Below are positions 1 through 43,666 of a stretch of DNA of 43,666 bases, one piece after another (positions within the stretch are counted from its first letter, which is position 1; each line of letters begins with the position of its first letter). The notes under the pieces are model-generated. The model searched no databases. It saw only the letters and a list, made by a program, of their open reading frames with translations, and was not told the origin of the DNA. A program made the translations under genes and the position numbers. Location of the stretch: contig NZ_CAMLAC010000006.1 of NCBI RefSeq assembly GCF_946477935.1, positions 1 through 43,666 on the forward strand. Direction: 5' to 3'. The stretch comes from an uncultured Sphingomonas sp. (lineage in GTDB: Bacteria; Pseudomonadota; Alphaproteobacteria; Sphingomonadales; Sphingomonadaceae).

Positions 1-1160
1 GTCGAATAGAGCGCGTCGAAGTTCAGCCGCCCCTTGGTGAAGCCGGCGCGCACCGCCAGCTGCCAACCGGAAAACTCGCCGTCATATTGCAGGCCGATAT
101 TGCCATATTCCATGTGCCGGCCATCGGCCAGGTCGCGCGTCTGGCTCTGCACCAAGCCCGCCGCGTCGCGGTACTTCAGCGTCACCCCGCGAAAGGCGGG
201 CGAATTGAGCGTGCCGCGGAAGAAGTCGATATACGGGTCCAGCGACACGGACGGATTGCGCGGGTCGGCAACCGGGATCGGCAGGTAGAAGGTGTTGTGG
301 TCGTTCAGGTAATTGACGCTCAGCCGCACCGATCCATTGTCCAGGTCGTGCTTGATGTTGGCGCGGATCTGGCCGCCCCGGTCATTGGCGAAGCCGTTGT
401 CGCGCTGCCCGCCGTCGCGGCGCAGAAAGCCGCCCACCGCATAATAGGTCCGCTCGCCCAGCGGGCCGGACTGCACCGCGTCCAGCCGGTACAGGTCGGT
501 CGTCCCCGCCGTCACCTGCAACTTGCCGCGCGGCGTGTCGGTGCCGGTGACGGTGATGTTGTTGATGATCGCCGCGGCCTGGCTGGCGAAGATCGGCGCG
601 GGGCCGCCGCGCACCACCTCGACCCGCTCGGTCATCAGGTCGTAGCGGTTCAGGCTGTCGCCGCGGAAGAAATTGCCGTTGATGTCGTGGAACAGCGGCA
701 GGCCGTCCTGCTGGAACACCGCATAGCCGTCGTCGGTCGGGATGCCGCGAATGCGGGTGACGTTCTGCACCTCGCCGCCCGTCGCCTCGACCTGGATGCC
801 GGGCAGCTTGCCGAGCAGGTCGGCGAAGTTGAGCGGGGCCAGCCGCCGCACATCGTCCTGCCCCAGCGAATTGACCGCATAGGACACGTCGAAGCGCCGC
901 TGGCGCCGCGCGGAGCCGGTGACGATGATGTCCGCTGCGGACTCGTCCCCTTCGGCCGATGGGCCGGTTCCGGTCTGCGCCGCCGGTGTCTGGGCCGCCG
1001 GTGTCTGCTCTGCTTGTGCCTGCTCCTCTTCCGCCTGCGCTGCGGGCGCGGGGCCGGTCTGCGCCCCGGCGATCGCGGGCGACAGCGCCAGCGACGCGGC
1101 GCCGATCGCAGCGAGGTGGGTGCTGCGCAGCAGCGCGGACTTGGCAGAACGGATCATCAT
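1..1160 (-). CDS. TonB-dependent receptor, N-terminal part (runs off left edge)
   Basis: Outer-membrane active-transport receptor; only the first ~386 residues lie in the window. The ORF track misses it because no stop codon is reached. The minus strand reads MMIRSAKSALLRSTHLAAIG with a signal peptide ending near AGAQ, then an Ala/Gln/Glu-rich linker, a TonB-box-like DIIVTGSARR segment and a plug domain (LLGKLPGIQVE, VTRIRGIPTDDG, RVEVVRGGPAPIFASQAAAI). GGGGGAAG lies directly upstream; two adjacent ATGs are possible and I took the first. It lies 133 bp downstream of the GH92 gene on the same strand, so the receptor may import the glycan that enzyme acts on. The gap holds a perfect 12-bp palindrome, GTTTCATGAAAC (1226-1237), so the receptor may also have its own promoter. 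The ligand cannot be read from the sequence. Confidence 0.9.
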   Translation of the reverse strand, partial: MMIRSAKSALLRSTHLAAIGAASLALSPAIAGAQTGPAPAAQAEEEQAQAEQTPAAQTPAAQTGTGPSAEGDESAADIIVTGSARRQRRFDVSYAVNSLGQDDVRRLAPLNFADLLGKLPGIQVEATGGEVQNVTRIRGIPTDDGYAVFQQDGLPLFHDINGNFFRGDSLNRYDLMTERVEVVRGGPAPIFASQAAAIINNITVTGTDTPRGKLQVTAGTTDLYRLDAVQSGPLGERTYYAVGGFLRRDGGQRDNGFANDRGGQIRANIKHDLDNGSVRLSVNYLNDHNTFYLPIPVADPRNPSVSLDPYIDFFRGTLNSPAFRGVTLKYRDAAGLVQSQTRDLADGRHMEYGNIGLQYDGEFSGWQLAVRAGFTKGRLNFDALYS

Positions 1161-1293
1161 CTTCCCCCAGGTGTTCGGACCGTCACGGCGTTCGGTGGCG
1201 GCCCCCCTTGCCTGTTACCGCTACAGTTTCATGAAACGGCTGGAAGTTCATCTGAAAATGTCGTCGATTCAGTGGGATGTTGCCCAAATGGCG

Positions 1294-3315
1294 CTATGAC
1301 CCGCGGGTCGTGACGGTCAGCGTACCGCCGCGCAGCAGCGTGGCATGATCGATTCGCCAGCCGCTGAGCGCACGCCCGTCGAAATCGGCGCGCACGATCC
1401 TGCCGCCGCGCGGGCCTGCCCGGCGGATGACCAGCGTCCGGCCATTGCCCAGGTCGATCCGCGCCTGCGCCGCCGCGGGCACCGTCACCACATACCAGGG
1501 CTCGCCCGTCACCAGCGGATACAGCCCCAGCGTCGCAAACACGTACCAGGCGGTCATCCCGCCCGCATCGTCGTCCATCCCGTCGGCAAAGCCCTGCGGC
1601 GCCAGCGCGAAGCTGCGCCCGACGAACGGCACGGCGCGCTTGCCGCTATTGGTATAGGGATGCGCGATCGGCTGCGTCAGGATGGTGCGGACCAGATCGG
1701 CGGTGCGTTGCGGCGCGCCCAGCGCGGCGAACAGCCAGGGGACGTGGATGTCCGGTTCGTTGGTCATGTTGAACAGGTCGGCGTCGAAGAAGTGGCGCAG
1801 CTCGCCCAGGAACGCCTCCCGCCCCACCGTCTCCACCATCCAGTCCAGATCGAACACCGGCGCCCAGCGATATTGCCACAGCGTGCCCTGATACAGCCCG
1901 CGCGCCTTGACCGTGTCGCCGTCCGCGCCGGGCGACTGGAACACTTCGCGCCACATCGGCCGATAGGCGCGCGCCCTGGCCGCGAACGCCTGTGCGGTGC
2001 GCGTGTCGCCCAGGTCGGCGGCAAGCTGCGCGGTGCCCCAGTCGTCATACGCCGCCTCGATCTGCTGGTCGGGCGTTTTCCGCTCCAGCCCGGCACTGTC
2101 CTTCACCATCCCGGCCAGCGCGGCGCGGGCGTCGAAGCCGGTGATGCCCTTGCGGCGCATGTCGAGCAGCGCGATGCCGGCATGTTCGGTGCGCACCGTC
2201 AGGAACGGCTCGTGCATCGTCGCCCATTGCGGCTTGCCGCGCACATACAGGTCGGCGAGCGAGCGTGCGATATCCGCGCTGCGGCCGCGTTGCAGCAGCG
2301 CGAGCAGCGGCATCTGCGTGCGGTAATTGTCCCATAGCGACCAACTGGCATAGCGCGTCTCGCCGGGGGCGGAGCGCGCGATGCTGCCGTCATTCTCGCG
2401 GTGGCGCCCGTCCGGATCGTCGATCGCCACCGGCGTCTGGTACACGCGGAACAGCGATGTGTAGAACAGCGCGCGCTCGTTTCGCGTGCCGGTCAGCGTC
2501 ACTCCGCCCAACACCCGGTTCCACGCCGCGCGCGTCCCCGCCGCCACGCTGGCGAAGTCGCGCGTGCCCAGTTCGCGGTCGCGCACCATCGCCGCGCCTG
2601 CGGTGTCGACCGTCGACAGCCCAGTCCGCACCTCCACCGCATCGCCTGCACGCACCGCGATGGGGAAGGCCAGCACGTCGCCTTCGCGCGTCGCCTCGCC
2701 GTGGAGCGGGCGGCCGTTCAGCGTGACCCGGCTCGCGGTGAACAGGCGGTACTGCCCCTGGTCGCACACCGTTCCCGCCACCAGTTCGGCGCGCAGGTCG
2801 TCGCTGCCTGTTTCGCGCCAGTCTGCCGCGATCCGCTTGGCATAGGCGTGGCGCGGATCCAGGCGCAGCACCACCGTGCCGGCACGCGGCACCGTGAAGC
2901 GCAGCAGCCCGCCGCCGCGCGTCGCGGTCGCATCGGCGAGGATGCCGTCATCATATCGCACGCTGTAACGGCCCGCCTGCGTCGTCTCGCTGCGCTTGTC
3001 CATCGTAGCGGTCCCGGTCGCACCGGCGCGGCGCAGCGAGACCAGCAGATCGCCACCACCGCCGCCGCACCCAACGCCGACACCACGCGTATGGGAGAAG
3101 CCGCGCAGCCGCGTCGCGGCATGATCATAGCCCGCATGATTGGTGGGATCGGTATCCGGCCCCAGCTGCACCATCCCAAAGGGGGCCACTGCCGCAGGCG
3201 ACAGTTGGCCATAATCCGCAAGGGTTCCTACAAACGGATCGACCAGATCGGCAGGGGTGCTGTCGGCGAAAGCTGGCGTGCTGATGAGAAGGAGGGGCAC
3301 TGCTAGGTATCTCAT
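1294..3315 (-). CDS. GH92-family glycosidase (putative alpha-mannosidase or mannosyl-phosphate hydrolase)
   Basis: 673 aa, exported (signal peptide to about AFA-17). GH92 signatures are present in order: VDPFVGT (26-32), GFSHTRG (72-78), GDLLVSL (88-94), SWSLWDNYR (324-332), the TLWQYRW region (478-484), NEPDIHVPWLF (519-529) and DDDAGGMTAWYVF (581-593). GH92 enzymes are calcium-dependent exo-alpha-mannosidases. In typical members the WQY motif is preceded by Glu-Gly, and that Glu is the general acid; here the sequence is YQG, placing Gln476 there. As I recall, the same change occurs in a GH92 enzyme that cleaves mannose-1-phospho-6-mannose, where the phosphate leaving group needs no acid. 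The two Asp-rich base residues appear intact. It is probably first gene of a unit with the downstream receptor. An inactive enzyme is the alternative. Confidence 0.88.
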   Translation of the reverse strand: MRYLAVPLLLISTPAFADSTPADLVDPFVGTLADYGQLSPAAVAPFGMVQLGPDTDPTNHAGYDHAATRLRGFSHTRGVGVGCGGGGGDLLVSLRRAGATGTATMDKRSETTQAGRYSVRYDDGILADATATRGGGLLRFTVPRAGTVVLRLDPRHAYAKRIAADWRETGSDDLRAELVAGTVCDQGQYRLFTASRVTLNGRPLHGEATREGDVLAFPIAVRAGDAVEVRTGLSTVDTAGAAMVRDRELGTRDFASVAAGTRAAWNRVLGGVTLTGTRNERALFYTSLFRVYQTPVAIDDPDGRHRENDGSIARSAPGETRYASWSLWDNYRTQMPLLALLQRGRSADIARSLADLYVRGKPQWATMHEPFLTVRTEHAGIALLDMRRKGITGFDARAALAGMVKDSAGLERKTPDQQIEAAYDDWGTAQLAADLGDTRTAQAFAARARAYRPMWREVFQSPGADGDTVKARGLYQGTLWQYRWAPVFDLDWMVETVGREAFLGELRHFFDADLFNMTNEPDIHVPWLFAALGAPQRTADLVRTILTQPIAHPYTNSGKRAVPFVGRSFALAPQGFADGMDDDAGGMTAWYVFATLGLYPLVTGEPWYVVTVPAAAQARIDLGNGRTLVIRRAGPRGGRIVRADFDGRALSGWRIDHATLLRGGTLTVTTRGS

Positions 3316-3395
3316 GAGCTGTACGTGCCTTTTGTGGCTTCAACCGGGTTGGTACGGTCGCTGTTGGGTGACCGCAATTTTTTAGCCTATCATAA

Positions 3396-3408
3396 TGACA
3401 TAATGTCA
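3396..3408. promoter_or_regulatory. Perfect palindrome, candidate operator of the GH92/TBDT unit
   Basis: TGACATAATGTCA is a perfect 13-bp palindrome centred about 85 bp upstream of the GH92 start codon. A -10-like TATGAT follows it on the minus strand. Position and symmetry suit a dimeric repressor of LacI or GntR type, but no regulator gene for it is visible here. Binding is inferred only. Confidence 0.4.
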
Positions 3409-3466
3409 CGGGCCTTTTGCTGTTTTCTGAATGCAAGACGATGCCCTGCTCCACGACGGCAATCAT

Positions 3467-3532
3467 GACCCAAAACCAGACATTCGCACCCTTCCTTCCC
3501 CTACGTCCCCCAACTTCAGACGCTTGTTCATC
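3467..3532 (+). repeat. Dispersed intergenic repeat, copy A
   Basis: One of eight copies of an element about 61 nt long. It begins GACCCA, continues with an (A/G)GACATTC-like block, then about 20 variable bases, and ends CCCAACTTCRGAC followed by GTTCATC. This copy is 66 nt, a few bases longer in the variable centre. It lies between the GH92 upstream region and a decayed toxin-antitoxin remnant. Confidence 0.7.
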
Positions 3533-3565
3533 TTCGCGTTGCGAAAACTTTGCGGCCGATGAACT

Positions 3566-3913
3566 GCCCTGATGGCGGTAACGAGGATCAGACACGCATA
3601 TCGGCGGCGAGAGGGCGTCAAAGCGGGGAACACGCCACGATGAGCAAGGAGGCGCTTAACCCCGAATTGCAGGCCGCACTCGACAAGCGCGCCGCTTTAC
3701 GGAGGACCGCGTAGAAACGGCGGAAATCCTAGAAGCTTTGGCTGAGGCTGGGCTACAGGCTGGCCTGGGTTATACCGCCCGATCGAAAAGCCGGTCATGC
3801 TTCGCATCGATGCTGACGTGGTCGCCTCGTTCAAGGAGCATGCCCAAGAGCGGGGATATCGGACCGAGCTCAACCGTGTGCTGCGCAGCTATGTGCTGGA
3901 TGCACAGCCATGA
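3566..3913 (+). pseudogene. Decayed BrnT/BrnA-like toxin-antitoxin remnant
   Basis: No intact frame exists, but pieces in three frames line up with a BrnT tail and a BrnA antitoxin. Near 3585-3640 the translation gives NEDQTRISAA then RASKRGTRHDEQ, resembling the C-terminus of BrnT toxins. An overlapping ATG at 3640 starts MSKEALNPELQAALDKR; the frame then moves to RFTEDRVETAEILEALAEAG and again to PVMLRIDADVVASFKEHAQ, then RTELNRVLRSYVLDAQP and a stop. The last block has the ribbon-helix-helix pattern of BrnA. Two frameshifts and a missing toxin N-terminus mean it cannot make a working pair. The ORF track fuses its middle to the next gene (start at 3738), which is artificial. Confidence 0.55.
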
Positions 3914-4079
3914 CACGGGGTTACGACACCCTCTTTCCCGCAAGCGCGTGCAACGTGCGCAACGGTGCCCATATGGGCCGGTTCGTACGGCACTACACAC
4001 CAGTCCCATAACAATCGCTATTGCGACACGGTTGCAGTTATCTCGCAGGGTTTGTATCCGCCCCGAAAGGGGAATTGGT

Positions 4080-6212
4080 ATGAAGCTCGTACTCAGCACT
4101 GTTGCAGCGACCCTCATCTCGGTTACCGGCGCAAGCGCACAGGAAACACGGGATGGTGGCGAACCATCAGACAGCCGCCGCGAAGACATCGTCGTAACGG
4201 CCGCGCGGACAAACCTGCCCGCCAGTGCCCTGCCGCTGACGGTGGATGTGATCGATCGCGAGACCCTGTCACGTCAGGTCGCGGTGTCCGGATCGGTGGT
4301 CGACGCGGTGTCGGCACTGCTGCCCGCCTTCTCGCCCACGCGAGAGAAGATCACCGGCGTCGGGGAGACGTTGCGTGGTCGCTCACCGCTCTATGCTATC
4401 AACGGCATCCCGCAGACGACGCCGATCCGCGATGGTGCGCGTGACGGCTATACGATCGATCCGTTCTTCATCGACCGTATCGAGGTCATCTACGGCTCCA
4501 ACGCGCTTCAGGGGATCGGGGCGACGGGCGGGGTCGTCAACCAAGTCACGGTGCGCGCCCCCAAGGAAAATGGCTGGAGCGGTCGAACGCTTCTTCAGGG
4601 CAACAGCGGCGACGACTTCTCGGGTGCTTCACTTGGCGGCAAGGTCGCCGGCGTCGTCAATCTTCGTAGCGGACGGTTCGACGCCACCGGCGGCATCGCT
4701 TTCGAACGACGCGGAGCATTTCTGGACGGCCGCGGGAGGCGCATCGGCTATGATGGCAACCAAAGCGAGATACAGGACACCGATACGCTGTCCTTCTTCG
4801 GTCGCGTTGGCGTTGATGTGTCGGATACCGCCCGGTTCGAGGTCATCGCCAACCGCTTCCGGCTGCAAGGCAACAACCATTATGTCCCGGTAGAGGGAAG
4901 CCGTGCACGTGGCATCCCCGCGACGACCCGCCGCGGCGGAACGCCGGGACAGCCCTCCACCGGTGTCGCGCAGATGGTGTCGGCATCGCTGACGGACAGC
5001 GATCTCGCAGGCGGCGCGTTTACGTTGCTGGGCTTCTACAATCGCACGAGCGACACGTTCGCGGGCGGCATCCTCGCGACCTTCCAGGATGCGCGGATCG
5101 CACCGGTCGGCACACTGTTCGAGCAGTCACGCAACGTGTCGCGCAAACTGGGCGGCAAGGTGAGCTACGAGCGCGCCGTTCCCGGTTTGGAGGCGCTGAC
5201 GCTTACCGCAGGGTTTGACGCACTGTTCGACCGCACTGCGCAGACATTGGTGCAGACGGATCGGGTATGGGTGCCGCAGACCGATTTCCGCAGCCTCGCC
5301 CCGTTTGGTCAGGCCAACCTCAAATTGTTCGACGGCATCGTCCGGCTGGCGGGCGGCGTGCGGTACGAGAATGTGCGGCTCGATGTGCCCGACTATACGA
5401 CGCTGGCGACATCCGGGTCGCGCTTCGTCACCGGCGGCACGCCGGCGTTCGACCGTGCCTTGTGGAACGGCGGCGTCGTGCTGGAGCCGATGAAGGGCAT
5501 CCGTGCCTATGGCAGCTATGCGGAAGGATATACGATCGCCGACATCGGCCGGGTGCTGCGCGCGGTCAGCCAGCCGAACGTGCGGATCGACGATTTCCTC
5601 GACCTGACGCCCGTCATCTCGAACAACCGCGAGGTGGGCGTCGAGGTGACGCAGGGGCCGCTCGTCGCCAGCGCAACCTACTATTGGTCGTCGAGCGAGG
5701 CTGGACAGGTGCTGGTCCGCAATGACGACGGCATCTTCAACGTCAACCGCCAGCCCGTCGATATCGAGGGGCTGGAACTGAACCTCGACGTACGCCTGCC
5801 GCTGCCCGGCCTGAAAGTCGGAACCGGCTACAGCCACGTCACCGGTCGGACGGACACCAATGCCGACGGTAGGTTCGACGCCGATCTCGACGGCGCCAAC
5901 ATCTCGCCCGATCGCCTGAACCTCAATCTGGACTACGGCAGCGGCCGCTTCAGCGCGCGTGCGCAGGGGCGCTGGTATCTCTCGCGTCGGTTCCAGGGGC
6001 AGCCGATCGCCAACGATTTCGTCGGCTACCGCTTGTTCGACGCCTATGTCGCCTACGAGCTGCCGGTTGGCCGGGTGATGCTGAGCGTCCAGAACCTGGG
6101 CAGTACCGACTACGTCACCTATTACAGCGATACACAGGGGCCGACCGACAATGCCCGCTTCTACACCGGGCGGGGCCGCAATTTCACGCTGAGCTGGCAA
6201 GCTGGTTTCTGA
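4080..6212 (+). CDS. TonB-dependent receptor, probably for an iron chelate
   Basis: 710 aa from the ATG at 4080. I prefer this over the track start at 3738 because a signal peptide begins here (MKLVLSTVAATLISVTGASAQ) and GAAAGGGG precedes it. It has a TonB-box-like EDIVVTAAR, a plug domain with the GSNALQGIGATGGVVNQVT motif, and a 22-strand-type barrel ending in FTLSWQAGF with terminal Phe. The stop overlaps the start of a PepSY-TM gene (TGATG), a pairing typical of siderophore or haem uptake followed by reduction. A weak Fur-like half-palindrome, TGC-N9-GCA (4033-4047), lies upstream, but it matches the usual consensus too poorly to rely on. The ligand is unknown. Confidence 0.9.
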   Translation: MKLVLSTVAATLISVTGASAQETRDGGEPSDSRREDIVVTAARTNLPASALPLTVDVIDRETLSRQVAVSGSVVDAVSALLPAFSPTREKITGVGETLRGRSPLYAINGIPQTTPIRDGARDGYTIDPFFIDRIEVIYGSNALQGIGATGGVVNQVTVRAPKENGWSGRTLLQGNSGDDFSGASLGGKVAGVVNLRSGRFDATGGIAFERRGAFLDGRGRRIGYDGNQSEIQDTDTLSFFGRVGVDVSDTARFEVIANRFRLQGNNHYVPVEGSRARGIPATTRRGGTPGQPSTGVAQMVSASLTDSDLAGGAFTLLGFYNRTSDTFAGGILATFQDARIAPVGTLFEQSRNVSRKLGGKVSYERAVPGLEALTLTAGFDALFDRTAQTLVQTDRVWVPQTDFRSLAPFGQANLKLFDGIVRLAGGVRYENVRLDVPDYTTLATSGSRFVTGGTPAFDRALWNGGVVLEPMKGIRAYGSYAEGYTIADIGRVLRAVSQPNVRIDDFLDLTPVISNNREVGVEVTQGPLVASATYYWSSSEAGQVLVRNDDGIFNVNRQPVDIEGLELNLDVRLPLPGLKVGTGYSHVTGRTDTNADGRFDADLDGANISPDRLNLNLDYGSGRFSARAQGRWYLSRRFQGQPIANDFVGYRLFDAYVAYELPVGRVMLSVQNLGSTDYVTYYSDTQGPTDNARFYTGRGRNFTLSWQAGF

Positions 6213-7273
6213 TGCGCACGCTATCGCTGCTTCATCGCTGGATCGGTGCGATCGGCGGCCTGTTGCTGGCCATGCTGGGGCTGACGGGAACACTGTTGGT
6301 ATGGCGAGACGACCTGACGTTCGTGACGCATGCCGGCGATCCCGTCCGTCCCGATCTCGCGACCCTGGCGCGGATCGCGACGACGCTAGCGGAGGGACCA
6401 CGACCGGTCGACCGCATCACCTTTGCCGGCGATGGCTTGGGCGTCCATCAGGTCATCTTCGCGGACGGTGGCGGCGCCTATCTGAGCCAGGCTGGTGAGA
6501 CGGTCGCGCGTTGGTCCTCATCGTGGCAGCGGCCTGAGCTATGGATGTTCGACCTGCACCATCGGCTATTGATCGGCGATGTGGGCGAAGCCGTAACGGG
6601 CGTCGCCGGGCTGGTCGGTCTGCTGTTCGTCGTTACGGGGATCATCCTGTGGTGGCGAACGCGCGGGCGCTTTCGCCTTCGGCTCTGGCCGGCGACGATG
6701 AAGCCGGGCGCGATCGTGCATCACCATCGCAACATGGGTGTCGTAACCGCCCCGCTGCTGATCGTGTCGCTGGTGACGGGGGCGCTGATGGTCTTTCCTG
6801 CACTCGGTGGCCCGCTGCTGGCGGAATCACGTCCGCGACCGCCAAGCCTCGCCTTGGCCCAGGAGGGGTGTGCTCGCCCGAACCTGACGCCGCTGCTCAT
6901 CACGGCCGCCAGCATGTTTCCCAGTGCTGAAGTTCGCCGCCTGCAATGGCCGCAAAAGACAGGCGCCCCCCTCGTGCTGCGACTTCGCCAATCGTTCGAA
7001 TGGACACTCAATGGGCGAACATTCGTTTATGCTGATCCGTCCACGCTCGCGATTGTCGGCCTCGCCCATCCGGCGACGGGTGACGCTGCGGCCTCCATCC
7101 GCGAGAAGCTCTATCCGGTCCATGCTGCCAAGACTGGCGGTATCCTATGGAAACTGGCGATGAGTGTCTCCGGCCTTGCGCTAGCACTGCTCGGTAGCCT
7201 TGCCGTTTACGGGTTCTGGCGAACGCAGTGGAATATCGGTCAGGCAAAACGCAGGAAGTGGAGAAGACGCTGA
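6212..7273 (+). CDS. PepSY-associated TM-domain protein (putative reductase partner of the receptor)
   Basis: 353-aa inner-membrane protein of the PepSY_TM family. Four hydrophobic segments are visible at about 10-31, 128-148, 175-198 and 318-340. Conserved histidines at the membrane edges (LHRWIG, FDLHHRLL, HHHRNMG) fit haem ligands, and the soluble loops correspond to PepSY-like domains. Relatives are thought to pass electrons across the membrane to reduce ferric chelates. Its ATG shares a base with the TBDT stop codon, so the two are translationally coupled, which ties its job to that receptor's cargo. The haem-reductase role is known for some family members and inferred here. Confidence 0.85.
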   Translation: MRTLSLLHRWIGAIGGLLLAMLGLTGTLLVWRDDLTFVTHAGDPVRPDLATLARIATTLAEGPRPVDRITFAGDGLGVHQVIFADGGGAYLSQAGETVARWSSSWQRPELWMFDLHHRLLIGDVGEAVTGVAGLVGLLFVVTGIILWWRTRGRFRLRLWPATMKPGAIVHHHRNMGVVTAPLLIVSLVTGALMVFPALGGPLLAESRPRPPSLALAQEGCARPNLTPLLITAASMFPSAEVRRLQWPQKTGAPLVLRLRQSFEWTLNGRTFVYADPSTLAIVGLAHPATGDAAASIREKLYPVHAAKTGGILWKLAMSVSGLALALLGSLAVYGFWRTQWNIGQAKRRKWRRR

Positions 7274-7335
7274 CACGTTGTCGGCCTGCTGCATACCACC
7301 GGCATCACGATCCTACGCTTGCCAGACTAACGAAC

Positions 7336-7396
7336 GACCCAGTAGCAGACATTCTGTGTCTTTTACGCGCTGCCCAACTTCGGACGTCCGTTCATC
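7336..7396 (+). repeat. Dispersed intergenic repeat, copy B
   Basis: 61 nt, GACCCAGTAGCAGACATTC to CCCAACTTCGGACGTCCGTTCATC at the 3' end. This copy shows best that the element holds two related blocks in direct orientation (CCA-n-GCAGACATTC and CCAACTTCGGACGTCCGTTC). It sits between convergent transcription units. Confidence 0.75.
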
Positions 7397-7471
7397 TTAA
7401 AAAATGAAACGCGCTCCGCGTTACAAAAAGCCGTGGTGCAATCTGCTGTGTGTCGTACGATAAAAATATGG

Positions 7472-7497
7472 GATGCGCCCGCGATTGCGGGCGCATC
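7472..7497 (-). terminator. Rho-independent terminator of the entericidin gene
   Basis: A perfect 11-bp stem, GATGCGCCCGC, with a 4-nt loop. On the minus strand it is followed by a T-rich stretch (CCATATTTTTAT). It starts 8 bp past the entericidin stop codon. Confidence 0.85.
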
Positions 7498-7504
7498 GTT
7501 TCAC

Positions 7505-7648
7505 CTATCTCTTCTTGTTTTCGCCCGATGCGTCCGACACCGCCGAGCCTGCGGATTTCAGGTCTTTGCCTGCACCGTTTACCGTATTGCATGCGCTCAG
7601 CGAGACGATGGTCGCCAGCATGAGGCTCAATCCCAGTTTCTTGCTCAT
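7505..7648 (-). CDS. Entericidin EcnA/B-family lipoprotein
   Basis: 47 aa, too short for the ORF track. The minus strand reads MSKKLGLSLMLATIVSLSAC, then NTVNGAGKDLKSAGSAVSDA and a Lys/Arg tail. The lipobox LSAC puts the lipidated Cys at residue 20. The block CNTVxGxGKDxxxAGxAVSDA is the signature of small entericidin lipoproteins. AAAGGG precedes the ATG at a suitable distance and a strong terminator follows. Entericidins are small envelope lipoproteins linked to stationary-phase and stress responses; bacteriolytic activity is described for one of the E. coli pair. It is a single gene here, with no antidote paralogue. Confidence 0.88.
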   Translation of the reverse strand: MSKKLGLSLMLATIVSLSACNTVNGAGKDLKSAGSAVSDASGENKKR

Positions 7649-7684
7649 CAATCTGCCCTTTCATTGATCTGTTGAAGGTGGGAT

Positions 7685-7714
7685 GTGGCGGACCCGGTAC
7701 GCTGGCTCCGCCAC
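7685..7714 (-). terminator. Possible terminator after the frameshifted membrane protein
   Basis: GTGGCGGA and TCCGCCAC form an 8-bp stem with a 14-nt loop, just past the stop at 7721. No T-run follows on the minus strand, so termination is uncertain. Confidence 0.4.
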
Positions 7715-7720
7715 CAACAC

Positions 7721-8601
7721 TCAGCGCAGCTTGCGGCGGGTGGCCGCCGTCGCACCGAAGCCTGCTGCTCCGGCGCCGACGAGCAGCGCCAGCACCAGCA
7801 CGAAGGACGTGCCTGCAGCCGCGCCCGCAGCCTTGTCGGTCGCCGACTTGGCAGTGGCGACCGCCTGATCCTTGGTGCGAACGAACTGCTGTTTGGCCCG
7901 CGTCACCTGCGCCTGCGCTTCGGAACGGCTGATCTTGCGCTGCGCCGCAACGATGTCGACGATCCGGCTTTCCGCCTGCTGGCCTTCTGCACCGCCGCGC
8001 GCGAGGGCCGGCAGTTCCTTGGCGATTTCCTTCTGCGCCTGCTCCACGGTCATCTGCGCAGGGTCGCTAGGCGCATCGGACAGATAGGCCGCGGCTTCAC
8101 TGCGGACATCGGACGGATCAATGCCGGCCACGGAGGCAGCGGCCGGGGCCGCGGCACCAACGGTGCTGCCGGCCGCCCCGGCAACCGAGCCGACGGTGCG
8201 GAATGCGCCACCGATGATGCCCCCGACCGCCGAGGTGAGCAGGTAGAGCGTCAGGATCAGCGTCACGCCCCAGACGACCAGGCCATGGACCAACGCATCG
8301 AACCGCTCATGCACCCGAGCGACGCGTGCCGCAGCGTAGCCGCCAGCCCCAGCGCCAGGACCGTGGTGATCAGCCAGAAGATGCCGGCACCAATTCCGAA
8401 GCCCGCCGCACCGGGCGTTGTCCCCTGGACCGGATCAACCATGATCAAGCCAATGCCCGCACCCAGGATGCCAAGCACGAGCTGCACTGCGACCGCAATG
8501 ACGACGCCCGCAAAGATCGCGCCCCAGGAAAGCCGGGTCGGCGTCTTGCCCAGATATGCCTCATCGACCGGCAAGACGCCGGTGGTAACCTTGGTAGCCA
8601 T
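7721..8601 (-). pseudogene. Frameshifted multi-pass membrane protein of the PhnA-like hypothetical family
   Basis: Two ORFs, 8601-8263 and 8314-7721, are halves of one protein. The first starts MATKVTTGVLPVDEAYLGKT after AGGAGTAAGT and holds two TM helices (SWGAIFAGVVIAVAVQLVLG and GIGAGIFWLITTVLALG). It then slides out of frame. Shifting by one base at the GGGG run near 8347-8350 restores GAGGYAAARVARVHERF, which flows into the second ORF (LVHGLVVWGVTLILTLYLLT, an Ala-rich helical middle with Glu/Gln, and a last TM helix before ATRRKLR). The second ORF has no ribosome site of its own. I have seen similar proteins labelled PhnA-like in alphaproteobacteria, without known function. A real mutation, a sequencing error in the homopolymer, or recoding would all explain it. 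Confidence 0.75.
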
Positions 8602-8636
8602 ACTTACTCCTGTTTGAACGATCGATCGCCGGGCGC

Positions 8637-8825
8637 TCAGCGCGGTGATCGCGATTCCTTCTGCTCACTTTTGGCGGCCTGCTTCTCGGCGGTGCCCTGT
8701 GCCTCTGCCGCATCGTCGCCGATCAGTTTGCCGATCGCTTCATGGACGGAGGCCTTGGTCTCGCGAACGCTGGCGGCCTTCGCATCGCCGGACGGCTGGT
8801 CGTCGGAGGTGCGCCGCTTGGTCAT
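8637..8825 (-). CDS. Small CsbD-like stress protein
   Basis: 62 aa, hydrophilic. The segment SVHEAIGKLIGDDAAEAQGTAEKQAAK matches the CsbD-like pattern (K..EA.GK..GD...EA.G.A.K.AGK). CsbD proteins are abundant general-stress proteins of unknown mechanism. Its ATG overlaps the stop of the PAS-LuxR gene by ATGA, so it is co-translated with that regulator. Confidence 0.7.
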   Translation of the reverse strand: MTKRRTSDDQPSGDAKAASVRETKASVHEAIGKLIGDDAAEAQGTAEKQAAKSEQKESRSPR

Positions 8826-10342
8826 GGCTTTTTGTCTCCAGCATGGGTGTCAATCACGACACCCTCCCCGTCGAACCCACGCGCACGTGCCCAGGCCACG
8901 GCGGCGAGGCGGCGGTTGACGCCGATCTTGGCGTAGATGCGCGCGACGTGGTTACGCACCGTGTTGCTGGCGACCTTCAACGTTCGGGCAATCGTCTTGT
9001 CATCATGGCCGCGACAGATCAGCGCCAACACCTCGCGTTCGCGCGCGGTCAGATCGTCGAGCCCCGGACCGTCGGCAGCATTCTGCGGCGCACGTAGCCG
9101 GGTCAACTTGTCCATGACCGTGCGACTGAACCAGCTGGTGTCCTTCATCACCGCTTCGATCGCTTCAACCAGTTCGACCTCGGTCGCCTTGCGCTGGGTA
9201 ATGTCCTGGAACGCCCACAGGACGCAGGTGTCATCGCCGAGCCGAATGGCCTCCGTCGACACGATGCAGTCGATCCGGGCGCCGCCCTTTGCGTGGATAC
9301 AAGTTTCATACCCCCGCAGGTCGTCGCCGGCATCAATCGCCGCTTCGATATGGCGCCGGATCGTGTCGCTCTGCCAAAGCTTTACCTTGCCCAGCGGCTG
9401 GCCGATGATCTCGCTTCCGGCATAGCCCGTCATGGTGGTGAAGCTGGCATTGACCTCGCACAGCACATGCCCGTCTCGCGCGCCGATGGCCATCGGTACC
9501 GGTGCCATCTGGAAGGTGCGGGTAAAGCGGTCCTCGCTATGGCGCAGCGCGTCCTCTGCCTGGCGCCGGGGCTCCAGATCGGCGAAGGTGAACAACATGC
9601 AGGGCTCATCACCCATGTCGATCGGCTGCCCAGCGACAATGACCAGCTTGGTGCCACCCTCTAGCAATGCCAGTTCCGCCTCCATCTGCGGAATGGTGCG
9701 TCGTTCGTTCAGCCGCTCCTTGGCCAGGTCGCGCTGATCGGCCTTCCGTAGCACGTCGATGTCGTAAACCGTTTTGCCCAGCACCTGGTCGCGCTCGTGG
9801 CCGGTCATCTCCAAAAATCCCTGATTGACCTTGATAAATTGGAGGTCGCGCAATCGGCAGATGACCGCCGGTGCCGGATTGGCGTTGAACGACTGCTCGA
9901 ACCGATCCTCCGCCTCGTACCGTGCGGACACGTCCTGGATGACAAGCACCAGGCAGGCCGGTTCGCCATCATCTGCATCGTTGAGTACCAAGCTGCGCAC
10001 CTGATGCACCCAGCGTGGCTCGCTCTCGCCGGCGACGGTCACCTCCACCACCACCTCGGAGAAGGAGTCCCCGGCCACCACACGTTCAACCGGATAGTCA
10101 TCGGCTTCGACGCGGTGGTTGTTGCGATAGCGCAACTGGAAGCGACGGCGATACTCGTCCACCGTCGCACCCAGATCGATGATATCAGTGACGCCGTGCA
10201 TCGCCAGTGCGGCATCGTTGGCCCAGAGCAGGCTCTGATCAGGGTCGATCAGGATCACGCCCTCGTCCAGGCCGACGATGATCTGACGCAAATGGCGCAG
10301 ATCGGCTGTCTCCCTCAGGGTCTTGAACGATGCCTCGGTCAT
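8822..10342 (-). CDS. Multi-PAS sensor with LuxR-type DNA-binding domain
   Basis: 506 aa from MTEASFKTLRE; I reject the track start 25 codons upstream because it lies inside the preceding gene. Three PAS units are visible: about 15-130 (GLDEGVILIDPDQSLLWAND), 150-260 (NANPAPAVICRLRDLQFIKVN) and 275-400 (MAPVPMAIGARDG to FQDITQRK). A LuxR/FixJ helix-turn-helix follows at about 435-495 (LTAREREVLALICRG, NTVRNHVARIYAKIGVNRR). There is no kinase or receiver, so this is a one-component cytosolic sensor-regulator whose PAS domains may bind a small ligand or flavin. It sits between two CsbD-like genes with an 8-bp gap upstream and a 4-bp overlap downstream, pointing to a stress-response unit. Confidence 0.85.
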   Translation of the reverse strand: MTEASFKTLRETADLRHLRQIIVGLDEGVILIDPDQSLLWANDAALAMHGVTDIIDLGATVDEYRRRFQLRYRNNHRVEADDYPVERVVAGDSFSEVVVEVTVAGESEPRWVHQVRSLVLNDADDGEPACLVLVIQDVSARYEAEDRFEQSFNANPAPAVICRLRDLQFIKVNQGFLEMTGHERDQVLGKTVYDIDVLRKADQRDLAKERLNERRTIPQMEAELALLEGGTKLVIVAGQPIDMGDEPCMLFTFADLEPRRQAEDALRHSEDRFTRTFQMAPVPMAIGARDGHVLCEVNASFTTMTGYAGSEIIGQPLGKVKLWQSDTIRRHIEAAIDAGDDLRGYETCIHAKGGARIDCIVSTEAIRLGDDTCVLWAFQDITQRKATEVELVEAIEAVMKDTSWFSRTVMDKLTRLRAPQNAADGPGLDDLTAREREVLALICRGHDDKTIARTLKVASNTVRNHVARIYAKIGVNRRLAAVAWARARGFDGEGVVIDTHAGDKKP

Positions 10343-10350
10343 GGTTTGCG

Positions 10351-10713
10351 TCAGTCGCGCCGACCATGGACGAACCAGGCGAGCGCGTAGGCACCGAGCG
10401 CCGCGGCCAAAGCCCATAGCACCGGGCTGTCTTGCACCGTTTGCGCTGCCGCCTTGCCACGCTCGGCCGTATCGGCCAGTCGTCCGGCCGCTGCCTTCAC
10501 ACGGTCGCCGGCCTCCTCGGCCAGATCGGGGGCGCCGTCGATGGCATCTTCAGCGATGGAGCGGGCGCGGCCATAACCATGCTGCGCCGCGCCTGCGACC
10601 TGATCGACCACGCCAGCGACTGTCCAGTCCCGGCTGTCGACGGCGTCGCCGATCCCCTTCTCGACCTTGCCTTCGACATAGCGAGCGCCGCCTTGAAACT
10701 CGTCCTTGTTCAT
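10351..10713 (-). CDS. CsbD-like protein with C-terminal membrane anchor
   Basis: 120 aa. The N-terminus MNKDEFQGGARYVEGKVEKGIGDAV matches the CsbD start pattern. The middle is a long Ala/Glu/Arg amphipathic helix (RAKSI- and AEEAGDRVKAAAG-like segments). The C-terminus has a TM helix (VLWALAAALGAYALAWFVHG) followed by RRD, recalling DUF883/ElaB-type anchors. It is likely the first gene of a unit with the PAS-LuxR regulator. Function is inferred to be envelope or general stress. Confidence 0.72.
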   Translation of the reverse strand: MNKDEFQGGARYVEGKVEKGIGDAVDSRDWTVAGVVDQVAGAAQHGYGRARSIAEDAIDGAPDLAEEAGDRVKAAAGRLADTAERGKAAAQTVQDSPVLWALAAALGAYALAWFVHGRRD

Positions 10714-10751
10714 CGTCGGATTCTTGGGAAATTAAAGGTCGGCCAAGTGGG

Positions 10752-11072
10752 TCAGGCCAGTACGCCGCAACCTGCGGCGGCCTTGCCCACTGCCAATGCA
10801 ATGGCGGGATCTTTCATCTCACCCGCTACGCGCAGCAGGTCGCTGACCGTCAGCTTCGTTGGATCGCTATCGCCCTGGCGATAAGCGGCCGCTGCGCGCC
10901 CGAGCTGTTGCAACTGGCCAAGCGACAAGTCGCGCTGCAGACGAGTGCCGACGCAGTCCGCGCGCGGCTCGTCCAGACCGTATCGCTGGAGGCCCGTTGA
11001 TATCCGGGTGGCGGGTGCCGCGCAGGCCGTCAAAGTGGTTGCGCCAAGCAGCGCGATGACCAGCAGTCGCAT
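10752..11072 (-). CDS. Small lipoprotein of unknown function
   Basis: 106 aa from MRLLVIALLGATTLTACA. The ATG is preceded by GGAGGA with 8-nt spacing, which decides this start over the upstream one in the track. Lipobox LTAC gives Cys17 as the modified residue. The mature part is helical and contains two further Cys (ADCVG and AAGCGVLA) that could form a disulfide. I do not recognise a domain; similar small lipoproteins seem common in sphingomonads. Confidence 0.7.
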   Translation of the reverse strand: MRLLVIALLGATTLTACAAPATRISTGLQRYGLDEPRADCVGTRLQRDLSLGQLQQLGRAAAAYRQGDSDPTKLTVSDLLRVAGEMKDPAIALAVGKAAAGCGVLA

Positions 11073-11169
11073 CAGTGGGTCCTCCTGGACCCCTGCCACG
11101 ACAAGTGGCCGATCCGGACACACTAACTCACGGCAGTAATGCGTGTTCCTGGTATCGTTGCACCAGCTG

Positions 11170-11370
11170 CTAGTCCTGACCTACCAGGCTTAGCGTGGTA
11201 GCTCTCTCGCGATAGAGCTCCTCGAGGCGGGCATGGATCAGCCTTGGTCCTGCCTCGTTCGACCGTTCCGCCATCGCCCGGTGAGCTGCGGCGCGAGCGA
11301 GCAAATAACCCTGCTCCTCCACGCCAACACGCTCGATAGCGTTGGAATATGGATCGGATTGCTCGCTCAT
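11170..11370 (-). CDS. Small hypothetical protein
   Basis: 66 aa, MSEQSDPYSNAIERVGVEEQ, predicted all-helical and charged, ending RATTLSLVGQD. I chose this frame over the overlapping 88-aa ORF because its composition looks protein-like and it has an ATG start. The ribosome site is weak. No family recognised. Confidence 0.45.
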   Translation of the reverse strand: MSEQSDPYSNAIERVGVEEQGYLLARAAAHRAMAERSNEAGPRLIHARLEELYRERATTLSLVGQD

Positions 11371-11480
11371 GGCTTGAGGTTAGCATCACGTAAACCGTGA
11401 TTATATCGTGCCCATATACCTATGATGTAGTGCATTTCGGCTACATGGCTCCAATGCCGCGGCCTGCTTGCAGGAGCTTT

Positions 11481-11542
11481 GACCCATTTGCGGTCACTCA
11501 GGGCACCCTTCCGCGCTTCCCAACTTCAGACATCCATTCATC
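11481..11542 (+). repeat. Dispersed intergenic repeat, copy C
   Basis: 62 nt, GACCCATTTGCGGTCACTCA at the 5' end and CCCAACTTCAGACATCCATTC then ATC at the 3' end. It shares its first 20 bases exactly with copy D. It sits in the gap between 11371 and 11699, which otherwise holds only the terminator below. Confidence 0.75.
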
Positions 11543-11555
11543 GCGACACCCGCGG

Positions 11556-11594
11556 TCAAAAAAAGCCCGAACGTCCGTGAGGCAGTTCGGGCTT
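11556..11594 (-). terminator. Rho-independent terminator of the TBDT-phoD operon
   Basis: AAGCCCGAAC pairs with GTTCGGGCTT over a 12-nt loop, and a run of seven T follows on the minus strand. It lies about 105 bp past the PhoD stop codon; no other minus-strand gene lies between. Confidence 0.8.
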
Positions 11595-11699
11595 AGGATG
11601 TATTGGAGCAGCGATGCCTGTGAGACGGTACTGCATTCCACGTGGGTTGTTGCTGTTCGAGAGCAGGCATACTGCCTTGAACTGCTGTAATAATCGATC

Positions 11700-13355
11700 T
11701 TACGCGACTACGCTGAGCGGTGTCCGATGATCCCGTACGACCCGATGCGATGCTGCGATTCGGCGCTCGAACGGCTTTTGGAAGATGGTGGAGATCGCGA
11801 CGTGCTCCGCCACTACGGCCGACGGCGTGATCGTAAGGAGGGTATAGCCCTTGGCGTCCTGATCGCAGAACACGACTTCGCGATTAGCGTCCGCCAGCAC
11901 CCGTCCCAGACCAGGCAACAGTGACCCGTAGGAGGGGCTGGTGATCGCCGTCGCACCAAATTCGGCCGCCACCAGCGTGCCTGCGTCGTCATAAAGGTCG
12001 TTCGACCACGCGGCATGGCTGTCACCCGACAGGACGATCGGTCGGGCACCGGTACGGCGAAACGAGGCGTAGAGCCGCTCCCGGGCGGCTGGATAGCCGT
12101 CCCAGGCATCAAGGTTGAACGGCAGACCTGCACGATAGCTCGCGATGCTCTGATCGAGGCGCGCACGCCACGTCACTGGAACCTTGGCCAGCATGGTGGC
12201 AAACCGACCGCCATCATCCATTTTGGCGGGATCAGGGCCAGCGACGCGCGCCATGACGACTTGATTGCCGATCAGCTGCCACGGCTTGCCGGCGCGTATG
12301 GAGGCTGCGAGGACGTTCTCCAACCATGCCTGCTGCTCTGCACCCAGCATCTCGCGGTCGGGGCGTGCCCGCTCAGTAACCGCCGCAGCGAAGAGCGCCG
12401 GATCGGGCGCTTCGCCTTTCGGTGCCACCTGTTGAGACCGGGCCAGCAGCCTCGTTTCGACCATTGCCAGCGTCATGAGCTCGCCAAATTCAAAGCTTCG
12501 GAAGATCGCCTCCCGACCTAGCTTTCTGCGTGAGTCCCGGATCGGCATCCATTCGAAATAGGCCTGCATCGCGGCTGCCTTACGTGCCGCCCAGTCACCC
12601 TCGAGAGTCGATTCGTGATTCTCCGCTCCGCCGATCCAGCTATCGTTGGCAACCTCGTGATCGTCCCATACGCAGATGAACGCCGCGCGGGCGTGGGCAG
12701 CTTGCATGTCAGGATCGGCCTTCACCTGCGCATGGCGACGGCGGTAATCGGACAGCGTTACGATCTCGTGCGGGGGATCGGGCAGTCTGTTCAGCTTGCG
12801 TGCGATCTCCGCGCCGTACCCGTCGGCGCCATACTCGTAGATATAATCTCCGAGATGCACGACCGCATCAAGCTGCGGTCGGCCGGCCAAATCTGCATAG
12901 GCATTGAACAGACCGCCGGAATAAAGCTGGCAAGATGCCACCCCGAGAACCAGTTGATCGACCTTGCCGACGGGCAGCGTCCGGAACCGGCCGACCGGGG
13001 ATTTGCGGCCTGACGCATCGCTGAACCAGAACCAATAATCCCGGCCTGCGCCGAGACGATCAACCTCGACTTTGACGGTGTGGTCCGATGCGGCCCGCGC
13101 TACAGCACGCCCCGATCGACGTACCCGTCCGTCCGGACTGTCGGCAACGAACCACTCAAGCGGCACATCGCTGGCGTCCTCCCCGACGGTGGCCCGTGTC
13201 CACAGCACGGCCCCATCGCGGCCAGGATCACCGCTCGCGACACCGTGCAGGAAGTCGACGGCCTGCTGGCTCCCGGCGCCTGCCTTAGTGGGCAACGCAA
13301 GGGCCATACTGCTGCCAAGGAGGGTAATCGCGCCCCGTCGTCCAATGGTAGTCAT
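11700..13355 (-). CDS. phoD: PhoD-family alkaline phosphatase/phosphodiesterase, Tat-exported
   Basis: 551 aa from MTTIGRRGAITLLGSSMALAL, a twin-arginine signal; the track start is an upstream TTG. An N-terminal PhoD_N beta domain (FLHGVASGDPGRDGAVLWTR) is followed by the metallophosphatase core: VASCQLYSGG, HLGDYIYEYG, CVWDDHEVANDSW and LSGDSHAAWSNDL supply the metal-binding Asp, Asn and His residues. PhoD releases phosphate from phosphomono- and diesters outside the inner membrane, using Fe/Ca. It follows the TBDT by 33 bp in one unit under a Pho box, so it should be made under phosphate limitation. A terminator follows. Confidence 0.92.
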   Translation of the reverse strand: MTTIGRRGAITLLGSSMALALPTKAGAGSQQAVDFLHGVASGDPGRDGAVLWTRATVGEDASDVPLEWFVADSPDGRVRRSGRAVARAASDHTVKVEVDRLGAGRDYWFWFSDASGRKSPVGRFRTLPVGKVDQLVLGVASCQLYSGGLFNAYADLAGRPQLDAVVHLGDYIYEYGADGYGAEIARKLNRLPDPPHEIVTLSDYRRRHAQVKADPDMQAAHARAAFICVWDDHEVANDSWIGGAENHESTLEGDWAARKAAAMQAYFEWMPIRDSRRKLGREAIFRSFEFGELMTLAMVETRLLARSQQVAPKGEAPDPALFAAAVTERARPDREMLGAEQQAWLENVLAASIRAGKPWQLIGNQVVMARVAGPDPAKMDDGGRFATMLAKVPVTWRARLDQSIASYRAGLPFNLDAWDGYPAARERLYASFRRTGARPIVLSGDSHAAWSNDLYDDAGTLVAAEFGATAITSPSYGSLLPGLGRVLADANREVVFCDQDAKGYTLLTITPSAVVAEHVAISTIFQKPFERRIAASHRVVRDHRTPLSVVA

Positions 13356-13388
13356 AGGAATGATCCGCTTTCGAGGAATGTGTAACAA

Positions 13389-15713
13389 TCAGAAGCGCGC
13401 GGTCAGCTGCCCGCCATAGAAGCGTGGTTCACCAGGGATGAAGGTTGGGATGCCGAACCCTCCGCCGGTATTACCGGCGTCGAGCAGATAGTCCTTGTTG
13501 GTGGCATTGCGGATGAAGCCCGCCAATTCGAACTGGGAGTCCGCGAAGCTGATCCCGGCACGAGCGTTTACCAGCGTGACCTGGCCTTGCGACAGCTCGG
13601 CGCGGTTGGGCAGCTCGAAGTAGATGCGGCTGCGATAAGTGACGCTGGGTGTCGCGAACAGGCGCATGCCGTTGCCGAGCGGTACGTCGAGCGTGAAACC
13701 CGCTGCCGCCTGCCATTTGGGCTGCAAGCGGAACCTCGCGCCCGAGAAAGTTGGGGCGAAGCGGCTGTTCTTGTCTATGCCGCCGTCGATGTAACCGAGA
13801 TTGCCGAACAGGTTGAGCCACCGCGCGGCCCGGATATTTGCTTCGGCTTCCACGCCGAGATTGCCGGCCGACCCGGCGCTCTGCGTCAGCGTTGTGCCGT
13901 TACCCTGCTGCACGCTGACCTGAAAGCCATCGTATTTCTGGTAGAAGATTCCCAGCGAGCCCGACGCCGGACCGATACCCGCTTTGATGCCACCTTCGTA
14001 GTTCCAGACGACCTCTTCCGGCACCAGCTGACGGTTGGCGGCCGGCACGCCGGCGGCGAGACGGGCGTTAAGCTGGACGACTGGCGAACGTCGTCCTTTG
14101 GACACCGTTGCATAGATATTCACGTCGGGTGTCAGCCGGAAAAGCGCGTTGAAGCGCGGCAGCACCGCCGCATAGCTCTGCTGCGCCGTAAAGGTCTGTC
14201 CACCGGTATCGATCTGGCCCGGGATCAGCGAGGTCGCCGTCGGGTTCAGCTGCGGTCGCGGTACCCGGGCGAAATAGCCCGACTTGCGCTGTTCGATCAG
14301 CACTCGGACACCGGCAGTCAGTTCCAGCGCGGATACCGGGATCCACGTCGTGTCGGCAAACACAGAATAGCTGTCGTTCTCACCCTGGTTCTCGAAAGTC
14401 GAACTGTATGGAACCTGGCTCAGCCTGCCGCCCGTCAGCAGGCGCGTGGCGTTGGCGGCCTGGACGACCCCCGCCGCATCGATGCAGGCCAGGTTGGGCA
14501 CCACCCGCCCAGCGCATTGCAGGAACGTCCCTTCCTCCGATGAAAAGGGCACGTTCTGGGAATTATCTTCGACAAAGACGTTCCAACCGAAGGAAGCCCG
14601 CCACATCGGGCTGGCGTAATTGAACCGACCCTCATGGCTCGCCTGCCAGCCCTTGGCGATTTCACCGAATTCAAGATACCAAGCGGCAGAGCCATCGGCA
14701 TCGAACACCTCCGCGCTGTCGAACCGGCGATAACCGTTGACGGTGGTAAAGTTCCAACCATCGGCGAAGTCGTAGGACGCGGTCAGGTTGACGTCGTATA
14801 CCTCGCGATCGAGCCCCAGTTGGTCATTTCCAAGCACTTGGCCTGACACCGGCGATCCGCCAAGATGAGCACGCCCGAATGGATTGCCGGGTCCATCCTC
14901 GGTCGGTAGGGCACGGGACACGAACGGGGTACCGCCATTACGCTGACGATCAAATGTTCCAATCAGATCGACCGTCAGCGCATCGTTCGGTCTGAAGCGC
15001 AGCGAGGCACGAACGCCGAGTTGGTCCTGGGCATAAAGCTCCTTGTCTTGGCGCGGGGACAGGTTTTCAACATATCCGTCCCTCGTCTTCCATTCGAACG
15101 CGACACGCCCAGCGATCACGTCGGAGCCGGCGTTCAGGAACCCGGACACCAGCGTCTGGTCGAAATTGCCGTAGCCGCCTGTCAAAGCTCCGGACACGCC
15201 TTGACGGGGCCGGGCCGACGTCAGGCTGATCGCGCCGACTGCGGATGCAGTGCCGAACAGAGTGGCCTGCGGCCCCTTGATGACCTCGACCCGATCAATA
15301 TCGTAGATCGCCTGATAGGAGCCGCGCGATCGTGAAATGTCCACCCCATTGTAGTAGAGCGTGACCCGCGGCCCCTGTTGTGACGAACCCGAATCCGAGG
15401 TGATTCCGCGGATGACAATGCCGGGGTTGTTGGCGCTTTGCTCCTGGATGTTGAGACCTGGAACATAGTTCGATAGCTCGTCAAGATCACCGACACCAAG
15501 TTCAGCGATCCGCGCGCCTGTCACTGCGGATATAGTGATGGGAACGTCTTTCGCGCGTTGTTCGATCTTCTGCGCGGTGACGATGATCTCGTTGCCGTCA
15601 CGCGCCTCATCCTTCGGAGTATCCTGCTGGATGGATGCCTGTGCCAGTGCCGGTACCGCGCCGAGCGAACACGATGCCAGCAGCGCAGCGATAATAGATG
15701 AATGTCTTTTCAT
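13389..15713 (-). CDS. TonB-dependent receptor of a phosphate-starvation operon
   Basis: 774 aa. Signal peptide MKRHSSIIAALLASCSLGAVPALAQ, TonB-box-like NEIIVTAQKI, plug with RVEVIKGPQATLFGTASAVGAI and a barrel that ends ARF. The start is supported by GGGGGC placed 6 nt upstream. A strong Pho box 40 bp upstream and phoD directly downstream suggest uptake of an organophosphate or a phosphate-containing polymer, with the phosphatase acting on the cargo in the periplasm. This substrate is inferred from context only. Confidence 0.9.
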   Translation of the reverse strand: MKRHSSIIAALLASCSLGAVPALAQASIQQDTPKDEARDGNEIIVTAQKIEQRAKDVPITISAVTGARIAELGVGDLDELSNYVPGLNIQEQSANNPGIVIRGITSDSGSSQQGPRVTLYYNGVDISRSRGSYQAIYDIDRVEVIKGPQATLFGTASAVGAISLTSARPRQGVSGALTGGYGNFDQTLVSGFLNAGSDVIAGRVAFEWKTRDGYVENLSPRQDKELYAQDQLGVRASLRFRPNDALTVDLIGTFDRQRNGGTPFVSRALPTEDGPGNPFGRAHLGGSPVSGQVLGNDQLGLDREVYDVNLTASYDFADGWNFTTVNGYRRFDSAEVFDADGSAAWYLEFGEIAKGWQASHEGRFNYASPMWRASFGWNVFVEDNSQNVPFSSEEGTFLQCAGRVVPNLACIDAAGVVQAANATRLLTGGRLSQVPYSSTFENQGENDSYSVFADTTWIPVSALELTAGVRVLIEQRKSGYFARVPRPQLNPTATSLIPGQIDTGGQTFTAQQSYAAVLPRFNALFRLTPDVNIYATVSKGRRSPVVQLNARLAAGVPAANRQLVPEEVVWNYEGGIKAGIGPASGSLGIFYQKYDGFQVSVQQGNGTTLTQSAGSAGNLGVEAEANIRAARWLNLFGNLGYIDGGIDKNSRFAPTFSGARFRLQPKWQAAAGFTLDVPLGNGMRLFATPSVTYRSRIYFELPNRAELSQGQVTLVNARAGISFADSQFELAGFIRNATNKDYLLDAGNTGGGFGIPTFIPGEPRFYGGQLTARF

Positions 15714-15752
15714 GATTGCCCCCGGTTTCGAAGGGGCCTTTGGCCATGGTCC

Positions 15753-15792
15753 GTGACGGTCACGCGACGCTGCCGTGACAGTGCAGTGACGG
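15753..15792 (-). promoter_or_regulatory. Four-unit Pho box (PhoB binding site)
   Basis: On the minus strand, CCGTCAC, CTGTCAC, GCGTCGC and CCGTCAC are each separated by 4 bp, giving the exact 11-bp period of PhoB half-sites (consensus CTGTCAT). It ends 40 bp upstream of the TBDT start codon. Two units suffice for a Pho box; four suggest two bound PhoB dimers. Confidence 0.85.
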
Positions 15793-15919
15793 CTAGCCAG
15801 ATATGCTCATGATTATAACATTTCGGGCAATTTTAGGCGTTTAGACGGAACATGCCGCCTCACGTACGGATCATCGTTGGGCGCATTGTTCGCTTCCGCC
15901 GGCAGGTTCGGGCTAAGCA

Positions 15920-15980
15920 GACCCATTTGCGGTCACTCAGCGCGCTCCTTTCGCCTCCCAACTTCGGACACTCATTCATC
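15920..15980 (+). repeat. Dispersed intergenic repeat, copy D
   Basis: 61 nt, GACCCATTTGCGGTCACTCA to CCCAACTTCGGACACTCATTC then ATC. The 15793-16164 gap holds this copy and no gene I can support. Confidence 0.75.
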
Positions 15981-16164
15981 AATTCGCGGTCGCGTTGAAG
16001 CGCCTTTGGACCGGCGAAAACTGAGACAAATTCGCCATCCACCGAGGCCAAGCCGAACGGCGGGTTCAACCGGGAGCAGCCGTTCACGAGCGTCTCGGTT
16101 GGGATCGAGTTTCGGGAATGCCGCGCGGTAGCTGTTTGGGCAATCCGATGTTCCATAAACGGCG

Positions 16165-16506
16165 TTGACTATGCAAATTGCGCCTATGAACCATTCAGCG
16201 ATGATCGAGGGTGGGTGCCTCTGTGGAGCTTTCGGGTCATTGGTGTCTTGGCTGCTATTCAACGGCTTTCATGCTCTATGCCATCCATGTTGCTCGGAAG
16301 GCGGTGAAAGGTCGGCACGCAACTTCAGCCGCAAGCGGCTGGCGACCTATCTTACCTCGATCAACGCACGACCGGAGCGCTATCTGGCCGAGCCGCAACA
16401 GATCGACCGCGGCGACACCGTGGATCCAATAAGACTGTCGCCGGACGACGTTACAAGCAGTTGGCCAATGCCGCCAATGTGTTCGCATTGGTGGTCGTCA
16501 CGTTGA
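16165..16506 (+). CDS. Unrecognised ORF, perhaps a fragment
   Basis: 113 codons, overlapping the convergent regulator gene by 56 bp. The start reads MNHSAMIEGGCLCGAFGS; the GGCLCGA motif recalls the first zinc site of GFA-type (glutathione-dependent formaldehyde-activating) proteins, but the rest does not follow that family. Later residues (RKRLATYLTSINARPERYLA) look protein-like but unfamiliar. It may be a decayed gene or a chance ORF. Confidence 0.22.
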   Translation: MTMQIAPMNHSAMIEGGCLCGAFGSLVSWLLFNGFHALCHPCCSEGGERSARNFSRKRLATYLTSINARPERYLAEPQQIDRGDTVDPIRLSPDDVTSSWPMPPMCSHWWSSR

Positions 16507-17884
16507 AGCGCATGTACGACCGAAGATCCGCGTAGCGCGTGAAGTGGACGGCCGGTGCCGTCAGGTAGGTTCGCGCCAGCATCCGGGTCGCGACCTCGGT
16601 CGCGTCAATGCCGTCGCCCAGCGAACCCCACAGGAACAGCCCGCCTGCAGGCGGCACCGCGAACGGGAGGCCAATGTCTGTGATCGTGCGACGCAGCCCC
16701 ATCGAGCAGCGGGCCAGATGGGCGCGCACGCGGTCGCAACGGCGGCGGTAGAGTCCTTCGTGCAGGAAACGGTACAGCAGGCGTTCCTGGATGATGGTAT
16801 TGCCCAGGCCCTGGATCGGGCGGAAGTACCGGATGAATTGCATCCGGCTCTCGTCGGCGACGACAAAGCCGGGCGCTACCGCCGGTGCGATCGTATGTGA
16901 GAAACCGCCGACGTGGATGACGCGCCGCAACCCGCCGAACCGCATCAGCGGTGCCGCCGCGTACGTTCCCGGTCCCGTGGGCAGCAAATCGGCGTAGCTC
17001 GCATCGTCGACCAGCAGCAGGTCGAACTCGGCGGCGATCTCGAGAAGCTTGTGGACTTTATGCGGCGCGATGCTCGTGCCTGTAGGGTTGTGCAAGACCG
17101 AGCTCAGCAGGAACAGGTACGGACGATGCCGTTCGCACAGCGTCCGGAGCGCTTCAAGGTCCGGTCCGTCCGCCTGGCGCGGGACGCCAATGCCGCTAGC
17201 CCCCTGCGCCATCAGCACCTGCAGGTGGATGAACGAGCAAGGACGTTCGTACAGCACGCTGGTCCCCGGCCGCAGCAGGGCGCGGATCACGAGGCTCAGA
17301 CCGGCGACGGCGCCGGGCGTGGTGACGAGCTGATCGAGCGGCACCTCGATCCCCTCGCCCTTCAATTTGTCGCACAACGCCTGCCGCAGCGGCAGGTAGC
17401 CCAGCGGATTACCATAGGTACCGTCGGAGCCGATCGCAGCGGTGACCGCGCGCGCCACCTTGGCGACCTCCGCCTGCGCGCTCTCCTCGTGGCGGAGGAT
17501 GCCGCTACCCGGCGTCCGGTCGAGCGGGTGGTCGGAATGGATCAGCCGAGACGGGTCCAGCGGGGGAAGAACCGCGGGCGTGGTGATGGGGCGATCGGCC
17601 GGTGTCGCCTCGCGCACGTAGAAGCCCGCTCCGCGCACCGCATAGGCCTGGCCGTTCGCGATCAGCTTGTCATAGGCGCGGACGATCGTGTCGCGGCTAA
17701 CCCGGTGCCGCGCCGACATCGTCCGTACCGACGGCAGGCGCTGGCCGGGGAGCAGGACGCCGGCGTCGATCTCCTCGACGACCCCGCGATAGATGCGTTC
17801 CATGATCGTCATGTCCGCAGGCGCGTCAGCGGCTGCCCTGGTCATGTTCGAACTGTCATGGTCGTCCGGGTGGGCCAGGCTCAT
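16451..17884 (-). CDS. MocR-like regulator (GntR HTH + aminotransferase domain) lacking the PLP lysine
   Basis: 477 aa. A winged-helix GntR domain occupies about 25-92 (GQRLPSVRTMSARHRVSRDTI). A class-I aminotransferase-like domain follows at 125-477 with HNPTG (Asn266), LVDDASYADL (Asp293/294) and a C-terminal MRFNV arginine (Arg459). In active fold members the next motif is S-K-T, its Lys forming the Schiff base with PLP. Here it reads GGFSHTIAPA, with His330 in that place (codons TCA CAT). The protein therefore should not hold PLP covalently and may sense another ligand. It is divergently transcribed from the peptide-uptake operon, with 290 bp between starts, as expected for its local regulator. 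MocR proteins commonly control neighbouring divergent genes. Confidence 0.88.
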   Translation of the reverse strand: MSLAHPDDHDSSNMTRAAADAPADMTIMERIYRGVVEEIDAGVLLPGQRLPSVRTMSARHRVSRDTIVRAYDKLIANGQAYAVRGAGFYVREATPADRPITTPAVLPPLDPSRLIHSDHPLDRTPGSGILRHEESAQAEVAKVARAVTAAIGSDGTYGNPLGYLPLRQALCDKLKGEGIEVPLDQLVTTPGAVAGLSLVIRALLRPGTSVLYERPCSFIHLQVLMAQGASGIGVPRQADGPDLEALRTLCERHRPYLFLLSSVLHNPTGTSIAPHKVHKLLEIAAEFDLLLVDDASYADLLPTGPGTYAAAPLMRFGGLRRVIHVGGFSHTIAPAVAPGFVVADESRMQFIRYFRPIQGLGNTIIQERLLYRFLHEGLYRRRCDRVRAHLARCSMGLRRTITDIGLPFAVPPAGGLFLWGSLGDGIDATEVATRMLARTYLTAPAVHFTRYADLRSYMRFNVTTTNANTLAALANCL

Positions 17885-17969
17885 CGTCTTTCATGCGATT
17901 GTACGGAAGGCACGCTCCGCACCTTGTGCAACACAGTCGTCATGAGCAACGCCTCGAGGACAGCAACCT

Positions 17970-17998
17970 CCGATCCGCAGCCCAGGGCTGCGGATCGG
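17970..17998. promoter_or_regulatory. 29-bp hyphenated perfect palindrome, candidate operator
   Basis: The arm CCGATCCGCAGCCC is followed by one A and its exact reverse complement. It lies 86 bp from the MocR start and 177 bp from the TBDT start. Neither side has a T-run, which argues against a terminator. Position favours an operator for the divergent pair, though MocR sites are often direct repeats, so a second regulator is possible. Confidence 0.5.
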
Positions 17999-18174
17999 GG
18001 TGTCGTTCCGGCGGAAGGAAAAAGATGAGGTCGGTGGATGATGCGTCCGTCATGTTCGGCTCGTGAGGCGTAATTAACTGAATTCACTTCAAATGGGGCC
18101 GGGGCAACAAGGATAACGATCCTGCGCTCCAGCAATTGCTCCTAGAACATACCTAATGGAGAGGGGTTATCGCA

Positions 18175-20523
18175 ATGACGATACGTCGTACCATCGCAAT
18201 CCGGCTTGTAGCGACGAGCATCGTCGGCATTGGTGCCGTGACCCTGCCCTGCGTCGCCAGCGCGCAGCAGCGAAGCCTGTCGCAGCCGGCGATGCCGCTC
18301 GGAGAGGCGCTGGAGCGGATCGCCAAAGAGTTCGGCAAGCCACTCGATATCGATCCGAATGCGGTAGACGGCGTGACTGCCAACCCGGTGGTCGACGCCC
18401 ACAGCGAGAAAGACGCCGTGCGGCAGGCCACCCGGGGCCTGCCGGTGGCGATGCAGATGACTCAGGACGGCCGGATCGGCATCTACAACGACATCGTCGT
18501 GGTGGCCCAGCGCGACGAGGCGGAAACCAGCGTGCTGGTGCGCCGGGCCAGCACCTCGTCGCGGCTCGGCCAGTCGCTGCGCGACCAGCCGCGCAACACG
18601 CAGGTCATCTCCTCCAAGCTGATCGAGGAACAGCAGGCGCTGACGATCTCCGAGGCGCTGGCGAATGCCGGCGGCGTCACCATCGCCACGACCCCGCAAG
18701 GAGGAAACGCGTTCTCGGTGCGCGGCTTCGGGGCGAACGGCTCGATCAACGGCATGCCTTCCACGTCGAACAACAACTTTAACGCCGGCACTATCCAGCC
18801 GCTCGGCAACATCGAGCGGATCGAGGTGCTGAAGGGCCCCGACGCGATCCTGACCGGCGGCGACAACATGGGCGGCAACATCAACATCGTCACCAAGAAG
18901 CCCAGCGCCACCGAGCGGCTGTACGCCACGGCCGAAACCGGCTCGTTCGGGCTGATCCGTGGTACGATCGACGCCAATCGGGCGCTGACCGACGATGGTC
19001 GCCTCTCCGCGCGCGTCATCGCCACAGGCCAAGACATGGACCGTAATTTTGGTGGCTATCGCGGCACCGAGGAGTATCTGTTCGCACCGTCGATCCGCTA
19101 CAAGAACGCGGATACTGACATCATCCTGTCCACCACCCAAGCCCTGCAACGGGTCGGCGAGCCTCCCTATACGCTGCTTAACCTGGCGACGGGCAAGCCG
19201 GTCGAGATCGATCGCAGCAAGCCGTTCTTCGGCGGGCCGGATCAGGGCATCCGGGTCGGCACCAGCCAGTTCAACATCGACGCGACGCAGAAACTGACCG
19301 ACTGGCTGACGGTCGTCGCCCGCGGTCAACATTCGGAACAGAGCTTCGCGCTTCGGGGGTACTCCCCGGTCACCGGCGTGGACGCCGCGGGCATCTTTTC
19401 CTACCTGACAGCCGGTGGAAACCAACGGGCGAATACCGACTCCATCGACGCGTTCGCGCGCGTCAACTTCAAAACCGGCATCTTCGAGCACAAGATCGTT
19501 GCCGGCTACACCTATGTGGATACGCAGACGAACAGCACCAGCGCGACCGGGGGCCAGTTCGCGCCCTACGACACCCGCAACCCGGCGAAGACGCCGATAC
19601 GAGCGCTCAACGACAGGTTCGTCCCCTCGGTTTCGGTCGCCAGCGAGCAGCGCGGCTATTACGGCCAGTACCTGCTGAACTTCTCACGGTACCATCTGCT
19701 TGTCGGCTTGCGGAAGACCCCCGTGGCTGTCGAGACGATCGTCGACGGCGCATTCACCCGCGACGGAAAGCCGTCCATATCGAACGAGAAGACGTCCCCG
19801 CTGTCTCCCAATTATGGCGCGGTGATCGACCTGAGTGACAACTTGTCGGTATTCGGCTCGCTCGCCTACGGCTTCGCGCCCAACTACCAGTTGGGTGTCG
19901 ACCGGCAGAAGCTGCCGGACCGGACCAGCCGCAACGCCGAGACCGGGATCAAATGGGACCTGTTCGACGAGCGCATGCTGGTCACCGCATCCTACTTCAG
20001 CATCCGGGAGATCAATGGCGTCGAAATCCTCCCACGCGTGCCGGGGGCGCCGGCCCAGCCGCGCTTCTACCGATCGGTGCCGGGTCGCCTTGCTCAAGGC
20101 GTCGACATCAACCTGAGCGGCGAGCCGATCCGGGGATTGTCGCTGATCGCGGCGTTCACGCGTACAGACTATGACCTGCTGTACGTCACGGCGGCCAGCA
20201 AGGTCGTCAACAACCTGCCCCGCGACATGTACAATTTCTACGCGTCCTACACGCGTCCCGTCGCCGACGACGTAAAGCTGGGGCTCGGCGCCGGTGTACA
20301 AGGACGGTCGGGCGCGTTCGTCGACCGGCTCGGGCTCTACAGGCTGGGGCCCGCGGTGCAGGCGAACCTCAACGGGATCCTGACGGTCGGCAAGTTCGAC
20401 ATCAATCTGAGCATCCGCAACGTCTTCGACCGGGACAATTACGGGACCAGCATCGATCCGTCCTACATTCCGCTCGGCGAACCGCGCAGCTTCCGGCTGT
20501 CGGTCGGCTACCGGTTCCGCTGA
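18175..20523 (+). CDS. TonB-dependent receptor with N-terminal STN domain
   Basis: 782 aa. Signal peptide to about VASAQ, STN (secretin/TonB short N-terminal) domain at about 35-105 (MPLGEALERIAKEFGKPLDI, GLPVAMQMTQDGRIGIYND), TonB-box-like DIVVVAQRDE, plug at about 130-240 with RIEVLKGPDAILTGGDNMGG, then a barrel ending in FRLSVGYRFR. GAGAGGGG lies 8 nt before the ATG. Plug and barrel look like siderophore-type receptors. STN domains in FecA-like receptors signal to an anti-sigma factor, yet no fecI/fecR pair lies here, so the domain may serve a distant pair or have lost that role. It is the first gene of the operon and 22 bp from the transporter gene. Confidence 0.92.
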   Translation: MTIRRTIAIRLVATSIVGIGAVTLPCVASAQQRSLSQPAMPLGEALERIAKEFGKPLDIDPNAVDGVTANPVVDAHSEKDAVRQATRGLPVAMQMTQDGRIGIYNDIVVVAQRDEAETSVLVRRASTSSRLGQSLRDQPRNTQVISSKLIEEQQALTISEALANAGGVTIATTPQGGNAFSVRGFGANGSINGMPSTSNNNFNAGTIQPLGNIERIEVLKGPDAILTGGDNMGGNINIVTKKPSATERLYATAETGSFGLIRGTIDANRALTDDGRLSARVIATGQDMDRNFGGYRGTEEYLFAPSIRYKNADTDIILSTTQALQRVGEPPYTLLNLATGKPVEIDRSKPFFGGPDQGIRVGTSQFNIDATQKLTDWLTVVARGQHSEQSFALRGYSPVTGVDAAGIFSYLTAGGNQRANTDSIDAFARVNFKTGIFEHKIVAGYTYVDTQTNSTSATGGQFAPYDTRNPAKTPIRALNDRFVPSVSVASEQRGYYGQYLLNFSRYHLLVGLRKTPVAVETIVDGAFTRDGKPSISNEKTSPLSPNYGAVIDLSDNLSVFGSLAYGFAPNYQLGVDRQKLPDRTSRNAETGIKWDLFDERMLVTASYFSIREINGVEILPRVPGAPAQPRFYRSVPGRLAQGVDINLSGEPIRGLSLIAAFTRTDYDLLYVTAASKVVNNLPRDMYNFYASYTRPVADDVKLGLGAGVQGRSGAFVDRLGLYRLGPAVQANLNGILTVGKFDINLSIRNVFDRDNYGTSIDPSYIPLGEPRSFRLSVGYRFR

Positions 20524-20545
20524 CGTGCCAAAAGGCGAGTAGAGC

Positions 20546-22348
20546 GTGCTTCCACAACCCACGAAGACAGGCGAGGTCCTTCGCGAGAAGGGCCTCGCCC
20601 CGCCCCAGCCGGCGGGGCCGCGCTTTCGCCACGCGTGGCGTCTCATCAGTGCCTATTGGCGATCCGAACACTGGAAGTTCGCCTGGTTCGCGCTGATCCT
20701 GCTCGTCGTCTTTCAGTTCACCGAGGCATATTTCCTTCTTGCCATCAACCGCTGGCAGAAGAGCTTCTTCGACAGCGTCCAGCAGAGCAACGCCGCGCAG
20801 TTCGGGTCGCTGGTGCTGCTGTTCGTCGGCATCACGGCCGCGCAGGTGACCGTGTACCTGTTCGCGCGGGTGCTGCGGCAGGTCCTGTCGATCCGCTGGC
20901 GCGCCTTCCTCACCGAACGCTACGTCGATCGCTGGATGAGCCGCAACCGCTATACGGAGATCGAGCGGCTGCGGCTGATCGACAATCCCGACCAGCGCAT
21001 CCACGAGGACATCAACCGGCTGACCGACATGGACGGCTCGACGACGGGGTCGACCAGCCCGGTCGCGATCGCGCTCGACATCATGGGAACGGCCGCCACG
21101 GCGGTGGCGATGATCTACGTCCTGCTGGAGACTGCGGAGGCGATCCGCTTCTCGCTGTTCGGCTGGCAGGTTTCGATCCCGGGCAGCACGGTCTGGTACG
21201 CCGCGCTGTATGCGCTGGTCACCAGCGTGCTGATCGCGTTTCTCGGTCGTCCGTTCATCCGTGCGCAGATGCGCCAGCAGCACCGCGAGGCGGATTTCCG
21301 TGCCGGCCTGATCCACGTCCGCCGCAACGCCCCGCAGATCGGGCTGGCCGGCGCGCTGCCGATCGAGCGCAGCGCGCTGCGCGACGCCTTTGCCGTGCTG
21401 AAGCGCAACTTCTACTCGGTCATCATCACCAGGACCGGGATCACCGCCGCGCAGCAGATTTTCCAACGGATCGGCGGCTTCCTGCCGCTGTTCCTGCTGG
21501 TGCCGCGCTTCTTCGCGGGCAGCATCAGCTTCGGGCAGGTGATGGCCGGGCGCGATGCGTTTGAGCGGCTGGCCTCCAACCTTTCGGTATTCGTGATGTA
21601 CTACCAGACGATCGCCGAGCAGATCAGCTACATCAACCGTCTGAAGGGGTTGGACGACGCAATCGACGACGCGCGGCCGCAGGGCATATCCATCGGGGCC
21701 GGGGCACTGACGGGGGCGGCGATCGTCACCGGCGGGCTGCTGCTGCGCAAGCCCAACGGCGAGCCGCTGGCAGAGGTAGGCGACTGGACGGTGCGCCCCG
21801 GCGAGCGCTGGGCGGTGCGCGGCTCGTCCGGGGCGGGCAAGTCGACGCTGGTGCGCGCGCTCGCCGGCCTGTGGCCCGACGGCGCCGGCAGCGTCACGAT
21901 CGCGCCCGACACCCACACCATGTTCGTGCCGCAGCGCCTGTACCTGCCGCTCGGCACGCTGAAGGCCGGGCTGTGCTTTCCCGACCATCCCGACACGCAC
22001 GAGGATGCGGCGATCGTCGCGCTGCTGGAGCGGGTACGGCTCGGCCATCTTGCGCCCGACCTTCATGCCGAGCGGATGTGGCAGGAGGAATTGTCGCCGG
22101 GCGAGCAGCAGCGGGTGGCGCTGGTCCGCATCCTTCTCCAGCGCCCGAACCTGCTGGTGCTGGACGAGGCGACCAGCGCGCTCGACCCGGACAATGCGCG
22201 CCATTTCTACGCCTCGATCGGCGAGGCGATGCCCGATGCGACGATCCTCAGCGTCGTCCACGACGAGGCGCTGCTGACGTATCACACCCATATTCTGACT
22301 ATCGTCGACGGGCGGGCTAAGGCAGATCGGCTCGGAGACGAGGCATGA
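20546..22348 (+). CDS. SbmA/BacA-like ABC transporter with fused ATPase (YddA/Rv1819c type)
   Basis: 600 aa, GTG start after AAGGCGAG. An ABC_membrane_2 (SbmA/BacA, ABCD) domain spans about 30-360, with family motifs INRWQKSFFD, RWRAFLTERYVDRWM and NPDQRIHEDI. The ATPase follows: Walker A GSSGAGKST (426-434), signature LSPGEQQ (516-522), Walker B LLVLDE (536-541) and switch His572. SbmA and BacA import peptides such as microcin B17 and bleomycin; the ATPase-fused relative Rv1819c imports hydrophilic compounds. Context with a receptor and peptidases favours peptide import. Its stop overlaps the next ATG (ATGA). Confidence 0.9.
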   Translation: MLPQPTKTGEVLREKGLAPPQPAGPRFRHAWRLISAYWRSEHWKFAWFALILLVVFQFTEAYFLLAINRWQKSFFDSVQQSNAAQFGSLVLLFVGITAAQVTVYLFARVLRQVLSIRWRAFLTERYVDRWMSRNRYTEIERLRLIDNPDQRIHEDINRLTDMDGSTTGSTSPVAIALDIMGTAATAVAMIYVLLETAEAIRFSLFGWQVSIPGSTVWYAALYALVTSVLIAFLGRPFIRAQMRQQHREADFRAGLIHVRRNAPQIGLAGALPIERSALRDAFAVLKRNFYSVIITRTGITAAQQIFQRIGGFLPLFLLVPRFFAGSISFGQVMAGRDAFERLASNLSVFVMYYQTIAEQISYINRLKGLDDAIDDARPQGISIGAGALTGAAIVTGGLLLRKPNGEPLAEVGDWTVRPGERWAVRGSSGAGKSTLVRALAGLWPDGAGSVTIAPDTHTMFVPQRLYLPLGTLKAGLCFPDHPDTHEDAAIVALLERVRLGHLAPDLHAERMWQEELSPGEQQRVALVRILLQRPNLLVLDEATSALDPDNARHFYASIGEAMPDATILSVVHDEALLTYHTHILTIVDGRAKADRLGDEA

Positions 22349-23706
22349 GCGTATCGGGAAGCGCCCTGCGGCTAAGCGAAGCTGACCTGACGGACGCCGC
22401 GCAGTCGGCGGTCGCGGCGGCGGTCGCAGCAGGCGCCGACGGAGCCAGCGCGACCGCGCGCACCGATGGCGGCATCCGCGTGACGGTGCGCGACGGCGGC
22501 GTCGACACGGCGGTGCGCAATCTCACCCAGTCGCTTGGCATCACCGTGTTCCGCGATGGGCGCGCCGGCTCGGCGAGCACCGCCGCGCTCGATCCCGAGT
22601 CGATCCGGCGCACCGTCGCCGAGGCGACGACGATCGCCGCGGCGGTGCAGCCCGATCCCGATGCCGGCTTGCCGGACCCTGCCTGGCTCGCCTTCGACGG
22701 CCCGCAGCCGCCGCTCGCCGCACCGTCGGACCGACCGCTGCGCGCACTGATCCACCTCGCGCTCGCCGCCGCGCAAGCGGTGACGGACGCCCCGCCCGGG
22801 CAACGCGCGCGGCTGGACGAGGCCGGCATCTGGGTGAACGAAGCGCGCTCGGCGCTGGCGACGTCTGCCGGCTTGTGCCGGTCGTGGCACGCCACCGACC
22901 ACGCGCTGTGGACGATGGTTCTGGCACAGGGCGCTGCGGGGGAAAGCGTCCGCGACTTCGTGCAGTCGAGCGAGCGGCGGTTCGACGCCCTCGAGGCGCC
23001 CGACGCAATCGCCGCCCGGGCGGTGGCACGAACGATCGAGCAGCTGGGCGGGCGCTCGATCCCCAGCCGGCGCGGGGCGGTGCTGTTCGACGCGCGGGTG
23101 GCGTCGGCGATCGTGTCGGACGTCGTCGCGGCCCTGGCGGGCGGCGCGCAGGTCCGCAAGGCGAGCGTGCTGCTGGATTCGATCGGCCGGGCGGTCGCGC
23201 CCGCTCATATCGACCTGACCGAAGACCCGTTCGAACCCTATGGCCTCGCCAGCGGCGGCTTCGACCCCGAGGGGATCGCGGGCAGCGCGCGGCCGGTGAT
23301 CGAAGGCGGCGTGGTGCGGGGCTATTTCCTCGGCAGCGTCGCCGCGCGCAAGCTCGGGCTGCGTCCGACCGGCAACGCCGGCGGCGCGTGGAACCTGCGC
23401 TTTGCCAACCGCGATGACGGGAGCGACGCCGCGGCGATGCGGCGGCGGCTGGGCACCGGTCTCGTGGTGACGCACCTCAACGGCGGCGGCACCGATCCGG
23501 TTCGGGGCACGTGGACGCGTGCCGTGTCGGGCCTGTGGGTCGAGGGCGGCGAGGTGATCCACGCCGTTACCGACGTGACGGTGGCGGGCAATCTCGCCGA
23601 CATGCTCGGGAATATCGTGGCGATCGGCGGCGACGTGTTCCGGGATGGCGCGATCCGCAGCGGATCGATCCTGATCGACGACATGCAGATCGGAGGTACG
23701 GCATGA
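22345..23706 (+). CDS. pmbA-like: TldE/PmbA-family subunit of a TldD/E protease
   Basis: 453 aa. The C-terminal half carries PmbA/TldE hallmarks: FEPYGLASGGFDPEG, GTGLVVTHLNGGG, TRAVSGLWVEGGE and GNLADMLGNIVAIGGDV, ending SILIDDMQIGG. TldE lacks the zinc motif and pairs with TldD to form the active enzyme that clips unfolded or modified peptides, including microcin B17 leader. It overlaps both neighbours by 4 bp, so stoichiometric synthesis with TldD is likely. The N-terminus is divergent and Ala-rich. This looks like a specialised pair rather than the housekeeping one, judged only from its operon. Confidence 0.9.
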   Translation: MSVSGSALRLSEADLTDAAQSAVAAAVAAGADGASATARTDGGIRVTVRDGGVDTAVRNLTQSLGITVFRDGRAGSASTAALDPESIRRTVAEATTIAAAVQPDPDAGLPDPAWLAFDGPQPPLAAPSDRPLRALIHLALAAAQAVTDAPPGQRARLDEAGIWVNEARSALATSAGLCRSWHATDHALWTMVLAQGAAGESVRDFVQSSERRFDALEAPDAIAARAVARTIEQLGGRSIPSRRGAVLFDARVASAIVSDVVAALAGGAQVRKASVLLDSIGRAVAPAHIDLTEDPFEPYGLASGGFDPEGIAGSARPVIEGGVVRGYFLGSVAARKLGLRPTGNAGGAWNLRFANRDDGSDAAAMRRRLGTGLVVTHLNGGGTDPVRGTWTRAVSGLWVEGGEVIHAVTDVTVAGNLADMLGNIVAIGGDVFRDGAIRSGSILIDDMQIGGTA

Positions 23707-25169
23707 GCACGCTCCCCGCCACCGCACTGAATACCGCCGAGGCGCGGCTGCTGGCCACCAGCGGCCTGACCCGCGACGATCTGTCGCGGACGCTGAGCGT
23801 GCTGTGGCGGCGTGGCACCGACCTAGCCGACCTGTTCTTCGAGGATACGCGCGCGCGGAGCTGGCGGCTGCAGGACGGCCGCGTCTCGGCGGGCTCGTTC
23901 CGGATCGGGCGCGGCGTCGGCGCGCGCGCGGCGGCGGGTGCCGATATCGCCTTCGCCCATTCCGCCGACCTCGGCCGCGCCGCGCTCGCCGACCTCGCCG
24001 ACACCGTCGCCGCGCTCGGGCGCCGGCCGGGTGGCGATCAGGCGGACGTGGCGTTGGACATGGACGGTCCTGTCCATGCACTCTACGCGCCGGCGGAGAC
24101 GACCGGCGCGACGGACGCCGCGGCATGGATCGCGCTGCTGGAGCAGGTCGACGCCGCCGCGCGCGCTGCCGATCCGCGCATCGTGCGGGTCGACGGCATG
24201 GTCCGCGCGATCGACCAGATCGTCCTCGTCGCCGATATCGACGGCCGCATCGCCGCCGACGTGCGGCCCACCGCGCAGGTGATGATGAGCGTCCTCGCCG
24301 AGGCCAACGGCCGCCGGGCGTCGGGCAACGCCGGCCTGGGCGGACGCTTCGGGCTGGAGGGCTTCACTGCGCCGCGCGTCGTCGACATGGTGAAGCGGGC
24401 GGTGCGTGCTGCAACCACCAATCTCGACGCACGCCCCGCCCCCGCCGGACGAATGCCGGTGGTGCTCGCGCCCGGCTATGCCGGCGTGCTGTTCCACGAG
24501 GCGGTCGGGCATGGGCTGGAAGGCGACCATCATCGCAAGCGCCAGTCGGCGTTCGACGGACGGATGGGCGAGCGGATCGCCGCACCGGGCGTGACGGTGA
24601 TCGACGACGGCTCGTTGCCGGGGCTGCGCGGCTCGCTCGGCATCGACGACGAGGGCGTGGCGGGGCAGCGCACGGTGCTGGTAGAGGACGGCATCCTGAC
24701 CGGGCTGCTCCAAGACCGGCTCAATGCGGGGCTGATGAACGCGCGCCCGACCGGCAACGGCCGCCGCCAGTCCTATGCGCACCTGCCGATGCCGCGGATG
24801 ACCAACACTTTCCTAGCGCCGGGCCGCGACGATCCGGCCGAGATACTCGCCTCGGTGAAGAACGGCATCTACGCGATTGGCTTCGGCGGCGGACAGGTCG
24901 ACATCGTTACCGGCCGCTTCAACTTCTCGACCACCGAGGCGTGGCTGATCGAGGACGGCCGCCTGACCGCGCCGATCGACGGCGCGACGCTGATCGGCGT
25001 CGGGCACGAAGCGCTGAAGAACATCTCGATGGTCGGCGGCGATCTCGGCCTCGACGAGGGCGAGGCGCTCTGCGTCAAGCAGGGCCAGCAGCTCGACGTC
25101 GGGGTTGGCCAGCCGACGATCCGGATCGACGACATGATGGTCGGCGGTCGCGCCGGCCGACAGGGATAG
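23703..25169 (+). CDS. tldD-like: TldD-family zinc metalloprotease subunit
   Basis: 488 aa from the ATG overlapping the pmbA stop; the track start at 23511 lies inside pmbA. The active-site motif HEAVGHGLEGD is at 265-275 (HExxxH), and the extra zinc ligand is probably Cys457 in ALCVKQGQQ. NFSTTEAWLIEDG, GGDLGLDEG and GVGQPTIRIDDMMVGG complete the family pattern. It is the catalytic partner of the preceding TldE-like subunit. TldD/E digests peptides threaded through its chamber and is known for processing RiPP precursors (microcin B17) and degrading CcdA. Expected in the cytoplasm, where imported peptides arrive. Confidence 0.92.
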   Translation: MSTLPATALNTAEARLLATSGLTRDDLSRTLSVLWRRGTDLADLFFEDTRARSWRLQDGRVSAGSFRIGRGVGARAAAGADIAFAHSADLGRAALADLADTVAALGRRPGGDQADVALDMDGPVHALYAPAETTGATDAAAWIALLEQVDAAARAADPRIVRVDGMVRAIDQIVLVADIDGRIAADVRPTAQVMMSVLAEANGRRASGNAGLGGRFGLEGFTAPRVVDMVKRAVRAATTNLDARPAPAGRMPVVLAPGYAGVLFHEAVGHGLEGDHHRKRQSAFDGRMGERIAAPGVTVIDDGSLPGLRGSLGIDDEGVAGQRTVLVEDGILTGLLQDRLNAGLMNARPTGNGRRQSYAHLPMPRMTNTFLAPGRDDPAEILASVKNGIYAIGFGGGQVDIVTGRFNFSTTEAWLIEDGRLTAPIDGATLIGVGHEALKNISMVGGDLGLDEGEALCVKQGQQLDVGVGQPTIRIDDMMVGGRAGRQG

Positions 25170-25177
25170 GAGCATTC

Positions 25178-25501
25178 ATGGCAAAGGTAGCGAATATCAC
25201 CGCGGCGGAGTTCGACACGGAAGTGGCCGGCCGCAAGGGGCTGGTGCTGGTCGACCTGTGGGGGCCCAATTGCGCGCCGTGCCGCGCGCTCGCGCCGATC
25301 CTCGACGATCTGGCGGAGGATTTCGGAGGCGAGGTGGCCATCTGCAAGATAGACGTCGAGGCGGAACAGGACATGATGGTGCGGCTGGGCGCGAGGGCGA
25401 TGCCGACGCTGGCGCTGTTTCACGACGGTACGGAGGTCGACCGGATCGTCGGCATCTGCACCCGCTCGCGACTGACGGCGTGGCTGGAAAGTCATCTGTG
25501 A
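25178..25501 (+). CDS. Thioredoxin-like protein with NCAPC active site
   Basis: 107 aa, no signal peptide, so cytosolic. Thioredoxin fold motifs: LVLVDLWGPNCAPCRALAP with a CAPC redox pair, and cis-proline in RAMPTLALF. The usual WCGPC is changed to NCAPC: the Trp before the first Cys is Asn and the Gly is Ala, which should shift redox potential or partner choice. It starts 8 bp after tldD and its stop overlaps the next gene's GTG. In this operon it could reduce disulfides of an imported peptide or keep TldD's cysteine ligand reduced; both are inferences. Confidence 0.85.
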   Translation: MAKVANITAAEFDTEVAGRKGLVLVDLWGPNCAPCRALAPILDDLAEDFGGEVAICKIDVEAEQDMMVRLGARAMPTLALFHDGTEVDRIVGICTRSRLTAWLESHL

Positions 25502-26319
25502 CGACGGCTTTCCACGGCGATCCCTGGATCAAGTCGGACCTGCACGCGCGGCTGCGGCGCCACGCCGCCGCGGGCACGCTGGTGTTCGGCGCCACACGGT
25601 GGGACGGCGTCAGCGGCAGTCCTCTAGGCGTCTCGGCCGAGAGCGACGACTGCGCCGATTATGCGGCACGGTTCGGCTATCCGCTGGCACTCACCCCCCT
25701 GCTCGACATGATGACCGCCTACATCGCGCCCGAACGCGCGTTGGCCGACACGCTGGCGTGGGTCGAAACCGTGTCGCCCGGTGCCGACCTGTCCTGGGTA
25801 CCGCTCGGGATCGCCGAGGAGATGTTGGTGCGAATGGGCGCTGCCGACCATGCGCCGTCCCGTCATGCGGCCGTGCTGGACCTGCAGCGCCGCGACATGG
25901 CCGGTGAGACGATTACCCGTGCCGACTGGACCGCGCTGCGGCGCGAGATGGAAGCCGCGACGGATGATGCCCATGGTCCCGAGGCGGTCGCGCTGCGGGC
26001 CTGCGCCATGGCCTGTTGGCCGCTACGGACCAGCCGCTCGGTCGTGGCGAGCCTCGTCCAGATGTGGCAGACGGGCGCGCCGCCTTCCCCCGACTTCAGT
26101 GTGGCGGACAGGATCCAGGCGGAGGAGACGCTGCACGCGATCATCGCCGAGATGCGGCCACGGCGCGAGGATATCCCGGGGCTGTTCCGCGATCGCGACC
26201 CAGATCTGTCGAGACGCTACGAAGCCGAGTTGCGGCGCGTCAACCTGATCGCCGAGCAACGCATCGCCGCATTGCCGCCCCTCATCCTTCACCACCTCGC
26301 CGCGGCGGGCACCCCCTGA
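25498..26319 (+). CDS. Unrecognised 273-aa protein of the peptide operon
   Basis: I recognise no family. The GTG at 25498 overlaps the thioredoxin stop (GTGA) and gives VTTAFHGDPWIKSDLHARLR; the longer track ORF begins inside thioredoxin in another frame. The protein is soluble, about 273 aa, with no signal or TM segment. It has an N-terminal stretch rich in His, Asp and Trp (FHGDPWIKSDLH, ATRWDGVSG), then mostly helical sequence and a charged C-terminal helix (YEAELRRVNLIAEQRIAAL). Position between thioredoxin and the M3 peptidase in a packed operon implies a role in the same pathway, as an enzyme or an adaptor. Function unknown. Confidence 0.8.
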   Translation: MTTAFHGDPWIKSDLHARLRRHAAAGTLVFGATRWDGVSGSPLGVSAESDDCADYAARFGYPLALTPLLDMMTAYIAPERALADTLAWVETVSPGADLSWVPLGIAEEMLVRMGAADHAPSRHAAVLDLQRRDMAGETITRADWTALRREMEAATDDAHGPEAVALRACAMACWPLRTSRSVVASLVQMWQTGAPPSPDFSVADRIQAEETLHAIIAEMRPRREDIPGLFRDRDPDLSRRYEAELRRVNLIAEQRIAALPPLILHHLAAAGTP

Positions 26320-26356
26320 TCCGCCGGGCAGCCCCCATTTTCGACAAGGAACCGTC

Positions 26357-28381
26357 ATGACCGACACCCTGCGCGATCCCACGCAGCTCCCCCCCTTCGC
26401 GGCGTTCACGCCCGACGTGATCGGACCGGCGCTGGAGACCGCGCTCGCCGGGCATGAGGCGACGGTGGCGCAGCTCACCGCGACGCGGCCGACCAGCTTC
26501 GCCGATGCATGGATGCCGCTGGAGCGCAGCGGCAACGCGCTCGACGCACTGTGGACGGCGGTATCGCACCTCCAGGCAGTAGCGGACACGCCCGCGCTGC
26601 GCGAAGCGCACCGGGAAGGTCAGGCGCGGCTGATCGAGACGATGACGCGCATCGGCCAGAACCGCGATCTCCACGACCTCTATGCCGCGCTGACCGCGCA
26701 CCCCGAGTTCGCCGGCCTGCCGCAGGCGGACCGAGTCGCGGTGGAACGCGCGGTGCGCAACTTCACCCTCTCCGGCGTCGCGCTGGGACCGGAGGCGAAG
26801 GCGCGGTTCGCCGAAATCTCGGTCGAGCTGTCGAGCCTGTCGAACGCCTTCTCCAGCGCGGTCCTCGATGCGACCGACGCCTGGATCGAGCACGTCACCA
26901 ACGACGCCCTGCTCGCCGGCCTCTCCGATACCGACAAGGCGATGTTCGCCGCCGCGGCGCAGGCGCGCGGGCTGGACGGCTGGGTGGTGACGCTCCAGCA
27001 GCCGAGCGTCACCGCGATCCTCACCTTCGCCGAGGACCGCGGGTTGCGCGAGCGCGTCTATACCGCATACGGTACCCGCGCGTCGGACCAGGGGCCGCAT
27101 GCCGGCCGGTTCGACAACAGCGAGCGGATTGCGCGCATCCTGGCGCTGCGCCGAGAAGCGGCCGCGCTGCTCGGCTTCGCCAACCCGGTTGAGCGCTCGC
27201 TCGCCACCAAAATGGCCGCCAGCGCCGGCGAGGTGCTCACCTTCCTGCGCGACCTGGCGCGCCGCGCACGGCCGTTCGGCGAGCGCGAGGTCACGGCGGT
27301 GCGCGACTTCGCCGCGGCCAAGCTCGGCATCGCCGACCCCCAGCCCTGGGACATCGCCTTCGCCTCCAACCGCCTGCGAACCGCGCACCACGCGATCGAC
27401 GAGGCGGAGATTCGCGCCTATTTTCCGGTCGAGCGGGTAATGCAGGGTTGGCATGCGCTGGTCGAGCGCCTGTACGGCACCCGCTTCGTGGCGCGCGACG
27501 ACGTCGCGGTCTGGCATCCCGACGCGCGCTATTTCGATGCGGTCGACACCGACGGCACGGTGTTCGCCGGCCTCTATCTCGACCTCCACGCCCGCGCCGG
27601 GAAGCGCGGCGGCGCCTGGATGGACGAGGCCCGCCCCCGCCTTAACGACGGCAACGTTCGGCAGGTACCGGTCGCCTATATGGTGTGCAACTTCGCGCCG
27701 AAGAGCGAGGGCGCGCCGGCGCTTTTGTCGCATCGCGAGGTCGTGACGCTGCTCCACGAGACCGGCCACTGCCTCCACCACCTCTTCACCTGCGTCGACC
27801 GGCCGAGCATCGCCGGGATCAACGGCGTCGAATGGGACGCGGTCGAACTGCCGAGCCAGCTGATGGAGGATTTCGCCTGGGACCGCGCGGTGCTGACCGG
27901 CATGTCGGGGGATCACCGGACCGGCGCGCCGCTGCCGCCCGAATTGTTCGAGAGGATGGTGGCCGCGCGCCATTTCCAGTCGGGCATGGGGCTGCTCAGG
28001 CAGATCGAATATGCGATGTTCGATCTCATCCTCCATCTCGGCACGATGGGTGACGATCCGATGGAGGTGCTCGAGGCGGTGCGCGACGAAGTGGCGGTGG
28101 TCCGGCCGCCCGAATGGCATCGCTTCCCCCACGCCTTCAGCCACATCTTCGCCGGCGGCTATGCCTCGGGTTACTACAGCTACCTATGGGCTGAAGTGCT
28201 GGCTGCGGACGGTTTCAGCCGTTTCGCCGAGGCCGGTCTCGTCGACCGCGCCACCGGGAACGCCTTCCGCGCCGAGGTGCTTGCGCGTGGCGCCACCCGC
28301 TCTGCAGGCGAGAGCTTCCGTGCCTTCCGTGGCCGCGATGCCGAACTCACCGCGCTGCTCGTTCGCCATGGACTGGTCTGA
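26357..28381 (+). CDS. M3-family oligopeptidase (OpdA/Dcp type)
   Basis: 674 aa, cytosolic, start preceded by AAGGA. Zinc motif HETGH at 467-471 with the third ligand probably Glu497 in DAVELPSQLME. FAGGYASGYYSYLWAEVL is the conserved substrate-domain motif of oligopeptidase A and dipeptidyl carboxypeptidase, and the length is typical. These enzymes cut short peptides that fit in a closed channel. It ends the seven-gene operon, 37 bp after the unrecognised gene, and fits final breakdown of fragments released by TldD/E. Confidence 0.92.
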   Translation: MTDTLRDPTQLPPFAAFTPDVIGPALETALAGHEATVAQLTATRPTSFADAWMPLERSGNALDALWTAVSHLQAVADTPALREAHREGQARLIETMTRIGQNRDLHDLYAALTAHPEFAGLPQADRVAVERAVRNFTLSGVALGPEAKARFAEISVELSSLSNAFSSAVLDATDAWIEHVTNDALLAGLSDTDKAMFAAAAQARGLDGWVVTLQQPSVTAILTFAEDRGLRERVYTAYGTRASDQGPHAGRFDNSERIARILALRREAAALLGFANPVERSLATKMAASAGEVLTFLRDLARRARPFGEREVTAVRDFAAAKLGIADPQPWDIAFASNRLRTAHHAIDEAEIRAYFPVERVMQGWHALVERLYGTRFVARDDVAVWHPDARYFDAVDTDGTVFAGLYLDLHARAGKRGGAWMDEARPRLNDGNVRQVPVAYMVCNFAPKSEGAPALLSHREVVTLLHETGHCLHHLFTCVDRPSIAGINGVEWDAVELPSQLMEDFAWDRAVLTGMSGDHRTGAPLPPELFERMVAARHFQSGMGLLRQIEYAMFDLILHLGTMGDDPMEVLEAVRDEVAVVRPPEWHRFPHAFSHIFAGGYASGYYSYLWAEVLAADGFSRFAEAGLVDRATGNAFRAEVLARGATRSAGESFRAFRGRDAELTALLVRHGLV

Positions 28382-28487
28382 GGCAGAGGGGAGGAACATC
28401 GGGTGAGCGCCTTCGCGCGTGTCGGTGAGGCTGAGATGCACGTCCTGCGCGACGAAGCCAGCAGCCTGCATGGCGTGATCGCCGCAG

Positions 28488-28724
28488 CATCACGCCAAGC
28501 TGCACTAGACCAACCCGCTCGAACGCCTGAACGGCGAGATCAAGCGGCGCACCGGCGTCGTGGGTATCTTCCCCAGTGAGGATGCCATTACCCGCCTCGT
28601 CGGCGCGCGCCTGCTTGAGCAGAACGATGAAGGGGCAGTTCAGCGGGGGCGCTACATGACGCTGGAAAGCGTCGCGCAATTGAGCGATGATCCTGCCGTC
28701 ACGCTGCCGGCCATGGCAGCCTGA
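28488..28724 (+). pseudogene. IS256-family transposase C-terminal remnant
   Basis: Reading HHAKLH, a TAG stop, then [44 protein letters not shown] and [16 protein letters not shown] to TGA. This is the well-conserved C-terminus of IS256-type transposases. The TAG sits where Ser is expected, and the catalytic N-terminal two thirds are missing, so it is dead. A terminal sequence like CACCACCCCACCGGACACAAC (28780s) may be the old right end. Confidence 0.85.
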
Positions 28725-29068
28725 CCAGCCCGGCCTCACCGGAGATCAATGCGATTACGCCGCTGACGCTACACCACCCCACCGGACACAACAAAATCCG
28801 AACCGCATCCGGCAGCTGTCAGCCTTCACCCTGACGAGCTTGATCGTTTTGAACGAAGACGCCTTTTCGATCGTCCACTTTGATCCATGCGAACGGTAGA
28901 GTCCGCTAGCTAGAACCAGACTTTCACCGCATAAGGAGTAAGCGACGGGATTTGATCGCTAGCTGCCGGGTGGCTTCGCCGCCGCGACGAGCCAGGCACG
29001 GTCATTCGGAGGCGCGCGGCCGCCCCTGAAAGAGGACGCTCGTTAATCGCAGCCTGGCCGCTGTTTGC
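28725..29068. other. Gap without a supportable gene
   Basis: 344 bp between the IS256 remnant and the glutathione transferase relic. It may include the old insertion-sequence end (up to about 28795). I see no ORF with a ribosome site, no strong hairpin and no copy of the 61-nt repeat. Confidence 0.6.
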
Positions 29069-29728
29069 TCACCCAGCGTCACCTCGCTGATCTGCATTCG
29101 TCAGACTTTCGATGACGATCGCTGTCCCCTCCGGAGACCAAGGGGAAACCTTGTGCATGATCCTCTCGAAAAGATTCGAAGCGAGATGATCGGCGAGTCA
29201 TAGCTTCAGCAGTGGTAGGGACAAGTCGTCGAACCACGCTCGATCGAGCCCGGCGAACTGCCTTACGAAAGGCAGGATGGCGGCATCCGTCAGGCCCGCC
29301 TTCGTGCCGCCGAGTTGACCGCCAACACCAAATCGCGTTTCTAGATCCTGTAGAAACTCGAAGCCAAGATCGCGATGCCGGGTTGGGTCCGAGCCGTAGC
29401 GATCAGGAAATTTGTACCGGTCGAGGTGGTGCTTGAACACTTCGTCATTGGCCGCGATCAGTGCGGGATCGTCACGAGCGAGCCAATCTTCCGGGTCCCG
29501 GATACGCAGCGCCCAACGCATTATCGCGAGGCTTTCGTCGAGCACGACGCCTTCCGCCGTCACACGCACCGGCAATGTGCCCTTCGGCGACGCGGTGAAC
29601 AGTTCCGCAGGCTTGTCGGAAAGCCTGACCTCCCGAAGCTCCCGGCGCACGCCACCCACGGCCAGTGCCAATCGCGCCCGCATCGCGAAGGGACAACGAC
29701 GAAAGCTATAGAGAATATGGATGGCCAT
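29069..29728 (-). pseudogene. Glutathione S-transferase interrupted by an in-frame TGA
   Basis: The track shows 176 aa (to 29198): MAIHILYSFRRCPFAMRARL with a CPFAMR glutaredoxin-like site and a GST N-domain. It ends abruptly at LPLLKL. The same frame continues past the TGA as LADHLASNLFERIMHKVSPWSP to a TGA at 29069, giving about 219 aa, the normal GST size. The interrupted position is where relatives have Trp (LKLW), so one base change TGG to TGA explains it. The 176-aa product would lack the end of the helical C-domain. GSTs of this type conjugate or reduce with glutathione in the cytosol; activity of the shortened form is doubtful. Confidence 0.8.
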
Positions 29729-29846
29729 GACCCAGGCATACCGCCCATTCCTTGCCCCAGCCCCCCCCCGACAGGGAGGAACGCTGGACCGGCACTCGCC
29801 GGATAAATGAATTGCCGCACCTATCCGGTAATGGAATGATGCGACG

Positions 29847-31202
29847 ATGCGGATACCAAAGTCAGCCGTCCTCGCCCTGCTCCTGGCGGTTCCCGCGAAC
29901 GCCCAGATCGTCGCCCAGCCTTCGGCCGGGACCTATGTACGCGCGGTGGCGGCCGGCTATAAGGCGGCACTCTATTGCTCGGGCCACTTCAACGCCGGTC
30001 GGACCCCGGCGCAGATCGATGCCGACGAACTGACCGGCATCTATCCCGAGTATGACAATATCGTGCCGACGCTCACCGCGCAGATCGACCGCGCGCGTGG
30101 GTCCGTCGCCGTCGCCTTCGACCCCGCGCTGCCACCGCGATACGCGGTGTGGCGCCACGGCCGTGGCTGTGTGACGCTGCCGATCGGCAGCAAGGCGCCC
30201 GCGGGCAAGGCGTCGGCCGCACCACCACCGATTGCGGGGGCAGATCCCCGCCCATGGCCGCAGGGCGATGCCGGCATCGCAGTGCGGCCTTCCGCGCCGC
30301 TGACTGGAGCCATCGGCAAGGCGTTCGCCGGTGGCTATGGCGCCGGCGCGAAGACTGTCGGCGTGATCGTCGTGAAAGACGGCGAGGTCGTTGCCGAACG
30401 TTACAGCAGCGGCTTTGGGCCGTACGTGTCGAACCGGACCTGGTCGGTCGGCAAGTCGATCGCCGGAACGTTGATCGGCCTTGTCGATGCCGGCGCGCTC
30501 CAGGCGCCCGCCGCCGTGCCGCAGTGGAGCGCCGGTGACCCGCGAAGATCGATCACGCTCGACAACCTGCTGCGTATGGCGTCAGGCCTTCATAGCGACA
30601 CCGCAGGCAACCGCACCGACGCAATCTATTTCGGCGGCACGGCCGTGGACGAACAGACGGTTTCCTGGCCTCTGGAGGCCCGGTCCGGCACGCGCTTCCG
30701 CTATGCGAACAACGACATTCTTCTCGCGGTTTATGCCACACGGCAGCGGATTGGCGAGGACAGGTATCGCACGTGGCCGAACGACTTGTTCGGCAAGCTC
30801 GGCATGGCGCACACGGTCGCCGAGACGGACTGGCATGGCAACTACGTCCTATCCAGCCAGCTGTGGTCGACCGCCCGCGACCTCGCGCGGCTTGGGCTGT
30901 TCTGGTCCCAGAACGGCGTCTGGGCGGGCCAGCGCCTGCTGCCGTCGGGCTGGTTGCGCACCATGACGACCCCCGGCGGACCCCAGCCGCCGAGCGGCCC
31001 CGGCTATGGCGCGACGATGTGGCTGTTCGGCCCCCAACAGGGGCTGCCGGTGGGCAGTTTTGCCGCGCAGGGTAACAGAGGGCAATATGTGATGGTTATC
31101 CCTGCGCGACATCTGGTGATCGTGAGACGCGGCGAGGATCCTGGCGCAGCGCGTTTCGACATCGCGCGCTTTGCCGCCGATGTCGCCGCAGCGCTGCCCT
31201 AG
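29847..31202 (+). CDS. Secreted serine hydrolase of the beta-lactamase (class C) fold
   Basis: 451 aa, signal peptide MRIPKSAVLALLLAVPANAQ. The penicillin-binding/beta-lactamase catalytic set is visible: SVGK at 200-203 (Ser200, Lys203), YAN at 286-288, and a third motif near QGNRGQ. The fold matches 6-aminohexanoate-dimer hydrolase and esterase EstB-type relatives, which cleave amides or esters, rather than true AmpC. A ~150-residue N-terminal extension precedes the catalytic domain. Its substrate is unknown. It converges with the GGT gene, 61 bp apart. A run of nine C lies 78 bp upstream (29761-29769) and could vary in length. Confidence 0.85.
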   Translation: MRIPKSAVLALLLAVPANAQIVAQPSAGTYVRAVAAGYKAALYCSGHFNAGRTPAQIDADELTGIYPEYDNIVPTLTAQIDRARGSVAVAFDPALPPRYAVWRHGRGCVTLPIGSKAPAGKASAAPPPIAGADPRPWPQGDAGIAVRPSAPLTGAIGKAFAGGYGAGAKTVGVIVVKDGEVVAERYSSGFGPYVSNRTWSVGKSIAGTLIGLVDAGALQAPAAVPQWSAGDPRRSITLDNLLRMASGLHSDTAGNRTDAIYFGGTAVDEQTVSWPLEARSGTRFRYANNDILLAVYATRQRIGEDRYRTWPNDLFGKLGMAHTVAETDWHGNYVLSSQLWSTARDLARLGLFWSQNGVWAGQRLLPSGWLRTMTTPGGPQPPSGPGYGATMWLFGPQQGLPVGSFAAQGNRGQYVMVIPARHLVIVRRGEDPGAARFDIARFAADVAAALP

Positions 31203-31263
31203 TGCCACGCTCCCCTCGCCTGACGTGCTACCGCCTCGTGAACACAGCTTGGGCAGCGTCGCC

Positions 31264-33153
31264 TCAATAGGCCAGCGCACAGCCGTCGGCACGCATCTCG
31301 CTCGCTGCGGCATAGACGCGGGTCGCGCCGTCCATGCGATGCTCCACGCATTCGTAGCGGCCGAAACCGCCGTCGGGCTCGCCGATCGCCCACCCGATTT
31401 CAGCAAGCCGCTGCCGCGTCGCCATCGGCACGCCAGTCTCCAGCCGCAGCAGGCCACGTGGGCCCAGTCCGGCCGCGTCCTCTCCCATCGACTGCGACGA
31501 GCCCTCATGGTGCCAGCGCGGCGCATCGCCCGCAGACTGGACTTCAAGACCATAGTCGACCCGGTTGACGATGATCTGCGTCTGCCCTTGCGGCTGCATA
31601 TCCCCGCCCATCACGCCGAAGCTCATCCACGGATCGCCCCCACGTGTGGCGAAGCCGGGAATGATCGTCTGAAACGGTCGCTTGCCCGGCGCATAGATAT
31701 TGGGATGGCCATCCTTCAGGCTGAACAACTGCCCGCGATCCTGGAACATGAAGCCCAGCCCGTCAGCGACCAGCCCCGACCCCATGCCGCGGAAGTTTGA
31801 CTGGATCATCGACACCATCATGCCGTCCTTGTCGGCACAGCTGAAATAGGTCGTGTCGCCGTGGCTGGGCGCCTGCCCCGGATAAACGGGATCGAGGATG
31901 CGATCTGGTCGAATCAGCTTCGCACGCTGCCGGGCGTATTCCTTCGAGATAAGCCATTCGACCGGCACCTTGGTAAAATGCGGGTCGGCGTAGAAACGCG
32001 CGCGGTCTTCGTACGCGAGCCGCTTCGCCTCCGCTTGAAGATGGATCGACAATGGCGATTGGAAGCCTGCATCGCCCAAATCGAACGTCTCAAGGATGTT
32101 GAGCATCTGGAGCGTAGCGATGCCCTGCGTGTTCGCGCCCAGCGCATGCACATCCACCCCGCGATAGCCCGTCTGGTGCGGTTCGACCCATTCCGCGCGG
32201 TGGGCGGCAAGATCCTCGAACCGAAGCCAGCCTCCGATACGCTTGAAGTAGCGATCGATGACACGCGCGATGTCGCCAGCGTAGAACGCGTCTCGGCCGC
32301 CCTCCGCGATCGCACGATAGGTGCGTGCGAGGTCGGGATTGCGGAACACCTGGCCCGTTGCAGGCCCCTTGCTGTCGGCGAGTCCGTACGTCCGCAGCGC
32401 ATTCGCCGTCTCTTCGATGCCGTTGCCTGGTCGGCGGAACGCGGCCATGCTGCGTCGGATGTAATAGGCGATGATGTCGGGCACGGGCGCTCCCACCTCG
32501 GCATAGGTAATCGCCGGTTCGAACAGCTGCGCCCAAGGCAGCCGGCCATAGCGTTGGTGCATCGTCCACCACGCATCGACTGCCCCCGGTACCGACACGG
32601 TCACCGCGCCCAGCGGTGGCAAGGCACCGCCCCGCGCCCGCGACCGTACCGTCTCTAGGTTGAGGCCCTGCGGCGACGCACCCGATCCCGCCAGCCCGAC
32701 GACCTTGCGCTGCTTCGGATCCCAGATCATCGCATAGGCATCGCCGCCAATACCGCTGGAGGTTGGCTCCAGGAAACCGAGGCAGGCGTTGATCGCGATG
32801 GCGGCATCCACAGCCGACCCGCCCTGCCGCAGGATGTCGATGCCGGCCTGGGTCGCCAGTGGATGGGCCGTACCCACAGCCCCGTTGAGCCCATATGCCG
32901 CCGTGCGGGACGCGAAGCTCGCTCCGACCGGCCGATCGCCGGCGGTGACGTCGGGGCGCAAAAAGCGATCGGCACCCGCCTCCCAACGTTTCGGGAGCGA
33001 TTGCATCGCCGGCTGAGGCGCGCCGCCCTGCCCTGGCCCTGGCGCACCCTGCCCACCGGATACCCGCGTGCTCGCTTGCTGTGGTTCCGCGAGAACCGAA
33101 CCGGGCAAAAGCGCCGCACCCGGCACGGCGGCAAGAAAAGTTCGACGACGCAT
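31264..33153 (-). CDS. ggt: Gamma-glutamyltransferase (periplasmic GGT)
   Basis: 629 aa from MRRRTFLAAVPGAALLPG, with GGGGAG upstream; the longer track start lacks support. The signal looks Tat-like (RRRTF). GGT motifs: AAIAINACLGFLEPTSSGIGG and the autocleavage site GDTTYFSCADKDG, where Thr434 should become the N-terminal nucleophile of the small subunit; FRGMGSGLVADGLGFMFQDRG follows. GGTs remove or transfer the gamma-glutamyl group of glutathione and other gamma-glutamyl compounds in the periplasm. A Gly/Pro/Gln-rich linker (~25 residues) follows the signal. Cephalosporin acylase-like activity is possible within the family. Confidence 0.92.
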   Translation of the reverse strand: MRRRTFLAAVPGAALLPGSVLAEPQQASTRVSGGQGAPGPGQGGAPQPAMQSLPKRWEAGADRFLRPDVTAGDRPVGASFASRTAAYGLNGAVGTAHPLATQAGIDILRQGGSAVDAAIAINACLGFLEPTSSGIGGDAYAMIWDPKQRKVVGLAGSGASPQGLNLETVRSRARGGALPPLGAVTVSVPGAVDAWWTMHQRYGRLPWAQLFEPAITYAEVGAPVPDIIAYYIRRSMAAFRRPGNGIEETANALRTYGLADSKGPATGQVFRNPDLARTYRAIAEGGRDAFYAGDIARVIDRYFKRIGGWLRFEDLAAHRAEWVEPHQTGYRGVDVHALGANTQGIATLQMLNILETFDLGDAGFQSPLSIHLQAEAKRLAYEDRARFYADPHFTKVPVEWLISKEYARQRAKLIRPDRILDPVYPGQAPSHGDTTYFSCADKDGMMVSMIQSNFRGMGSGLVADGLGFMFQDRGQLFSLKDGHPNIYAPGKRPFQTIIPGFATRGGDPWMSFGVMGGDMQPQGQTQIIVNRVDYGLEVQSAGDAPRWHHEGSSQSMGEDAAGLGPRGLLRLETGVPMATRQRLAEIGWAIGEPDGGFGRYECVEHRMDGATRVYAAASEMRADGCALAY

Positions 33154-33328
33154 GATGGCTACTCCCCGGTGCTGGTGCGCATCCTCACCAAGGTGCCGGA
33201 CAAGTACAAGGTGTATCCACGTGTTTCGGGGCTGCAGCTCAGTCAGCGCGCCTGCTCTGCCACGTCCGCGCTCGGATCGTCGTCCCAGATGCCAATCACA
33301 CTCGAATGGCAACGAAATTGGTAGGCCT

Positions 33329-34129
33329 CTATCCCGCGGAAAGCCTATTCAGCATGCCGGTGGCCCGGTCTCGTAAAGCTGGCTCACGCGTGATTTCGAG
33401 CATTGCGGTAAGGCTGGCGCGGGCGGCGGTTACGTCATTGTCGATGATTTCCAGTCGGGCGCGTTCCCACCAAGGATGGGGATAGTTTGGCGCGATCGAC
33501 GTCATCCGGCTGTAAAGCACCAGTGCCCGCCGACCTTTGCCAGCTTTCTCTGCCCGGGTTGCCTGATTGAGCAGCAGGCGAACAAGGATCGCCCGGTTCT
33601 CCATGGCCGCTACGTGCCGCACCGCGGACGAGACGTCGCTTTTCGCCGAGGCCAGCAGCGCGGTGATCTCTTCGACACCAACGAGCGCACCTCTGCGGAA
33701 TGGATCGATGATCACAGGTTTGGCCTCATGTCCGACCATGACGAGCACATGCCCTGGCACATTCAGTATCTCGGCGGCCCAGCCGATGCGTCGAGCTGCG
33801 GCAACGTACAGGATCGACAAGCTGATCGGCAGACCGCGCAGACGGTCGATAACGCGGATCAGGTCGGCATTGTCGGGATTGTCGTACGTCTCTGCGTCAC
33901 CCGAGAAGCCGAACTCTTCGGCAAACACCTGTGCGAGGCGGCCAGCACGCTCCGAGGCACCGGCGACACCGGCACCGACCCCGTCGAGGCGCGACGCAAT
34001 GTCAGAAAGCGTGTCCTGATAAGGGCCAATGTCGATCTCGTCGTGATCGAGTAGCGCCAGCGCGAGCGCGGCTTCGTCCAGGACGATGTCGTCATCGTCT
34101 ACCAGACCCAAGTCTTCAAAATTATCCAT
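33329..34129 (-). CDS. SirB1-like transglutaminase-fold protein with TPR tail
   Basis: 266 aa from ATG at 34129 (the track uses a TTG three codons earlier). The first two thirds match the SirB1 transglutaminase-like domain: DNADLIRVIDRLRGLPISLSI, AARRIGWAAEILNVPGHVLV and VIIDPFRRG. The C-terminus has a tetratricopeptide-like repeat (ALVLYSRMTSIAPNYPHPWW). The catalytic Cys of true transglutaminases is not evident, as is usual in this family. The role is unknown; cytosolic. Confidence 0.82.
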   Translation of the reverse strand: MDNFEDLGLVDDDDIVLDEAALALALLDHDEIDIGPYQDTLSDIASRLDGVGAGVAGASERAGRLAQVFAEEFGFSGDAETYDNPDNADLIRVIDRLRGLPISLSILYVAAARRIGWAAEILNVPGHVLVMVGHEAKPVIIDPFRRGALVGVEEITALLASAKSDVSSAVRHVAAMENRAILVRLLLNQATRAEKAGKGRRALVLYSRMTSIAPNYPHPWWERARLEIIDNDVTAARASLTAMLEITREPALRDRATGMLNRLSAG

Positions 34130-34210
34130 GCATTCCAAGATGGTGTTCGCGTTGGGTTGCGCAAAGGTGGCAGGCTTCCAGCTGTTGATCGGTCAGCCAC
34201 ACGGGATGCC

Positions 34211-34271
34211 GACCCATTTGCGGGCGTTCGCGCATCGCCAGTCGCTGCCCAGAACCTGCCGCTTGTTCATG
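34211..34271 (+). repeat. Dispersed intergenic repeat, copy H (diverged)
   Basis: GACCCATTTGCGGGCGTTCG at the 5' end and GCTTGTTCATG at the 3' end, with the same 61-nt spacing as other copies; the CCCAACTTC block has become CCCAGAACC. The 34130-34484 gap holds this copy and otherwise nothing I can support. Confidence 0.55.
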
Positions 34272-34484
34272 TCGCTGATCGACCGCTCAAGCATCGGTCC
34301 CAGTACCGAAGGACAGGTTGGCTTCGGAGCCTCAGGGGCCGCGGGTTCGGCTTGGCAACTGGCAAATGGAGACTGATGCAGCCTCTTGATCGAAGTTAAC
34401 TTGCTGAAGCGTATAAACATTTCTGTCGGATCACCTCTTGATCTTGGCCCGGTCTCGCGGCTCTGTTGAACTCAGGAGAGTGCG

Positions 34485-37400
34485 ATGACCAGCAATGCCA
34501 GTTCAGATCCGCTGACGAACGTTGATGACGTCCTCATCACGGCTGAGCTGGCGAGCCGGCCGTCTCGCGCGGCGGATCATGAGGCCGAGAGCCGGGCGCT
34601 CGGCCTCCTTGCCGAGGAGATGGCCACCAATCCACGCGGCGTGCTCCAGAGATGCGCCGAACTAGTCATGGAGCTGTGTCATGCAGATTCCGCCGGCATC
34701 AGCATCCTGGAGCCCGGCGGAACGAGCGGCATGCTCCGCTGGCGGGCCGCAGCAGGCGCGTTTGCGCCCAACCTGCATGGCACCATGCCCGCCGAGGCCA
34801 GCCCCTGTGGGACCGTGATCGACCGCAATCGCGTCCTGCTCTTCCAGGAAGCGGAGCGGTTCTTCCCGGCACTGCGGAGTGTCGAACCACGCATCTACGA
34901 GAATCTGCTGACGCCCTGGCATGCGGAGGGCAAGGCGATCGGCACGCTCTGGGCCATCAAGCATACCCCCAACGGCCGTTTCGACGCGGAGGATGCTCGG
35001 GTCCTGCAAAGCCTCGCCCGCTTCACCGCCGCCGCGTTCCAGATGACCGCGGCCCTCGACGAGGCGTCAGCGGAGCGGGCGGCGTTGCAAGCGAGCGAGC
35101 AGCAGCTCCGCGACGTACTTGACTCGATGTCGGAAGGCTTCGCCCTGTTCGACACGGAGTTCAGGATCCTGGATGTCAACGCTGAGACTGTGCGGCTCGA
35201 CGGACGCCGCCGCGACGAACTTGTTGGGCGTAATCATTGGGAAGCGTTCCCCGGAAGCGCAGATTCGCCGCAAGGTGAAATGTTCAAGCGGGTGATGCGT
35301 ACCCGCACGCGAGAGGCGATGGAACATTCCTATAGCTGGCCCGACGGCAAAACGATGTGGGTGGATACGCGCGCTTATCCGACAACCCACGGCAACATTG
35401 CCATCCAATGGCGAGATATCACCGAACGAAAGCTCGCGGAACAGGCGCTACGAGAGAGCGAAAGCAAATACCGTACGCTCTTCGAGACCATGGGTCAGGG
35501 TTATTGCGAGCTGGAGCTCATTCGTGATGGCGACGGCCGGGCGGTCGATCAGCTGTACCTGCAACTCAATCCGGCCTTCGAGCGGATGTTTGGGATAGCC
35601 GTCGCCGACGCGCAGGGGCGAAGGGCCAGTGAGCTCTTTCCATACGTCGACCCGAAGTGGACCGAAACGTTCGACGCGGTGGCCAGGACACAAACGCCTC
35701 AGAGCTTCGAGAATGAGCACGGGGCCCGGTGGTACGAGACGTTCGTCTATCCGGCGAGCCGGGACCGGGTCGTCATCCTCTATGAGGATATCGACGACCG
35801 GAAACGCGCCGAAGAGCGGATGCGCGAAGGTGACGAGCGGCAGGCGTTCCTGCTCAGGCTGAGCGACAACCTGCGCGCGATCCCGGCTGAAGCTATCATC
35901 GAGCACGCGGTCGCAATGCTCGCCGAGGAGCTGCGGTTCGACCTTTGCTATATCGTGAGTGTCCTTCCGGAAAAGGATCGCGCCGACGTCATTCACCAGC
36001 TCCGCCGGGGTGCGGACATGCCTGAAGTTCCTGGGGTAATCCGGCTCTCCGACTACCCCAAAGCATTCCTGGAGTGGCAGCAAAGGACATTGGTGTCCGA
36101 CGATATGGCGAACGATCCGGCGCTGACGGAGGTCGACCGCCGCAATGTCGCCGCCATGCGGTTCGGCGCGTTGATCGCGGCGCCGGTGCGTCGCGGCGCC
36201 GGCAACCCGATCTGGAGTGTCGTCGTCGTCATGGCGACCCCGCGACGGTGGACCGCCAGCGAGGTTGCCTTGATCGAAGAAGCGGCCGAGCGGACATGGG
36301 CCGCTGTCGAACACGCGCGCGCTGAGGCTGCGATCCGAGACAGCGAGGAGCGGTTCCGGCAATTTTCCAACGCGTCTGCAGCCGCTCTCTGGATCAGGCA
36401 GGCCGACACCCTCACGATGGAGTTCGTCAGCCCTGCCATCGCCACGATCTATGGGACCGAGCCCGACAGGCTTTTGGGCGACCTGGCCCGCTGGGCAGCG
36501 ATGATCGTGCCAGAGGATCGCGAGACTGCCTTGAGCCGCCTCCAAGCTGCCAGTGCGGGCGAAACCGTCACGCATGAGTTCCGTATCCAGCGCCCGACCG
36601 ACGGCGCCTTCCGCTGGATCCGTAACACCAGCTTTCCGCTCCGCGACGATCGGGACATCCCCCGGGTGGGCGGCATCGCCGAGGACGTAACGGAGGCGAA
36701 GCTGGCCGTCGAGCATCAGGGCGTGTTGCTCGCCGAGCTGCAGCACCGCGTGCGCAACATCATGGCGATGATCCGCTCGATGGCGCGGCGATCCGCAGAC
36801 GGAGCTGCGGACGTTGAGGAGTATCGGACGCTGCTCGAAGGACGGCTGCTGGCTCTGGCCCGTGTTCAGGCGCTGCTCACGCGGCATGCCAACACTGGTG
36901 GCTCGCTGCGTGACATTGTCGAGAGCGAAGTCGGCGCGCAGGCCCATGGTGGCGGGCAGTATGAGCTTGTCGGACCCGACGTGCAGCTGTCGCCGAAGGT
37001 GGTTGAGGTGCTCACGCTTGCGCTTCACGAGCTTTCGACCAACGCGCTCAAATACGGCGCCCTTTCCGTCGCCGATGGCCGCCTTCGCGTAGAGTGGGCG
37101 CCGTTTGAGAAGCGCGGCCGGACGTGGCTCGGGTTGGATTGGGTCGAGCAGGGCGTGCCGCCACGGCAAACGGCGGCGCGACGCGGCTTCGGCAGCGACC
37201 TGATCGAAGGCAAGATTCCCTATGAGCTCGGCGGCAGCGGCAAGATCACCATCGAGACCGACGGCGCTCGCTGTCGTCTCGAGTTGCCGCTCAAGGAAAG
37301 CGAGAGCATCCTCGAGACGGACGCGCCGTCCCCCATCACAGTTTTTGGAGGTATGCTGGATATGTCTGGAGCACCTGACCTGACGGGCCGCAGTGTGCTC

Positions 37401-37727
37401 GTTGTGGAGGACGACTATTACATCGCCGGAGACACGGCCGCCGCGCTGCGCGGTGCGGGCGCCACCGTGCTCGGTCCTTGTCCCAGCGAGGACGCAGCGC
37501 TCGATCTGCTCGACACGGCAACGCCGACCCACGCTGTGCTCGATCTTAATCTCGGTGGAGGTGGGCCCCGGTTCGAGATCGCGCACGCGCTGAAGGAGCG
37601 CGGCATCTCATTCGTCTTCCTGACCGGATACGATCCAGATGCCGTTCCGCCCGATCTCGTCGATGTTGTCCGACTGCAGAAGCCAGTAACCTTCAGCCGC
37701 ATAGTTGAAGCCGTCGCACAGCTCTAG
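34485..37727 (+). CDS. Hybrid sensor histidine kinase: GAF-PAS-PAS-GAF-PAS-HWE kinase-receiver
   Basis: 1080 aa, ATG preceded by AGGAG. Domains in order: GAF (about 45-190), PAS (205-320), PAS (325-445), GAF (455-605), PAS (615-740), HWE/HisKA_2 kinase with phospho-acceptor His754 in ELQHRVRNIMAMIRS and ATPase motif LHELSTNALKYGA, then a receiver domain from about 967 with VVEDDYYIA, Asp1020 in AVLDLNLGG, FLTGYD and Lys in LQKPV. No TM segment, so it is cytosolic. HWE kinases are common light, redox or stress sensors in alphaproteobacteria. The first GAF lacks an obvious bilin-binding Cys motif. No response regulator gene is adjacent; the fused receiver may be its target. Confidence 0.88.
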   Translation: MTSNASSDPLTNVDDVLITAELASRPSRAADHEAESRALGLLAEEMATNPRGVLQRCAELVMELCHADSAGISILEPGGTSGMLRWRAAAGAFAPNLHGTMPAEASPCGTVIDRNRVLLFQEAERFFPALRSVEPRIYENLLTPWHAEGKAIGTLWAIKHTPNGRFDAEDARVLQSLARFTAAAFQMTAALDEASAERAALQASEQQLRDVLDSMSEGFALFDTEFRILDVNAETVRLDGRRRDELVGRNHWEAFPGSADSPQGEMFKRVMRTRTREAMEHSYSWPDGKTMWVDTRAYPTTHGNIAIQWRDITERKLAEQALRESESKYRTLFETMGQGYCELELIRDGDGRAVDQLYLQLNPAFERMFGIAVADAQGRRASELFPYVDPKWTETFDAVARTQTPQSFENEHGARWYETFVYPASRDRVVILYEDIDDRKRAEERMREGDERQAFLLRLSDNLRAIPAEAIIEHAVAMLAEELRFDLCYIVSVLPEKDRADVIHQLRRGADMPEVPGVIRLSDYPKAFLEWQQRTLVSDDMANDPALTEVDRRNVAAMRFGALIAAPVRRGAGNPIWSVVVVMATPRRWTASEVALIEEAAERTWAAVEHARAEAAIRDSEERFRQFSNASAAALWIRQADTLTMEFVSPAIATIYGTEPDRLLGDLARWAAMIVPEDRETALSRLQAASAGETVTHEFRIQRPTDGAFRWIRNTSFPLRDDRDIPRVGGIAEDVTEAKLAVEHQGVLLAELQHRVRNIMAMIRSMARRSADGAADVEEYRTLLEGRLLALARVQALLTRHANTGGSLRDIVESEVGAQAHGGGQYELVGPDVQLSPKVVEVLTLALHELSTNALKYGALSVADGRLRVEWAPFEKRGRTWLGLDWVEQGVPPRQTAARRGFGSDLIEGKIPYELGGSGKITIETDGARCRLELPLKESESILETDAPSPITVFGGMLDMSGAPDLTGRSVLVVEDDYYIAGDTAAALRGAGATVLGPCPSEDAALDLLDTATPTHAVLDLNLGGGGPRFEIAHALKERGISFVFLTGYDPDAVPPDLVDVVRLQKPVTFSRIVEAVAQL

Positions 37728-37836
37728 CGCGGCGTCTCAGTCGGTCGACTCAGGAGCGACAGCTTCACCGTCGATCAAGAGCAGGCCGGAAGGTCAAAAA
37801 AACGTCTTGGAAGCAGTCGGCCCCTCGGGCCGCGTT

Positions 37837-37896
37837 GACCCAGAAGCCGACCGTGGCGACGCACTCTGCCCTTCCGATTTCCGTCTTTCGTTCATA
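37837..37896 (+). repeat. Dispersed intergenic repeat, copy E (diverged)
   Basis: 60 nt, GACCCAGAAGCCGACCGTGG to CCGATTTCCGTCTTTCGTTC then ATA. It lies upstream of the recombinase gene. Confidence 0.6.
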
Positions 37897-37987
37897 GAAC
37901 CTATCAGCCAGTCAGCCCATTTTTTGCGGCGTGTTTACCTCCCTGGCATATCATTGACTGATCAAGTTGGCTTGATGGAGATGGCTG

Positions 37988-38620
37988 ATGGGTCACTCGT
38001 CGATGGACCCTGCATATCATGAACTCCGGCCTTGGAACGAAGGCCGACTGGTCGGCGCCAAGCGGGCTCTGAAGCAGCAGCAGGTCTGGGCCATCCGCTT
38101 TTGGCTCGATCAACACAGGCGACTCCGTGACCGAGCCCTTTTTGACTTTGCTATCGATAGCAAGCTCCGCGGCTGTGACGTGGTCAAGGTGCGCATTGGC
38201 GATGTGGTTTCGGGCGGGCGTGTGCGCGACCGCGCGGTCGTCGTTCAGCAGAAGACTAGGCGACCCGTTCAGTTTGAGTTGATGGACACGGCTCGGAAGA
38301 CGATGCGTGCGTGGTTGGAGCGCCGAGGCGGCACCCTGAACGACTTCGTCTTTCCGAGCCGTAACGACTACATGGCCCATATAAGTACGCGACAATACTC
38401 GCGTCTCGTGCATGAGTGGGTCGTTGGCATTGGCCTTACTCCTCAGGATTATGGAACGCATTCGCTCCGACGTACGAAGGCTTCGATCATCTATAAGGCC
38501 ACGGGAAACCTCCGCGCCGTTCAGATCCTCCTCGGCCATGCCAAAATAGACAGTACGGTGCGTTACCTCGGCGTGGACGTGGAAGATGCATTGGAGTTGG
38601 CGGAACGAACCGAGGTGTAA
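37988..38620 (+). CDS. Stand-alone tyrosine recombinase/integrase catalytic domain
   Basis: 210 aa with no N-terminal core-binding domain. All catalytic residues of tyrosine recombinases can be placed: Arg61 (DSKLRGCD), Lys89 (QQKTRRP), His158 and Arg161 (THSLRRTKAS), His184 (LLGHAKI) and Tyr193 (TVRYLGVD). TGGAGATGGCTG precedes the ATG. Very similar short integrases recur in proteobacterial chromosomes without an obvious mobile element. No attachment-site pair or cargo is evident, but copies of the 61-nt repeat flank it on both sides (ending 91 bp before the start; starting 3 bp after the stop). Confidence 0.88.
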   Translation: MGHSSMDPAYHELRPWNEGRLVGAKRALKQQQVWAIRFWLDQHRRLRDRALFDFAIDSKLRGCDVVKVRIGDVVSGGRVRDRAVVVQQKTRRPVQFELMDTARKTMRAWLERRGGTLNDFVFPSRNDYMAHISTRQYSRLVHEWVVGIGLTPQDYGTHSLRRTKASIIYKATGNLRAVQILLGHAKIDSTVRYLGVDVEDALELAERTEV

Positions 38621-38623
38621 GCA

Positions 38624-38685
38624 GATCCCGCATTCTGTCATTCAGCGCGGCCTTGTCGTGTCCCGACTTCCGCAGTTCGTTCACC
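38624..38685 (+). repeat. Dispersed intergenic repeat, copy F (diverged)
   Basis: 62 nt, GATCCCGCATTCTGTCATTC to CCCGACTTCCGCAGTTCGTTC then ACC. It starts 3 bp after the recombinase stop codon. Confidence 0.6.
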
Positions 38686-38808
38686 TTGCAAAAGTCGTCC
38701 CATCCACGGCCAAATCGGATGACCGAACATCTGGCGTTGGGGGGAAACGGTCTGGCGGCTTCCTACCAGCATCTTGCAAAAACAGCCGTTCGCGCAGAGC
38801 CTATCGCC

Positions 38809-39123
38809 ATGCGTGTTCCCATCCTTCTCTTCTTACCGCTCGTATTGGCTTCTTGCTCGTCCGGTTCAGACGAAAGCCAACAGGCCACTTCAGTCCGCTA
38901 TGCCGCAGAAGGGGGCGGGCCTGTCGCAATCAAATTGGCTCGGCAGGCCTGTAAGCACCTGCGTGAACCGCTGAGAGAACATGAAGAGTTCGACGTCGGC
39001 ATTTCGAATTATGAAGCGTGCCTCGGCGAACGTGCGAACCTGACCCATCCGGCTAACCCGCAGCTTTGTGCTCTCGCGAAGAGCACAATGTCGGCTTCTC
39101 GGACATGCATCCTGGGCGAGTGA
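38809..39123 (+). CDS. Small lipoprotein of unknown function
   Basis: 104 aa from MRVPILLFLPLVLASCSSGS. I chose this ATG because it begins a lipoprotein signal with lipobox LASC (Cys16). The upstream part of the 156-aa track ORF overlaps a 61-nt repeat and looks non-coding. The mature region has four more Cys (QACKH, EACLG, QLCAL, RTCILG), spaced as two possible disulfides. No family recognised. Confidence 0.65.
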   Translation: MRVPILLFLPLVLASCSSGSDESQQATSVRYAAEGGGPVAIKLARQACKHLREPLREHEEFDVGISNYEACLGERANLTHPANPQLCALAKSTMSASRTCILGE

Positions 39124-39167
39124 TGTTCGCAAATGGGCGAGAGCGTCCACCCCGCCGCCGCCACGTC

Positions 39168-39228
39168 GACCCACAAGTGGACCTTCAAACCACTCGATCA
39201 GCTTGCCACAAGGCGCCGTCTGTTCATC
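39168..39228 (+). repeat. Dispersed intergenic repeat, copy G (diverged)
   Basis: 61 nt, GACCCACAAGTGGACCTTCA to GCGCCGTCTGTTCATC. The ends and the spacing are kept while the CCCAACTTC block is lost. Confidence 0.55.
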
Positions 39229-39557
39229 TTCACGCTCCGATGTCACCAACGCTCACGCCAGGTCGTTACCGGCCCGAGCCATACCCGACCGGCAGGCGAT
39301 CTCCGCCATCGTGTACCCCCAGCGGCAGCGCGACACGACATGCGAGCGATTGCCATGCCTGTCTCTGGCAAACGTACTCGTCGATTCCCACGCGCGACAC
39401 CGCGATATCCGCCTCGTCCAGCGTGCGGATCGCAGCCTCATAACCTAGGCGCGTCGTCTGCGTGTCTTGGGAGCGCTCTGAGAGGCCCCGCGCCGTCGGG
39501 CAATGGATGTCGAGCGTCTTGAGCAGCAGCCTCGCACCGCGGCGCAGCGATGCGGCG
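39229..39557. other. Gap without a recognisable gene
   Basis: 329 bp between repeat copy G and the alcohol dehydrogenase fragment. ORFs run through it in several frames on both strands (for example minus 39586-39266), but none starts with a signal peptide, domain motif or ribosome site I know. It may be debris from the event that removed the front of the dehydrogenase gene. Confidence 0.5.
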
Positions 39558-39926
39558 GACGCGGTCGGGATGGAAGCCGGCGGCACCGGGCTGCAACATG
39601 CCTATGACCGGGTGAAGCAGGCCCTGTATCTCGAGACGGACCGCGGCGAGGCGGTGCGCAAGGGCGGCATCCTCTCGATCCTCGGCGTCTATGGCCTGAT
39701 GGACAAGTTCCCGCTTGGCCTGCTGATGAACAAGGGCGTGACGGTCAGGGCCGCCCAGCAACATGGTCAGGCCTATGTCCCGCGCCTGCTGGAAGACGCA
39801 CAGCGCGGCGCGTTGACGCCGGCCACGCTCGCCACGTACCGCTTGTCGCTCGAAGAGAGCCCCCGGGGCTGTCACATGTTCAAGCACAAGGAAGATGGCT
39901 GCCTGCGCGCCGTATTCGCGCCCTGA
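39558..39926 (+). pseudogene. C-terminal fragment of a zinc-dependent alcohol dehydrogenase
   Basis: Homology starts sharply at DAVGMEAGGTGLQHAYDRVKQ and continues through LETDRGEAVRKGGILSILGVYG, KFPLGLLMNKGVTVR and GPRG-like SPRGCHMFKHKEDGC to a proper C-terminus RAVFAP. This is the last third of the glutathione-independent formaldehyde dehydrogenase-like MDR family. A few residues before KGGILSIL are also missing (relatives have an extra segment there). The catalytic zinc and most of the NAD domain are gone, so it is inactive. Confidence 0.8.
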
Positions 39927-39976
39927 CGTCACCAAGGCTCTGCGTCGACGCGGAAGACCGTGTGAGCGGGTAGGTC

Positions 39977-40002
39977 GGCCGTCGGCGGTGCAACCGACGG
40001 CC
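39977..40002 (-). terminator. Possible terminator of the Gly/Ser-rich protein gene
   Basis: GGCCGTCGG pairs with CCGACGGCC around an 8-nt loop, 14 bp past the stop at 40017. There is no T-run, so it may be a weak or factor-assisted site, and could also serve the opposite strand. Confidence 0.45.
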
Positions 40003-40016
40003 CGGATCGCCACCCG

Positions 40017-40844
40017 TTACTGCGCCTGCTGATCCTTTGCGGTGCGGGTGACCTCGGCCCTGCTCATCTGCGAGACGAGGACGTCGCCCGATCCGCTGAA
40101 ATTGGCGGCGGGCAGCTGGGCCAGACGGTTGCCGACGGCGACCGTCACCGCCTCGACCGCGCCACTCGCACCGGCCCGCACGGCCTGTACCGTCCCGATC
40201 ACGCGGCCCCGCGCGTCCGCTACGTTCATGCCGCGCGTTACGTCGAAACTGCCGGTGCCATCCGCCGCCGCGCTGCCCGCCAAGGCCAATTGCCCGGTGC
40301 CGAGACTACCGGCCGCATTGCCGCTTCCCGCCGCATTGCCGGCGCCGGCAAAAGCCTGTCCTGCCGTCGTCCGCGCGCGATCCAGCGTCGCACCACCGGC
40401 GCTCCGGACCTGCGAAACGGCGTTGCGAGCGGAGGAGACGCCGTTGCGCGCCGTGCTTGCGATCGCGTCGGTGCCGATCAGTTGCGTGTCCACCGATCCC
40501 GCCGCGGAGCCGGACCCGCCTGCCGAGCCACCGATCGAGCGTCCCGCAGGACTCGCTGCGCCGTCCAGCGCCGATCCGCCCGACGCGTTGCCGGAGGCGT
40601 TCGCCCGCCCGCTGCGGGTGTCGACTCTGCGCTGTGCCTGCACCGACCCGCTCGACGCGGCTGCACCGCTCGTGCGTCCCATCGTATCGCCGAGCATCCC
40701 GGTGGCGCTGCCAACGCCGGCTCCGCTCCGAGATCCACCCAGAGTGCCGCCGAGCATACCACCCCCGGCGCCGCCCAGCAGCTGGGCCCCGGCGGGCGAA
40801 ACGGTCATCAGGCACAGGGCCGTGCCGATCAGCCACTTGGTCAT
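40017..40844 (-). CDS. Secreted Gly/Ala/Ser-rich protein with a PRC-barrel-like C-terminus
   Basis: 275 aa from MTKWLIGTALCLMTVSPAGAQ; AAGGAG sits 7 nt upstream, so I start two codons after the track's TTG. Residues ~25-190 are low-complexity Gly/Ser/Ala with repeated GGxLGG-like and SARNAV-like units. The last 70 residues (GMNVADARGRVIGTVQAVRA, VAVGNRLAQLPAANF) resemble a PRC-barrel or surface-anchoring fold. It is 71 bp downstream of the subtilase gene on the same strand and may be its substrate or a surface partner; this is only a suggestion. Confidence 0.7.
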   Translation of the reverse strand: MTKWLIGTALCLMTVSPAGAQLLGGAGGGMLGGTLGGSRSGAGVGSATGMLGDTMGRTSGAAASSGSVQAQRRVDTRSGRANASGNASGGSALDGAASPAGRSIGGSAGGSGSAAGSVDTQLIGTDAIASTARNGVSSARNAVSQVRSAGGATLDRARTTAGQAFAGAGNAAGSGNAAGSLGTGQLALAGSAAADGTGSFDVTRGMNVADARGRVIGTVQAVRAGASGAVEAVTVAVGNRLAQLPAANFSGSGDVLVSQMSRAEVTRTAKDQQAQ

Positions 40845-40915
40845 CTTCAATCTCCTTCAGCTGTTGCGTGTCTGATCGGATAACGGATGGCCTGATCCGT
40901 TTAATCCCGAAAAAA

Positions 40916-42145
40916 TCAGCGTGGCGGCGTGCGGCAGTTGCCGCACACCAAGCCGCGGCCGTAGCGCGAGCCGAGCGGCCGCGCTCCGCGATCGACGGAC
41001 GCGAGTGCCGCGGCGCGACGGCCGGGGTCCGCCGAGGGGTAGGCCCAGGCGAGCGTACCCGCGACCAGCGGTGCGGCGAACGACGTCCCGCGCACCGCCA
41101 CCGCACGCCCGTCGGTCGCGGCCGCCATCATGTCCGCGGCGGGCGCGGCATAATCGAGATGGGACGCCCTGCCTGCCTCGATCAAGATGCGGTTGCGCGC
41201 ATCGACGCCGGTGACGGCGATGACACCCGGATAGGAAGCGGGAAAGCTCGGTGGCGATGCCGGGCCGTCATTGCCGACGGGCGCGACGATCAGCATGCCC
41301 CGCGCCTGTGCCGCCGCAACGACGCGGGCGAGCAGCGGGTTGGCCGGGCCGACCAGACTGATATTGACCACGGCGACACGCTGGCCGGCCAGCCATGCGA
41401 GCCCCTTGGCGATGGCGGTCGCGTTGCCGCCGGCGGGGTCCGTGCCATAGACGTCCGCGATGACCAGCCGCGCCCCCGGCGCCGCGCCCCGGATCGGTCC
41501 GCGCCCGGCGATCAGCGAGGCCACCGCGGTGCCATGGGCACTGGCGTTCGGCGCACCGGTGGCGAAACCGCGCTGTTCCACCGCACCGGCCACCCCGCCA
41601 TCAATCACGCCGACCCGTGGCGCCGTGGCATCTGGTGCAGATGGAGCAAGGATGGCCAGCGGTGCTGAGGCGACAGCGCCACTTTCGGCATGTAACTGAT
41701 CGGCGGCGACGTCCTGCGCGCCAAGTTTGCGCAGATCGCGGATCGCCGCGGAAAGGCTGCGGCCCGGCGGCGCGGCCAGACGGGCAAAACCCACCCCAAG
41801 CAGGTCGCCGCTGTCGATCACTCGATAGCCGCGCTGCGTGGCGGCGGCGATCACGTTTGCCTCGGGATCGGTCACCACCACTTCGCCGGCGCGGGCCGGG
41901 AAGCCCTGAGGGTCCCTTGTGATCCGATCCGGATACCGCCGCACCAGCGCGGCGACGCGATCGATCCTCAAGGCTTCCAGCGCGCGTCCGCCGCGCTCGG
42001 GCAAGCCCGCGACCGCGTCCGTCACCGGCCTGAGCGCCGGCGCCAGCCCACCGATATCGGGCACGGCGGGCAGCAATTGAGCACCCGCCGCTCCCGCAAC
42101 TGTCAGCAGCAGCGCCGCTGCCAGCGATACGATCCTCGCCTTCAT
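40916..42145 (-). CDS. S8-family subtilisin-like serine protease, exported
   Basis: 409 aa, signal peptide MKARIVSLAAALLLTVAGAAGAQ. The catalytic triad is Asp182 (VGVIDGGV), His204 (AHGTAVASL) and Ser355 (VRGTSFAAPLVAG), with oxyanion Asn292 (PVGNDG). Residues ~55-150 form a propeptide or adapter region. The C-terminus has a paired CGNC. Its start lies only 18 bp from the divergent sigma-factor start, suggesting shared control. Proteases linked to ECF sigma units can act in regulated proteolysis or at the cell surface. The ribosome site is poor. Confidence 0.88.
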   Translation of the reverse strand: MKARIVSLAAALLLTVAGAAGAQLLPAVPDIGGLAPALRPVTDAVAGLPERGGRALEALRIDRVAALVRRYPDRITRDPQGFPARAGEVVVTDPEANVIAAATQRGYRVIDSGDLLGVGFARLAAPPGRSLSAAIRDLRKLGAQDVAADQLHAESGAVASAPLAILAPSAPDATAPRVGVIDGGVAGAVEQRGFATGAPNASAHGTAVASLIAGRGPIRGAAPGARLVIADVYGTDPAGGNATAIAKGLAWLAGQRVAVVNISLVGPANPLLARVVAAAQARGMLIVAPVGNDGPASPPSFPASYPGVIAVTGVDARNRILIEAGRASHLDYAAPAADMMAAATDGRAVAVRGTSFAAPLVAGTLAWAYPSADPGRRAAALASVDRGARPLGSRYGRGLVCGNCRTPPR

Positions 42146-42163
42146 CGCCGTGAATATGCCATC

Positions 42164-42715
42164 ATGGGGATGAAACGGCCATCGGCATCCGTTTCATCCG
42201 GTAACAAGGACATTGGAACGGCATTGGCGAGGTTCGAGGACGAGTTGCTGGCAATCCTGCCGCGCTTGCGGCGCTTTGCCCGCTCGCTGTCGCGCGACGC
42301 CGCGGACGGCGACGACCTGTGCCAGGTCGCGATCGAAAAGGCGCTCAACGCGCGCGACCAATGGCAACCGGGAACAAGGATGGACAGCTGGATGTACCGC
42401 ATCACCCGCAACGCCTGGATCGATCAGGGCCGCGCCCGCACCCGCGCCGCCCAGACCCTCCTGCCCGAAGAGGCGGGCGCAGCAATCGGCGACGATGGCG
42501 CCCGCGCGCTCGAGGCACGGCTGGAGCTGGCGCATGTCCAGCGCGCGATGGCCGCCCTGCCCGACGAACAGCGGGAAGCGGTCGCGCTCGTCCTGATCGA
42601 GGGGCTGGCCTATAAGGAAGCCGCGGCGGTGCTGGACGTGCCGATGGGAACGCTGACTTCGCGGCTGGTGCGCGGACGCCAGGCGCTGCTCGCGCGGATG
42701 GGAGAGGCGGCATGA
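42164..42715 (+). CDS. ECF-type RNA polymerase sigma factor
   Basis: 183 aa from the ATG at 42164 (the ATG at 42170 is equally possible; neither has a clear ribosome site). Region 2: FEDELLAILPRLRRFARSLSRD, GDDLCQVAIEKALNARDQW, SWMYRITRNAWID. Region 4: MAALPDEQREAVALVLIEGLAYKEAAAVLDVPMGTLTSRLVRGRQALL. It overlaps the anti-sigma gene by 4 bp (ATGA). Likely released from its anti-sigma under an envelope or stress signal, and the divergent subtilase may be one of its targets. Confidence 0.9.
   Translation: MGMKRPSASVSSGNKDIGTALARFEDELLAILPRLRRFARSLSRDAADGDDLCQVAIEKALNARDQWQPGTRMDSWMYRITRNAWIDQGRARTRAAQTLLPEEAGAAIGDDGARALEARLELAHVQRAMAALPDEQREAVALVLIEGLAYKEAAAVLDVPMGTLTSRLVRGRQALLARMGEAA
42168..42199. 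promoter_or_regulatory. Inverted repeat at the 5' end of the sigma gene
   Basis: GGATGAAACGG and its exact reverse complement CCGTTTCATCC, separated by 10 bp. It overlaps the first codons of the sigma gene and lies within 60 bp of the divergent subtilase start. It could be an operator for the shared control region or an mRNA hairpin hiding the sigma start. Confidence 0.45.
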
Positions 42716-43374
42716 CGATCGATGACGCGCTGCTGATGGCCTACGCCGATGGCGAGCTCGATCCCGTCACCGCAAAACGAGTCGAACGCGCATTGGCGGA
42801 CGATCCCGCGCTCGCGCACCGTCTGGCCGAACACCGCGCCCTGCGCGAGCGGATCGGGCGTGCGTTCGCACCGATCGCGGAAGAGCCGGTGCCGGAGCGG
42901 CTTTCAGCGTTGCTGAAGAGCAACGTCGTCGTGCTGCCGCCGCGCCGTCCCTCCGTCACGCGCTGGTGGCCGGCGGGAGCGGTCGCGGCCGGGCTAGCGC
43001 TCGCGATCGGACTGGCCGCGCCGTGGCAGAATTCACCCGGCAGCGGCGATCATGCCGGCGGCGCGATTGGCGACGCGCTCGACCAGCGGCTTGCGTCGAG
43101 CGACGGCGATCCTCGGCTGCTCGTCAGCTTCCGCAATCGAGAGGGCGAGTATTGCCGTGTCTTCGCCAGCCAGGCGCAGGACGGCATCGCCTGTCGCGAC
43201 AGTGACGGTTGGCGGCTGGTGCGGACCATGCCGGGGAGTCAGGCTGCCGGGACCGACTATCGTCAGGCCGGGTCCGGCGATGCAACCTTGCTGAGCGCCG
43301 CTCAGGCGATGATGGCGGGCGAGCCGCTCGACGCTGCGGGGGAGGCCAGCGCCCGGCAACGCGGCTGGCGCTAA
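42712..43374 (+). CDS. Anti-sigma factor, single-pass membrane protein
   Basis: 220 aa. N-terminal cytosolic segment MTIDDALLMAYADGELDP with the typical DGEL anti-sigma pattern and helical region to ~90; it lacks the HxxxCxxC zinc motif. One TM helix (PAGAVAAGLALAIGLAA, about 87-103), then a ~115-residue periplasmic domain (LLVSFRNREGEYCRVF, IACRDSDGWRLVR) with two Cys. It overlaps the sigma gene, so the pair is co-translated. The periplasmic part probably senses the signal. Confidence 0.85.
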   Translation: MTIDDALLMAYADGELDPVTAKRVERALADDPALAHRLAEHRALRERIGRAFAPIAEEPVPERLSALLKSNVVVLPPRRPSVTRWWPAGAVAAGLALAIGLAAPWQNSPGSGDHAGGAIGDALDQRLASSDGDPRLLVSFRNREGEYCRVFASQAQDGIACRDSDGWRLVRTMPGSQAAGTDYRQAGSGDATLLSAAQAMMAGEPLDAAGEASARQRGWR

Positions 43375-43386
43375 GCCCCTCTCCGG

Positions 43387-43666
43387 CTACAGCCGGACGC
43401 CGAGCCGCAGTCCGGCACCCGCATCCGGCGCGCCGCGGCTCAGCCCGGCGCTGCCCTGTACCCCCAGCGACAGGCGCGGCGACAGGCTCGTCTCCAGTCC
43501 CGCGGCAACCTCCCGCCGGTTGCCGCTGGTGTCGCTGACGCGCGAGGCGTGCTGATAGGCAAGGCTGATCTCGCTCGCCTGTCCGACCCGCAGGGCCACA
43601 CCGCCGCGCGCGATCGTGACATTCTCCAGCCGATAGCCGGCGGGCTGGCCCACCACGGTATATCCT
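43387..43666 (-). CDS. C-terminal part of a barrel-like outer-membrane or autotransporter protein
   Basis: At least 93 codons, open to the right edge, so the Met at 43656 in the track is probably internal. Alternating residues (VALRVGQASEISLAYQHASR, RLSLGVQGSAGLS, GAGLRLGVRL) and the end in Leu look like beta-strands of an outer-membrane barrel. It converges on the anti-sigma gene with 12 bp between. Confidence 0.55.
   Translation of the reverse strand, partial: GYTVVGQPAGYRLENVTIARGGVALRVGQASEISLAYQHASRVSDTSGNRREVAAGLETSLSPRLSLGVQGSAGLSRGAPDAGAGLRLGVRL

Follow-up and report, generated by a model that had tools for sequence, protein, structure and literature searches.

An Unnamed, Predicted All-Helical Protein Family Genetically Linked to a Dedicated Thioredoxin in Putative Peptide-Import Islands of Sphingomonas

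What is the role of a 273-residue protein (here termed X) that is encoded between a thioredoxin and an M3 peptidase in an uncultured Sphingomonas sp.? The window analyzed, i.e., the whole stretch of 43,666 nucleotides from contig NZ_CAMLAC010000006.1, contains the following cluster around the X gene:

16451-17884, minus strand: MocR-type regulator (GntR plus aminotransferase fold), divergent from the receptor gene and kept in the clusters of the closest relatives
18175-20523, plus strand: TonB-dependent outer-membrane receptor (TIGR01783 at 229.4 bits, above the cut-off of 223.5; PF00593/PF07715)
20546-22348, plus strand: SbmA/BacA-like membrane domain fused with an ABC ATPase (PF06472, PF05992, PF00005), an inner-membrane peptide transporter
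22345-23706, plus strand: TldE/PmbA-like partner (Pfam, NCBIfam)
23511-25169 (longest open reading frame), plus strand: TldD-like metallopeptidase (profile 494.7 bits, cut-off 513)
25178-25501, plus strand: dedicated thioredoxin, CxxC motif CAPC (Pfam Thioredoxin, 1.1e-23), adjoining X
25498-26319, plus strand: X, GTG start, the all-helical protein of this study
26357-28381, plus strand: M3 oligopeptidase A-like peptidase (PF01432, 412.7 bits; NCBIfam oligopeptidase A, 707.6 bits, below the cut-off of 927)

The domain match of TldD starts at about residue 73, so that its true start is probably near 23700; the longest open reading frame shares about 195 nt with the TldE gene. Beyond the operon, 3 kb downstream, is a gamma-glutamyltransferase-like gene (31264-33312, minus strand; 336 bits, cut-off 358), which could be relevant to a substrate with gamma-glutamyl bonds, such as glutathione or phytochelatins.

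As a first-pass annotation of the sequence had described, the GTG start of X overlaps the stop codon of the 107-residue thioredoxin by 4 nt (GTGA) and the M3 peptidase follows, with 37 nt between the X stop and the M3 start. Nearly all readable thioredoxin-X junctions in the relatives also show a start/stop overlap, mostly of 4 nt or 1 nt, and X is probably translationally coupled to the thioredoxin. The ratio dN/dS was 0.13-0.29 among X relatives; together with the existence of relatives at 38-52% identity and a GC content of 0.85 at the third codon position in the window, this establishes that X is a real gene. No membrane or hydrophobic segment was predicted in X, the maximum 19-residue hydropathy being 1.08.

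Searches of Pfam, NCBIfam, PHROGs and PDB sequences gave no usable match to X. Weak, scattered matches to DUF1582 (0.13) and DUF2267 (0.0045, one member), obtained in scans of X and 25 relatives (Pfam, PHROGs) or of X (NCBIfam), were rejected as chance. The earlier statement that no family could be assigned thus holds for Pfam, NCBIfam and PDB sequences, but X is not an orphan: it belongs to a family without a name, with relatives in Sphingomonas, Novosphingobium, Methylobacterium, Azospirillum and a Burkholderiales metagenome-assembled genome (MAG).

Relatives detectable by BLAST were found in 27 of 295 genomes of the genus, and all but one, at a decayed MAG locus, sit in the same kind of cluster. 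These islands encode a TonB receptor, an SbmA-like ABC transporter, a thioredoxin and peptidases, often with a thioredoxin reductase (TrxB) and a Cds1-like cysteine desulfhydrase, and the recurring order is receptor, SbmA/ABC, (TldE-TldD), thioredoxin, X, (TrxB), M3. In clade A (38-52% identity) the order is M16, receptor, SbmA/ABC, thioredoxin, X, (M3), mostly without TldD/E. Clade B shows about 25-27% identity overall and 31-38% where the alignment is best; its order is receptor, SbmA/ABC, TldE, TldD, thioredoxin, X, (TrxB), (M3), (Cds1-like), with a LysR-type gene upstream. The cluster in the window is a mixture, having the MocR regulator of clade A and the TldD/E pair of clade B; it has no TrxB between X and M3, and no M16 peptidase adjoining the receptor, with TldD/E and M3 instead. 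A third group (L055, L056, L057, L059, L120, L150) has a short X lacking the N-terminal ~80-100 residues, in clusters that are otherwise intact. In these short-X clusters the adjoining thioredoxin has an odd N-terminus, and both proteins may have changed together.

Three Sphingomonas clusters (L123-L125) carry X-type genes both before and after the thioredoxin, with tight junctions. These were too distant for BLAST, but the X profile recognized them, giving E values of ~1e-10 for the post-thioredoxin copies and 2e-6 to 0.02 for the pre-thioredoxin ones; shuffled and reversed controls failed to match. When the same profile was run over the class (385 genomes, about one per genus), the window alone was found; either members are rare beyond these islands, or this loose first look missed some. 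Two loci show irregularities. At the MAG locus L051 (8950-10296), TldD is reduced to its final ~70 codons, the thioredoxin is damaged and X is shortened, so that the cluster is either decaying or misassembled. In L121 (7916-8485), the X reading frame stays open into the beginning of an S9-peptidase-like sequence; this may reflect a fusion or a sequencing error and was given no weight, because the frames break nearby.

To what within these islands is X tied? Using the SbmA-like ABC protein as query, we searched the genus and inspected each of the 37 places found. The thioredoxin and an X-family gene occurred together at 34 of them and were both missing at the other three (L118, L119, L122), neither ever being present alone (naive Fisher test, p = 1.3e-4, which ignores shared ancestry). 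The same association was seen beyond the genus, in Novosphingobium, on a Methylobacterium plasmid, in Azospirillum and in the Burkholderiales MAG. Azospirillum has one island in which three X-type genes occur among several thioredoxins, two of these genes coming directly after a thioredoxin, and a second island with one short X; the Burkholderiales MAG has two X genes. The expectation that X is expressed with the pathway fits these results, the linkage to the cluster being very strong, above all to the thioredoxin. Membership of X in the putative peptide-import system is well supported, and from the genetic linkage we infer that X contacts the thioredoxin.

As the principal alternative, X might couple to or gate the SbmA-like ABC transporter (or TldD/E) from the cytosol, and the thioredoxin would merely happen to be the next gene. 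X does adjoin the transporter in Methylobacterium and in the Burkholderiales MAG, and on the Methylobacterium plasmid it lies between receptor and transporter, with the thioredoxin after the transporter, an arrangement that counts against a role at the thioredoxin step. In a mirror-tree analysis X also evolved in step with the transporter and the receptor: its partial r was 0.36 with the thioredoxin, 0.36 with the receptor and 0.29 with the transporter, values that agree with a thioredoxin partner but do not single it out. However, L118 and L119 have a close SbmA/ABC orthologue with neither thioredoxin nor X, clade A keeps X without TldD/E, and a thioredoxin directly adjoining X is far commoner. 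We consider a transporter partner unlikely, although it is the likeliest of the alternatives.

The CxxC motif is kept in the thioredoxins of essentially all clusters, and TrxB matches its NCBIfam model at 384 against a cut-off of 343. Cds1-like genes adjoin ~17 clusters, often directly after M3 (e.g., L044:8049-9125, L058:7766-8845, L121:4965-6020), and suggest that cysteine is a product of the pathway; the two tested matched NF052478 at 547-558 bits, below the cut-off of 600. The peptidases differ between clusters (TldD/E, M3, M16, S8, S9). Taken together, the kept CxxC, TrxB, the Cds1-like genes and the varied peptidases fit a pathway in which peptides that contain cysteine are imported, reduced and digested. 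A peptide, probably one that has disulfides or cysteine, would enter the cytosol by way of the TonB receptor and the SbmA-like ABC transporter, to be reduced there by the dedicated thioredoxin, recharged by TrxB where this is encoded, and then degraded by TldD/E, M3 or other peptidases. In many clusters the Cds1-like enzyme would convert freed cysteine to sulfide and pyruvate. X itself may be a scaffold or client-presenting partner, holding the imported peptide and/or docking the thioredoxin onto it. Our leading interpretation, to which we give somewhat less than an even chance, is that X is a cytosolic, non-enzymatic, all-helical accessory at the thioredoxin step of an island for peptide import and digestion. 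The possibility of a substrate adaptor, raised in the first-pass annotation, fits the cluster linkage and survives. As a conserved operon gene X is ordinary; as an uncharacterized family tied to a thioredoxin in a peptide-import island it is unusual.

SbmA/BacA peptide transporters and TldD/E serve in the uptake and maturation of microcin B17. The window has the same membrane-domain family and the same peptidase pair, but its transporter is fused with an ATPase, it is linked with a TonB receptor, a thioredoxin and X, and no precursor peptide was seen. The nearest described systems are the protease-associated import systems (ferredoxin uptake, or Fus, and Ydd/PqqL), in which a TonB receptor is paired with an M16 protease (PLoS Genet 2019, PMC6793856). 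As in Fus, a TonB receptor, a dedicated protease (M16 in clade A, cf. FusC/PqqL) and an inner-membrane transporter are clustered in the islands; M16 stands beside the receptor in clade A, whereas TldD/E and M3 are the peptidases of the window. The SbmA-like ABC protein, the cytosolic thioredoxin/TrxB, TldD/E and X distinguish the X islands, and the main text of PMC6793856 makes no mention of thioredoxin, SbmA or Sphingomonas. The likeness to the mycobacterial L-cysteine desulfhydrase Cds1 lies in the NF052478 match of cluster neighbors, which is below cut-off and gives a predicted activity; a Cds1-like gene was sought in the window and not found. In the open-access papers searched we found no description of an SbmA-TldD-thioredoxin-TonB cluster, although one may already exist in the subscription literature, nor of such a reduction step before digestion in bacterial peptide piracy. 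If our reading is right, the islands represent a reduction-coupled form of protease-associated import, and Sphingomonas, Novosphingobium, Methylobacterium and Azospirillum may be among the bacteria that use cystine-containing peptides, of plant or competitor origin, to obtain sulfur or nitrogen. X would also be a marker for finding such islands.

Might the island instead make and export a modified peptide, with X as a biosynthetic accessory such as a precursor chaperone? The part played by TldD/E in microcin B17 maturation and a transporter with its own ATPase are both in keeping with this. Against it, no conserved short precursor reading frame was present within 1.5 kb upstream of the receptor at 22 loci, where the conserved gene was a LysR-type regulator, and M16, S8, S9 and M3 peptidases, TrxB and Cds1 suit digestion better. 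Export is in our judgment quite improbable.

Returning to X as an accessory of the thioredoxin step, an AlphaFold2 model built with 25 relatives was all-helical, with 15 helices (mean pLDDT 94.7, pTM 0.89). The structure prediction and fold search proposed earlier gave a confident helical model with no PDB fold match below an E value of 0.2. A search of BFVD gave a single significant match, A0A6J5QCR4, an uncharacterized Caudovirales protein (E = 1.9e-4, probability 1.00). Strictly conserved in the 25 relatives were M1, G60, P62, G95, R141, W144 and W174, of which G60, P62, G95, W144 and W174 are structural positions; R148 is also among the conserved positions.

Could X be an enzyme of new fold, whether peptidase, amidase or hydrolase, with the imported peptide as its substrate? 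This is suggested by its peptidase operon, by the lack of a known fold and by the conserved Trp and Arg residues. Yet no conserved catalytic set of Ser, Cys, His, Asp or Glu was present across the 25 relatives, and neither Pfam, NCBIfam nor PDB (sequence and fold) gave a significant match. The first-pass annotation had placed a possible active site in the His/Asp/Trp-rich N-terminus, but many orthologues have G, T, R or Q in place of His6, and the N-terminal ~80-100 residues are absent from some orthologues in intact clusters. An enzymatic role is therefore very unlikely. X resembles a helical helper more than an enzyme. It is best read as a non-catalytic cytosolic protein that partners the dedicated thioredoxin or receives an imported cystine-containing peptide.

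The viral match of the X model is consistent with a second set of relatives. As a lead probe we used a consensus of an Ala-rich family with a GC-x-VGC motif; the claim made here rests on the real database members found with it. The probe matched plasmid-borne X proteins of clade B (E = 5e-17) as well as real Xanthomonas phage proteins. For alignment with X, N-terminal parts of real members only were used, to exclude the Ala-rich tail. In hhalign, X and this Ala-rich GC-x-VGC phage family aligned over the N-terminal ~140-150 residues (probability 98-99%, E ~1e-14 to 1e-17), and in hmmsearch the X profile found phage members down to E = 1.2e-11 (Z = 100000). The phage family, when modeled (pLDDT 79), shows a helix order matching that of X up to residue ~157 and has the same single BFVD match, A0A6J5QCR4 (E = 1.3e-7, probability 1.00). 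The helix pattern and the shared match argue for a common predicted N-terminal fold. The following segments can be distinguished in X:

residues 1-150: homologous, by profile and model, to the unnamed Ala-rich phage family
residues ~60-230: core that X has in common with the most distant cluster relatives

Outside the N-terminal ~150 residues, the phage/prophage family (e.g., phiXaf18_37, QFR59591.1, of Xanthomonas phages) has a long Ala-rich C-terminal helical tail with A-A-x-S-type repeats, where X has ordinary helices. Both GC-x-VGC cysteines are invariant in 12 phage members but replaced in X, although L053, L054 and the Methylobacterium X keep the second alone. The phage relatives lie near a VapE-type gene and do not adjoin a thioredoxin, which counts against our thioredoxin-step reading.

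Homology with the Ala-rich phage family might also mean that X is a domesticated phage-type protein acting as a regulator or sensor with no direct role in peptide processing, but X matches no DNA-binding family in Pfam or NCBIfam, is duplicated beside thioredoxins in distant lineages and is lost along with the thioredoxin, making this the least likely of the alternatives. The accessory reading can be taken one step further: X and the thioredoxin might form a receiving complex on the cytosolic side of TonB/SbmA-type import, in which X, through a domain common to phages, would capture the disulfide-bonded peptide and present it to the thioredoxin before digestion. This bolder version we regard as doubtful. 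If the import reading is right, X would for the first time place this otherwise uncharacterized phage protein domain in a cellular setting. In L061 (4001-4855), the phage relative phiXaf18_37 comes after the VapE-type gene; in phiXaf18_37 the GC-x-VGC cysteines and a conserved His suggest metal or redox chemistry.
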